Made by a program: the position numbers and the translations under genes. Under the pieces are notes generated by a model, which saw only the letters and a program-made list of their open reading frames with translations, ran no database searches and was not told where the DNA came from. A stretch of DNA of 64,000 nt from positions 620,001-684,000 of the forward strand of contig QPFY01000017.1 in assembly GCA_003665825.1 (NCBI GenBank). Reading direction: 5' to 3'. The stretch is from Microbotryum silenes-acaulis. Taxonomy: Eukaryota; Basidiomycota; Microbotryomycetes; Microbotryales; Microbotryaceae. Positions 1-64,000 of the stretch are shown in pieces; the stretch's first letter is position 1, and the number at the start of each line of letters is the position of its first letter.

Positions 1-2209
1 GGCTCGAAGGCGAGGGGATGACGGACGAAGATCGCATGCTGCGCCGTGTGCGCAAGCTGACCGATCTACGCTCCGACGTGATCAACCCCTCGTGTTGGAG
101 ACTGCTTCGGTGAGATCGGGTCGACTCATTGCAGGCGGGGGGGGGGTTGGGTTGCTGACTCGTGTACCTTGTGTGTCGCAGCTGGATCGTTGCTTCCAAC
201 ACGAGTTACCTCAAGGCCATCGATGAAGATGACGAGCTCGTACAGCAGGTCCCCAAAGGTTATCGTCAATTCCGGCTCGTGGTCGGGTCTCCGGCCAAGG
301 AGCACGTCTTTTCCGAGAGCGTGAAGGACGCCAAGGCCAAGGATGCGAACGCAGCTAGGTACCCGACCCTGTTCGCCTGGCATGGCTCGTCGGTCAAAAA
401 TTGGCATACGATGTGAGTGACCGTATTGAGTGAAACTCATCTAGTTCTGCTAGTGTCGACTCAAGTTTCGTTGACGAAACGACCATCACAGCCTTCGCGA
501 GGGCCTTCATTTCCGACGGACCATCAACGGTCGCGCGTACGGTAACGGTCAGTACAGTTCGCAAATATGTCTCTCGTGCTTCTTTCGGTGCTGAAGTGCT
601 TTCCTTGATACTTATAGGTGTTTACTTTGCCAAAGACGGGGAAATCTCTCTCGGCCACTACGCTACCCCGGCAACTTACACGTGGAAGAACGCCGAGTAC
701 CCCGTCGCCAAGCTCGCCGCGCTTTGCGAGATTGTCAACTTGCCCCATTCTTTCGTGTAGGTTGCATTCCAATTTTATTTCATTGAGTCTAGCAAAGTGG
801 AAGCTTCTGGGCTAATGTTTTTTGGAGACTCCTGCAGGTCGCAAACGCCGTATTTCGTGGTCAACCAAGTCGATTGGATTCAGTGCCGCTACCTCGTCGT
901 TGAGCGCACGGTCGCCCCAAGTACCGCTGACAGCGACGCCAAAGATCCGAAAGCCGTCACGACCGGGGTGGTGCACGAAATTGAACTTGATCCCGCCCAT
1001 CCCATCACTCTGGGTCACAAGAAGATCGGGGTTCCTGACCTCATGCCCAAGCTGGAAGCGATTAGCCGTCGTGTCGATGGCGATGTCGAGGAGTTGTGAG
1101 TCTGGGTACTAGTGTGCTACTTCTTCCCCGCGTTCGCGGTGTCTCAATCGATGCCACCTGAGTGCAGGAACCTTTCGGACGTCGAATTACTGCGCGAGCC
1201 CTCGTCTGTCGTCGAAGTTTCCACCACGAGTCAACCCAGATCGTCCCGAGCGGCGACTCGCAAAGGGTCGGCAGCGCAGGTCAAGGCTAGTCCCCGCAAG
1301 GGCAAGGAGTCGACCAGCATGACCGATGCTACAGCAGCCGTCACGACTTCGACCTCAGCCGATCCTGAGGTCGATCCTTTCGAGCCCGCCGATAATGACC
1401 GATTGGCATTGGTACGATTACTCCCTCCACCAAAGAACCCGAGTCGATCGGCCATGTCGACAATTCAAAAGGAGATGAAGGCGATGCTCAAGGTCCAGAA
1501 GGAGAAGGGACCCACCGCGGCGGGATTCTACTTTGATCCGGAGCGCAGCAACGATAACATGTTCGCGTGGGTCATCGAATTGATGGGTTTCGATCCGGAC
1601 TTGCCGATCGCAAAGTGAGTCAATTGAAAACGTACCGGTCGCCTGGTACTGACGTGGGATAATTTTGTCGTCTTGTAGGGACATGAAGGCGAAAGGGGTC
1701 AAGAGTCTGTTGTTCGAGATCCGCTTCGGCGATAGTTACCCTCTCTCGCCACCCTTCTTCCGAATTGTTCACCCTCGCTTCTTGCCCTTCATTCAAGGAG
1801 GTGGCGGTCACGTCACTGGCGGAGGCAGCATCTGCATGGATCGTGAGTCGAGCGATCTAGCCTGACGGCGTCTGCCATCGTTTCTGATTCACTGATGGCT
1901 TCTCTTGCACTTGCGCAGTCTTGACCTCGACAGGATGGTCGCCAATCTACCAAATGGAGGCAATCCTCTTGCAGATCCGAATGGCCATGTGGGTTTAAGT
2001 GGGGACCGTGCCAACGAATCTCGAAGCTGAACTTATTCCGTCGACTTTCCCACAGCTCCAACCTCGAACCACGTCCGGCTCGTCTCGACCCTCATCATTG
2101 GGACAAGAGCTATACGATCGAAGAAGCCGTGGATGGCTTCAAACGTGCTGCAGCGACCCATGGCTGGACTGTTCCCGACGATTTTGCCGTCATCACTCGT
2201 GCCGGCTGA
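1..2209 (+). CDS. PARP catalytic domain fused to UBE2Q-like E2 (5' partial)
   Basis: The gene enters from the left edge; the reading frame starts at base 3. Exons join cleanly at 110/182, about 412/491, 538/618, 758/838, 1098/1168, 1615/1679, 1843/1919 and 2000/2056, ending at the TGA at 2207-2209. The first half is a PARP catalytic domain. It has FAWHGS (NAD-binding His) and YGVYFAKDGEISLGHYA (second catalytic position Tyr). In the segment equivalent to NEYIVY of PARP1 I read TPYFVV, so the polymerase Glu is replaced by Pro. That suggests mono-ADP-ribosylation or loss of activity, as in PARP6/8/16-type enzymes. A basic, Ser/Thr-rich linker follows. The second half is a UBC fold of the UBE2Q type with GGSICMDLLTSTGWSP, whose Cys is the expected ubiquitin-thioester residue, and a C-terminal SNLEPRPARLDP. 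PARP-UBC fusions are known in fungi. The activity is inferred from motifs only. Confidence 0.85.
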
Positions 2210-5072
2210 TAGACCATATTGGGCCACCGGTGTTGTTTTCTCATTTCGCATCCTCCTTCGCATTTTTCCTTTAGTAAATTTTCTCTTTGGTTTCCTACGA
2301 TTCCTCAGCTGCAATCAGTACTTTCAATCGTATCAGATCTCCTCGAGGGGTTGGAACAGGCCCTGTGCATGTTTGGAAATCCGGGGAAAAAATCAACTTT
2401 CGCCCATCAGGCACGAGTCGAAAAATGAGGTTATTTAGGGTGTTGTAGGGTTGTACACCTCATTTATGGCTCTCATATATATTGCATACCTCTTGCACAA
2501 GCTGCAGCCATTCACAGATACCCCAGGGCAAACAACTCTAGGTCAAATCGTAATGTTTTGTCAGTCTCGAATCGGATACTAGTGCGTCGAACGACGACGA
2601 CTCACCTTCACCAAAGAGGCGAAGCTGATCCTGTAATTGCGGTCCTCAATAACCTCCAAACAAAATTTCCGAATCGAGCTTTAACAACGCGAGGGTCGCG
2701 ACGTCGTGATCCCACCAAGACGAGGCATGACCGGGGCAAGCTGATCCGTCAAAAAACTATCGCTCACGACGAGGCCGTCAGTTCATCCTCGGCCTGCGAA
2801 AGCAGGTACCTGACTGACCAACAGCGGTGGGCCTCAGGTCAAAGTCATGCCCGATCTTGTACTCGTCCTCGATGTAGCCTTCAGCTGCTGCTTCCACGCG
2901 GATAGTCAGAACAACGATTCACCTCAGCTGTTCCGCAAAGCTGTTCGGCTCGGACTTGGGTGAGTGGTGGTCAGCTCTCGGCGTGTGCAGCCCCGTCGCA
3001 TCAAGGTCGAAACTGAAGTTGCAGTCGAGCGGTCGGGTAATAGGGTCGAAGTTAGAGCGTACGATATCGGAGATGGTGGTAACACAGGGCTGCACCTGCT
3101 TGGCGAGAGGTCGTGGCAAGGAGCCAAGGCGCACGCCAGCCCAGCGCCACTGCACGTCTCGCGCGGTCTGACCGAGACAGGACGCTGCAGGACGCTGGAC
3201 GATATGGCTCCCACTGCCCCGTCTGAGAAAAGCTCGATTTGTTCCCCAGTTGTCGTGGGACATCCGTTGATGTCTTGATTCCGAGTGGCTCATCGCTGGA
3301 GGGCACTGGCTGCGCATCCGTGAGGACTGGCCGAGACTGCGCCTCGAACAATTCCCACCACTTTCGAGAGCATCTGCAGATACCTTTATTCGAGGAGACA
3401 GCGTTTCGAGCAAACTGGGGTGCCCATGAGTCACTGACTCCGGGGCGGGGCGAAGGGGAGGGGGTGGGGCTCCTATGCAGTGCTCCTCAGTCGAATCCTC
3501 GCGCGCTGAGCTGAGCGCTCGGAGACTCTCCGCGCCTGCGGCGGCGGCCGCGAGGGTCGGGCCCATCTGTCCACCGGCCATGGCACTGCCAACTCGCTAA
3601 CTAGCTGCCTTAGCTGGTACAGATGGACTGTGAGCTCTAGAACGCAACAACTGAAATGTTTCGGGAGCCGTGTAATACACCATTTGCATCGAAAGGGCTC
3701 GAAACAGCAACTTCTGCTCACTGCTCACTCGGCGGAACGGCTAGTTTTCTACTAACGGAAGCTGTACGGCAAGCTTCTTTGGCGGGCACTACGGATCTGG
3801 TAACCCCATACGGATACTAAGAGGAAGCGTACGGCAGTCATTGAAAAAGAACCTCGATTTTTTCCTCCCTAGGGAAGACATACGGCGAGTTCTGCCTTTG
3901 GAAATCAATAAGTCTCACGCGCATTTTGCTGGCTGGAGAGCCGAGTGGGGCAGCCGCATACATCCAACCTGACTCGAAAAGCTTAAAATGCCGTGGCAGT
4001 GGCAGATCGGACCTGGAGGTTGAAGAACTCTAGTGCCGATGGAAAATAAACAGTGCATTCCTTGGTGCACGTGGGACGGACAACTGAGTTTGCAAGAGTC
4101 CCGAGAAGCCGAGTGCCAACGACTTTTCGACGGCGGGTCGAACGAGGTATCGCTTCTTTCATTGAAGTGATGCAGGCTGGTGGAGGCAGGTGGGTGCCGC
4201 GCGCCGCGAGCGCTCGGCTAAGCGCTGCTGCGCGCCGCTCAGTATTCTACGGGAACAAGCAGAACGTCAATTACGAAACTGGTCGGATCGGTACGACCTA
4301 GCCCCTCAAGGGTGCTCTCACTCCTCTCCTTCTCACACACGACCTGGCAGCTAGCTCAAGTATCTCATCTACGCTCTTGCATCGTCGCACTGTCTCCCGC
4401 TTGGACGTGTGGGCAGCCGAGGCTTGCGATCCATCTAGGTTGGGCATTTGTGTGAGTGTGCGTGAGGGTCGACCGGCGCCGCGGTGCGCCCTTTGTTGCT
4501 CCGAGGTCGTGGGTCGAAGGACGGGGGAGAACGGGGGAGCGATCGCCTTCCCTCTCGCTGCCGTATTTAGCTGGGCCACGCATGGCGCCGCCAACGCCAA
4601 CGCTGCCCAACTTGGATCTGGCCGTGGCTTCGTCGAGGCGAAATCCCATACGACGACAAGACATGGGTGAGTCATCGTGCTTGGAATGTGCTTCCACCAC
4701 TGTTGGAGCAAAATAGGGTTTGGATGGTGCTAGGGTTGAGCAGGAGGGGCGCTAGGCATCACGTGCTCGCGTGGCAACTAGTTCTAGCGGTCCTGGCCTC
4801 AGCGACTCAGCCGGCGGCTGGGCTCATAGGACACGAGTACGGCCAGCGGCGGAGGGAGTCACCTGCGGCTTGTTGCAGCGCCCCTGGGCCGTTGCAGACC
4901 TCTATGGCATCCCGAGTGATGTAACCCTTGTGCACGCACCTCTTCTTCGGCTTCCGTCAACCACAGCGGCACGTACGAGCAAATGCGAAGTTGAGCTGAC
5001 CTGCTTCGACTTCCTCCCTGTCTCAACGTCATCGATCGCTTTCGCCCGCACGCAGACGCGCTGCAAGACCTG
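2210..5072. other. Gene-poor intergenic stretch
   Basis: No convincing gene. Minus-strand exon-like fragments occur at about 2570-2650 (reads IRKFCLEVIEDRNYRISFAS, followed by a GTGAGT donor) and 2795-2905 (reads EGYIEDEYKIGHDF, followed by GTCAGT). Their phases do not join, so they may be a relic. The 220-codon minus frame at 2919-3581 looks like chance coding. A cluster of five TACGG motifs lies at 3765-3885. From about 4960 the frame leading into the RasGAP gene is open, and an upstream coding exon may sit near 4770-4920. Confidence 0.4.
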
Positions 5073-8000
5073 ATGGACGCTATGGAGGGTACTTCCAAGT
5101 TCGTCTACGACCGTTCATTAACTCGAGCGACTGCAAGTGCGTCCCCTGAATCGAGGACCCGGCCCATGTCGGCCGCGTTTCCAGCCCGTCCCGGCTCAGC
5201 TGCCTCGTCCGCTTCTGGACGGCTCGTCAATGAAGGCGGCGGTCGATCGTCCCCTTCGGGTAGCACCGACGATGGGGGTCGTCTAGGGCACAAAACCTCA
5301 TCGAGATCATTACGATTACTCGTCAGCAATGCGAGTGCAAGGGAGAGGGCCCACACGAGTGGCTCGACCGAGTCAAGTACGTCGCGTCGCGTGCCGTCGC
5401 CCGTCGATGTCCGAAGCGACTCGTCGAACCGCGCTTCGGTGGCGCTCGACGACGACTTGACCCCTTCTATGGCCCAGGGCGAGTGGGCCTTTGTCTCGCG
5501 AGTGTCGTCTCGGAGTCTTCAACGGGATGGGAACCTCCTGGTACCGACGATGCAACCTATGCAACCTAGACCTAGCTCTCCGTCGAGTGCGTCCATCGCC
5601 ACGACCTCTTCGTCGACTTCGGGAGGACCTTCGAGTCCGGCTCGATTGATGCCGAGATCTCCTCTGAGCGACCGCGACCCCCTCGACGACTTCCACTTTC
5701 TCAAACAAATGGGTATTACAGACGATCATCCGAGCATGCACTTGACTCGGAAGCGGACCGACTCGCCCGTGCCTTCGACCGGCAACCACCCCGACAGCCC
5801 TTCCACGCCATCGAGCCTTCGGAGCGAGCGCTTGCGAGAGGAGATCCAACGCACCGCCGAACGGTATCGCTGGCTCGGTGTCTCATCGGAACGAGTCGGT
5901 ACGGATGGGACTGCGAGTTCGGGTTGCGCCGCGACCGGGGGTCGGGACTTGGGTTCGACATCGAGTCTGCCGCTCTACCCTGGAGCGCCTCCGCCCCTCC
6001 TTGGTTCGAGTAGTGGTGGAAGGAGGATGTCTTCCGACACCCAAAACTCGCCGTCGCTCGGCGCGAGTAGTAACTCGGTCAACCACGTGCGGTCATCGAG
6101 TACGGACATGCCGGCCTCGCTACGAGGCGTGTTCCATACTTCACCATTTATATCGGCCTCGGCTTCGGCAGCGGCGAGGTCCACGCCGTCCAGTGCGTCC
6201 GCGTTCGCCGGTCGCACCAATCTCGACAACACATCCAGTCCCATCGCCCCCAATGGAACGCCCTCCCTACCCACCACAAAGTCGAGCAACCCCAAACCTC
6301 GACCACGCGAGTTGCGCGAATGGAATCAGGTATGCCTGTTCTGGCAGCGCGAAAAAGCGAGCAGCGGCGTGTCAACCGTCGCCGGCGTCTTCAACAAGGC
6401 CAACAAGTTCGGCGACGTGCCCGCGGCGATGAAGCGCAAAATTACCAAACGCGATTCGTCGCAATTGCTCAGTCCGGCCGAGGCGGTCATGTTTGGGTAT
6501 GACGATCGGAGCAAAGATCGCGATCGGGATAGGGAGAAGGAGAAGAAGGAGAAGGATAGAGAGAAGGAAAAGATCCGGAGTTTTGCAAATGGTGTCGACG
6601 TTGGCAAAAAGGACGGGTCGTGGAAGAAGGTAACGGCGCTGTTGAAAGAGGATGGGACGTTTCGGATACTGGGCGAGGTACGTGCTGTTGCCATCTGTCT
6701 GCAGCGGCGAGCCTGAATCCTTTGCTCACAGTCGCAACGTGTGTGTACAGGACAAGACCGTCATACGGACTGTCAATCTTGGAACGACGCCTCGGAGCGA
6801 TGTTCGGCTTGTCGATCCCTCGCTGTTTGGGGCCTCGAACTGCGTCTCGATTCGCATGCAGTCGACCGTCACCCCGTTCCCGCCTTCGCCGTCCGCCGGC
6901 ATGAGCCATTCGAGCTCCTCGCTCGGCCTAGGGCTGTTGTCTTCGTCATCCTCGTTCTCTTCGAGCCGGCTCGGAGGGACGAACATGTCAGCTGATGCTG
7001 AAACGCTCTACCTGCGGATGCCATCCATCGTCGCTACTCAGATTTGGCTCGGCATGGCCCATTGCTGCGCAATGCCTGATGTTGTTCAGGGCAATACGCT
7101 CGATTCGACGTACGGAGCTTGCGGTGGGCTGGGTATCGAAGAAGGCGTTGCAGGCGGGAATATGGGGTCCGAGGTAGATGGCGCTGATGGTAGGAACGAA
7201 AGAGGTTTCCGCGTCTTCCGCAGCTTATCGCTCACCATCTGTGAGGGGCGGTCGATAGGGGAACCTGGGACGGAGAAACTGCGAGCGACGCCGGGTACCG
7301 AACACGATACCTCCTTGTCCGAGATGTTCGCTGGGTCCGAATCGACGGCCTCCCCTATCAAGGGCAGTGCATCCTCCACGGCCAGCTCGATTCAACGGAT
7401 ACCGGGCCGGACGGGTCAAGGGTGGCATGAGAGTAACAAGGACGCGGACAGCTCGCCCGACACGTATTGCGAGATCATCATCAATGATGAGGTCATGGCT
7501 AAGACGACGCTGCGCAAGGGAACTGCATCACCGTTTTGGAACGAGACGTTTACTTTCGAGTGAGTTTGTGGAAATGGCGTGTTTTGATTGAGATGGTTGT
7601 TCTGGTCACTGACCCGTTTCGGGGTGTTGCAGACATCTGGCAGGTTTCGTCGAGCCCATCACGATTCGGGTTTTCCAGACACACAAGCACTCCAAGACGA
7701 GTCTCGTCGGGATTGCCACGGTTCGGATTGCCAACCTTCCCCGCGGCGATTTAATCGAGAATTGGTGGTGTCTCAAGCCGATCAGTTCCGACTCGCGCAC
7801 CCGATCCTACGACACCGTTGGCGAGCTCAGCTTGAGCATTCGGGTTGGCGAGGAAGTGATCCTCCCCAGCAGCGGATACGGGGAGCTCCTCAACCTATTG
7901 AAGGAAGACGAAGCGGCCGAGCTCGTGACTGATATCGCTTCCGAGTTCCCAGCCGAGCTCGAAGAGATCGCCAAAATCATGCTCAATATCTACATCTCGC

Positions 8001-10376
8001 AAGATCTGCTGCTACCGCGGATCTTCAAGCTCGCCGATCTCGAAGTGGAGAAGGGTGCACAGTCCGCGGCGATCCTGTTCCGGGGAAATTCGATCTTGAC
8101 CAAGGTGATCGAGATGTACATGCGCAAGATTGGGGTCGACTATCTCGAGGCTTCGATCGGCGAACCGATTCGGAAGCTCTATAGCGACAAGGTTGAGATT
8201 GAGATTGATCCGAGTCGACTCAAGCCGGGTACGAAGGAGAAGGAGATTCAGGCCAACATCAATGAGTTGTTGCAGTGGGCGATGACCACGTGGAACTCGA
8301 TTTATGAGGCGAGGGAGCGGTGTCCGCAGTAAGTCACATTTATGTTGTCAAGTGTGGGAGGATCGCGAGGTGGTACTGACATGCGAGGAATGTTCAAACA
8401 GGGATCTGCGGCAAATCTTCTCTCACATCCAAAAGATCGTGGGCGAACGGTACGGCGAAGATCACAAGAACACGCGCTGGACCTCCGTCAGCGCCTTCAT
8501 CTTCTTGCGCTTCTTCGTGCCGGCCATTCTCAATCCGCGACTGTTTGGCCTCGTGTCGGCTGCACCGGATCCGAAGTCGCAGCGCACGCTCACCCTCGTC
8601 GCCAAGACGTTGCAAGGGCTGGCCAACTTTTCGTCGTTTGGACAGAAAGAACCTTGGATGCTGCCGATGAACATGTTCGTGCAGGACAACACGTCGGCAT
8701 TCGTTGATTTCATCGAGCACATTTCGCGGCACTTGGCTTTGGATCCAGCCGTGGCGAAGCAGGAGTGGACGTCGGCAACTGCATCGGTCTATGCTGCACC
8801 CAACGACTTGCGTGATGCGCTCTCGCCTCTGGCTCGCGATGGAGTCCCGACCTTGCCTCATCTGATCGATTTGCCGCGCAATCTCGGGCTGCTTGCGTCG
8901 AACGTGAATCGAATCGTCGTCGAAAAGGCGCACTCACTGGGCGGTGAGAATGGCAAAAGTGCTGCGTCGGTCGCGTCTCGAGGACCTGTGCGCTCGCCAG
9001 GTTTCTCGACCTTCATCGAAGCCTGCGCCGATGTCTGCGATGCGGCTAGGCGGCGTGGTACAGGGATGATCTGGCCCATCCAGGGAATGCTACCCATCGT
9101 CAAGCCTGACTTCCAGACGAGGGCGCAGCCGACGATCGTCCAGGTCGCCGCCGCCGCCGCGCCGCCGTCGTTCGTGTCGGCGCCGTTCGCTCATGACTCG
9201 GGTCCACGACCGAGCACGAACCGGATCGAACGATCGCAGACGCTGTCTTCCACCATTCCGCCGCGCTCGAACTCGAACGGAGCTACTCGATCTCTTTCCG
9301 GCGCAGAGGCAGAGGATTCTGACGGCCCTGCTGAGATCCACATCCGTGCCAAGACTAAGCCGCTGGTCCACTCCCCGAGTGGCTCAATCGCGTCGCGCCG
9401 TAGTACTCGAAGCAACACGTTCTCGGGTGAATCACCGCGCGCGGGAATGACGGTGGGTACGGTCTTCAATGCGCACGACGGCTACACGGCGGCCGAGCTG
9501 AGCTTTGCTCGATCGCACGGGATCGTCGTCGCCGATAGCCCTTTCGCGGACGTACCCAGCAGAACGAACGAGAAGAGTCCTCGACTTGATTCGGCGGAGA
9601 ACGAGGTGTTTGGTGGTCCCCAGTCTAGTCGAGGGCCACCGGTCACGTTTGCTCGCCGGCATCGGCACTCGTCCTCGGTCGAAGGCGGGTCGATGCCGCC
9701 ACATGCCGAGCTCGACGAGCGCGAACTACCGCCGCCGAGTGCGAGCACGAGTTTTGCAGGGTTCGTACCCATCGAGGATTATGAGGAATCGTCGCGAGCT
9801 ATGGCCGATGATATCCTCGATTCGTACGCCTTCCCCGCTCGCACTCCCCTGGCTGCGGTGTTTACCACAGCTGGGGAGGAGTCGAACCCCGCACTAACCG
9901 AATCGGCGACTCTGTCAATCCGCGCCGTTGAAACGTCGTCCCTCGATCACACGCCCACCTCGGCATCGTTGTCGTCTCCAAGCGTCACCAGCGAGCACCC
10001 CGTGGACGATACCTCGTCGCTATTCTCCGTCGGAGCCGCATCGAACGAACGTGGGGGTGGGATGACCCCTCAAATGAGACGAGGCTCGATGCAATACAGC
10101 TCGTCAAGCAAGGACTCGTCGTCTTCCCCCTTCTCGTTCGGCAAGTCCGTCCCCATGGCGCAATCTTTGTCGACGCATTCATACGCCTCCACAACGAGCG
10201 ATACGTCGAACGTCTCGGATCCGAAAGGAAGTAGTGCCGGTCGGAGAGGCTCGCTCAATCTCGATAAGGTAATTGGCGAGAGTCGAGCGGGACAGAGGAG
10301 GAAGAAAGGTCTGTGGGGTCTCGGTGCTTCATTGTCGAGTTCGTCGAGGAGTTCAAAGAGTTCGACGGCATCATGA
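5073..10376 (+). CDS. BUD2: C2-RasGAP protein, Bud2-like
   Basis: Four exons: 5073-6675, about 6751-7561, 7632-8328 and 8402-10376. The N-terminal ~600 residues are Ser/Arg/Pro-rich and probably disordered, with a Lys/Glu/Arg/Asp run near 6520-6570. A C2-like domain follows (DTYCEIIINDEVMAKTTLRK, WNETFTFEHLAGFVEPITI). The RasGAP domain has the arginine-finger segment LFRGNSILTKVIEMYM and the signature FLRFFVPAILNPRLF. The C-terminal ~500 residues are low-complexity. C2 followed by RasGAP is the layout of yeast Bud2/Cla2, the GAP for Rsr1/Bud1 in polarity; the Ira/NF1 family is laid out differently. It should stimulate GTP hydrolysis on a Ras-family GTPase at the cell cortex. The frame is open upstream of the chosen ATG to about 4995 (VIDRFRPHADALQDL), so a further 5' exon is likely and the start is uncertain. 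Confidence 0.75.
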
Positions 10377-11504
10377 GCGAATTTGATCGTTGGATTGATT
10401 CGGAAAGGGGTTCGGAAGTGGGTTCAGTTCATGGACAGGGGTTTAGGTTGTTTTTTGTCTCCTGGAGAGTAGCTTTGCTGGTGTGGAATGGGTGGGAGAC
10501 GATTTTATAATATGTCCTGGCGATTGCTTTTCTTCTTCTTTTGTTTCATCACACCATATGATCTACGCCATTGATGTTAGGAGGCTTGTCGAATTGGCGG
10601 TGAGAGAGTGCTCGGAGCGCCACTAGGTTGCTTCAGCTCTTCTGATCCGCCTGGCACTGGCTTACCAGCTTCCGCTCTTCTAAATCATTATCTTGTCTCT
10701 AAAGGGTCATGACTGGTGGGTTTTGCGTTACATATCGACTCAATGTCCGGCCCCTGCGAACGGCCTCTGTCGGCCTGGGTGCCGGGCCATTATGTCGATC
10801 TATGTCGATTTGGCACTGGCTACTATTCTCGGCGCTGACCGGCGCTGACCACCCATGTCCCGGGTTCCCTTCTCCCCACCTTCGCAGAACTTGACGTGGC
10901 ACCGTTTGACTCGTCGAAGCCAGAGGAGGCCTAGGTATCAGTCTCATAGGTGAGTTAGGTTCATCTTACGAGATGTACCGCTTCTCAGCGTACAGGGCAT
11001 CTCTCCCCGTCGATTCGGCCGCCGCTGCCTCTGCCTTGGCCCAAAGTGGGGCGACGATCGCGCGCTTACGGATCGCTGACGATTCCCGTACACGGCCACG
11101 GATACGGCTTGTTAACAGCTTCATCCTCCACGAGCATCGACTCTACGACGCGGGCTGAAGCTGGGCTGACTTGACCCTGATAAAGAGTTACAACGTCAAG
11201 CAGTGACGACCACCGGAACCATTGGCAGCAGCTCCCCCGCGGTGCTCGGTCTATGACCACGATCGTCGCACCATTTGGACTCAAGCCAAGCATCGCCCGT
11301 GCTTACTGCTCACCTCCTCCGTGGGCTCAGTAACACACGGTTAGGATACTCCGTCAACCCTCCCCCGCCCCGGCGTGAAGTACTACACCTAATTCGGCAT
11401 CGCACCCGGCTAGCGCTGTCCCAGACCGCGGTAGCTGCTGCTCTCCTCCCTCGGCATCTACTTGCTGGTCAATCTTTGTAGTCCGACAGACCTACTATAC
11501 GGAC
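10377..11504. other. Intergenic region RasGAP-NAD kinase
   Basis: No gene recognised. It holds the RasGAP 3' end and the NAD kinase promoter and 5' UTR. An 11-bp tandem duplication (CGGCGCTGACC twice) lies near 10830-10852. The last ~150 bases before 11505 are CT-rich, as is common in fungal leaders. Confidence 0.4.
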
Positions 11505-14500
11505 ATGGACTCCGAATCACCTCAAGCTTGGCTCCGAGACCAACAGCTACAGATGGACCGCTCCCCTCGATCGCCTCGCGGATCATCCGCTTCATTTTCG
11601 CGGCCAGCTCCAGCTCACACCAGCCCGGTGCCCGAAGACGGCGAATCCCGTGAAGGTAAAGCCGGCGACGCCCCAACCGCAGTTTTAACAGCTACCAAGA
11701 GACTCTCCGGTTTCGGCACAATTTTCTCGGTCGCTGCACTCGCATCAGGCCTGCCACCTTCGACCCCGTCTTCGGACCAGCAGCTGCCGAATTCGGTGTC
11801 GCCTCCACTTGCCTCCACTTCCGCCGCCGCCGCCGCCGCCGGTCCCAGTTCGGTCACAGCGGCACCAGGTCAAAGCGCCGTCTCGACGCACCAGACCCTG
11901 TCAAGCCCTTGCTTCGTTCATTCACATCTTGATCATTCCCTAGGTAGCGCTTCAGCGTCTCTGAGTCCCCCGCCTTCAGCTCGGGTCCAACTCAAGCATC
12001 GAACGACCGAGTTGGCGCAGCAAGTTCGGGACCGGATCGAGGTCGACCAAGAGGTCGTCCTTGTCGATGGGGATGGGGAGGGTGGGGAGGGTGAGGAGGA
12101 AGGAGAGGATGGGGAAGGGGACGAAGGGAGGAGTTTGACGAGGCAGTTGGCTGAGACCGCTGTTTCGGTCAGGCAGATGAGCAAGCAGTTGGGTGGGTCG
12201 ATCCTCTCGACGCGCCTTTGGTTCGGGGAGTCGGTGTTTGCTCATGCGTCGTGCTTGTCTTCGACCCAGGGCGTGCTCGCGTGGTCTCGCATATTCAATC
12301 GGTGCTCATCATCACCAAGGTATGAACCTTGGTTGATCTCGCGTGACTTGAACCTTTCGCTGATCAGTAGGATCGTCCACTAGGCGCGCGACAACCACTT
12401 GATCCGTCTAACGCGGGAACTTGCCCTCTTCTTGATGGAAACCCCACGTAATGGTCGGGATCGTGGACTCATCGTGTGCGTCTCGATACCTCGTCAGACT
12501 TGCTTGCCCATGTGCAAAATTTTGCTAATTGTAGTATGTGTTCCCACAGTTACGTCGATAGCCAACTACGCAAGTCGAAACGCTTCGATGCCGAAGGGAT
12601 GGAGCGGTCGAACCCCAATTTGTTCCGCCCTTTACAACGGCGATACTCCCGCACGTCATCGTCCGCTTCACTAGCTACAACCGGTCTGAATGGCTCGGGC
12701 TCTAATGAAACGCCTCTCAAGCGCATGACACCTTTGAGTCAGCTCAACGATGCGATGAGACGATCGGGCGAATCCGGGTCCAGCTATCGGCGCGAACCGA
12801 GCTGGAATAACTCGACGGCGTCGTTGAATTACCAGACCGAGGAGGGGCAGTTGAGGTATTGGACGAATGAGATGTGTTCCAAGAGCCCGCATTTGTTTGA
12901 TTTCGTCATCACGGTGAATGATGTTGTCGGGGAAGGTTTTGATCCAGGAAACTGATCTTTTGCCTGATCGCTCCTGCAGCTCGGAGGAGACGGGACCGTT
13001 CTTTATGCGTCGTGGCTCTTTCAACACGTCGTCCCACCCATCATCCCCTTTGCATTGGGTTCGCTCGGTTTCCTCACCAACTTTGATTTCTCCAACTATG
13101 CGTACACCCTCAACCACGCCATCGACCACGGCATACGCGTGAACCTGCGCATGCGTTTCACCTGCACCGTTTACCGCGCGATCGAGGACGAATCGTGCAA
13201 ACAACGTCGCGCGGTACGAAGTGGGAAAACGGGAGGGATCTACATGAGCAATTTGAGTAAAGATGGGTGGGAGGCGATTGAGAGTGGGGGTGTTGATCAG
13301 GCGAGGGAGAGGATCAATAGGGCTGATAAAGGGGGCAAGAAGACGAGGGATAAGGAGATCAAATGCTTTGTTACCAGACCGGCGGAGTCGTTCGAGGTTT
13401 TGGTGAGTCGGGTTGAGCGGATGGGATGAGAGATGAAGGCTGATCGAAGTGACGTATGTTGTGCAGAATGATCTTGTCGTTGATCGAGGACCCTCGCCTT
13501 ACGTCTCTTTGCTTGAACTCTTCGGAGACGAGCACCACATGACGACTGTCCAGGCCGATGGGCTAACGGTCTCAACACCGACAGGCTCAACGGCTTACTC
13601 TGTATGTTTCATCGAGGCTCCCTCCGACTTTGATTGGAGCTCACCCCCTTACTCTGTCGCATCAGCTCTCCGCCGGAGGTTCGCTCGTCCATCCCGAGAT
13701 CCCCGCGCTCCTCATCACACCCATCTGTCCCCACACCCTCTCCTTCCGTCCCATGCTCCTCCCCGACAGTATGGAGTTGCGCATCTGCGTACCCTACAAC
13801 TCGCGCAGTACAGCCTGGGCTTCGTTCGACGGCCGAGGACGCGTCGAGTTGCGTCAAGGCGATCATATCAAGGTCACGGCGTCGCAGTACCCCTTCCCTA
13901 CCGTCTGCGCGGAGAATCAGTCGACGGATTGGTTCCAGGCGATTTCGAGGACGCTCAAGTGGAATGAGAGGGAGAGGCAAAAGAGCTTCGTCGTTGTAGT
14001 GAGTTCGGGTGTATTTCTCCACTTGATGTTTTCTTTTGGACGTTAACATCGCTCGTGTTCGGGTACCTGACGTACTTGCAGGAAGAGAGTCGGAAGAAGG
14101 CATCTAGCGAGAAAGCCGCTTCGACCGCACGGGCTGCTCGTAACGTCGCGATAGAGAAAGCCCGCGCCAACTTTGGTGACGAAGAGGATGAAGTCGATGA
14201 GGAAGAGGACGACGACGAAGAGGAAGACGAAGTCGATACGATGGAGGAGGAATTTGATATCGATGACATATCTTCCGAGAATCAGACGACGAGCTCGTCC
14301 CCCAACGTCATGGCGACCGATCCGACATCGACGATTCCGGCACTTAGTAGCTCACAACGGCCAAGACCGGCTTCACGAGAGAGGGAACATTCCACTGCTT
14401 CGTCCGTCGCGGAGCTAAGGGACGACTATACCGAACGCTTCAAGGATCCTGCCCCTCGACCCCCAAGGCTATCAGCAAGACATTCCCTGAATCAAGTCCC

Positions 14501-14937
14501 GAGCGCCAAAGGTCCTTCGGGTAGCGCTTCTCCAACAGGTGCTCAAGGCCTGACGATGGTGACAACGCGTCGTCGTGAGCGAGGCGAAGAAGGCGATCGC
14601 GATCATTTGAGGGAAAGCCTGAATGTCAAACGGAATATTGGCGGTCAAGCAGCGAGAAGGTTCGGTGCGAGTTCAAGTCTGCTCAGTTCGACGAGTCAGT
14701 GTGCCGAAAAGACTTCGTCGAAGGGTGGGGACGAGGACGAGGACGGGGACGAGGACGAGGACGGGGACGAGGACGAGGACGGGGACTCGTCCAGGATGGA
14801 ACGCGCTTTCGCTGTCGTTGGTGTTGATAGCGATACCTCTGCTGTGAGTCGGGAGCATTTCGACTGCGCATCCTTTAGGTGTAGTGCTGACTCGCGATTT
14901 CTCTTTCGTTTTTACGCAGAGCGAATCTGAACTTTGA
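11505..14937 (+). CDS. UTR1: NAD kinase
   Basis: ATP-NAD kinase, which makes NADP from NAD. Exons run 11505-12192, 12270-12319, 12384-12475, 12550-12910, about 12980-13401, 13467-13601, 13668-13999, 14082-14843 and a short last exon ending SESEL at 14937. All joins keep frame. Key motifs are LGGDGTVLYASWLFQ (GGDG nucleotide site), FALGSLGFLTNF, and TPTGSTAYS across an intron to LSAGGSLVHP. The N-terminal ~230 residues are Ser/Pro/Ala-rich and end in an acidic Glu/Gly run. The C-terminal tail, after the kinase domain, is acidic and Ser-rich with a DEDEDG tandem repeat. No mitochondrial presequence is obvious, so a cytosolic Utr1-like role is more likely than a Pos5-like one. The yeast name is by family only. 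Confidence 0.88.
14727..14786 (+). repeat. 18-bp tandem repeat in NAD kinase tail
   Basis: An 18-bp unit of GAC/GAG/GGG codons is repeated a little over three times with no change of frame, encoding Asp-Glu-Asp-Glu-Asp-Gly blocks. Slippage would change the length of the acidic tail without a frameshift. Confidence 0.9.
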
Positions 14938-15714
14938 ACTGACACCTCTATATTATGTAGTACGATTGCTGAGCACTGTTGCGTAATTTACGAGAGAAGC
15001 AAGCACGAAACACACGAGAAAACTACGAAGGGAAAGACCTGACCAAGCGTCAAGAGCGGACATGTATACCACGTGACAAAGCCTACTGACGAAGAGAAAC
15101 GACATGCTTGAGCAGCAGAAGAGATCACTCAGACGACGCGACATAGCCTGCTAGACTTCAATAGTCCAAGTCGGAATTCGGAATCATCTCACAAATCTAC
15201 CCAGTGCTTTATTGCCTGAGTTCGGCGATCCTGGGAAGGAGAGGCGAAGAGGTGAATTTCCGGAGACGTGCCAAATGGTACGAGATTGGTCGCTTACCGC
15301 TCACCGCTTCACCGCTCATCAATCATTCACGATCATGCGCGCCCTGGTGCGGCATCCCAACACTAGGGAGTCGAGTCTCCTGATAATGCTCGCATCATAC
15401 ATTTGTCTAGCGAAGAAGGCTAGTAGTTGCAGCAGGGCTGGAAAGAAACCCGGAAGGGACCGTAGTGTAATGCGATGAAAAGAAAAAGCAAAGAAACAGA
15501 AGACAAAAGTACTACAGGGAGGATCGTTTTGCGAGGCGTAGCGCGTAGTCATACGCGTAGCGCAAGCGTCAACCATCGCAGAGTGGTCGATCGTATCAGG
15601 AATACTAAGGAGATCAAGTCTGACCTCCTAGGGACGAGCGAGCCGCTATTTACACAATCACTATGCAAGTCCTGTCCAGCCACCGAACGTGGGCGTCGCT
15701 CAGCCGGGCCCATT
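14938..15714. other. Convergent intergenic region
   Basis: Lies between the ends of NAD kinase (+) and the F-box-like gene (-). I see no coding segment with family features, no tRNA-like B box and no clear repeat. It is probably the two 3' UTRs. Confidence 0.4.
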
Positions 15715-17719
15715 TCAGTCAACAAGAGCGAACCTGGACGACCCACCAGGTCCAAACTCGTCCTCAGAGTCGTATCCGTCTTCCGAGTCGTCACCGTCGA
15801 GACCGTCGCCGTAACCCCAATGGTGAAAGCCTTGATAGCGGTACAAGTTGTCCTCGTCGTCGCCCCTCTCGGCGTAGTACAACTGCGCGTCCAGGTCCTC
15901 TTGTCGATAATCGTCATCTTCGTCCTCCGAATCGGAGTCGGGATCCTCGACGACGAGATCGATCCCTTTATGGAATGCCAACAGCTCGAGACTTTCCATT
16001 TGCGCCGGGGTGAGGAACGAGTCTTGAATAACGATCAAGCTCTTGAGCGTTGACTCGTGCATTGTAATGAAATCTTCGACAGTGGAGTATCCGAAAAGCT
16101 CGCACATCCCGAGCTCAAGCTGCTTGATGGGGCAATCGTTGAAGACTGTCAGGATCGCAGGGTCATGATCCGTCTCGAGGACGAGCGTATCGAGTTTGGG
16201 CAGCTTCCACGGTCGAAGGAGCTGCTCGCGTGGACCAAACCCACCCTCTGCATCCCCTTCGGTTTGGGCACTGTCCAAGAGATCCGCGAATTCAAGAGCA
16301 AAACTGTCGAGATCGAGCACCTCCAACGTCGCCGACAGTTTCTCGACGGCCCGTCGCAGCGCGTCCCACGTGATCTCCGTCGCATCGGATAGCGCAATAA
16401 GTTTGAGCGGGCCTTTGAATTCGTGGCTGGCGAAGCGCGTATCAAGCCAATACGCATTGTCAAGAGTGAAGCTTTCAAGGTACTTCAACTCGGCCAAAGC
16501 CCTGTACACGCATTCGGGACCGTCGTCCTCGTCATCTTCCGAGGTCGGCTCAAAGCCAAGGTGGAGACGCTTCAAGTTCGGGAACGCGCCAAGCATCACT
16601 TCGAGCTCGTTGAAGGGTATCATCGAATTCGAGTCGCCGTAAAGGGTCAGGTCGATGATTTGAGGACCGACCCCTCCCTCTTCCAGCAATGAGCCCGGGA
16701 ACGAGTCGACGACCGGCACCCTGCTCGGATCCGAAGGACCATCATTTCTCGGGAAGTGGGCCAACAGGTCGAAATCGAGCGTCTTGAGTTTGGGAAGTTT
16801 CCGAAGGATCTCCTCGAAGAGCAAAGCCCTCGCTGTCGCGTATTGGTGCCAATACAAGGTGTCCTTGGATCGGGGACAGATCCCTGCCGCAGCCAGGGCG
16901 TCGAGAACTTCGATGTAGTCGGCGTGCATGCTGCTCTTCTTCTTTGCGGGAACCGCTTTTCTCTTCCGATGCACAACTTTCGCATCGGTCGAAGGATCGT
17001 GATGATCGGCTTCGGGTTCGTCATCGTCGTCGTCGTCGTCATCGAGCTCGGTGTCCTCCCAGTTCGTATCGTCGCCTTCGTCATCCGGCCCTTGTGTGCA
17101 AAATTCATTGATCGAGAAGCTGAGACCTTCAATGTGCTGCCCATGTCGAGGTATGATGGTCGTGTAAAAGTAGTAGATATCCGGAAGGGTCTTGGTGTCC
17201 ATATGAACGGCCTATATGGTCGATGGGGAGGGTAGAGAGGGGCTGCATGAGTGTTGGGTCCGAAGCGGTCGCATGAGAAACGGGACCTACACTCCAAATA
17301 AAGGGCTGAGCCAGAGCGGCAAATTCCCTATTGACGAGGGAAAGCTGGCACATCGTCCTGTGCACTGAAACGCGAGCGTACCTGCCATCAAAGCTGCTGT
17401 CGTCGTCGTCGTCATCAACTTGCTTCCGCTCCGCTATGATGGCTTTCGGCGGCGTCTCGACCGACTTTCCCTTACTCGACGTATTGTTCTTGCTGACTTG
17501 CTTTACATTCTCCTTCTCCTCTTCCACAACAACCTCCTCGACCGGGTCGTCGTCGTCATCATCATCCTCCTCAGCTGCGAGCGCGGCTTCGCAATCGACC
17601 TCGTGCACCATCGCGACGATGATCGCCTTGAGTTCCGGTGGCAACGTGCCAAGTGAGGGTTTGGGTCGCTTCGTAGGGGACGAAGTAGAAGCTTCCGCTG
17701 AGGATTCCAGGTTACTCAT
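15715..17719 (-). CDS. F-box/leucine-rich-repeat-like protein
   Basis: Two exons: 17719 to about 17292, and 17212 to 15715, joined in frame (QPFIWS then AVHMDTKTLPDI). I start at the ATG giving MSNLESSAEAST; an upstream ATG at 17830 is also in frame. The N-terminus has a degenerate F-box-like helix (LGTLPPELKAIIVAMVHEV) interrupted by Asp/Glu/Val-rich low complexity, then LSLVNREFAALAQPFIW, typical of fungal F-box-like proteins. The long second exon has irregular leucine-rich repeats (for example LKTLDFDLLAHF, LKRLHLGF, LEVLDLDSF, LDTLVLETDHD) and an acidic C-terminus. The likely role is an SCF substrate adaptor, inferred from architecture. The broken relative at about 18480-20500 suggests local duplication. 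Confidence 0.7.
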
Positions 17720-18034
17720 CGTGGCGGGGTTTGTCGAAGAAAGAGCGAGTGCTGCAAGGCGACGAGTTAGTCGGCTGTCGGCAACTGGCCACGTGCGATG
17801 AGGCACAGGACCGAATGAGGTATGCAGCATGATTCGCTAAGGCTCACAATAGGCCCTAAAGAGTCACTTGAAACAGGCAGATACGGACTTGCAGCCCAGA
17901 GCGGACAGATGGGGGTTAAGAGAAGGAAGCTGGCACGGCTGACTCGGTCGAGTGGGGGCGAAGTGGGCCGTCAAAATCACACGCCCAAGTCCGAAACGTG
18001 ACTTGGCCTGATAGGGATGATAGGACAGATCAGG

Positions 18035-18235
18035 CCGGGCTTTCGGGGGTCCTCATAAGCCGCCCCCCGCGCAGGAATTTCTACCCAAGCCCGCTCCTCC
18101 AGCCTTGTCAGTTCCGCACTGCTTGCCGCTGCTGTACCAGTTCATCGCTGTGTACCTCTGCCACCCTCCTGCCAAGGACCTTCCCCAGCGATCACGGAAG
18201 CACCCGCATCAGTCTCTGCCAGACTGCTTGTGAAG
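18035..18235 (+). mobile_element. Fragment of the 45.4-48.7 kb element family
   Basis: Bases 18059-18235 resemble 45844-46085 in the same orientation, for example GCGCAGGAATTT, GTCAGTTCCGCACTGC and CCACCTCCTGCCAAG-type blocks, with scattered substitutions. The 69-nt segment 45957-46025 of the larger copy, which starts GT, ends CACAG and contains a CTGAC branch-like site, is exactly absent here. Just upstream, 18035-18053 matches the TIR core of the element at 17 of 19 positions. An 8-bp inverted repeat (GGCCTGAT/ATCAGGCC, 18005-18036) lies beside it. I read it as a degraded or nested copy. Confidence 0.65.
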
Positions 18236-18479
18236 TCTCAGTGCATGTGGGGCGAAAATCGAACCAGCACGTACTTCATATCATTCGATGTGCAGGAAGT
18301 CAAATTCCCTGGCCCAGCTGAAGGATTCGTGTCAGCGGTAACCAACTCGATGACAAGGGACCCCCCTGCAGATTTGGTTAGAAAGGTCTTCAAGGCCCAT
18401 ACCCCAAGGAAGGAGGACTGGAAAGTCGGAATCTATTGAGACGGCAGATGGTAGGAGTGTGGGAATGGTGTCGCGTATA

Positions 18480-20500
18480 GATCATGTCTGATCTGCAGGT
18501 TGACGTAAACCAGGATACCAGGGAGACCGTGGATGCAATGCTCCAGCGCCCGATTCGGAGATACGAGTCCCAGGTCAACGAGGTCACGACGATAATCCTT
18601 GCCAGCCTTTTCGACGGGAGCTGTAGCGAGAGCAAATCGGACGTGAAGTTCAGCAGTACTTTTCAGCATACGGTCGCACGGCCCATAGCCACGAATGCGC
18701 AAGGCGTGGTGTCTGCGCGTAAGGCGGTATGGAGGATGGATGCAATTGTCAAAATGTGCGGGCCGGGTGATGGAATAGGAGCCGCCGCTCCAGTCTCGAG
18801 CTCAAGCCGGCGAGCCCAGGGGATGCTATCGGGACTGAAGTTCGCATCGTAGTAGTAATCATTGAAATGTCCTTCGCTGTCTTCGTCTAGTAGGCAACCC
18901 GAGTTGGTCCAGTCTTCGACGTCCAAACAGATGTCGAATCGGTCCGCGGTAGCGCGCAGTTGGTCCACATCGGGCCGGCTGAGCATTTCAATCATCTTTT
19001 CAGTTCGAGCTTCCACAGCGCCGTCTCAGAGTACTGGCGCAAAAGCCTGCTCAGCATCGGAAGCTTGATCTTTTTGCTGGGGCCAAGAAGCAATACCTAA
19101 ATGGAGCTTTGCAAAAAGACCTCCAGAATCTCGCTGGGATCATAGGTACTGAGGCACGGTTTCGCGTGTTTGCAAAGCGTCAACACCTTCGCGGATCTTT
19201 TTCGTCTGGTGCTGGATGCTTGGTCACTGCTGCGACGCGAACCAGGTTACGAAAGCCCCTGATACCCGGCCCTCGCACGCGCGTTCGGATTGGATCCAGG
19301 TCGAGCGCGACAAGTGTGTCGGATAATTGCTCAAGAAAATTGGCGTACGCCATAGACGCAGGCCATAGAGGTTGGCGTGTCGTCGTTACAAAACTTCCGG
19401 GAGATGTGTCCGAGCGGGCGGGACCACATGGCCGAACTGGAGAAGAGAGTCTCGAGATGGTTTGCCCCATCCGAGTCAATGCCGGGAAAGGTGAGGTGCT
19501 CTAGGCTGACGAACGCTTGCGTCAGCGTCAAATGCTTCGAACAGACCGATTAGAACTCGTGCGGTTTCTCGAGCGACGGGAAGGAGAGCCAATCCACATT
19601 CTGCGCAGTGAAAGCAATTCAAATGCAAAACTGGACGCGGAGATCTGGGACCCCTCGCCCGACAGATGTTCGAGGGTGGTGTGACCCGCCGCCCATTCTT
19701 CGCGGTCGGCTCGAGGAGGGCGAGAGAGAACAATTCCAGAGCGGGGATGATTTCGAAGTGGCCAAAACGCTTGTGTCGTACTCCTACAAGCTGCTGGTCG
19801 GTCAACGCGCAACTGAGGTGGCCGAATAGAGGAAACTTGAGCAGCATCGCCCTCACAACTTGACGCATCGCCCCTTGACCTTATCCGACGACCGTGTGGT
19901 CGGGGCACCCCTTACAGAGTCTCGCGGGCTCAATGGCGTCTAGTATCTCTTCGGGTTTGACCACACTGAGCAACGAGTGGAAAGTGGGATCATGGGGAGC
20001 GCCGTACCCTTCTCGCAGCTCTTCTTGAACTCCGCAATCTCCACTTGCGGCTGGGTCAAAAACGCGCTGCTGGGATCGAAGTAATAGGCCTTGACGTACT
20101 GACCATATTGGGCAAGGAGGTCGTTGTAGAAGAAGAGCGAATCGCCAAGATAATGGCGCGCGTGAACGACTCTCTGTGATAGATCATGACAGGTGAGCTC
20201 GACTGTAAGCCCCTGTGATCCCGCAGCGAAAGCTGCTTAAACTCCCTGTTGACGAGCGAGAGCGCTTTCATCACCGGATGCTGCAGCAGTCAGAAGCAAG
20301 ATAGAATCCTTGCACGTGATTTGTTTGATGCCGCCACTATCCCCCCGCAAAATAAGACAGAGACCAATATCGGCCAGGAATGAAACGATGAATGCCTCCA
20401 GCTCAGCTCGGTCGGAAGGCGCTGCGGGTGGGTCGGGGATTGCGGACCCGATGATGATACGCGAGGTGAGAGCTCAGGAAGCTGGAAGAGACTCTAAACG
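18480..20500 (-). pseudogene. Degenerate F-box/LRR-like gene
   Basis: Pieces of an F-box-like protein occur in order on this strand but in different frames. They are PSDRAELEAFIVSFLADIGL near 20420; ALSLVNREFKQLSLR near 20250; QYVKAYYFDPSSAFLTQPQ near 20080; SLEHLTFPGID near 19480; and KLPMLSRLLRQYSETALWKL running into MIEMLSRPDVDQL near 19000. The last pair is separated by a one-base shift at a run of A. LSLVNREF matches the intact neighbour at 15715-17719. Some frame changes could be unseen introns, but the late one has no splice sites. The boundaries are approximate. Confidence 0.55.
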
Positions 20501-20882
20501 CAACAAAAAGGATCAGTCTCAACGTGGAAGAGTTCATCTTCGACTTTTAGGCGCTCGAAAGGTATGCTGATCGACGAACTTGGCGCTGCCTCTCACACCA
20601 CCTGCGCACCTGATGAAAATCAGTCTACGCCACCGTCGAAGTCGATCGAAGTCGGGCTGCGAATCGCGGTCAGGGATGGAATGGAAGGGAAAAAGTAGGG
20701 CTGCTTAGGGATGTGTATATGGTGTCAGCGTAATCTGTCTTCTCTCCGACCTTGCTGCCAAGTTTGCGACGGTGAAAATTCTCCACTCGAGTCATTTAGA
20801 AGGGAAAGCGGACCTGAACTTCGATAGATAATATAGCAATACAACCCATTCCAAGATGGCCATAAATTATTCCAGTCTCTAT

Positions 20883-22522
20883 TCACATCACCACACACCC
20901 GCAACCCCCCTTCTTGCCATTTTCATCCGCCAAGCCGGCCCCATAACTCATGCTCGCGTTCCTATCCAACCCCAAATTCGGGTTCTTCTTCCTCGGCGGT
21001 CGCTGCTCGTCCGAGACTTCGACACGTAGCGCCGGTCGTTCCATCATCGCGACATTACCACTGAAGTTGCGGTCATCGCCGCGGTGCGTTCGGAGCCATT
21101 CTTCGCGGGCGAGTTTGGCGCGGGCCGTGGAGCGCACGATCGATTGAAAGGCCGAGTCGACGTTGACGCTCATCTTGGCTGAGCATTCGGTAAACTGAGT
21201 GATCCGGCATTTGTGGATTAGTCGAGCCGAGATACTCGAGAACATGAACATTGGGCTCACAAGTCCACCTGCTGATCGTGCGTATGCCATCGCCGTCTGC
21301 GCCGACACGACCCTTTCTTTCGATGGCTTGTCGCATTTGTTGCCTGGGGAAGACTCGCCATTAAGGGGCTACAATCAGGCTCCCAGCTCTATGTCGAGTC
21401 TATTGAGGGGTACCACTTACCTAGAATTAGGAATGGAAAGGGTGTATTTTCGGGGGTATCTTCGTTCGTCGGATCGTCGTGAGGCGACTTGACTCGTCGG
21501 ATGCTATCGAGTCAAGGGTTGCAAAAGGTGAGCGGACCGATCCCCAAGTCGGACACGATGGAGGGTCGTCTTACATGTGTAGGAAGGTCGGGAGTTGCTC
21601 GAAAGAGCTATGTGAATCTATAGAATACCTGTGGGGTGTCTCGACAAGAGAGAAGTGAGCTCATGAGTTCTTGACTTCCTCGAATTGGTAGGGACTTGCG
21701 CCACGATGAATCCATCTCCTTCCCTCGCTGTTGCCTCTTCCCAAGCTCCTCGGTACTCTTCTTGCCCCTGGATACGAGAGTGACATGGTATGCGTGATAA
21801 CCATCAGTCGACATTTCAAGGCTGACTGACTGGAACCCCGATCGTCGCAAAGACGTACTGCCGTGTCGACGATGTCAATCGAGTACTCCTGTCCGTCGAC
21901 CGTCAACTGTGTCGTATAGCAATCCTCGACCGTCGGATCATAATCCTCCGAGAACTCTCGCTTGAGCAGAGCGAGTACGAGTGATGACTTTCCGACACCA
22001 CCGTCACCTATAAATGCGTTCGATCGAGCATTTGGAGAAGGGGGAGCAAGAGAAGGCATCGTCATTCGTGTCAGGATACGTCATTCATCTTTCCGTTACG
22101 CGCAGTCGCTTCGAGATCAAAGCTGGGTGAAAGTTGATCATGATAACTTGAAAACTGAAAGATCGCCTGTCGAAAGGATGATTATCATCGATTGGCATGT
22201 TTCATGTGCTCGACATGGCCTTGGTGGGGACAGTGCGGCGCTAAGCTTCCCGTAAGGAGCTGGAGCGTAGGCTCGAGCTGGCAAGTGTCCAACATCAATG
22301 GCGGTGTAACCCATCGACCAAGCCGTTCCTTCTCCTGCGGTGCCGTATGTACCTTGTCGAGCGTGTTATAGGGGAGATACACGACCAGATCGGCGCGTCC
22401 TTCCCGCGTTACACGCGACGGAGTCCGAACTCATCCAACGTCTTGTCTCCAGGAATCCAGAGTTCAGATGAGCACGACTCACCTACGACCACAATATTGA
22501 GCTTGATCGGACCGGAAGCCAT
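20883..22522 (-). pseudogene. Ras-subfamily small GTPase gene, apparently disrupted
   Basis: Exon 1 (22522-22483) gives MASGPIKLNIVVVG. After a ~475-nt intron, exon 2 (22007-21859) gives the P-loop GDGGVGKSS, effector DPTVEDCYTTQ and VDTA. The exon from 21767 gives GQEEYRGAWEEATAREGDGF. Later pieces give FEQLPTFLH, IRRVKSPHDD, FPFLIL, NKCD (G4), FTECSAK (G5) and a C-terminal GCGCVVM, a CaaX-type prenylation box. Two defects are visible. The frame shifts near 21695-21702, where FIVA is followed in another frame by SPYQFEEVKNS; about ten bases seem to be missing. The next expected donor reads ATGAGC at 21664 instead of GTGAGC. The intact product would be a membrane-anchored Ras-type switch. Sequence error is an alternative to true loss. 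Confidence 0.65.
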
Positions 22523-23443
22523 CTCTTGGTCTGAGGTTCCGGATGCGGGGGAAATGGTAGGGAGGGGAACTGGTCGCTGGTCAATCACTCGTCGTGATCG
22601 AGAGAGTTTGGAGCTCAGAGCTTGGCCGTGCCGCGCGGCCGTTTGGAAAGATCAGAATCTCTGCGAGAATTAAGAAGGTCTGGAGCGATCGCTCTCCAGA
22701 GACTTTGCGGCCCGGCGCTTTCCAAGCTGAGGATGGATCGATCACCACTGGGATCGATATTACAAATTTTCAAATTTTGAGCCAGGCCGGTGAAGCTTAT
22801 CGTATTTTATGTATAGTACCCCGGCTTTGTTTTACAATTTACAATTGTCGCAAGTCTTCTTGACCCCCGCTTGGTAAAGTGCGGCGATCTTTAATCGGAG
22901 AAATTCGGGAGTGGGAAGACCGCATGCCAAAGATCTGGGTAGTGCCACCTTTCCGGATCCAATCTATCGAGCTGGAAGAAGTAGCTAGAGCTCTTGAACG
23001 ATCCGTAGGGTGTTGCTCAACTTGAATTGGTTTTGAAGTCGCCGACACCGGCCGGTACCGGCCGCCTCCTTTGCTCCGAACGATTTGCCCGAGCCGACTT
23101 GATTCACGCGGAACGTTATCAGCGAGTGTGTGCTGCATGACATTCGGTATCTGTTGAAAGTGCAAGTAGTTGGACCTTTAGCAATAATATTCCCTGTTGG
23201 ATGGTCACTGCATCAGCCGTTACAAGTGCGTTCGGCCGGGCGTCGGGCCGTCGGGCACTTGCAATAGCCGCGGGTTGTCGATTTCTTTTTAGCTTAGCAA
23301 AAAAATTGAGGTCTCAAACCGAGTTGGCGGCAGCGCGAGCTTTGAGAAGCCGCTGCTGCCGGCTCTGATTCGACGACGGTTCCCACTACTCGTCTGCTTG
23401 CGTGGAAAGGATTCCTCCGCCGCCGATCGTCTTCGTCGCGTGA
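22523..23443. other. Divergent intergenic region Ras-like / SLC1
   Basis: Shared upstream region of two divergent genes. No coding segment was recognised. It contains a perfect 16-bp palindrome at 23049-23064 (CGGCCGGTACCGGCCG) and an imperfect CAAGTGC/GCACTTG inverted repeat near 23224-23264. Confidence 0.4.
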
Positions 23444-25053
23444 ATGCCTAGCTCCAGCTCCAGCTCCAACTCCAGCTTGACCAAGAAGACAGCGGGTGCA
23501 GCCGAGTCGAAGCTTCCCTCTACGTCTACCCCTTCAAACGGTGCTCAGCAGGCGCTTCCCCTCCCCAGCGGCATCAGCAGCGGCGAGTTCGGCAAAGGCA
23601 ACCTCAACCCCACCACCACGGAGACCACGACGAACGTCCCGGCCTCGTCTGCGTCTGCACCTTTGCCCAGTCGCACCAGCTCCAACTCGTCGACCTCATC
23701 GTCCTCACGCTCACGCCCGCCACTGGTCGAAGGCACTCCGGTGCTGAAAAGGAGCGGTGCGACGACCGTCGTAGGCATCCTTGTCGGCCTGGCCGCGATC
23801 GCGCTCGTGTCGATGCCGGCCTCTCCTCTGTCCCTGTCTCTGTCACGCCAGTCCAGTCTCGGCCTCGGCACCCTCGCCATACCCCTGCTTCTCTCCAACT
23901 TCAAGATGTTTGGCCGCGTGCGCTACTATACCCGTCTCACCTTTTTTCTCCTTGGTACGAAGTAGCACCCGGCGAGGTGGGGCCAACGGGAGCGGGCCAC
24001 CCCGTAGTATTATATACACAGGACGCGGCAGCTCACCCCGGCCGCTCTACCACGCACAGGTCTCGCAACATGTTCGGCATGGGGAGTCGTCGTCTCGGTC
24101 GTCATGGCCCTGATCGGGAGAGCCTCGGACGTCAATTACGTCGTGGCGAGGTCGTTCCATGCGCTCGTCGCTCCTCTGGTCGGCGTCAAGTTCACCGTCG
24201 AAGGCGAGGAACATCTCAAGCAGACCAAACCCGCCGTCGTCATCGGTAACCACCAGACCATGATCGACATCCTATGTCCGTGCGAATTGAATTCCAATCG
24301 CGTATCGTGAAGATCCTTACTAATGTTGGGCATGTTCCCCCGCTGCACAGACCTCGGCAGGATCTTCCCGAAAGGCACCTCCATCATGGCCAAGAAGGAA
24401 CTCAAATGGACGCCCTTGCTAGGCCAATTCATGACGCTCTCCAACGCCGTCTTTGTCAATCGATCCAAGCGCACCGACGCAGTCGCGATGTTGGCCAAGG
24501 TCGCTCAAACGATGAAGGAGAAAGTGGTGAGTCTTGAACAAGAAACGGGCTCTTCCTACCGAATTCGCACTGAACGCGCCGGACTTCACCCCACAGCTCT
24601 CCCTCTTCATCTTTGTCGAAGGCACCCGATCGGCCTCCCCCGTGCCTTCGATGCTGCCGTTCAAAAAGGGACCGTTCCACCTGGCCGTCGCGGCGCAATT
24701 ACCGATCGTCCCCGTCGTGTGCGAGAATTACGCCGCTGTGTACTCCGCCAGGCGGAAGCGGTTCGATGGTGGCGAGCTGGTTATTCGAGGTCAATTGCCG
24801 ATTCAGAGAAGATCAATGGAAACTACACAAGACTGACACCTCTCGGAATCGGGGTTTTTCTTCCTTCGCAGTCCTCCCCCCCATCTCAACAGAAGGTATC
24901 ACCTCTTCCTCGGAGGACATTAACGCCCTCGTTGAGAAGACCCGGAACGCGATGTTGGAGGCGATCGAGGATTTAGGGAGGAGGAGGGCTGAGTTGAATC
25001 GGTTGAAGGGCGTGTTTGGAAAGAATGAGACGGGGAGGATTACCATTTCATGA
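23444..25053 (+). CDS. SLC1: 1-acyl-sn-glycerol-3-phosphate acyltransferase
   Basis: Lysophosphatidate acyltransferase, which makes phosphatidic acid in glycerolipid synthesis. Five exons join in frame: 23444-23954, 24061-24276, 24351-24526, 24596-24789 and 24871-25053. The motifs are in order. Block I is GNHQTMID (NHx4D), running over an intron to YLGRIFPKGTS. A second block is NAVFVNRSKRTDA. Block III is FIFVEGTRS. Block IV is LPIVPVVCENY. The first ~105 residues are Ser/Thr/Pro-rich, followed by hydrophobic segments (TTVVGILVGLAAIALVS, GLGTLAIPLLL) and another near VVVSVVMALIG, consistent with an ER membrane enzyme. An alternative start further in cannot be excluded because the N-terminus is low-complexity. 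Confidence 0.9.
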
Positions 25054-25536
25054 GCGGAGGAGGATTTGGATGGATATCTGAAGTGGGGAGAGCTCGGGTC
25101 GGAGTTTTACGGAGCATGTTGGGTTGGCCAGAGGGTCCAAGATGGGGCTTCAATGCCGTTGGATTTACGAGGAGATGCATGATGGAGTTCTTCTCGGGGA
25201 GAACGGCGAGGGGGCAACTTGGGGACCTTTCGGGGTTGACTCTCTCTCTCTTCTTTTTCAATGTACCAACACGGAAATCAAAACAGTACCCAAGATTGTG
25301 TAGTTACTGGGGAAGCTGAGAATCATTCTATACCGGACAAATGCTCAATGGTTCCTTCTTTCCACCTTGGCTCACGAGCAGCGCTAAAACTTGTGACGAT
25401 ATTAACAAGGGCAAATTGCACACTACTTCACTCCACCACTGTAAGTGTCTCAAAAAAAAAAAAAAAACGAATGATCTGCCTACACCACCTTCCTTCGGCA
25501 CCCAGAGTCACGTTCAGGTCCACCATCTCCGAGGTT

Positions 25537-28221
25537 CTAGAGATACTTTCTCTCGTCCCACACGGCGTTATTCCTCCTCTTGACGAAATGCCACACCCCT
25601 CCGACAACGACGACGATTCCACTGACCCAAGTCCACAGAGGGATCTTTTGCGCGCGTTTCTCAATCGCTTTGATCGTGTCCGCTACGGTGTGCAAGAGTT
25701 GAAGAATCTCGTGGTTGCGCGAGGAGAGGGCTGAAACGGAGACGGTGTTGGCGTTCTGTGTTCGGATGTGAAAAGGTGAATCAGTGGGGGGGGGGTCTAG
25801 AGTATGATGAAAAGGAACGCAGGGGGGGGGATGCTTACGGATGAACTCTCGAGCTTCCTTTCTAACGCGGCAAGTTCAACCAAGATCTTCTCCTGCTGTT
25901 GCGTCATCAGCGCCAGGGTTTCGTCCTTGGCGGAGGAGGATGGACTGCCAGCATTGCCGGGGGACGAGGCGTCGATGTGGCGCGACGTCGAGAGGAGACG
26001 CAATTGACTTTCGATGCGAGCCAGTCTCGAGTCGACGCTGGATTGGAGAAGGGAAGAACGTAAGGGGTCAGTTGAGGTCATTCGCTAAAGAGTCTGTTGC
26101 GTCTCAAGGAATACTCACCCAGCGGAATCTACCGTGCCCGCCACATTACCCGCTCCCCCACTCCCCGGCGTCATCCCCGTTAATTTCCCAACACCCTTGG
26201 TCAAAAGATCAACCCTCCTCGTCAACGCATCGATCGCTTCAATCATCTTGGACTGCGATACGAAGATTTCGGCGACGAGCGTCATCTCGGCGTCGTTCGA
26301 GGTGCCTTCTAGTACGTGGTGCGTGTCTTTGATGACGGGGGAGTCGTCGACGACCGGTTTGTTCGGATTCGCTATTTCGCCCGGGGTGACGGTGAAGATG
26401 TCGACCTGTTTAAGTGGAAATGCAAGGTGGTGAGTCGAGGCTCGATGCAGCGGTAAGGGGGGGTTGCTTTGTTCAACTCACGGCGTAGATATCGATCGCA
26501 TCCGGCTCCGAGTTGCCACCGGCAAGACCCGACTACAGGACGTACGAAGGGTATCTATATCAGCATCCGCTGATTCAAGTGGGAGCTTAAACATCGCACT
26601 TACGATACCGATGTAACCCTTGGGAGGAAGCTTGATGCCCTCCATGAGGAAGCAATTGTGCGCATAGTCACGGCCTATTGTATCCAAGGTCGTGTGGGGG
26701 GCCAGGTCGAGGTCGACCTATAGAGGAAGGGGATTACACCATCAATTATAGCTCGCAAAGGGGACATTTTGCTTGTCGGCGAAGACGTACTCGGACAGTG
26801 TGGTTGAGGTAACTGATTCGAGCCCACAAGAGACCTTGGGCGTTCCTGTCCGCTCGGCAAATGATCGGCATCAGTATGAGGAATCCGCGTCCAGACTCTT
26901 CGAGCCCATTGGTTTCTTACCTGAAGGTGGCTTCACATTCCCCGAATGCTTTTGCCAAATAGCCCGCCTCCTCGTCCTGCTTGATGTCCCTCGAATCTGG
27001 ATCCAACCACCTCCCGTGTCCATCGTCCATAATACCACTAACGACGCCCGTCGTCCCCACGCCATAGCTCATCGAAGAAGCCAAGTTCTTGATCTGCGTG
27101 CGACGGTACAAAGGAGCGGCGGGGGAGGTGTCGAAGATGACACCGAGACCTTCAAAGGTCGTGCGCGAACCGAAGAGCGAACACGATTCGTCGGTGCTGC
27201 CTTCGCTGGGGATCGGAAGCGTGTGCGGCGGTTCGTGCGTCTTCGTCTTTGCGTTCGCTGAAATAGTTACCGGTCCTGGTAGTCCTTCCTGTGCAGGCCG
27301 GTTCACGGTAGGAGTATGCAGGAGAAGAGAGCGAAAGAATTTTGGTCAGCTCGGTGAATCGAGTTGCCCACCTCCTCCGAGGACAGGGCAAGGCATGTAC
27401 CTTTGTGAACCAGAACGCCAAGCCTCGACCACCCTGTGACAGACCATTCTTCGGTTAGTGGATATTGAAAATGCGTTTGTGCATTTCGAATGCGCGCTCA
27501 CCTTGTTCATCCGCTTCGTCGTGCCGTCGGCCAAGGTCTCGACCAGTCCGATCGAGGGTACACCGTGTACGCGGAACGCGACTTCGACGACCCATTCTGC
27601 CGACTCGAGGGGTTTTGTGGTATAGATGGCACCGTGGGCCAAAGGGAAGGACTAGCGATGGGGGAGGAGGAGGAGCGAGGGAGGATAGAAGCGAGGGTCA
27701 AAAAAAGGAAGGGAAGCGAGACCACGTCAGCAGGCCCGATTGGAGGCAAGGAGGGATACGAGGGGAACCATTGGACAGTGTTCGGTACCACTCACGGGTA
27801 TCAGTCGTAGGAAATCATGGATTGCTGGTAAAGGTGTACTGTTTCGATTCAAAATGACACCCGCGTCAGTCCACCCGGCCATGAAAGGAAAGCGAGACTA
27901 CGAGCCCAAATGCAAGTGGGGAAGGTTCGCGGGGCCTCGCGCGAGGGCGGATGGAAGAGCAGGCAGATGAACGCACGTGTGACCGGACATGTCAAAGGTC
28001 TTGATCTTGTAGTCGGGCGTGAGTCCCCGGAACGACAAGGGCGAATAGTGCAGTGGCGGACTGGAGAAGTTGGGCGTCACTTTGGGCTCGCTTGCACTCG
28101 CGGCCGAGGAAGCTGCCGCGCGGGTCGCCGGCGCCACAACCGCACAGCACCACAGCAGGCCGATGGTTGGCAACGTCCATAGCGCGGAAGTGTTCCTCTT
28201 TTGGTGGTACAACTTGACCAT
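25537..28221 (-). CDS. L-type lectin ER-Golgi cargo receptor (ERGIC-53/Emp46-47-like)
   Basis: The start is MVKLYHQKRN with a hydrophobic signal peptide (LPTIGLLWCCAVVAP) at residues ~15-30. The lectin domain spans several short exons: FRGLTPDYKIKTFDMSGHT, PAIHDFLRLIP, GAIYTTKPLESAEWVVEVAF, GGRGLAFWFT, FEGLGVIFDT and MDDGHGRWLDPDSRDIKQDE. It is followed by sections matching the distal beta-sandwich, then a coiled-coil stalk (EKILVELAALERKLESS). One membrane span follows (PLWTWVSGIVVVVGGVWHF), then a short basic cytosolic tail beginning VKRRNN and ending at TAG 25537. The layout fits a type I membrane receptor that binds glycoproteins in the ER and loads them into COPII vesicles. The tail lacks a clean terminal KKxx. 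About ten exons; not every junction was fixed. Confidence 0.85.
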
Positions 28222-28758
28222 GGCGGCGCACTGCGGTGGGATGCGATGCGGCCGGGGGATGGGGGTGAAGAGGGAGGGTGAGAGCAGCGACCCGTTTAGA
28301 CGTAGACGGCGTGCGACAGGAGCAGCAATCAAGACCGAATTGGTGGCCATGCAGAGCAAGACGGCTTTTCCCTTTGCCGCCCATTTCACAACGGCTAATC
28401 TGGATAATCCGAGGTTGTGTCGCGAAGACATAATTTTCTTTTACAGCTGTAGTAAGACAAAAGCTGAGTTGGAGTTTGACATCACAGGTGTTGTTCTGTA
28501 GGATATGTCCTCCCTCGACAGGTTATTATTGACCAGGTCGATAATTAGCGAAAAACGAGACCGGCGTACGGACCTTGTTGAGTGAGGATTCCACCCGATC
28601 GAAGCGAGAAAGGCGCGAGAGGCGGAGCAAGTGATTTTCGCCCTTCTCGTTCTCTCCGCTCATCATCCTTCGCACCCAACACCATCTCACACCGCGCCTC
28701 ACCAAGACTAACTCGCACATACACCATTCACCCCCCATCACCATATCCGCTCCACGAA
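28222..28758. promoter_or_regulatory. Divergent promoter: lectin receptor / Spo12-like
   Basis: The ~540-bp gap between two divergently transcribed genes must hold both promoters and 5' UTRs. The side next to 28759 is CT/AC-rich. No specific factor site is claimed. Confidence 0.5.
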
Positions 28759-29537
28759 ATGATCTCTTCCGCCGCCCCTAGCATCTCGGTCTCGTCCGCC
28801 CCGGCCTCGATCGAAGCCATGCACGTTCAACCTTCCGAACAGGCCCAGGTCCCCCAGAACGCCAACCAGGTCGAACCGGGACATGGAAAGATGACATTGG
28901 GTGCCAAAGGATTCTTGATGAAGAAGATGGTCGCTGGAGGGTGAGTACTTCCTTTGGCCTTCAGCAACGGGTTCAATGGAGGCTCGGTCGGTCGGTCGGT
29001 CGGTCAAGTGAGGACTCATCATCGATTTAGAGCGGTCACGCAACTTTTCTGGAGGAAGTCCTATCCCGTTTCCTGGATGAGGTTATTTGACAATCCTCCG
29101 CCCGATTCCGCATCCATTCGCCGAATTTAAAATGACGCCGTCGGGTTCGGGTTCACTCAACGCTGACTCACCTCATTTCATTCCCCACTCAGCTCGTTCT
29201 GCTCACCGACCGACACCATGGTCTCACCGTGCACCAAGAAGCTCGCAGAAAGCAAGAAGCGTCACTACGCCAAGTGAGTGTCTGCATCTCCTCGCTCCGG
29301 GGGCCAGATGTCGTTCGGTCTTGCCCCTCACTGCGACCGAGGCGAGACACCTTGCTTTCCGGAACACTGACTCTCACTCCTCACCATCAATAATCCAGGG
29401 GCAAACCGCTATCACTCTCGTCGTCGTTCCAGTCCGCACAAATCGGCTCGCAACTCGTACCAGGACCGAAACCGTCCAGCCTGCACCAATCCTCGACGCC
29501 CCATTACGGTTCCGAGAACGCTCCGATGGGATTGTGA
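28759..29537 (+). CDS. Spo12-like small protein
   Basis: Three exons join in frame: 28759-28940, about 29193-29273 and 29399-29537, giving a product of about 130 residues. The middle exon carries SPTDTMVSPCTKKL followed by ESKKRHYAKGKP. This resembles the short conserved block of the fungal Spo12 family (a Ser-Pro-rich core, then a basic KKRH/KPKSL run). Family members promote mitotic exit and act in the nucleus or nucleolus; Cdk sites (SP) are expected in the core. The rest is low-complexity. The start at 28759 (MISSAAPS) is the first ATG close to the conserved part; the frame is open further upstream to 28582. Assignment rests on one short motif. Confidence 0.6.
28985..29006 (+). repeat. 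(CGGT)n microsatellite
   Basis: About five tandem copies of CGGT inside the first intron of the Spo12-like gene. Confidence 0.85.
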
Positions 29538-30953
29538 ACCCACATCTCTCCTCGGCTCCGCTAGACCCATTTTTTTTTAATGAATCGGTCTTGACTTTCT
29601 CTGTACAAGCGCTCCTACATGGACGTCTTCCTGTCTTCCTCATTTCACGATCCCGTATGATCCTCGCCTTTCTCTTTAAATGTACCAGTTGTCTTCCTCT
29701 TCTTTGACATTGGCTTCCTCGAGTGTAGTCGCTGATGCTATCCGATCGAGCCCATACTCTCGGAACCCACTTTTTGTTCCTGCCTGTGGGTCTGACGGCG
29801 TCGGCGCCCCCCCGGACTGACTCATCACCATGGCCAGCCGACCTCTGATGACTGTAAACTCTTCAGTACTTTTGTAAAGACGGACTTTACATCCTTGACA
29901 GACTGTTTTGCCACACCTTCTTGCGTACGGATCCCCAGACGATCGTAGATCGTGAAGAAAGATTTGCGTCAGACCAAACCAGATTTGGCAAGTTCTATGG
30001 AACCTTCGGCCCAAGCGCGCGGCGCTCGCGCGCCCGTCGGCCGACACAGCCAGACGACCAAGCCTGATTGAATTTCACATGTCCGATTATCTACGCAGAA
30101 TGAATGGTTGCTGAAAAGTGGGCCTGCACTCGTGTGAAATTCAAATCCCCTGGATCTATAGCCCTCTCACTCAAAGAACCTCTAAAGTTGTGAATACAAA
30201 AATGCGAGCGCTGAGCCTCCTTGGCCTTCCCAAGGAGGTCCAAGCGGACCGAAGGGGGCGAGTCTGCCGAACCCGGGTCGCGCTCGCTCGTTTCGTCTGA
30301 GACAAACTTCATTTCTGAAACCTCCCTGACTCGGATTGAAGGGGAAGGATGGGATCGCGCGGGCGTTCCTTTGGGCGCTAGGCAGATTGGGTAGGTCACT
30401 CTAGACCAACTTACAACTCATTGCGTTTTGCGTTTTCGAGGTTCAGTGCGTCCTCGCCGTATCGGCACTTGTTACTCGTACATCCCCCTTCAACTCTTCT
30501 CGAAGCATCTACACTCTTTTCCTCCAACTCGGACACTTTCGTTACACACCACACTCGCTTGGAAACCTCGCTTGTCAGGACTTTGGAGCGCTCAGCCTCC
30601 CCTTGCAGTGCCCCCTTTCGACTTGGTCAGGCCCGCACTCCGCCTTCCCAAAGTGAGACCTGCAACCCACGCCAATTCGTTGCGTCGCACTCTGCTGCCT
30701 GTAGGGACTTGAAGAGGGTGAGTCGGTACGATGAGTGCGGCTTGCAGTGTCAAATGGGAACTGATGTGGTGTTGGTCCTTGGTATGAGCCCTATAGTAGT
30801 CCTATAGCTCTCTCGGGTCATCTGAAACCTCTCTCCGGCCGGCGATCCAGCCCACCTCTGCGGCGGCCGCACCGGACATCTCAGCCGGCACGTGCGCGAC
30901 GCCCCCCTGCATCGAGAGCCGATCCAATTCCACTTCGAGGCCAACGCGCAACC
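29538..30953. other. Intergenic region with probable 5' leader
   Basis: No gene recognised in 29538-30400. A perfect 9-bp stem with 5-nt loop (CCTCCTTGG...CCAAGGAGG) sits near 30214-30236. From about 30420 the plus strand is CT-rich and probably forms the 5' UTR of the membrane-protein gene. A GTGAGTCGG donor near 30719 suggests a leader intron. Confidence 0.4.
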
Positions 30954-32343
30954 ATGTCGCACGACCTTCACCACAACAGACGTTTCCTCATCCACCGTCG
31001 AGCTTTGCCAGTGCTTTCGGATGGGGCAGTCGTCCAGGGCGCCACGCCTGCGGTCGAATTGACCGCCCCGACGTTCGCCGCTGATTCGGGGATCATCGTC
31101 GCTTCGGCTTCCGGCGTCGATGCTTCGTCCGCGGTTGTCGGCGCCGCGGACTCGGTGGCTTCGACGACGCTCTTGACGACGACGACAACGACCACAGCTC
31201 CGGCTTCACCTTCCGCCACAGATGGGTCTTTCGCCATCTCGATCATCCAGGATGAGCCGCCTGTCACGAGTGCGTCGACGACCACCACGTGAGTTCCGCG
31301 CTGTGCCCCTTCTCCGCGCGCTTCGAGCTCTTCTGACTGAGTTTGATCACCCTCGCAGTACGGCGGCGGCTGCATCCGTCTTCTCGGCGGGACCAGCTTT
31401 GATTGCTGCGAGCCAAGATGCCCCTGATGGGCTATCGACGGTGGCTCGAGATGGATTGATTGGTGAGTTCGACGAGCAAGTGAACAGCTTTCTACCTGTT
31501 TAAACTCGCGCTAACTGGTAAGCGTCCTTATCTCCCACAGCAGGCGCAGTGGCGATTGGCCTCATGCTGATGGCCTGGGTCATCTACCGCGGTTGCCGAC
31601 GTCGTCGAGCTCGAGCAGCTCTCACCGCGTCCATCACGTCCGACTCGAGCTCCTCCCTTGACGGGATGTCCGAGAAGTCGCGCAAGGTGCTCTTCCTCTC
31701 GCCACCTTCCAAAGCCAAGACGACGAGGGATTTCAAATCCTCCTTTGACAACTACACGGCAACTTCACCCGGTTTGACGACGCCCGCGGGATGGGCGACG
31801 TTCTCGAACACTTCGATCCCTGAGACGATGCATACTGGAGTTAGTACTTTCCCTTCTCTTCCTCAGCCGCAGCCTTCGCGTTGGTCAGCTTCGACGTACG
31901 GTGATTCTCGTATCCCCATTTGTCCCACGACGCCTTCTACCGCTCCTCAATCACCTACCCTCTCGACTCCTTCAACTCGCCCTATGGGAATACCCATGAC
32001 CATCAACCCTTTCGACGATCGTCATATTCCTCCTACGCCTTCAACCCCCAGCCCTTCAGCAAGAGGCAACTCGATCAAACGCAAGTCGCCGCAGATGTTG
32101 CCCGAGGTTCGTGTGTCGGTTTCAGATTCCGAGTCAGAGGAAGGGAATATGGGTTTCATGGGGACGGGTTTTAGGCCTGATTATGCGATGGGGACAGCCG
32201 TGCCTGTTGAGGCGGCCGAGGAGATGCTCGAGTCGCCCAAGTCGGGGTCCAAGATCGTGAGGGGCACGCAGACGGTGTTGAGGGTCCACAACAAGGGAGA
32301 TGTTTCGGAGGATGAGTATGGAAGTCGTCGTTTTAGAGAGTGA
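30954..32343 (+). CDS. Single-pass membrane protein with Thr/Ala-rich ectodomain
   Basis: Three exons: 30954-31288, 31359-31462 and 31541-32343. The N-terminal ~150 residues are rich in Ser, Thr and Ala with a run of Thr (likely O-mannosylated). One strong transmembrane segment follows (AVAIGLMLMAWVIY), stopped by GCRRRRAR, then a ~240-residue Ser/Pro-rich cytosolic tail with an acidic C-terminus. No classical signal peptide is visible, since residues 1-20 are polar and basic. The layout resembles fungal Mid2/Wsc-type or SKG6/AXL2-like surface proteins, but no conserved domain is recognisable. The function is therefore left open. Confidence 0.75.
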
Positions 32344-32554
32344 GGTCTCTTTCTTCTTTCTTGGTTATACTTTATTTTTATTCCCCAGTAGACGTGGTCT
32401 ACGGGTCGAGCCTTTTCGCGCTTCCGGTTTATAAAGCTTGTTTGCTCAATTACTACCCATACCAGATTTACTGCTCAACCTCGCTTGTTCCCATGAATCC
32501 TCGAGCATTAGATCCCAATGACTCGATGCAACGCATTCTTCCCCGAGCTTCGTA

Positions 32555-35500
32555 TCAACGACTCTCCACCGCTCTGGCAGAAAATTTGATCACCGTCCTC
32601 ATCGCCCTCTGGGTCTGACCCAACCAAGGCCCATAATGCAAAGCCTTCTCCACCCCTCGACTCGCCTTATCGACATCTTCGTTCAGTGCGAATGCGAGAC
32701 CGCTCATACCAAGACTTTGGAACGCTCGAATACCTTCCAGTTGCGCTGTGGGTGGGATCGGTGGGAGGAGGCGCAAGACGACCGGAATCGCGATGGTGGG
32801 GGAGGGGACGGTCGTCGAGTGCTTTGGATCGGAGAGAGCTTTGGGGAAGTCCGTGAGGAGTCGAACGAGACGCGCTCGATTGGGTCGTGTCCATGGTGCG
32901 ACATGGAGAACTCGACTGGTCAACCGCACAGCACCGTGAACATCACCTTGGATCAACCGACCGAAAGCGGTGAGTTTGGTCGAAGCGGGTGAGTATTTGA
33001 TGATGGGGTCCGAACGCTTCATTCGACTGAGCATCTCGTCCAGTGCTGGTGTGCGAGTGATGATGGAGAGAGCTTCCAGAGTGAGCTTGATGAAGAGCGG
33101 GACCGAAGATTTGGTGCTATCATGCCACGACAAACGGAATGGGTCAGTCTATTCGCAAATCCCCTCGCCAGGTAGCGAGATGAAACGTACATATCAGGTG
33201 AATCCAACAAAGCGCCCAACGCCCTCGTCTCATCCCCTCCGGCAAAATAAATTCTTGCCAACGCAGCAGCGAGGTGAACCGTCCGATCATTCTTGTACAG
33301 ATCCAAGTCGTCATTCGCTTCTTCCAAAGTTTGTTCAGCCATCGAGATCTCTTCAAGGAAGTAGTGCGCCAGTGCCGAACCGAGGTTGCAATGGGAAAAT
33401 AGGATGACGGCTTGGTCCTGCGTCAAGGCGTCCTTCTCGGTTGGTCTGGCCTCGAGGTCGATGAGGGACAACGCAGCGTCGAAAGCTTCGAGGGCATCCT
33501 CGTAGTTCTCACTTGCTAGTCGGACCCGCCCCAAATTGGTCTGGGCAATGATGAACCTCCCTTCGACGCTTGCGCTCTCGTCCTCTTCGTACAACTCCTC
33601 CAACAACGCAGCAGCACGTTCAAACGACTCGCTCGCCGCTTTCCGATCACCCAAATGTTCCAAGATCAACGCATTGACGTGTAAAGCTGAAACGTCATTG
33701 GGTCGTCGTGTGAGGTATCGAGTAATGGCGAACAAAGGTGCGGTCAGATTCTTAGCGGCGTCTGGACGAGCGGGGTCGAAGCGGTCCGCTACCAAGTCTG
33801 GGTCGACCGACGTCGAACGACGATACTTCTCTAATGCATGGGAAGCGAAAGCGATATCCGCTTCGGGCGTATCCGCTCCCAAGGTGAAGGCATGCTCCAA
33901 GAGGACCGAAGCTTCCAATGCATGACCGGCCATATCAGCCAAAGTCGCTTGTCCGATCCATGCGGCGGCCCATTCGGGATCGATAACTTGGGCTTTAAGG
34001 AACGCTTGGTTCGCCAGATCGTCGTCGTTGTGCACGAGGTAGAATAGGCCGAGATTCGTCCAGGCGATCGCATTCTGCGAGTTGTGCTCGATCGAGCGGA
34101 TGAAGCAATGCTGGGCAAGACGACCACTGATGTCGAAAGTCAATACACCGAGGGCGTTCCAGAAGGACGAATTGAAAGGTTCGTGATGGAGACCGAACTT
34201 GAGCGCTCGAATGGCTTGGTGCAGAGCAGTCTCTGGGGTAAAGCGAGGCGAGAGCTTCGACAAGTAAGGGCGGAGATTGGCGACGCTCGTTCCCAAATCT
34301 GCCCAAGCCGACCCAATTGCTGCTTCGTTATGTGTATCGAGGACTACGCGCGCTTTATGTGCCAGCACTGCGACTCCAGCGAACAGGATCGGTGACTCGG
34401 ACGATTGCGCGACGTCGAGGAACGCGGCTACGGTGACGACGTCGATCCCATCGACTTTGGTATCGACATCCATTTCACCCGCGAGTTTGACAAGCTGAAT
34501 TGCAAGGCCCTTGGAGCGTTCGAAATGAGCGCACTCGCTGATCTTGACCAAGTTGCTCGACGCCTCCCCAGCGAGCTTCCAAGCGACCCTCTTTGCACCA
34601 CCTGTCCCAATGACCCGAATCGCTTGCTCCAGCGTCTCGACGAAAGATTCTTCAGCACGCGAGAGGAACCCCGTTCGGAGTTGTTCCATACCGGCGCTCA
34701 ACAACGTTTCGGCGTAAACGACTTGGACGCCCAACTCGTCTGGCCTTTCGACGAGCAAGTCTTTGAAGGTCGTGAGAGCCGGTTCGAACAAGCCCATCTC
34801 GCGTTGAATACCGCCGATCGAGAACTTGGCGAACCAGCTATCCGAATCGATGGAAAGAACTTTAGAAAATACCTTGAGCGCGGCAACATGCTTGCCTGAA
34901 CCTCGGTACGCGGCACCGAGGCGAAGCCAGGTATGCACGTCCTCGGGTTCGCCGCGGAGAGCCGATTGAAAAGCCACGATCGCTTGCGGGTACTTTTGAG
35001 AGTTCTGAGTACACCCACGCAACAAAGACAGTTAATTCAACCCGATACAGGTTCAGTGTCAAATCGAAAAGCCACTCACCATCTCACTGCCCCCGATAGC
35101 CTTATAAGCCCAAGCCAACTTCTTGGCCGTTGATACACCGACAGCCGCCTTGGCCGCCGCAGCCTCGACGACCCTCCTCGCCACCTTTTCAACCAAACCC
35201 CAATCGCCGATCTCGGCAAAGTCCTCGGCAATGTAGCGGGCCGCGACTTCTTGTGACTGATCGAGTTCGAAGGCCCTTTGGAAGCATTTCAACGACCGCG
35301 ACCAGTCGGGTGGTTCGATACTTCGGTAATAGATGCCCAAACTCGTCCACGTGGGAGCCAAGTCGGGAAAAGCCTTGATTGAATCGAGATAGGCTTGAAA
35401 TGCGCGTAGGGTCAAACTCTCGTCTTCCTCTGACAAGACCCAGTCGCATTCACCCAATCTCCACAACGCTTTGGCTCGTTCCTCGGCCTCTCGTGACGAT

Positions 35501-37946
35501 TCACCTTCTTCAAGTCCGGGAGGTTTTTCGACTCCGGCCTTAGATCGAGCAGTCTCGTTCCGCCGCTGTTGTTGGAGTCGGAGCTGATACCGCGCTTCCA
35601 GTGCGATGACGGCGTCGTGCAAACCAACTCGAGCGGCGTCGAATTGTTTGGCATTAAAGAGTGACCATCCACGTTCGCTTTGAGCGGTAATACGAACGTT
35701 CTCGGTAAGCGTCGAGAAAGAGAGAACTTGGTCCCAGAGATCGACGGCTTCCAACCATTTCTCCGAACTCTGGTAGACCAGCGCTTTGGCGACCAAAAGG
35801 TCGGAAAGTACGACCGCGCCGTTCTGCTTTGCTCGATCCAAAAGCGAGTCGAGCAACCTCAAAGCCTTGACATGGTGCGTCGGGCTTGAGTGATGAACGA
35901 GAGCGATCGCCAGATGAGTCTCGAGCGTAGTACGAGAGGAAGGGAGTGCTCGACCAATCTCGGCTTCTCGTTTGCGCAGTAGGTGAAGCCCTCCTTCGCC
36001 TAGGGAAACGACGGTGGCGTAGTCTTCTTGATCAGAAAAGTACCGGATCAGCAAGAGGTGCGCAAGGATCAAGTCGTTAGACTTTTCAAGGCCGGACTGT
36101 GTGATCATGTCGCATCAGTGTGGTGTGGGCCTGATGGATCACCTGTCACGTCATGGACTCACCTCGGCAACTTCAGCAAATTCTTCCGCCGAGGGAGCGA
36201 CAATTTTGTCCTCGTCGTCTTTGTCAAGATCGTCCGGAATGGTGGAGGCCTCGAGGTGAGCGAGATGATACCGATGAGCCACCGAGATAACAGCTGCCAA
36301 TCCCGTACTGCGTACGTCAACCAACCCAGCAAGTCAGTTCAATTCCAACGAGCGCTCCCTTGGCTCATAGCAAACTCACTCTGGGAACTTGTCTTTGAAT
36401 TTGTTCAACAATCTCCAATCGATCTCTTCCCAATTCCCAAATCGATCCCCCCAATCCAGCTGAACTTTCCACGCCAACTCGTCTTCGACCTCAATAAGGA
36501 CCATCCCTTTGGTCAATTGTTCGATCTCCCACCGCACAGAATTCTTGACCCGGTCATCTTCCTCTTTTCTACCGGCGACATCACTCGCTTTGCCTTTGCC
36601 CGTTTCCCCCAGTTTCGAAATCGACAAATCGAGAGAAGCTTCATCGAACGACGAGGGTAAAGCGAAGAGTAAGGTCTTCCAATGCCGCAACAACTTGCCT
36701 TCGACTTGACGCCTAAGTTCTTCCCTTTCACTCGCGTCGGGGTCCTCCAGAATCACCTTGTACAAATCTGGCAGTTTAGACGAAAGCATGTATTCCCGCT
36801 CGACGAGTTTCCGTGTTTCCGAGGCGCTCAGCGATGGACCACCAAGTCGCTGACGACGTTTCTTGATCTCGGATTCGATGAGGTTTGTTTCTTGCGCTTC
36901 GGTTAGGGAAAGGAGTTCGAGGAGGGTCGGGAGAGGTGAGAGGAGAGCCATTTGGATCGAATGATAGGTCGTAGCTGTCGGGTTCGTCGGTTGAGGCGGT
37001 GGAAGGGTTTGTAGGATTGGATAGAGGGGTGAGGAAGGGAGCAAGAGCGACAGCACTTGGGCGAGCTGGGAACGGGTGTTTCTCCGAGATGTCAGTCTCG
37101 TACTCGATTCGAGCTCAAAAGGCAAAGGAAATACCCACTTCGGCAGTCGTGCCATGTGTTCTCCGGACCTGAATCAACTTGGCCAGAGATTCTGCGCATT
37201 TCGGACCATCCTGTCTGTGAGATGGCCATGATCGACCGCTTGAGCTTCCAACATGGTTTCGAACAACGAGCAGCGCGAGGGGACCCACGCTTCCTGGGCT
37301 TGTTGAACGAGCTGATCCAACGCTGCGGCATAGTCCGTCCATCGTTGTTGTTTCTCATAAAGTGAAGCCAGACCCTAGTCACAAGAACACGTATCATCCG
37401 CTCCAAAGGTGATCAGCTACCCACTGAATGTCCCCGCACGATTGACACGAGAGCTGAAACTGACCTGTCGGGCCAAGAACTGCGAAGGCGCCAACTCGAT
37501 CGCTTTCTGGTATTCCTCTTGAGCTTGGTCGAAGCGTTCGAGGTTCGTACATGCCAAGGCGAGGAAAACGCGACTGGTTGGAGGGTGAAGAAGACGGCGA
37601 ATAGAGGGTGAGCTCGTGGGCATCAGTCGGTGTGGTGTGGGGTGGGATGAGGAGGGAAAGGAGATGGGTGCTCACGCATTGTAGTTGCTTGATTCAAAGC
37701 TCAGTACGGTACTATTCATACATCAAGCGATGATATTTCCATAATAAAAAGTCAAGGTAGGCGCACCGAACAGTCGACAGCCGGGCGGGCAAAGAGAGGA
37801 GACGTGAGCATGACGTAGCCGACCCCTCCCATCAATCCTCATATCAAGCACTGCACACACCTCGCATGTTTCTCAACATTGACCCAATCCTTGGTCTGTA
37901 CTGCCGCCTTTAGCAGCTTTAGCTTGTCCTTGATTAGGGCCGACAT
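32555..37946 (-). CDS. SKI3: Ski3, TPR scaffold of the Ski complex
   Basis: Large tetratricopeptide-repeat protein of about 1,450-1,500 residues in at least seven exons. It starts MSALIKDKLKLLKAAV at 37946. The first exon joins a tiny exon reading TVLSFESSNYNA, then RVFLALACTNLERFDQAQEE, giving the first TPR-like repeat. TPR units continue throughout, for example AIVAFQSALRGEPEDVHTW, AALKVFSKVLSIDSDSWFA, SLGIYYRSIEP and NLGLFYLVHNDDDLANQA. The end (RAVESR) follows YGPWLGQTQR. Length, N-terminal block and repeat order match Ski3/TTC37. That protein holds Ski2 helicase and Ski8 for cytoplasmic 3'-5' mRNA decay and non-stop decay with the exosome. Its 3' end converges on the membrane-protein gene, leaving 211 bp. 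Confidence 0.85.
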
Positions 37947-38284
37947 GTCGGAGGAGGGCGGAAAGCTGCGCGATGGCCGAAGCCGAGGTCAGGTGCGAAG
38001 AGGAGAGGGGGGAACAGGAGCGCCTCGATCGAAGCCGATTCATTCGTTCAACGTGTTACGCGGTCAAACAACGTCGTAAACCATCATGAAATATTCTCTA
38101 CCGCCGCATCAAAACGAATCAGCATAGGAGCATAATCTTGAGTCTGATATATAGAAGGCTATCGAGTACATATTGGCACCAAATGATCGTACAGGCGACC
38201 CCGACAGTCGGCCACACCGTCCCATCGCGAAGGATCCCCACTACAACACCATATTCTAGATAAAATACAACCCCACCCCATCCT
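37947..38284. other. Short intergenic region
   Basis: Lies between the Ski3 start and the end of the next minus-strand gene. It should contain the Ski3 promoter. Nothing else recognised. Confidence 0.4.
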
Positions 38285-39846
38285 TCAACTGCTCCTTCCT
38301 CTGTGCTCCACCCGCCCACCCAGCTCCTTCCACTGCACCTTGAAATTTCTCACCCTCGTCCATTCGGTCTGCGACATCCCGACGTCATACCCCAACCCTT
38401 CCCACCACTTTTGACTCTCATCCTTACCCATCACCGAGTCCTCCAACGCTTCCTCGATATCAAAGAACCGATATTCGACATTCAATCCACTTTCCAACCA
38501 CCAGGTCAAACTCCTCGTTTGGCCGTAACGCGTGGCGATGAGGATAACGTCCTTGTCGTAGTCCATTTTGAAACGCGAGTGCTTCCACCAGTCCAAGAGG
38601 GCGATGTTACCCATTTGCGAGATGTACCGCAAGGCGGCTTTGGAGTAGGGGCAGGGGAGACCCGAGTTGGCCCACCAGTCGAGGTACTCCAATGTGCCCT
38701 CTTTGGAAGCGTAGTCGAGCTACAAGCAAAGTGTTGGTCACAGAGTAGAGAAAAATGACAAAGACTCGATGGGACTCACCACTGGACCAATCTTGAGATC
38801 CAAACCCGAATTGCGCCACCACTCCAAGCTCGCCTTTTGGCGCTGGATCGTCGCCGAGAGCAAAGCCGCCTCGGTGTAGGCTATGGATCTCCCCAAAAGA
38901 TGTAAGTGACATGGGAGGTCTTTATTGAACCGCGTTCGACTACCCACATGGTGTCAACCCCGAGTCTTTCCAAAAGTCGAGAGCTGAATGCAGAGGGAGC
39001 AAGCGAGTGAGCTCAGCCTTCGGACAACTTTCGTCAACGTCCAAAAGGGAAAAGTACCACTCACCCGCGACTTGACCATGACGACTCGCCTCATCCATCG
39101 ACTCTGCAATCGTTGTACTGTCCGGATCGAGACCGTACCCTCCCTCCCTAGCCCACTGCAGCACGTTGACACGTCCCCACGCGCTCGCGACGACGGGTAA
39201 CAAGCGACGACACTGGCGGCGCAGTTGGTGTGGATCGTGTTGGAGCAGGTATTCGAGGACGTGGATGTAGCCGAAACGGATCATGACGCGGGTGCCCCAC
39301 TGGGAGAAACGGGTCGAGGCGTGCGCGATGGCGTAGCGCACTGGAGTGATCGAGGTCGAGGAGCGTAAGATCGCTTTGTCCTGTGGATGAAGAGTATCGA
39401 CTTTAGTATTGCATGAGATGATGCAAGAGGTGTCTGGACTTGCCAGCGGAGTAGCAAATTCCTGCCATGGTGCAGTCATGTTGAGACTCGGACAACGGAC
39501 GCCCAACGTGGTCGCCAGTTCCCAGTCGCCGACTTGTTCGAGGAAAAGTCTGGGTGAGAGTTGAGTAGGTTCAGTCTACTACACCCTCAGAAGATGTTCG
39601 TGACCGTGGATCCATTCGAACTGACCTGACAAGTTCCTGCGGCAACTCTACGGGACCGGAGCCCCGCGCTGACGGCGGCGGTGTCGTCATCGCGCTTCCG
39701 AGCTCCTTGCTCGTGCCGATCGTCTCCTGGTGATCGGCTTGAAGAGCGGTGGACGCACTAGGTGGTGGTGGTGACGACCTGAGTGACAGCTTCTCAGCCT
39801 GTACGAGCGTCGCCGTGGACGACTGGCCACTCGATTGGTCGTACAT
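38285..39846 (-). CDS. Ankyrin-like helical-repeat protein
   Basis: Starts MYDQSSGQSSTA and ends GGRVEHRGRSS, with about six short introns. After a Ser/Pro-rich N-terminus and a short F-box-like VELPQELVR, the body is made of repeats of the kind 'aLeuLeu-Asp-Trp-Trp-x-x-Ser-Gly-Leu': LDWWANSGLPCPYSKAAL, LDWWKHSRFKMDY, LTWWLESGLNVEY, LEWWRNSGLDLKI and LDFWKDSGL. This resembles ankyrin helices as found in expanded families of fungal and protist proteins, with a recurrent WW at the second helix. A binding or scaffold role is inferred; no enzyme motif is present. Exon joins in the middle were only partly checked. Confidence 0.7.
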
Positions 39847-40482
39847 ATGGCCTCGAAGCGATCGTGCTCTTGCTCGGTGGGAGCGGGTGCGAGACGGTGT
39901 TCGGTCAAAGCAAGCGCATCCACGGTCTAACGGTGATTAGAGGCGGAGAGGGTCCGTGCGTGAGTCGCGCGCCTACTTCAAATGCTTCAAATACCGATAA
40001 GTCAGCCCGGGTCCAGATCGATTAGAGGAGCTGGCTGGGAGACGCTGGGTCTGGCTGGGTGCAGCAGTGGAGCAGCTGCCTCCTCTTACTCTTTGACCAA
40101 GGTTCGACTCGTCCTTCCTCACCACCCCCTCTCTTTACACCACCACCTTGAACAGACGACACACCAACGATCAACGTACCTTCAACTGTTTCTCTTCGAG
40201 TGACTCGTTCTCACTCGTACAGTGCGTGCGTGGCCGTGTGGCCCTCAGCTGGTTCCAGCGCGTCGTCGTCGTCGTCGTGAATCAGCCCGTTTCAAAACGC
40301 CGCCGTCGCCGCCTGTCGCAGCAGCAACGCATCATCGATCCGCTTGCCGCCGCCGCCCCGCCTGCCTGTCCCAATCGGCTGAAGCGCTCATACAGCGTCT
40401 ACTACGACGCCCAACTGGCGCAGGAATAAATCCTACTCCACGTCCTCCCATCTCCTACCTCCCATTCCGCCAACCTACCAAC
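39847..40482. promoter_or_regulatory. Divergent promoter: ankyrin-like / NMN adenylyltransferase
   Basis: 636-bp gap between divergent start codons. The NMNAT side is CT-rich and contains GTCGTC repeats around 40262-40281. The frame upstream of the NMNAT ATG is open to 40222 but reads as basic low complexity, so I treat it as leader. Confidence 0.5.
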
Positions 40483-41790
40483 ATGTCACTGATGGAAGGC
40501 CCCTACTCGATGCCGACGCACCGGTTGCAACCCGTGATGGGCGCCGATCGAACTCCGCTCGTGCTCGTCGCGTGCGGATCCTTCTCCCCCTTGACGTTTT
40601 TGCATTTGCGCATGTTCGAGGTGAGTGCTACTCTTACTTTTGGTGGGATTCTTGAGTTGAGGTTGAGGTGTTGGGTCTTGCGATAGTATGGTAGGCGTTG
40701 CTGCGCGGAATTGCACTGCCCCGCTTCGGTCGCCGTGGAACGGAGATCGCGTGATTTGACTCTTTCCCCCCTCCCCTCGGTCAAATGAGTCTTTGCCGGG
40801 TGTGGAAACGCGTGATCGTTTCACCGCTACGCCATAATCCGAGTGCAACTTTTGAAAAACACATGCTGAACCAATCTCTAAACACTCCCATTACAGATGG
40901 CTAGAGACCACGCCCATTTTCACACCAACTTTAGCGTCATCGGCGGATACCTCTCCCCCGTCAACGACGCCTACGCCAAACCAGGTCTGGCCTCGGCTTT
41001 GGACCGCGTCAACATGTGCGACCTCGCCGTCAGGGACACGTCCGAATGGATCATGGTCGACCCTTGGGAAGCGCGACAACCGACCTACCTCCCCACCGCG
41101 CAGGTGTTGGATCATTTCGATCACGAGTTGAATACCGTTCGAGGAGGCGCCGATTGCTTGATCGTCGATCCGGTCACGCGCTTGACCAAGGTCGAAAAGA
41201 GGAGGGTTAGAATCATGCTTCTTGCGGGAAGTGATTTGATCTTGACCATGTCCGAACCGGGCGTATGGGCCGAGAAGGATGTAAGTTTTCGTGCCGAAGG
41301 CGGGGTCAGAGAATTCTGCGCCTGAACTGACCTTTACCCCCTTATCAATCAGCTGCACCACATTCTCGGTCGTTACGGCTGCTACATCATCGAACGCTCC
41401 GAATCCGAAATCGACAAGACCATCTTCTCCTCCTCCTCCGTTCACTCGCGATCCCCCCTCGCCTTGTACAAAGACAACATCCACATGGTCGACCAACTCG
41501 TACGCAACGACGTATCGTCGACCAAGGTGCGCATGTTCTTGAGGAAGGGCATGTCGGTCGAATATTTGATACCCGGGGTCGTGATCAAGTATATTCAGAG
41601 GCATGGGCTGTACAGGGCCTCGGATAGGGTTAGGGTGGAGGCGAGTAGGAGTGGGCAAGAGGTTGGTGCGGTCGGGGAGCGGGAGGGGAGGGAGAGGGAG
41701 GGAGAGGTGGAGAGGGAACGAGAGAGGGATAGAGAGAGGGAGAGGATACGGAGGGAAGAGGATGGTTTGGCGGAGAGGAGAGATCGATGA
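40483..41790 (+). CDS. NMA1: Nicotinamide-nucleotide adenylyltransferase
   Basis: Catalyses NMN + ATP to NAD + PPi. Exons: 40483-40620, 40897-41280 and 41353-41790. The nucleotidyltransferase motif is VACGSFSPLTFLHLRMFE, carrying the GxFxPxTxxH signature. Further family features are GGYLSPVNDAYAK, WEARQPTYLPTAQVL, LLAGSDLILTMSEPGVWAEKD and, in the last exon, RNDVSSTKVRMFLRKGMSVEYLIP (ISSTxVR motif), split over an intron at LHHILGRYGCYIIER. The tail after IQRHGLY is unusual, with about 45 mostly Arg/Glu residues from a purine-rich stretch (41690-41787). The gene name follows the yeast pair Nma1/Nma2; which one is not decidable. Confidence 0.92.
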
Positions 41791-42129
41791 GTGGGCCAAC
41801 GAAGGAGTGACTCGGGGGGTTAGTGTATTTTCTAGTTTCCCTTTTTAGTAATCGGTCCCATTTGTGTTTGTGTTGGTACAGACCTTGTAGTGATGTTGTT
41901 TCCAGACTCCATAATGCCAGTTCTCTGATGGAAGATCTTCTCTCTTGGAGTTTCGTGAAAGAATTGGAGTGTTGCTCGACTAAGTGTGAGCGGAATGATT
42001 TGACCGAGTCGAAGTGAGGCAGGCGGGATTGCGTAATTCGGTATCAGTTTCCTCCATCCTCTTCCTCCTCTCTTGACTCTCATTTCATAAAACCCGTCGT
42101 CGCGCTCCCCCCCACTTTCTCCACTATCA

Positions 42130-43537
42130 ATGACTCCCTCCTTGGAAGAAGAAGAAGATATCGATTTCGACGACCCACGGTTCTTAATCGAACCCGCACC
42201 CTCCTCCTCTTCCTCCTTCGAACTAACCTATGCCGATCGTCGAAGAAAAACGATAGGAAGAGGAAGGGAGAAAGTTTGGGCTTTGACTTTGGGGAAAAGT
42301 AAGATTGGGAGAGCGGAGAGGGAGAGGGAGGTGAGGGAGGAAGGGTTGAGAAGGGATTTGATTAAAGAGGAGGTGGAGGTGGAGGTCGGGCAGGAGGGGA
42401 GAGCTCGGAGGGGGAGGGGGAATGTTGGGTTGAGAATGATGAAGTACGTTTCAGGACGCCAGCGAATCGGATGACGGTGGGGAAGCGGGTGGAATATACA
42501 AAGAAGTAGGTAAAAACAGTCGCTGATGAACGTTCTTGGCATGATAGGAATATGGGCTTCGAACCGGGGCAAGCGTTGGGTAAGAAACGAACGGTCGCTC
42601 AAGCCGAGTTAGAGACGGATGCGTCACGTGCCTCGGGATCGCGGTCGGGATTGGGCGAGGATGATCGACCGAAAGGATTGGGATTTCGAACTGAAGCTGC
42701 GACGGCGAATACGGAGACCGGTGAAACGACGGGGCTAGGACAGAAGGGTGGGCATCAGCCGAGGTTGGAACCGATTGCGTTCGAGATTCGGCAGAGTGAG
42801 TGTGAAGAGGATCTTTCTCTCTTCCGACTTGAACATCCTTCCCCTAATCCGTTCACTGACAATCCTTGACGAACAATTCATAAAAAGAACGAACCGGTCT
42901 CGGTATACCCCAACCCAGTACACGACCAAACTTCTCCTTCCTCAACCTCAAGAACGGCTCCTCCACAATTGATCCCCGCCCATTGGAAAACGTCGACTCG
43001 TACCTCGCCAACGTCAAAGCCACCCTCGACTCGCGAAAAGCATTCGGGTATTTACGATCCTTGAGAAGGACGCTGGAGACATTGGATAGAGGAGCTGGAG
43101 TGGAGGATTCGGTCATGTGGAAGGATCCCGACGAGGGGGAGCGGGATGTGGAGGAGGGCTCGGTTTTGGCGAAGAAGAGGATCTTGGGAAGGGAGAAGGT
43201 TTGGGCTTTGGGCGATCGGGAGGAAGAGGAGGAACGAGGGGAGCTCGGTCGGACGAAAGGTGGTGGATCTTTGGGGTATGCGAGAGGACTCAATAATGTG
43301 GTCGTGGAGCTGGAGGAAGACGACGAAGCGGGGCAAGGGGAAAAACCTGACCCTGCGGCAGTGGAAGAAGCCCGTGAACGAGCAGAGTGGATGGCACTGG
43401 ATACTCGCACACGACTGGCGTATACGCTTTCGTACCTCAGGAGGGAGTATCAGTATTGCTTTTGGTGTGGGTGTAGGTATGAGGGGAAAGAGGATCTGGA
43501 GGCGAATTGTCCGGGGGAGAATGAGGAGGATCATTGA
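42130..43537 (+). CDS. GPATCH11: G-patch domain protein, GPATCH11-like
   Basis: Exons 42130-42442, 42550-42795 and 42888-43537 join in frame. The G-patch is split by an intron (NVGLRMMK then NMGFEPGQALGK) and continues to GLGIPQPSTRP. The C-terminus has the DUF4187-type module with YCFWCGCRYEGKEDLEANCP and an acidic end, as in GPATCH11/CENP-Y. Between them is a charged, coiled-coil-prone segment (DSYLANVKATLDSRKAFGYL). A short motif GREKVWAL occurs twice, once near each end (exon 1 and about 43190), which suggests an internal duplication. The role is probably RNA metabolism, through activation of a DEAH helicase by the G-patch. This is inferred from the family. Confidence 0.85.
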
Positions 43538-43679
43538 GTTTGGTTTCCTTCTAGCGATGGTTGGGATCCGTGTTGTATAATTTTACATGCATTGCTTCAA
43601 TCGCAGATGTGCATCCTGCTATTCGTGTATTTCAAGACTTCCATCCAAAGCTCTCGGCCAAAGTTCGATAGGCAGCACC
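43538..43679. other. Convergent 3' gap
   Basis: Only 142 bp separate the stops of the GPATCH11-like and nitrilase genes, so the 3' UTRs probably overlap. Confidence 0.5.
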
Positions 43680-45315
43680 TCAAGAATCTTGCTTCCTCAA
43701 TGTGACGTCCGAGTACACGTCAAAGCGACGTTGTACGGTGACCTAAGAATTGATCGGGAAATGATGTCAGTAGGCATAATTGCTGCCATGCCCGAGGCCT
43801 AGGACAAACGGCTAACTCACCGGGATCCCTGCTCGAGCCTTATTGATGACTTCCATATCTGAGACCAGGCGAAGGCGTTAGCCATGACGGAGCCTCACGA
43901 TAGCATAAAGTGACCCCATTGCTGACCAATGTCGGCAAACAAGATTCCTTCCTTCTCCTCCAACTGCGCCACGATCTTGCCCCTACGAAGCGAAAAATTC
44001 GTTAGCGAGACGTCAATCACCAACAGCGAAGGGACTTGCATTGGATCCGTGACACCCGAGTAGCCCCATGCTTTGTATCCATCTCCATCGGTCGCTCGTG
44101 CAGGGGAGCACATTACGATGTAGAATTGATTGTCGACGGCTCTGGTCGAGGCGAGAGCAAGGTCCGTGATCAGCATGGATTGGTTTTGCAGACGTCTGGG
44201 GGCTAAGTAACTGACCTTGCGCGCTGGAGAAGATCCCAGTGCAAAGGTCCTGTTGTGCAGTTGAATGCGGCGGGGTAGATCATCGCCACACATCCTAAGT
44301 AGGCGATGGAGTCAGAGACACTCGACGGATGTTCAGCCCTGAAACTGAACCTCTCTCATTCGCCTCACCTTGACGAGCCGCATGCATCGCCAACTCGGGG
44401 AACCGAAGATCATAACAGATACCGATAGCAATCTTGCCGAACTCTGTGTCGAGGAAACAAATCAGCTCACCAGCTTGATGCAATCTTTCAGCCCCACCCG
44501 TGGCCCACCTGTCTCAACGATCGTCACGTGATCGCCACCCGTCAACGTCTCGCTCTCTTTGAAGGTAATCCCGCCTGGGATATCGATATCGAACAAGTGG
44601 ACTTTGCGATGCAGGGCGACGAGATTACCGTCTGGGGAGAACGTAGGAGACGAGTTGTAGATCTTGTCGTCTTCGGCAAGCTCGGGGATCGAGCCTGGAG
44701 GAAGCAAGGTTTTTGAAGTCCGCTTGAGAGTTAGCTCATTCCAAGGGATTATACTCGGCCACAATCTTTTCCCCAAAATAGTCTCACCTCCTACGAGCCA
44801 AGCATTAGCATCCTTGGCTGCCTGACTGAGCATGCTCAGACTTTCGCTCAATGAGGTTTCGGCCTGCTCGGAGGATGCCTTCGAAGGGTCGAAGGCGATC
44901 CGTTCGGCGTACTGTCGGAACGAGCCTGTTGCGTATGGACTATTGAAGATTTCCTGCGAAATACCTCGAGTTGATCAGTTGAATTGATGGCCACTCGCCT
45001 TCCGTCCAACGGATACCTTGGCTTAGGTGGGGCGCTTCACTTGAACCCTGGGTAACGTACAGGAAGCACAATCATATCCGGTTTCCTCCCCTCTTTCCCA
45101 CCTTTGACAGCTTCAGAGATCTTGACCCTCGCTCGTTCCAAATTAGCCGTCTTGTCGGGTCCTACACCGCCCAATTGGATCAGCGCAATACGGAACGACT
45201 TGCCCTTAATAGGCGGGGCTGCCATGGAGGCGATGGTACGGGGTACGGATAAGTGAGAGTGAAAAAAAGGTGCGATAGGCAGCTTTCGTGTGACTCGACT
45301 GAGGTGTGCGAGCAT
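43680..45315 (-). CDS. NIT3: Nitrilase-family amidase (Nit2/Nit3-like omega-amidase)
   Basis: Carbon-nitrogen hydrolase, probably deamidating alpha-ketoglutaramate or deaminated glutathione. The catalytic triad blocks are readable: Glu in the IFNSPYATG region following DMIVLP, Lys in [18 protein letters not shown], and Cys in [15 protein letters not shown]. Family segments [17 protein letters not shown] and [21 protein letters not shown] follow, ending [18 protein letters not shown] at 43680. About nine short exons. Two in-frame starts exist. [18 protein letters not shown] at 45315 would add a ~31-residue basic/hydroxylated presequence suited to mitochondria; [12 protein letters not shown] at 45222 gives the usual cytosolic N-terminus. 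A transposable element begins 113 bp upstream of the first start. Confidence 0.88.
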
Positions 45316-45417
45316 GCAGGTGGTGAGAGCGGAGAGTCCGGAAGGGAGTGCAGTGGTTGGAACGAGCCAGGAAGGGCGAGCTATTACTAATAACTTGACT
45401 CGGCTCGACGCTGGGCC

Positions 45418-45425
45418 CCGGAGCT
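45418..45425 (+). repeat. 8-bp direct repeat, left (candidate target duplication)
   Basis: CCGGAGCT occurs here and at 48674-48681, at opposite ends of the element. On the right it abuts the TIR; on the left three bases (AAT) intervene, so its status as a target-site duplication is tentative. Confidence 0.5.
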
Positions 45426-45428
45426 AAT

Positions 45429-45458
45429 AGGACCCCAGAAAGCCCAGCCGGAGGCACA
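45429..45458 (+). repeat. Left terminal inverted repeat
   Basis: Thirty bases beginning AGGACCCCAGAAAGCCCAG; 27 of 30 match the reverse complement of 48644-48673, with the outer 19 identical. Confidence 0.85.
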
Positions 45459-46346
45459 TTTTTATTTTTATTTTTGACATTTTGAGGACCCAAAATCCTG
45501 AAAATCGTCGAGGCGCATTGCAAAAAATTGACATCTTGGGACGAAACACACGTTTTGCCCCCGAGACGCCGTTGCAGATTTTGACATTTTTCCCGTGGGT
45601 CGACGCAATTTTGGCCTACCCTGAGCAGCCTTCGGCATGACTTTGGGCCCGTTCGCCTTCGCTTCGAGACGCGCGTCGCGATGCTCGCGCTTGTTTGGTT
45701 CTGTTAATCTTTATGCTCGTACAGGTCTCGCTTTTCGGCTTTTGCTGCAAGAGTTTGACGCTGAGGACTTTAGCGCGCGCGACCTCAACACCCCCCGCTG
45801 TAAGCCGTGCCTGCACGCATTCCTCGAGCCTTGGGCCGTAAGCCGCACCCGCGCAGGAATTTCCCCAAGCACGCTCCCGCCGCACTGGGTCAGTTCCGCA
45901 CTGCCTGCTGTTGCCGTACCAGTATTCGCTGCGTACCTTTGCCACCTCCTGCCAAGGTTGGTTGCCGTCCTAGATCTTTTCCTGCCCTCACGCCCTTTGG
46001 CTGACAGGTTCCGAGCATCTCACAGGACCTCCCCAGCGATACGAACACGCAACTGCCTCCCAGTCTTCTGCCCTGCCAGACTACGACGGACAGCTGCCCA
46101 CTGTGTACGCCTCTTCCTTTCAACCTTCCTTGTTGGATTGTTGACTGACTGTTCATACCCTGTATGCAGCCATTCTGCCCTACACCTGCCAGTGTAGCTC
46201 CACCTTCTTCTGCTGAGTACCGAGTCACGCTCCCAGAGCTAAGGTACATCACTCCCCCGCATTAGGCTCTACCTTTTGGTACTCCTGCTCACAACTGTCC
46301 TTGTTGGGCATGTTGGCTTACTTGGCTACCTTGCGCAACAGACTAC

Positions 46347-46651
46347 ACTCGCCACCCAACGTGCCAGCGTTCAGGGTCGGTCCCCTTATCACAAGTGTCA
46401 CGCTTTCCAAGCAAAGTGTCCTATTTTTGAGCTGTTTTAGGTCATACCTTCGCTTCGCTTCGACCCCATCTTCATCATGACGGTCGATCCTTTCAGCGAC
46501 GACTACGTTCCGCCCGTCTGGGATGCCGCGCACTCGATCCCTACCTCCGGCCACCAGACGGAGAAGGTGCTATTGCGAATTGCGGAAGTATGGAGCGACG
46601 CGGACGGTGGTCTCCTCACGGAGGCGGATGTTCTGCTCATTAAGACGGAGT
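46347..46651 (+). repeat. Left arm of 305-bp inverted repeat
   Basis: Matches the reverse complement of 47176-47480 over 305 bp with two mismatches that I can see (near 46437 and 46642). It contains about 130 bp of upstream sequence and the first 58 codons of the element ORF. Confidence 0.95.
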
Positions 46652-47187
46652 TCGAGAACCAGTCACTCGATCCCGCAGCCCTCAACTTCTGGGAGAGTCA
46701 AATCGACAAGCTTCCCTTAGGTGTCAAGCTCAGCATCGAGTCGCTCGCAGATGCAGACTTGCATCCCGTCCTCGCGCACGCTCTAGGCTCGACTCGTCCG
46801 GCCGACTACATTGCTAGCTACGGATCTCGATATTGGACGAAGAATCTGCAGTCGTACCGACTCCGCCGCCAGTCATCAGCAGGAGCTTTGTCAGCGATTC
46901 AAGCCCACAACGACGAAGTCGAAGCCGAGGACAACGTAGAGGACGCACACGATGATACAGCTCGCCGTGTCGCATCTATTCGAGGATTGGGGGACCTACC
47001 GATTTATGTCGCCAGCGAACTCGACACCAATCACGACGGACGTTTCATCGTACGCTCCAACCTGTTCATCGAAGGCGAGGTTCCTTTATCTGCATTGCCC
47101 GACGGCGATGAGGTGAGGTACAAGTACTCCTCCCTACCTCGTCGATGGATCGTCACCGTCACCGCGCCTGCCACGACTCCGTCTTGA
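46477..47187 (+). CDS. Unrecognised element-borne protein, 236 aa
   Basis: Open frame from MTVDPFSDDYVPP to TVTAPATTPS. Composition is protein-like, with acidic N-terminal helices (EKVLLRIAEVW, LTEADVLLIKTEF), a middle RYWTKNLQSYRLRRQ and a C-terminal beta-rich part (GRFIVRSNLFIEGEVPLSAL, RRWIVTVTAPA). I do not recognise a family: no DDE, HUH, zinc finger or reverse transcriptase motif. The last four codons and the stop lie inside the right inverted-repeat arm, so the natural protein was probably longer and this copy is truncated by the inverted duplication. It could encode an accessory protein of the element or a captured host gene. Confidence 0.5.
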   Translation: MTVDPFSDDYVPPVWDAAHSIPTSGHQTEKVLLRIAEVWSDADGGLLTEADVLLIKTEFENQSLDPAALNFWESQIDKLPLGVKLSIESLADADLHPVLAHALGSTRPADYIASYGSRYWTKNLQSYRLRRQSSAGALSAIQAHNDEVEAEDNVEDAHDDTARRVASIRGLGDLPIYVASELDTNHDGRFIVRSNLFIEGEVPLSALPDGDEVRYKYSSLPRRWIVTVTAPATTPS

Positions 47188-47480
47188 TGAGCAGAACATC
47201 CGCCTCCGTGAGGAGACCACCGTCCGCGTCGCTCCATACTTCCGCAATTCGCAATAGCACCTTCTCCGTCTGGTGGCCGGAGGTAGGGATCGAGTGCGCG
47301 GCATCCCAGACGGGCGGAACGTAGTCGTCGCTGAAAGGATCGACCGTCATGATGAAGATGGGGTCGAAGCGAAGCGAAGGTATGACCTAAGACAGCTCAA
47401 AAATAGGACACTTTGCTTGGAAAGCGTGACACTTGTGATAAGGGGACCGACCCTGAACGCTGGCACGTTGGGTGGCGAGT
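47176..47480 (-). repeat. Right arm of 305-bp inverted repeat
   Basis: Antisense copy of 46347-46651, including a second copy of the start codon and first 58 codons of the element ORF on the minus strand. The arms are separated by a 524-bp loop. A transcript through both arms would fold into a ~305-bp duplex. Confidence 0.95.
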
Positions 47481-47675
47481 TCGACTGGTCCCCGCTACCT
47501 GGTCCGGACCGCGCTTCTACGAAAGAGTCGAACTAGTCATTTTTGTAATCACTTTATTAGTGCGGTGGCTGTTAGGGACTAGATACCAATAGTTCCCAGT
47601 GTGATTGAAACGGCGCCGGTTCCGTTCCGCTTCACTTCGTTCTGACATTGAAGCATAGCACGACAACATGATCCC

Positions 47676-48371
47676 ATGCTTTTTTCTCGACGAAGACCAG
47701 GACTGCTATTTGAACGGACGATGACTGATCGATTATCGCCGCTCACCAACACGACAATCGCCGAGCTCCTCGCCTTCGATGTATCATGTCGCTCCCGCCG
47801 ACGCGTCTCTTCGCACCGAGTTGTCCAAAGACAAGCCCACCCAGTAATCGACCTACCCTACCCGACTCTCCAGACCAGAGACGCGTCGACAAGCAGTACG
47901 GAGCGCTAGCACAACGCTATCGTCATTTTGGATCGCTAGACGGAGTTGTTACCACTGCCACACCATTGGAGATCGGATCTCTGATCTGCTTTGGCCTCAA
48001 GCGTGGCATGCAGCTGCGATCAAATCGCTTATGGAGAAGAACCGCTGTCCATAGGAGCTTCGCCTCATTGAGAAAGCATGCTATTCCACTCACATTGATG
48101 GCACTATGCCGTTCCGCATGACTGATGGTCGACAGGTCATCGAGTCATTACGCCCGCCAACGACTACATATTGTCCCACAAGGACCTTACCTCATGTTAC
48201 CCCGACGAGCGCATAATCAGCACGTGCGCACATGCCGAGCAAAGATTGCCGCCCTTCGGAGCGTGCCCGGGCCGCGAGATGTCGCCGGTAGAATCTCTAC
48301 AAGCTGCACAACTGCCACCGCGGATACAAATAGCTCAAGTTCAGGAAAACGGAGGTCTGACAACGAAGTAG
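47676..48371 (+). pseudogene. Degraded coding remnant inside the element
   Basis: Several consecutive plus-strand segments read like protein but change frame: MYHVAPADASLRTELSKDKP near 47780; DLLWPQAWHAAAIKSLMEK near 47985; and, in another frame, ELRLIEKACYSTHIDGTMPF near 48055. Stops interrupt the path (for example at 48036 in the WHAAAIKSLMEKNRCP frame). This may be the broken remainder of an element gene. No family recognised. Confidence 0.35.
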
Positions 48372-48643
48372 CGAGCCCGCCAGTAGAGCAAGGACGGCCC
48401 TCTTGATGCCTGGAGCCACGCGCGACACCAGCCGAAGCGACGCGCGCCGCAACCCACTTTTGATCGGCCGCCGCGCGCCCGCAAACGCTCGGAACGCGTT
48501 TTCGAGGACTTTTGAGCGATTCTTGGAGCATGTAGAACACATTTTGATAATATTTTCGAGGCGCATGTGAAAGTTTGACATTTTGGGGCCAAAATAGGGT
48601 AGAAAACTTTGACACAAAGGCAAAAAAAGTGCGTTTTTCCACA

Positions 48644-48673
48644 TGCGCCTCTGACTGGGCTTTCTGGGGTCCT
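48644..48673 (-). repeat. Right terminal inverted repeat
   Basis: Reverse complement of the left TIR at 27/30 positions; the outer end reads CTGGGCTTTCTGGGGTCCT. Confidence 0.85.
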
Positions 48674-48681
48674 CCGGAGCT
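48674..48681 (+). repeat. 8-bp direct repeat, right (candidate target duplication)
   Basis: CCGGAGCT directly adjoins the right TIR and repeats the octamer at 45418-45425. Confidence 0.55.
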
Positions 48682-48952
48682 TTGCCGAATCAGTGCCGAA
48701 TCTCGCCGAATGAAAGGGCCGAGTTTCGAGACTGCTGTTGACTTGAACGGGTGCGTGATTGTGTATATGTTATTGTTTGGTATATATGATAAGAAGGACA
48801 CGCTACAACAGGTAAGAAGAGGAAGTAAAGGCAAAAGCTACAAGGCGGCCGCCAAGACCAAGCCGATTCAAGATAAACTGCTACTCAAAGGAGAACCCAC
48901 TGCACCTGCCGGGGTGACCGACGAAACACCCCACTGCAAAATACAACCGTGT

Positions 48953-51900
48953 TCACAATTTCCGCTTACTGCTCTGACGAAGCTGCTCGATCGGTAAAGC
49001 CAAGTTGTTCGATACCGGCCCGCCTCGGATCAAATCCTCAACAAAGTTGGCGTTGAAAGTCGGCAAACCCAAGAGCTGATGCTCGAGCGCTTCGTCAGCC
49101 ACGTCTTCTCCGGCTTCCTCATCGAAATCGGTCGTATCGCCATAATCGCTCGTATGACTGTGGATCGATTCCCGCCTGGCCGGGTTTGTCGCATCCGCCT
49201 TTCTCAATACGGTCGTGACATTGGAGAAACCTTGGTTGATATGCCCGCTTGATGGCGATTCGACCGAAACCGAAGCCGAGCCCGAGCCAGCCGTCGAGGA
49301 CGAATCGTGCTGCGTCGTTCCTGCCGCAAGATTCAACTTGGCTCGACGTTGTCGCTCGTAGCGAGCGATGCAGTCATTTTGAGCCTTGTAAAGAGAGTAC
49401 GGGATCCAGTTCAGGGGCGCGTTAGCGAGATTTACGGCCGAAGGGACGACGGCCTTGAGGCAGACGAGGTAGGCATCCGCGGTCAACCCGTCAGCGCCGT
49501 AAATCGGTCCTTGGTGAGTCGTTAAGGGGGTCAGAGTGGGGATGACGACGAGGCGCGGCAAGAGAAAATCCATGCATTCGGAGGAGAAGACGCGGTCGAG
49601 GAAGGGGCGCAGCATATGGACCAGCAGAGAATGAATTTGCGCCGACTCGGGCGTAAACGGTGTCGTGGATTGAACGAGCTCGAGCAACGTACGCCCTTGG
49701 AGCTGCCTCACCGTCTCAAGCATCCCATCGAGGGTCGCCAGAGGCAGCGAAGTGTGCTGTTTCCACACCCTCTCCGCACTCGATCGAACAAGCGAGGCCA
49801 GCTCAACCATCGGGAGCGAATGGTGTTGCTTCTCGTCGACGACGATCTGTAGACCTTCTCCTGGCAACGCCTGTGCGGAGTACGTTGTGCTAGCATCCAA
49901 TCAGTAATTGCTTCACCGCCGCATGTCAAATACGTGCAAATCAACGCACCTGAACGACCAATGCCGCTCCATAGAGCCGGCCGCGGGTGTATCGCCTTTG
50001 GCTCATGAAACGGGCAAAGCGATGGGCGTCACGGAAGTGATCGTAAACTCGGTCGGTCGGCACTGCGAACGCCGTCGCTGTCACTCGGGCCGCGGCTGCG
50101 GGTTCAACAAACGTGTAGCCCCTGGCCAGGAGCGCATCCCGCTCAGCCCTCGACCGTATCCTGCGCGTCAACATCAACAGTTGACCTTGGGTTACGGTGA
50201 ATTTGTCGCCCGAGTCGCGTGATGAGACCTCAAAGTGACCTCTACAGCAAAGAAGCGGAACGTCAGCAGAGGAAAACTCGCCCATAAGTCGAGAAGGCAA
50301 CTCACGTATTGAGAATCTGATCAAACAAGACGCCGTTGGCGGACAGCTCGGGCGAGCCAACAAGCTCGGTCGCAATCTCTCGCCCCGCTACTTCGAATCC
50401 CAATACGGCGCTGCGCATACGTTCGTATGCGTCATCATCGAAACCACCTTCCTGGCTCTCTAGATTGTAGTGCCCTTCGTCCTGATCATCAGTTTCCACG
50501 TCGACCGGCAACGAAGGACGGCCAGGCGCCGAGGCAGCTTGTGCGACGAATTCCCTTGCGCCGTAGTCTCGAGCATGAACGTCGGCTTGGCTAGAAATGG
50601 TCGAACCTCTTCGTGCATCATGGGTTGCGCCAACCTCGGAATCATTTCGTGTGACCATTGCGAGCGATTGCTCCTTCCAGGCCCACGAGGCACGCAAGAG
50701 GGCGACAAAGGCGTGGTCGAAACGTCCGAGCTTCTTGTTGGATGACTCAAGGGACAATCGATTCCGCAAGCCAAGCCATTCAAGAACGCCCGTCGGTTTC
50801 GACTTTTCGACCTTGGGAAACAGAGTGGAAGAAGGGAGGAGGCCGTCTGCCTCGCGAACCAAAAGGCGACCGTGGCCGTCCCAGATGGCGGTAGTGACGA
50901 CGATGCGTTGACGGGCAGCCATTCGTCGGAGCAATCGCTGCTGGCCGATGACGGCAAAGACCAACAGGGAGAGACAGCATACGGGTGCGACGACCGAGAC
51001 AAGGGCAACTATACAAGCACACAGATGAGGTGATGATGGGTCAATACTGAATGGAAAACCTCAGGGCAGAGACGCAGGCACGGTTGGTGGACTTACGTAT
51101 CAAATTACGTGAGGTGGTCGCTGGTTTCGATGTTGAACCCTGAATGGCGTAATACTGCGTCCCAAGGAGAGCAACTGAAGAAATGTGGTTTCTCTGGTGT
51201 AAGTGCATGCTGAAATTCAGGCCGGATTTCGAATAGATAGCGCCCAGCTCACCGAAATGCATTAAGGTTGTGGCAACGGCGAGAATCATGGCGATGCCGG
51301 CACGCTTGTACCACCGATGTTCCAATTTGGGCCGGAGTACGACAAACAGCAAAAACAGTCCGACCGAGACGGCGACCATGGCAATCAGGATGGAAAGGAA
51401 GATGATATACGGGGTGTTGGTAACCCGAGGCACACTGTGAGCAACGTCGACGCCGTTCAGCCCGTCATTCCCAAGAAATTTCCAAATAGGCCGCCATGCA
51501 CAAACCTATTGATAGCGAGCTGGCCGACGTAATCTACGGAGTGAAACCCCGAAAGTCAAAGTCAAGGCTGGGTAGAAGCATTGTCGAGGAAGACAAGAAA
51601 CTCACGCATCGCGGCGATCCCACCACCACAGATACACCCCGCACCAAGGATCTTGGCCACTCCAACAACAGAAACTGAAGCGGGCACGACACCGAATTCT
51701 CCGTCGTCTTCCTCCTCGTCCAGATTCTTATTGGACTGCTTCCTGGAGCCTCGTCCATTTGTCCGACCCGGTAAGGAGATGTGTGCCAGCTTGGACACGC
51801 CGTGCTTAGGGGTCGTGTCGGATGGGTGAGCTGTTTCGGCTCCATCCGGGAGCCCTGCGGTGACCCTCTCTGGCGGCTCGCTACGTGCCATGTCGTCTCC

Positions 51901-52541
51901 TCGGGATAGTTTTGATTTTGTAACCTCGAGCTCGAGCTCGGGGGTCCCGAGACCGTACTCGTATTCTTCATCAGTCTGTCCGACGTTGCTGCCACCTCGG
52001 TTCTTGCGACGACCATCGAGGCGCAGACCGATGAAAGAGAATGCGATCACCATCGACAGGCATGCCACGACCAGCGATAGCAAGGTGTAGCCGACATTAT
52101 ACGACAGAGGTCTCGGCGGCTCGGTCGAAGGCGGAGGGTAGTGCAGTGTAACCGCTTGATTACCTACCTGTTGAGAGTGGAAGAAATGAACACAATGCAG
52201 TGGTAGCGATCAGTACAAGTCCGCACAGTCCTGTCGCGAGAAACCTGATGAGGAGAGCGGGCCCATCTCCGAGATTCGTCCAAGTGTTCCTGCGCTCGCT
52301 TGCGCAGCAGCGACCCATCACCAAGTCCGTGGTGCAACTTACGAAGTGCATACCCCATGTCGCTGTGGATCCGAATGAAACGCCTGCACCGACAAGAAGG
52401 ACGGCATTCCATTTCGCGGAACCACCAGTTCGTCTCAGAAGAAGCTCCAACGTCGTCCAGGCGCCGACCACGGCAATCACGTAAGCCACGAACCTGTGAA
52501 CCAGACGAGTAGGTCAGCTTGATCTGCTACGAGGTGTCCAT
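48953..52541 (-). CDS. MHYT-type multi-spanning membrane sensor protein
   Basis: Starts probably MDTS at 52541, spliced to FVAYVIAVVGAWTTLELLLRR; the first junction (GTAGCA donor) is weak. Hydrophobic helices follow: WNAVLLVGAGVSFGSTATWGMHFVS (with a GMHF variant of the MHYT motif), LIRFLATGLCGLVLIATTAL, YTLLSLVVACLSMVIAFSF, VSVVGVAKILGAGCICGGGIAAM, YIIFLSILIAMVAVSVGLFLLFVVL and AGIAMILAVATTLMHFGELGAI (second His-containing helix). About seven membrane spans are expected. A long cytosolic part of ~600 residues ends IEQLRQSSKRKL. MHYT domains are proposed to bind metal and sense gases such as O2, CO or NO; fungal versions carry this C-terminal extension. No output domain is recognisable. Some internal junctions are approximate. 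Confidence 0.75.
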
Positions 52542-53155
52542 GATGGCATGGTGTATATGTGGTCGGACGGGATGGTTTCGAGAAGGTTCCGGTGGGTCTC
52601 GTAGTCGGCGTCACGCTCCATCGTCATTGCTCGTGGTCACCCCCGCACAGGTTAAATTAATTGCCTCCCCGCCGCGCCAGCTGAAACAGGCGGCCGTCCC
52701 CAGTCAAGCGCGGCGGCAGAGATTCCTGTATTCATCCAGCGTCCAGTTCAAGTACGCACACGTATATGCCGCTGTAGTGCGTCTCGAGTTGGACATAGTC
52801 CGGTCGAGCGGTCGCTCCCGATGTCATCAGGTATTGGTGGCTAGTTCAAAGCCTGCTTCGCCGTCGTGCTGCAGCAGGTCCGTCTCGTTGGTCGGTCGAG
52901 GTCGTTTCTCGCTTCGGTTCCGGTCACCGCGGGGTGGAGCGCGAGCGGCGGTGATGGCAGCGAGTGGTAAGGCACGAAGGCACAGCGCCGGTCCACGTCA
53001 GACTCGAGAGAATGAGCGCAAATTGAGTGGGCGAGGTGGAAGGTGCTGTGCTGGCGATGGTCCGTCGATGTCTGAGTGAGGTGACCAGCAAAGGCCAAAT
53101 AAGTGCTCCAGATGGAGGGTACAATTGGGCAGGGCGATGAAAGTGGAACCTTTTG

Positions 53156-53244
53156 AAACTGAGCGAGCGAGCCCGGCCTAACTGAAAGGCATCATGTAGA
53201 TGCGGCCCTGCTCGCTTGCTCGGCCCTGTCCCTCGCTCAGTTCA
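53156..53244. repeat. Short inverted repeat, foldback-like
   Basis: AACTGAGCGAG at the left and CTCGCTCAGTT at the right enclose about 65 bp that is itself rich in partly complementary GCGAGC/GCTCGC and GGCC blocks. It may be a tiny foldback remnant or a structured RNA. Confidence 0.5.
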
Positions 53245-54350
53245 GGTAGGGTCTGGGAGGGGTCTGGGGCCTGGGCTCACCAGTGGGCCTCAATTGGTTG
53301 ATTTATCGCTGGTGCCTTGCCCGATGGTCCTCCCTCGTTATTACTAGTGTTACTAGTGTTACTCATGCGATTCAATCAGCACCTAAAAGTCCGTACGTCT
53401 ACCAGTAGTACCCAAGAACTGGACGTGCCACCTCAGCTGCCTGTGAGGGCCAGACGCAATTCGAAATTGCGAAGCGGCGATCACAGGGCGAAGTCGACGA
53501 ACGACGAAGAAAAGACGGTGAAACGCTTGAGTTTAGTTGCAGGGGATATGCAACTACGGTCGATAAATAAGATGTATACGAGGCGAATCGGTAACTAGGC
53601 GAGGGGTTGAGTCCAGTTAACGATGGAGGGGAAAAGCTAAAGAGAAAACGAGAGCTATCCGGGCGTAAGGCCATCTTGCGCGCGGATCCGAAATTGGAAG
53701 GTTGACGTTGAGGTCGGAGCGAGACGGCGGCCTTACACTGCCTCCCGAGTTCCTTTTAAATTTTTGGGTTGACGGGACACCACTGCCTTTCCACTACCGA
53801 GCCTTGCTCATTGAGTGCTGCAAATAGCCCGAAGCAAAAGAGGATCGGTCGCTATTCCTGGTCCGGTTTTCAACACGGCTTGATCGATTTTCTTCGAAGG
53901 ACCAGAACGGATCGCCCCGTTGGGCCCCGCGCGGGTGTGTGCACGTCGGAGTCCGCGGAGCGAACCCGAGGAGGAACGGTTCGTTGCAGCATATGCTCTC
54001 TGCATGCACATGTCAAAGTAGCGGGTTGATGAAAAAGCTACCTACTGCTGGGCAGACCTTCCCAAACATTCTAGCGGAAAACCTTGGATGTGTTGCCTTA
54101 CTAATTAGAGCTTCTTGCGGGCGAGATTAATTGATTTCGATCATCACTCACGACAAAATTGAAACCACCCCCGATGCGGATAAATTTCTCGGCCGCCCCC
54201 GACAGCCTTCCGAGTCGCCACCACCACACCGCGCCCGCCACTGCGTTGGCAACAGGTGAACGGATAGGTCATCGGACTGCTCATGTACCAAGGGACGTCA
54301 GCGTGAGAAAGAATCTATTTCGAGGCCGTCTATTCCTCGTTTGAATAGGC

Positions 54351-54380
54351 CTTTTTCAACGATGGACATCGTTGAAAAAG
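54351..54380. repeat. Perfect 14-bp hairpin
   Basis: CTTTTTCAACGATG and its exact reverse complement are separated by only GA. No host gene ends nearby on the plus strand, so a terminator role is not clear. Confidence 0.8.
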
Positions 54381-54585
54381 TCCCAGCAGTTGTAGTGGAA
54401 GCGAAGCCAACCTCGGCGCCTCAGCGGCAAAGTTCTTCCTATCTTTCGTTTATGACACCCAAATCACGGTCCTTCAAATGGGGACACTCAAGTGTTTTTA
54501 TGATTCAACAATTCTCCACAACGACCAACGTATAATAGGTCAGCATCAATGATGGGTCGTGGGTCGTGGCCGTTGGACGCAGACA

Positions 54586-55182
54586 TCAAGGGGCGAGTAT
54601 GGTGGCGGAAGAGCCACTTTGCGCAAACGCAAACTCATCCGCAATTGAGCCAGTACGCGGCACTTCCACCGCATTATTCTGCAAAAACCAAAAAGCACAC
54701 CACCCATGGACCATTGTGCGCTTTGAGCATGACCATCGCAATGAGGTCAGCTCGAAAAGGATAGCGCAATCCCCGAATTCGGGACGGCAAAGATAGAAAG
54801 ATTTACTGACGATATAACGTCCTCACGCAGTTCTTTGCGACTCTCGATGTACTCTCCGAGCTGGGTGACCTCTTCTGTGGGGCCCGTAACGGGGATTCTT
54901 GAGTAAGTGTAAGATTTTGGCTTACTCGAGTTGACTAGCGAGTGCGGCTTGTGCGGACAGGCTCGTTGCGCCGCTGGGCCGGGAAAGGAGGCACAGACCC
55001 AGACCTGGCTCACCTCCGAGAGGAAGGAGAGTTCGAAAACGAGGGCCGGGTCCCACGGTGCGCAAGCAGTAAGTGATTCGGAAACCTTTACTCGGTAAAA
55101 GTATCTCGCCGTACGCGCTTATGAACCTCTCTCCAACAGGCAGTGAGGGACGACCTGCGGCTGATGAAGTGAGGATGCACAC
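54586..55182 (-). CDS. Unrecognised 129-aa protein, three exons
   Basis: Three exons join without breaking frame: 55182-55014 (169 nt), 54934-54807 (128 nt) and 54678-54586 (93 nt). They use a GTGAGC donor with CTAG acceptor, and a GTAAAT donor with TTGCAG acceptor, for 390 nt in total. The product starts MCILTSSAAGRPSLPVGERF and includes AYGEILLPSKGFRITYCLRT, TYSRIPVTGPTEEVTQLGEY and ESRKELREDVISS, ending FAQSGSSATILAP. No signal peptide, membrane span or known motif. The consistent phases argue for a real gene or the 3' end of a larger one; the start may lie upstream. It precedes HSP60's 3' end by about 530 bp. Confidence 0.5.
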
Positions 55183-55707
55183 TTATCGCCTTCGTAATTG
55201 ACCTGAACTCGAGCGCAGCGAAACACCCCTCTCAACTTTCGTCGGTCCCTCTTCTTCGCTCCGGATCAAAGGTGAGCTCGAGCCGGTATCGGTCGCAAAG
55301 CACTATGGACCACATGCATGCGTTTATCTCTTAGAAGAAAGTCGCAACCAGCCCCGCGCAGATCGCGACATTACCGAATGTGTTTAGAAATCACGTACAA
55401 CGCCCGTCGAGACGTTCGGGCGCCGAACTGGCAGAGACCAGGGATGTGGGAGTTGTGAAAGAAAGACTTTGGTGTTACAGCAATGAAAACTCTTTGAGGG
55501 GTGAAATGCTTTTTCGAAAAAGACAAGAAAAGAGCAAAGGGATAATGAAGACGTCGCTGACAAGAAGCGATTACGTTCTTCATCGGAATAGAAAATTTCT
55601 CGGGATCCGGGAAAGGTTTCCTTTTAGCGAGAATAAGAGGAGTGGTGGGCTTTCGGGTTGGTCGTGATAGGGATCGGTTTCAGTCTAGTCGGTTCATCGT
55701 CGATCGG
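55183..55707. other. Intergenic region
   Basis: Between the small minus-strand gene and the HSP60 stop. It could hold an upstream exon of the former (a minus frame at 55371-55583 is open but featureless). Nothing firm. Confidence 0.35.
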
Positions 55708-57925
55708 TTAGAAGCCCATTCCGCCGCCCATCTGTTTGCACAAGAGGTAAGAACGACGTCAGTTCATGACCAAGCAGCAGCGCCCGAACTATCGAAAACT
55801 CACTCCTCCCATTCCGCCGGGCATCCCCGGCATGCCACCGGCGCCCTTCTCCTCCGGCGCATCGACGATCGAGCACTCCGAAGTGAACAAAAGCGACGCA
55901 ACACCCGAGGCGCGCTGCAGACTCGTCTTGATGACCTTGTAAGGGCTGGTGGGAGAAGACGCAAAGATTCAGAGTCAAAGCCTCATCGTGAAGTGAAAGA
56001 AAAAAGTGGGCACGACTTACTCCAAGATACCAGACGCGATCATATCAACGTACTCGCCCTTGGCGGCATCATACCCCCAGTTGAACTGGCCCTCGCCCGA
56101 GTACTTCTCCAGCAAGTTACCGACAATGACGGACCCCTCCTCGCCGGCGTTCTCGACGATCGTCCGTATGGGCTTGGAGATAGCGGATCGAATGAGGTCC
56201 ACGCCGAGCTTGTGGTCAAAGTTGGGCGATGGCAAATCCTTGAGAGTTTGCGATGCCTTCAACAACGCAGTTCCACCACCGGGGACAATGCCCTCTTCCA
56301 CAGCAGCACGAGTGGCGTTGAGCGCGTCGTCAAAGCGGTCCTTCTTCTCGCCGACTTCGACTTCGGAGCTGCCGCCAACCTTGATGACGGCGACGCCGCC
56401 ACTGAGCTTGGCGAGGCGCTCCTGCAACTTGGTGCGGTCGTAGTCCGAGGTCGTGGGGTCGACCATCGAGGCGCGGATTTGTTCGCATCGGTCCTGCAAG
56501 ATAGCGAACCTAGCTGATCAGTAAACAAGCCCTCGTGAACCTCCCAATCATAAAGTTTTGATAGCTCACCGAGATCATGGTCTTCTCTCCCGATCCGTTG
56601 AGGAGGATGGTGTCCTCCTTGGTGATCGTGACGGAGCCCGTCGAGCCGAGCATGTCGGGCGTAGCCTTTTCGAGCTTGATGTCCAGTTCGTCGGTAAAGA
56701 CGGTCGATCCGGTCAAGATGGCCAAATCACCGAGGATCGACTTGCGGTTGTCACCGAAGCCGGGGGCCTTGACGGCCGCGACCTGGAGTTGACCACGGAG
56801 CTTGTTGAGGATGCAAGCTGCGAGGGCCTCACCGTCGATGTCCTCGGAAATGATGAGGAGAGGTCGTCGAGCCTGAGCCGCGGCTTCGAGAGAGGGCAGA
56901 ATGTCCTGGATCAACGAGATCTTCTTCTCCGAGAGCAGGATCAAGGGCTTTTCGAACTCGACGCGCTGGGACTTGATGTCGGTGACAAAGTAAGGGGAGA
57001 TGTAGCCTCGATCGAAGCGCATGCCTTCGGTGATCTCGATCTCGTCCTCGATCGTCTTGCCCTCCTTGACGGTGATGACGCCTTCCTTGCCAACCTTCTC
57101 CATCGCCTGAGCGATCAGGTTGCCGACGTGCTGGTCGCCGTTGGCAGAGATGGTCGCGACCTGGGCGATTTCGGCCGAGGTGGTGATGGAACGCTTGTGG
57201 GCCTCGAGGAACTTGATGACGGCGTCAACGGCGGCCTGCGAACCTCGTCGAAGGTCCATCGGGTTGCACCCGGCGGCGACGTTTTTGACCCCCTCGGAGT
57301 AGATGGCGCGAGCGAGCACGGTCGCGGTCGTGGTTCCGTCACCGGCTTCCTCGTTTGTTCGATTGGCTACGTCTTGGATCAAGCTGTGCAAATTCAAATG
57401 GAACGAGTTGTGTTCAGTGCAGGCTCGTATCGTGCTTTGATCCAACAGGTTCTTACCGAGCTCCCAGGTTCTCAAACTTGTCCTGGAGGGTGATGCTCTT
57501 GGCGACGGTGACACCATCTTTGGTGATCTGTGGGTTGAGCCGGGAGGTTCAGTTTCGAAAGATGCGAACCAATCTGATGAAAGGTACGAGGCCGACGCAC
57601 CTTGGGTCCGCCAAAGGCTTGTTCGATGATGACGTTGCGTCCCTTGGGTCCGAGAGTGACCGAGACGGCCTTCGCAAGCACCTCGACACCGGCGAGCAAC
57701 GCCTGGCGACCTTGGTTGCCAAACATCAACTCCTAGACAAGGGTGACGCCGTGTAGAGCATTTCCATTGAGGGGGAGAGAGAGAGAGGGTGGGGTTGGTC
57801 AGCTTGGAGAATGTTGTGGGGTGATGGAATTGGCTTACCTTGTGTGCGAATCGACGGGTGGTGAGGCTGCCCGAGGCGTGGTTCATCCTCGGCTTGACCG
57901 TTCGGACGGCGGATGATCGGAGCAT
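55708..57925 (-). CDS. HSP60: Mitochondrial chaperonin HSP60
   Basis: Starts [16 protein letters not shown], an Arg/Ser-rich mitochondrial presequence ending near RRFAHK, then spliced to [19 protein letters not shown]. Group I chaperonin landmarks follow: [125 protein letters not shown] and [17 protein letters not shown]. The C-terminal Gly/Met repeat ([12 protein letters not shown]...GGGMGF) is split by an intron and ends at 55708. Seven or so exons. It forms the matrix folding chamber with HSP10, whose gene is divergently transcribed across a short shared promoter. Confidence 0.96.
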
Positions 57926-58221
57926 GATGGTAGAATGTGCTGTAGTTGGATGCTACAAGGTGCGAAAGAGTGCGCAAGAGTGCGAAAGAGTGCGCGTGGG
58001 TGCGAGAAGAAGGGAAGGGAAAGCAAAAGGAAATGGTCTCTCGGGATGGCGATCCGCGCGAGCGTCCACGACTGTCCACAGCTCTCCACGAGATTCCACG
58101 AGCTTCTCTTGAGAGCCGCGCGCAGGGCAACAACCGTCCAACTTTCCCGGCCTTGCTCGTTGACTTTGCCAAACCTTTCCACGCACTCACGCACGCACGC
58201 ACCCACCCACCCACCACCAAT
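57926..58221. promoter_or_regulatory. Bidirectional HSP60/HSP10 promoter
   Basis: 296 bp between the two start codons. On the HSP60 side, 57958-58007 is a degenerate tandem array of AGTGCGAAAG/AGTGCGCAAG units, then GAGAAGAAGGGAAGGG. Near 58085-58110, ATTCCACGAGCTTCTC resembles an imperfect heat-shock element (alternating TTC and GA blocks at 5-bp spacing). The HSP10 side ends in a CACC-repeat leader. Joint heat-shock control is expected for this pair but not proven here. Confidence 0.65.
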
Positions 58222-58848
58222 ATGGTCAGTACAGCTCCTCCCCCCTTCAGATCCCGCTTGACGTTTCAGACCCGGCCGAGGTCGACCGCTTCGCACCGTA
58301 GCGTAGCGTTTCCCCATTCACATGCTCACATGCTAATCGTCTGCAACCTCCTGTCCAACCCGCAATGCAGTCGCTCACTATCAAAACTATCAAATCCCTC
58401 GCCCCCTTGCTGGACCGAGTCTTGATCCAACGTGCCAAAGTAGTCGAGGTAAGACCACGCCTCTCTACTCTCCATCCTGTTTTCCTCTCCCTAACCCGTC
58501 TAACCCCCCCGTTCCCCCGTTCCCCCGTTCCTCGCCTGAAACGCCTACAGAAAACCGCGTCGGGTTTGTTCCTCCCCTCGGCAGCCCACAGTTCTCCCCC
58601 ACCTGAAGGTCTCGTGCTCGCCGTCGGTCCCGGTGCACCAGGGAGGGATGGCCAAATCGTACCCGTCTCCGTCAAGGTCGGCGATCGAGTCGTCCTTCCC
58701 GCGTTCGGTGGCGTCGGCGTCAAGGTTGGAGATGAGGTGAGCTTTATCGAAATATCTACCTGCATCTCGAACGGCAGTGTTGACCACGCTCTTTCAGGAA
58801 TACCAACTTTTCCGCGACTCCGAGATCCTCGCCAAGTTGAACGAGTGA
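58222..58848 (+). CDS. HSP10: Mitochondrial co-chaperonin HSP10
   Basis: GroES-family lid of HSP60, about 104 residues: IKSLAPLLDRVLIQRAKVVE, TASGLFLPSAA (mobile-loop region), EGLVLAVGPGAPGRDGQIVP, VKVGDRVVLPAFGGVGVKVG and EYQLFRDSEILAKLNE. Later exons are to 58448, 58552-58736 and 58798-58848. The start is ambiguous. An ATG at 58222 is followed directly by a GTCAGT donor; splicing to the acceptor at 58370 gives MSLTIKTIK with exon 1 coding only Met. The acceptor itself contains an in-frame ATG at 58365 that would give MQSLTIKTIK from unspliced or differently started RNA. I give the outer span. Confidence 0.92.
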
Positions 58849-59306
58849 AAAACGGAAATCGTTCGGCCAGACGAGTTTCAGATTCTATAAAAAAAGGATG
58901 CAAAAGCAACGTATCTCTTTTGAATGTACCAGAAGGAATAATTAAGACATCGTGATTTCCCCCCCTCTCAACCTTTGGCCGCGATGGCTAGAGTCGGCGG
59001 CCACTTTTTCAGGTCACGTGAGAGAAAACTGGCTTAGCCGTCGCGAACAGATTTCACTGGGTGTCTTGTTTTGACGAGAGCGGCAGTGACTTTGAGATAG
59101 CGAGCGCACGTATCTATCTGCTACGCGTCACAATGTCCGCTCGGCCGATTGGTGCGACGGCCGAGGTGATACTGACCACTGCGCGAAATTATGAGTGAGC
59201 ACAGAGGAGACCGTTCGACGATGTGGGGGGAGCCCGACCCGGACGGCGGCTGACGAGCGACTCTCTTCTTGCTCCTGTCCACCGTCCTTCACCGCTGAAC
59301 CCCACG
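58849..59306. other. Intergenic region HSP10-RMD5
   Basis: No gene recognised; includes a GTCACGTGA E-box-like palindrome near 59014-59022. It should hold the RMD5 promoter. Confidence 0.4.
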
Positions 59307-61097
59307 ATGGAGCCAGCTGCGATCCACCTCGAGCCGTTGGGTAGTGAACTATCCTACCTTACCTCCACAGCTCATGACGCAAGTGAACTCGGCCTCTCGC
59401 ACGTCGACGACATCATCGCTCGCCTCGAACGCGCGAGGGCCCCGCTCATCAACGCTCCGGACATCTCCACCTTTTCAATCGATGACGACACGACCATGAC
59501 AACCGATACTCCCTCAACTACCTTATCGGTGGCGGATCACTTGTTGCCATTGTCGATGATGCTCAAGTCGTCGGCTACGGTGGCCAGTGTGGCGCACAAG
59601 GAGTGGTCCTCCGCCGTGTCCAAGCTCGCCAAATCCGTCGACAAGGTTCGTAGCTCTGTGCTCTTGATGGTGTTGAGACTTATTCTAAAAGGATTGTATT
59701 ACAAACTTGAGCAGAAATTCCCTGCGCCTCCTCAGGCGTTGTTCCCCCCTGCAGCTCAGAAGCAGCTCGTCACCGCGTCATCAGCCGCAGCCCCGTCATC
59801 GAACAGTAACTTCAGCGAGGGTCTCACACCGCACGGTGCCACAGCATCCTCAGCACAGACATCTCTCTCTATATCCCCCGCTTCATCCACTTCGACTGCT
59901 TCCCTCCTCCCTTTCGGCTCCGCCGAAACGACCGCCGCACTCAACTCGACCATCGCGCTGCACCTCGCCCGGATAGGCGCGTTCGAATCCCTCTCCTCTT
60001 TGAATGAACAAACCCACCACACCGTCCAGGATGCCGTGCCCGATCGACTTCTCGCTTCTTTGAAAGAGCTGCATTGTATACTGGCCCATCTTAAACAAGG
60101 GGTGTGTACGAGTGCGCTCGAGTGGATCGAACAAATACGACGCTCATCAGAGAAGCCAGGCTCAATCGACGACGCGGCGCACCAAGCCAATTCGGATCCC
60201 GACCCCAACTCAGATCTCGAATTCGAGCTCCGGAAAGAAGAGTACATCCGTCTCCTACTCTCCGCCTCATTGGACGACAGATACATGGCCGAACGAGAGC
60301 CCCTCTTGGCGCAAAACTCTTCCTCTTCTTCCCACGACAGGCGCCAGCAAGGCTCGATCAACTCCGCCCTTCGTTACGGCGGGCATCATTTCCGACGCTT
60401 GATGACGCCCTCTCGAAGAAGTCACATTGAGGCCTTGTTGACCGCACCGATCTACATGCCATTTGAACGCCTTCTCTCCTCCCCATACGCACCCATTTTC
60501 GAACCCTACGCACCGACGACATCCACCCTACTGCCGGCCGACTCGACACCAGCATGCGCCCTGTTCACCGCCGCTTTCCTCTCGACCTTGGACTTGCCCA
60601 GAGATAGTCCCCTCACGGTAGTGACCGACATCGGTGGGAGTGGGGCGATGGCCAAGATCCATAAAGTGCGCGCGGTAATGAAGGAGCAGAAAACGTCGTG
60701 GAGCGCGATTGGGGAATTACCGGTACGTTCTTTTCGGCAAGCCAGGCTCTCGATGGAGCCTCTGATCTTTCTGGTGGCGATCTCTTTCAGGTTGAAGTCC
60801 CCCTTCCCACCAATCGTCGTTACCACTCCATCTTCGCCTGCCCCGTCTCGAAAGAACAATCGACACCTACGAACCCACCAATGTTATTAACCTGCGGCCA
60901 CGTGATCGCCCGAGAGAGTTTAGTTCGCTTGGCGAGAGGGACTCCGTAAGTTCTTGTGGGGGAGGGAGTGCTTGGCTTTTGGTATCGTTTTGCTAAGACA
61001 TTCTTACATTTGACTTTGCCTCCGAAGCAGCACGCTTAAATGCCCCTACTGCCCCGCTATCTCGAACGCCAGTGCGGCTGTGAGGGTCCACTTCTGA
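59307..61097 (+). CDS. RMD5: Rmd5/Gid2-type RING E3 ubiquitin ligase subunit
   Basis: Catalytic subunit of the GID/CTLH ubiquitin ligase that degrades gluconeogenic enzymes in yeast. Four exons: 59307-59646, about 59714-60722, 60791-60946 and 61030-61097. After an N-terminal helical region and a Ser/Ala/Pro linker comes a helical CTLH-like part (LLASLKELHCILAHLKQGV, ALEWIEQIRRSS, YIRLLLSASLDDRYMAERE). The C-terminal degenerate RING is FACPVSKEQSTPTNPPMLLT, CGHVIARESL, then KCPYCPAISN after an intron. This is the reduced-cysteine pattern typical of Rmd5 rather than a full RING. I start at MEPAAIHLEPLG. The first intron has a less common GTTCGT donor. Confidence 0.88.
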
Positions 61098-62224
61098 GTG
61101 ATTGACCGAAGAATTCAGTGATCGTGTTATCGTGTCAATGTTTTTGTAAAGCATGTGCACAATTCCTAACGGGGTTTTTTTTTTGTAATGCTCTGCACCT
61201 TGTTCTTTAAATCAGAGTTCATCGTTTGAAAATTCATTTCCGTGAAGAGAAGAGGAAAGATCCTAAGGCTGGTCTGGACCAAACCTCGTAGGTCGGTTGC
61301 AGCTGGGAGTATGCTAGAGTATACGGCTACGAGCTACTGAGACAAAGTGCTGTGGGTGCTGAGAGATGCCGAACGGAACGCGTGACGATCGAGGATGTGT
61401 GTGGCCACTATAATAGTGGCCAGAGTAGCGACTCGGTGTACTTTTCCGCGATAGTTTTTCGAGCGAGTTCGTCGTCAAAGACCGCCGGTCTGACCCGTGA
61501 TTCTCGATTCATAAATGACCCGGGTGAAGGACATGACACTACAAAGGGCATGGCCAATGAGGGAAATTTCTTCTACCACGTGACTCGGGGAAGGGGGACC
61601 GGGGGACAGGCGACAATTGCATTCAAAAGACCGAATCAAGGGGAGTAATCGCGTGGGCCGAGCCATTCTTATGGGTCAAGGCGCTGCCCCCTTTCGAACG
61701 GCTCGCTATTTCAATCTCAGTAGTTCAGGGGTCTGCCTGAGACCGAGAGCGGCTAGGCTGTGCCTATCCAAGGTATGGTTTACATGATATGCAACGAGTC
61801 AAGACCACCGAAGATCTTTGACAGAGACTTCCTTACGTATTACATACTCAAGACTTGTCAACTTGGCTCCAGATGTGGTTTTGGTGTGCATCGTTGCGGC
61901 AACTTCAAGCGCGCTTGGGCCCCAGATCCGGCAGAGGCGATGGGGCTTAGGAGGTCGAAGCGCGCGTGCCGCCCCTTCGGTCCTTGTTAATCTCAGACTC
62001 TGAACACGTGTAGAAAGACCTTGGGACTCGAGATTACTTCGATCGAGTTCGATAAGTCGCCAAATCCGCCCGGTTCGGCCCGAGAGCCCGATAGAGCCCG
62101 ATATCCCCAGCGCGCTATAATTTCGGGGGTCGCACAGGCTGTTCTTCTTTTCCTCTTTCTCGCCACACCAACACATACAGTCTCGTTTCATACTCTATTT
62201 CCTTCCTACCTCCACCCTCCCGAG
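61098..62224. other. Intergenic region
   Basis: No gene recognised. It contains the palindrome at 61402-61422 and, at its right end, a GCTATAATTT TATA-like box near 62114-62123 and a CT/AC-rich leader before the ATG at 62225. Confidence 0.4.
61402..61422. repeat. 21-bp near-perfect palindrome
   Basis: TGGCCACTAT and its complement meet around one central base. Confidence 0.75.
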
Positions 62225-62778
62225 ATGCGCTTCTCCCTCGCCTTCCTTGCCGTCCCCTTCTTGGTCGGCCAAGTCGTGGCTAGGTGAGCAAGTGTTCCGT
62301 CTTGGTCTTCGAGCCGAGCAAGCCACAGCGGGTCCGCATTTGTGGCGCTGACTCGACCAAAGCCGCCTTCCCCACTTCTCTTCCATTCCTTAGCGTTTCC
62401 GACTCGTCCACCACCAATGCCTCGATCACATGCACCCCCAATGATGCCGGCAGTGGAGGCAAATGCTGGTAAGTTGTTCGGCCTTTCCCACCCAGTGGGG
62501 CACCGATACCCAAGTCGGGTCCCCTCGCTCGCATAGATACGGAACTGACATGGTAATTTGACCTTGTATACATTCGTTCCAATAGGACCTGTGTGGGCTC
62601 CCAAATGACTGACAAAAATTTGAGGTAAGCCAACGACACTCATGCTCTGTAGGAGCGGGAAGCTAACATCTCCCCGCTGCCATCGTTTCTTTGGAAACTT
62701 GCCGGTTGTGTGTGCAGTGCAATCCAAGCCTGCAGCGAATGCAGTGCGTTCTGCATCCCCCCCAACGCCCATGCGTGA
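62225..62778 (+). CDS. Putative small secreted Cys-rich protein
   Basis: MRFSLAFLAVPFLVGQVVA is a clear signal peptide and follows a TATA-like box and leader. Three later exons agree in phase: one ending ...CTPNDAGSGGKCW at 62468; 62586-62624 (TCVGSQMTDKNL); and 62718-62778 (SAIQACSECSAFCIPPNAHA). Cysteines recur in pairs, as in small secreted or effector-like fungal proteins. The first intron is the weak point. Frame is kept only with an acceptor at 62318, giving a 35-nt intron that is shorter than its neighbours; the more usual-looking CACAG at 62328 breaks the frame. The mature protein would be about 80 residues. No family recognised. Confidence 0.45.
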
Positions 62779-63105
62779 TGCGCAACGCGAGCGTGATGGT
62801 AGGTCCAGTGATCGATCTTGATCTCATTATGCAGTCACCGATCATAGTCGATAGCTTACCGCGCGTCTACCGAATGACTACGTTCAGGATCGGAAGCCCG
62901 TTTGGGAGCGGTCAAGTAAACGTTACCCCCTTTCCAGCACACGCCCTCCCCAGCTTTTGTAAATCCTCCTTCATCCGCTCAGTACCATAGTGCCAGCCAT
63001 TTCTCTGCCCAGTTTCAAATGAAAACCATGTTCAAAGTTGGACTTGAGCTTGAAGAGGTTCTTCAGAGTCCAATGAAGGGTCGCAGATCTTGAAGCAAGC
63101 GCAAG

Positions 63106-63125
63106 GGTTTGCCGCGCGGCAAACC
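63106..63125. repeat. Perfect 20-bp palindrome
   Basis: GGTTTGCCGC followed by its exact reverse complement GCGGCAAACC, with no spacer. A candidate dimeric protein site or cruciform. Confidence 0.85.
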
Positions 63126-63733
63126 GAAACCGCTGCTGACTCCTGAATCGAAATGCCCTCGCCCCCCACCCCGCTGCAGTCCGGTTATTTCATCACCTCC
63201 GAGAGTCGTCACACTGTCCTGAGCGCCGACACTTATATGATGATAGCCAAGTGGGAAACCACGCATCGAGGAAGGTAGGCTTAACACCTGAAGTCTGCCT
63301 ACGCCGTTACGGATAACACATGTCTGTGCATTTGGCGCCGCGAACTGATTTTTCCAGATCGAAATTGAGATATTGTACCGATCCATTCATCCACATACAT
63401 GAGTGCCGAAACTCTAAAACTCTTTACCCCTCTGACAGTTTGTGTACGATTATACCGCCTGATTTGGCTCGCTTGCGACCTGTTCGGCGCCTGCGCCTAC
63501 GCCACCCGCTTCCGACCGGCATCGACGCGCAGTGTCATTTGTATATGGTCATATGGGTTGTCCCGTCCTTCATCTGATTATCGTTCCTATTGTGGTACTT
63601 GTGATTGAGCCTAGCGGCGTGTCATTCACTCCTTAGTCACTCAATCTCCCTACTTTACTAGTCTCTAATCTCTCTCTTTATTAGCTCGCTTCACTTTCTA
63701 GCCTTCCGCGAGTCTGTCCCTTAGTCTCTGGCC

Positions 63734-63853
63734 ACTCTGTTCTCGTCCCTGTTCATTGGACTGAGTCGTGGTCATCATCAGGTCAGCTCTTTGGAATCTT
63801 ACCTTACTCTGTTCTCGTCCCTGTTCATTGGACTGAGTCGTGGTCATCATCAG
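63734..63853. repeat. 48-bp exact direct repeat, 72-bp period
   Basis: Bases 63734-63781 and 63806-63853 are identical (beginning ACTCTGTTCTCGTCCC and ending CATCATCAG), separated by 24 bp. Confidence 0.92.
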
Positions 63854-64000
63854 ATTCCACTTGAGAACATTTCTGCGACACGCAGCAAGCGAACCCTCAA
63901 CGGGCCATCTCCACACTGGACTACATGCCAAAAATACAGCGCTCATAAAGTCACGTGATAACCCGCTGACTCAAAATTACAAGTCACAAGTCAAAGGCTT

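Follow-up and report, generated by a model that had tools for sequence, protein, structure and literature searches.

A partly duplicated and inverted, defective retrotransposon copy within a TIR transposon of Microbotryum silenes-acaulis

Inverted arms within two nested elements

We analysed a window of 64,000 nucleotides (C17:620001-684000) from the genome of M. silenes-acaulis, and own-genome searches were run against the 29.85-Mb assembly with its 88 contigs. Positions are those of the window unless a contig (C) or a compared locus (L) is named. The region around the inverted repeat contains the following features, given with their strand where they have one.

45418-45425: probable 8-bp target duplication CCGGAGCT, left copy, 3 bp (AAT) before the TIR
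45429-48673: outer TIR DNA transposon copy, non-autonomous, with TIRs of 31 nt at 90%
45429-45459 (+): left TIR, starting AGGACCCCAGAAAGCCCAG
45728-47531 (+): inner element, 1804 bp, a rearranged and internally deleted copy of a probable tyrosine-recombinase retrotransposon, delimited by an empty site
45728-46476 (+): 5' leader, upstream of the ATG, common to L010-L015, L062, L072 and L073 at 77-98%, in pieces
46244-46341 (+): intron-like segment 1 (GTACAT...CAG), retained in the window and absent in L046 and L033
46347-46651 (+): left arm, comprising 130 nt of leader followed by 58 initial codons, from the repeat search
46416-46417 (+): junction without intron-like segment 2 (GTATGC...TACTAAT...AAG), mirrored in the right arm
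46477-47187 (+): ORF of 236 aa for the N-terminal portion of a gag-like protein, ended by arm sequence
46652-47175 (+): loop, the gag-like ORF continued in left-arm orientation, from the repeat search and homologues
47159-47350 (-): antisense ORF out of the right arm, with the same start, about 63 codons
47176-47480 (-): right arm, inverted copy of 46347-46651, from the repeat search
47481-47531 (+): 3' end (...CTACGAAAGAGTCGA), 51 bp, 98-100% identical in L010-L015
48643-48673 (-): right TIR
48674-48681: probable 8-bp target duplication CCGGAGCT, right copy

The arrangement is real and structurally clear. An earlier note, made from the letters alone, had described near-perfect arms around a loop, and the repeat search on the window confirmed them: two arms of 305 nt, 99% complementary, separated by a spacer of 524 nt. 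The arms have only two mismatches, T at 46436 against C at 47391 and T at 46641 against C at 47186, where 47391 and 47186 are read as the reverse complement. With a 14-base seed, no further inverted pair reaching 40 bp was reported across the 64 kb. That the arms comprise the upstream region and the first 58 codons of an ORF also proved correct, with the ATG at 46477, 130 nt 3' of the left-arm start, and the enclosing TIR element could be verified at 45429-48673. Beyond this, we found that the arms sit in a second element, which is nested inside the TIR element. Its parts follow each other as leader, arm, loop, inverted arm and last 51 bp, and the arms are inset from its ends by 619 bp at the 5' side and by 51 bp at the 3' side.

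No Pfam family was found in the ORF 46477-47187. The proteins found to match it, as well as those matching a relative on C2, come from Microbotryum saponariae and M. silenes-dioicae. The first 71 residues match an M. silenes-dioicae protein at 87%, indicating that closer relatives of the coding part are present in another species. The product of the loop shares 59-61% amino acid identity with homologues on C10, C15 and C2.

The outer TIR element belongs to a multi-copy family with at least 132 matches in its own genome; 40 of the 120 first-look candidates were scored, and the counts are lower bounds. An exact 8-bp target duplication is present in 7 of 10 inspected copies (the window and nine loci), the duplication of L018 agrees at 7 of 8 bases, and the inspected flanks of L007 contain none. 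In L002, which includes the right-hand portion of a longer copy, one ORF piece carries the domain HTH_Tnp_Tc5 (E=9.4e-15), while no domain family was detected in a second piece. The longer copy thus shares a Tc5-type DNA-binding domain with Tc5/pogo-like transposons. However, the outer family differs from them in its 8-bp duplication, found in the 7 copies mentioned, instead of the TA that is usual for Tc1/mariner-pogo relatives. Relatives of part of the TIR element, approximately 110-118 bp long and 87-88% identical, occur at 12 places in the genome (C62:1647, C31:47734, C18:591521, C16:10930, C9:1283403-1313568, C5:2244, C15:9238, C1:2456784, C14:876247-894913). Several of these sites lie near contig ends, which suggests a subtelomeric repeat.

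The inner element, its relatives and its class

The ends of the inner element are given by a copy of the outer element, L005, which has an empty site, GTACAGGTC followed directly by ACTAGTC. Here, query position 299 is joined straight to 2104, and hence the insert comprises 45728-47531 with 0 bp duplicated; the absence of a target duplication was read from this one empty site. L010 and L011 have five identical bases at both flanks, so that small duplications are possible at these two copies.

Relatives of two kinds were found. L010-L015 are shorter and share the leader and the 3' end of the inner element, L012 and L015 beginning later in the leader. Longer relatives with homologues of the window ORF are located on C2 (L073), C10 (L072), C15 (L033 and L074) and C49, where protein identity amounts to 44-61% by piece; a homologue on C7 reaches 34%. 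The relative on C10 is adjoined by pieces of a Copia-type retrotransposon (RVT_2, rve and Pol_BBD at L072:1038-3918). A genome search for the same inverted arrangement had been proposed earlier as a check, and it revealed no second copy: all 16 of the 16 first-look candidates at arm-region matches were scored, and no place other than the window locus has the inverted pair. Among the 74 loci and the window (326,323 bases, overlaps counted repeatedly), the pair is found at the window locus only, and L010-L015, L072 and L073 have no such arms.

The class of the inner element is indicated by its relatives. In the C2 relative, residues 641-721 of a 752-aa frame match Pfam Phage_integrase with E=3.7e-4, below the curated cut-off, and the best PDB sequence match of this recombinase-like domain is a XerC-like recombinase (E=0.0033). 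The C15 copy (E=4.6e-4) and a distant element on C46 (E=3.3e-5) match Phage_integrase as well, both under the curated cut-off, and an alignment of 71 residues between the C46 element and the C2 recombinase gives 34%. The recombinase motifs H-x-x-R, GRW and Y were read by eye in the relatives. With NCBIfam, the C15 recombinase pieces gave weak recombinase matches only (E 0.02 and 0.13) and the C2 recombinase piece gave no match. Motifs resembling reverse transcriptase (RT) and RNase H were seen in pieces from C15 and C46 by eye only; Pfam found neither RT nor RNase H in these pieces, and the RT-like pieces of C15 and C46 align weakly with each other (E=0.019).

In the C15 copy, the 5' sequence of the element restarts immediately after the 3' end, although a tandem copy would look alike; L073 shows no such restart. 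A restart of this type is the prediction of split direct repeats as defined in PMC4157794, where Ngaro-type tyrosine-recombinase retrotransposons are described from zebrafish, sea urchin and fungi and the lack of a methyltransferase domain is given as a trait that separates Ngaro from DIRS. Pfam reports no methyltransferase in the scanned pieces of the relatives, which are degenerate or partial. Elements of the Ngaro type are not known to make a target-site duplication, and its absence fits recombinase-mediated integration. The relatives of the window element resemble Ngaro in their gag-like ORF and their recombinase-like C-terminal domain, the C15 copy in the 5' sequence repeated after the 3' end, and the window copy in having no target duplication. 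In contrast to Ngaro, the window copy bears an inverted duplication and is devoid of the recombinase and any coding sequence further on, and the RT of its relatives is known by eye only. Taken together, the inner element appears most like a tyrosine-recombinase retrotransposon of the Ngaro/DIRS type, and we file it nearest to Ngaro with membership unproven.

Two intron-like segments in the leader were scored by pattern in 13 sequences including the window. Segment 1 is present in 10 of these and absent from L046 and L033, and its donor is changed in L011. The comparison with L046 and L033 revealed no long repeat at the ends of this segment, and its absence there points to spliced RNA. L033 also misses further leader sequence and is therefore weaker evidence than L046. 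Segment 2 is present in 8 of the 13 sequences and absent from four (the window, L010, L046 and L033); L027 could not be called by pattern. It is missing from both arms of the window, while 8 of 12 relatives checked possess it. Since a direct repeat of some 16-18 bp borders the segment on both sides, its loss may be a DNA deletion. Splicing could not have removed it from the right arm in place, as this arm is antisense, indicating that the template from which the arm was copied was already without segment 2.

The inner-family copy in L046 (~1494-1769; C3:1581458-1581733) lacks the two intron-like segments and is truncated on either side. It adjoins a histidine/proline-rich, coding-looking stretch and looks like a processed retrocopy, judging from its sequence.

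Origin of the inverted duplication

The window locus is a defective copy of a retrotransposon, part of which is duplicated in inverted orientation; the arrangement is of a known kind and a one-off scar. For the arms we favour an origin by fold-back or template switch on a spliced cDNA, whose mechanism and timing we infer. According to this account, a copy of an Ngaro/DIRS-type retrotransposon would have been reverse transcribed from partly spliced RNA, and the growing cDNA strand would have broken or switched near codon 233 of the gag-like ORF, either during or after synthesis. The strand may then have folded onto its own 5' part, so that 305 nt were copied in reverse, and the element's last 51 nt would have been attached to this reverse copy, which yields the order of leader, arm, loop, inverted arm and 3' end. 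The product presumably integrated without target duplication into a resident TIR transposon, or was rearranged there later. At the right-hand junction, the comparison with L014 shows 0 shared bases, and therefore end joining is possible as well. We regard the account as a whole, from the partly spliced cDNA through strand switch or fold-back and joining to the 3' end to a defective copy nested in a TIR transposon, as probable (roughly 0.7). Within the literature searched on that combination, we found no published case of an inverted duplication in a tyrosine-recombinase or DIRS element of fungi.

Three copies of the outer TIR family, on C8, C19 and C9, carry another inverted duplication. Its arms are 233 bp long with a loop of 58 nt in C8 and C19, and the second arm is shortened in C9.

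L021:1114-1637 (C8:264779-265302): copy of the second hairpin
L025:1986-2509 (C19:434558-435081): copy of the second hairpin
L075 (C9:1161949-1162413): copy of the second hairpin

Both arms on C19 have three common changes, which are absent from both arms on C8 and from the left arm on C9; one of the three is also found in a single-arm copy on C11. Moreover, inverting the C19 loop gives the C8 loop exactly: the two differ at 0 of 58 positions after reverse complementation and at 46 of 58 when compared directly. In loop orientation, C8 is matched by the single-arm copies on C14 and C4, and C19 by C9. From these patterns, the arms of the second hairpin have evidently recombined with each other. 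As a consequence of this recombination in C8 and C19, the identity of the arms cannot date the duplication in the window, and dating by arm identity was dropped after the comparison. Over 562 leader positions, the window copy has 3 private substitutions and the six relatives L010-L015 have 0 to 7, in a count made on L010-L015 and the window, with L027 and L062 left out. Together with the 2 differences in 305 arm positions, these numbers would be compatible with a duplication and an insertion of similar age, arm identity being a poor clock. RIP was also considered as the cause of the two arm differences and rejected, as these lie in the contexts TCT and TCA, not in TCG, which is given as the RIP target context in PMC10502011.

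An origin from two copies in opposite orientation, one inserted inside the other and then trimmed by two deletions, is unlikely. Nested insertions and inverted pairs do exist in this genome, for example the tail-to-tail pair at C7:1100411-1102944, and later conversion could mask differences between the arms. However, the arms differ by only 0.66% (2/305), whereas the closest separate copies differ by approximately 2% or more over the leader, and the duplicated part is without any element end. A chimeric assembly, produced by hairpin read-through or as an amplification artefact, was named in the earlier note as a serious alternative. We consider it very unlikely, although inverted structures are a known type of artefact: the sequence after the arms resumes with the 3' end of the family and the flank of the outer element, and the arms differ at two sites. 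The loop length of 524 nt argues against a chimera as well. The same holds for the second hairpin, which occurs with equal arm and loop lengths on C8 and C19 and partly on C9, demonstrating that such structures do occur in this genome.

The possibility of a foldback transposon had also been raised and was not borne out. Foldback transposons have long inverted repeats at both element ends. The window element shares long inverted repeats with foldback transposons such as Tetris and Galileo, and its arms are nearly identical and lie within a mobile element, as would be expected if they were the functional ends of a foldback or DIRS-1-like element. Such a reading is nevertheless extremely improbable. 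The arms are not terminal, the element extending 619 bp and 51 bp outside them as the empty site shows, and no copy bounded by the arms was found; L010-L015, L072 and L073 are without them. Because the arms are internal, they represent neither a foldback transposon nor a DIRS terminal repeat. DIRS1-like elements are likewise tyrosine-recombinase retrotransposons with inverted repeats, but the arms in the window are internal, seen in this copy alone among those compared, and unpaired with terminal repeats. The coupling of inverted terminal repeats to internal ones, a trait of DIRS1, was not seen in the window or in the other copies examined. DIRS terminal repeats were thus ruled out by the empty site in L005 and by the relatives without arms.

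If the locus is only a scar, it belongs to the ordinary outcomes of retrotransposon replication or repair, and it serves as a warning that inverted repeats cannot be dated by the identity of their arms.

Further self-complementary sequences were observed in the compared loci. The tail-to-tail pair on C7 (L041:767-3300) belongs to a distant gag-like family, is 80-96% complementary by segment, and its outer part has relatives of about 460 bp on C19, C4, C10 and C9. L027:2814-2994 is a perfect palindrome with 84-nt arms and a 13-nt spacer. Other self-complementary matches of at least 60 bp are short or weak, with 82% in L009 and 71-79% in L010, L013, L015 and L062.

Hairpin RNA and possible silencing

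The earlier note had proposed that transcription from either arm gives RNA that can fold on itself. The capacity for folding was supported, as the + strand of 46347-47480 is predicted to fold with a 305-nt stem at -842.6 kcal/mol, a value for which there is no shuffle control at that length. The symmetry between the arms did not hold: in the right arm, no more than 130 nt of leader precede the ATG, and transcription from the two arms is therefore not equivalent. A domain search in the same genome revealed Piwi domains at two loci on C7, RdRP at one locus on C11 and a pair of RNase III domains within one frame on C5, besides which C12 has a weaker match to RNase III. These genes agree with the RNAi gene set of M. 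lychnidis-dioicae, for which two Argonautes, one RdRP and one Dicer are described in PMC4469406. According to the predicted fold, a hairpin transcript could be a good Dicer substrate and could be cut by a Dicer-like enzyme of the host. We take such cutting as a by-product and not as a function, and any siRNA production is inferred.

The closest functional parallel is Mu killer of maize, a partial inverted duplication of the transposase gene mudrA that silences its family (PMC3440606). The parallel is one of likeness and not of membership. Like Mu killer, the window copy has undergone an internal deletion and carries part of its coding sequence as an inverted duplicate, from which hairpin RNA could form. 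The arms are about 1300 bp in Mu killer (PMC3440606) and 305 bp in the window copy; Mu killer is an siRNA-based silencer of its family, whereas the window copy is known from its DNA alone, and no near-identical coding target was seen for it among the compared loci.

By analogy, the window hairpin might be diced and its siRNAs might silence the retrotransposon family in trans, as a natural silencer of the Mu killer type. The predicted 305-nt stem, the Piwi, RdRP and RNase III genes of the genome and the maize precedent (PMC3440606) speak for this reading. Against it, the 21-mers that the arm has in common with other compared loci (68 of 285) all lie within its first 88 bp (46347-46434), and none of the 504 loop 21-mers recurs there. 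In the leader outside the arms, 504 of 599 do so. Since the ORF homologues share only 44-61% protein identity (34% on C7), no near-identical coding target was seen in the assembly. We consider a silencing role quite unlikely. A broader reading is improbable: in this fungal lineage, recurrent inverted duplications of non-autonomous transposon copies, their arms homogenised by recombination, would persist as heritable RNAi triggers against their families of origin, and the window hairpin would be a young analogue of Mu killer whose target is the leader of a tyrosine-recombinase retrotransposon together with its start-codon region. Should the hairpin be transcribed and cut by Dicer, a basidiomycete with RNAi genes would possess a natural trigger of the Mu killer kind, and the onset of transposon silencing would be directly testable at this hairpin.

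Elsewhere in the window, a length-limited search with the ORF 33019-35025 gave 39 proteins among the matches listed, none of them from Microbotryum; the named fungal ones are from Rhodotorula toruloides. At 63734-63853, the window contains two identical direct repeats of 48 nt, whose starts are 72 nt apart.
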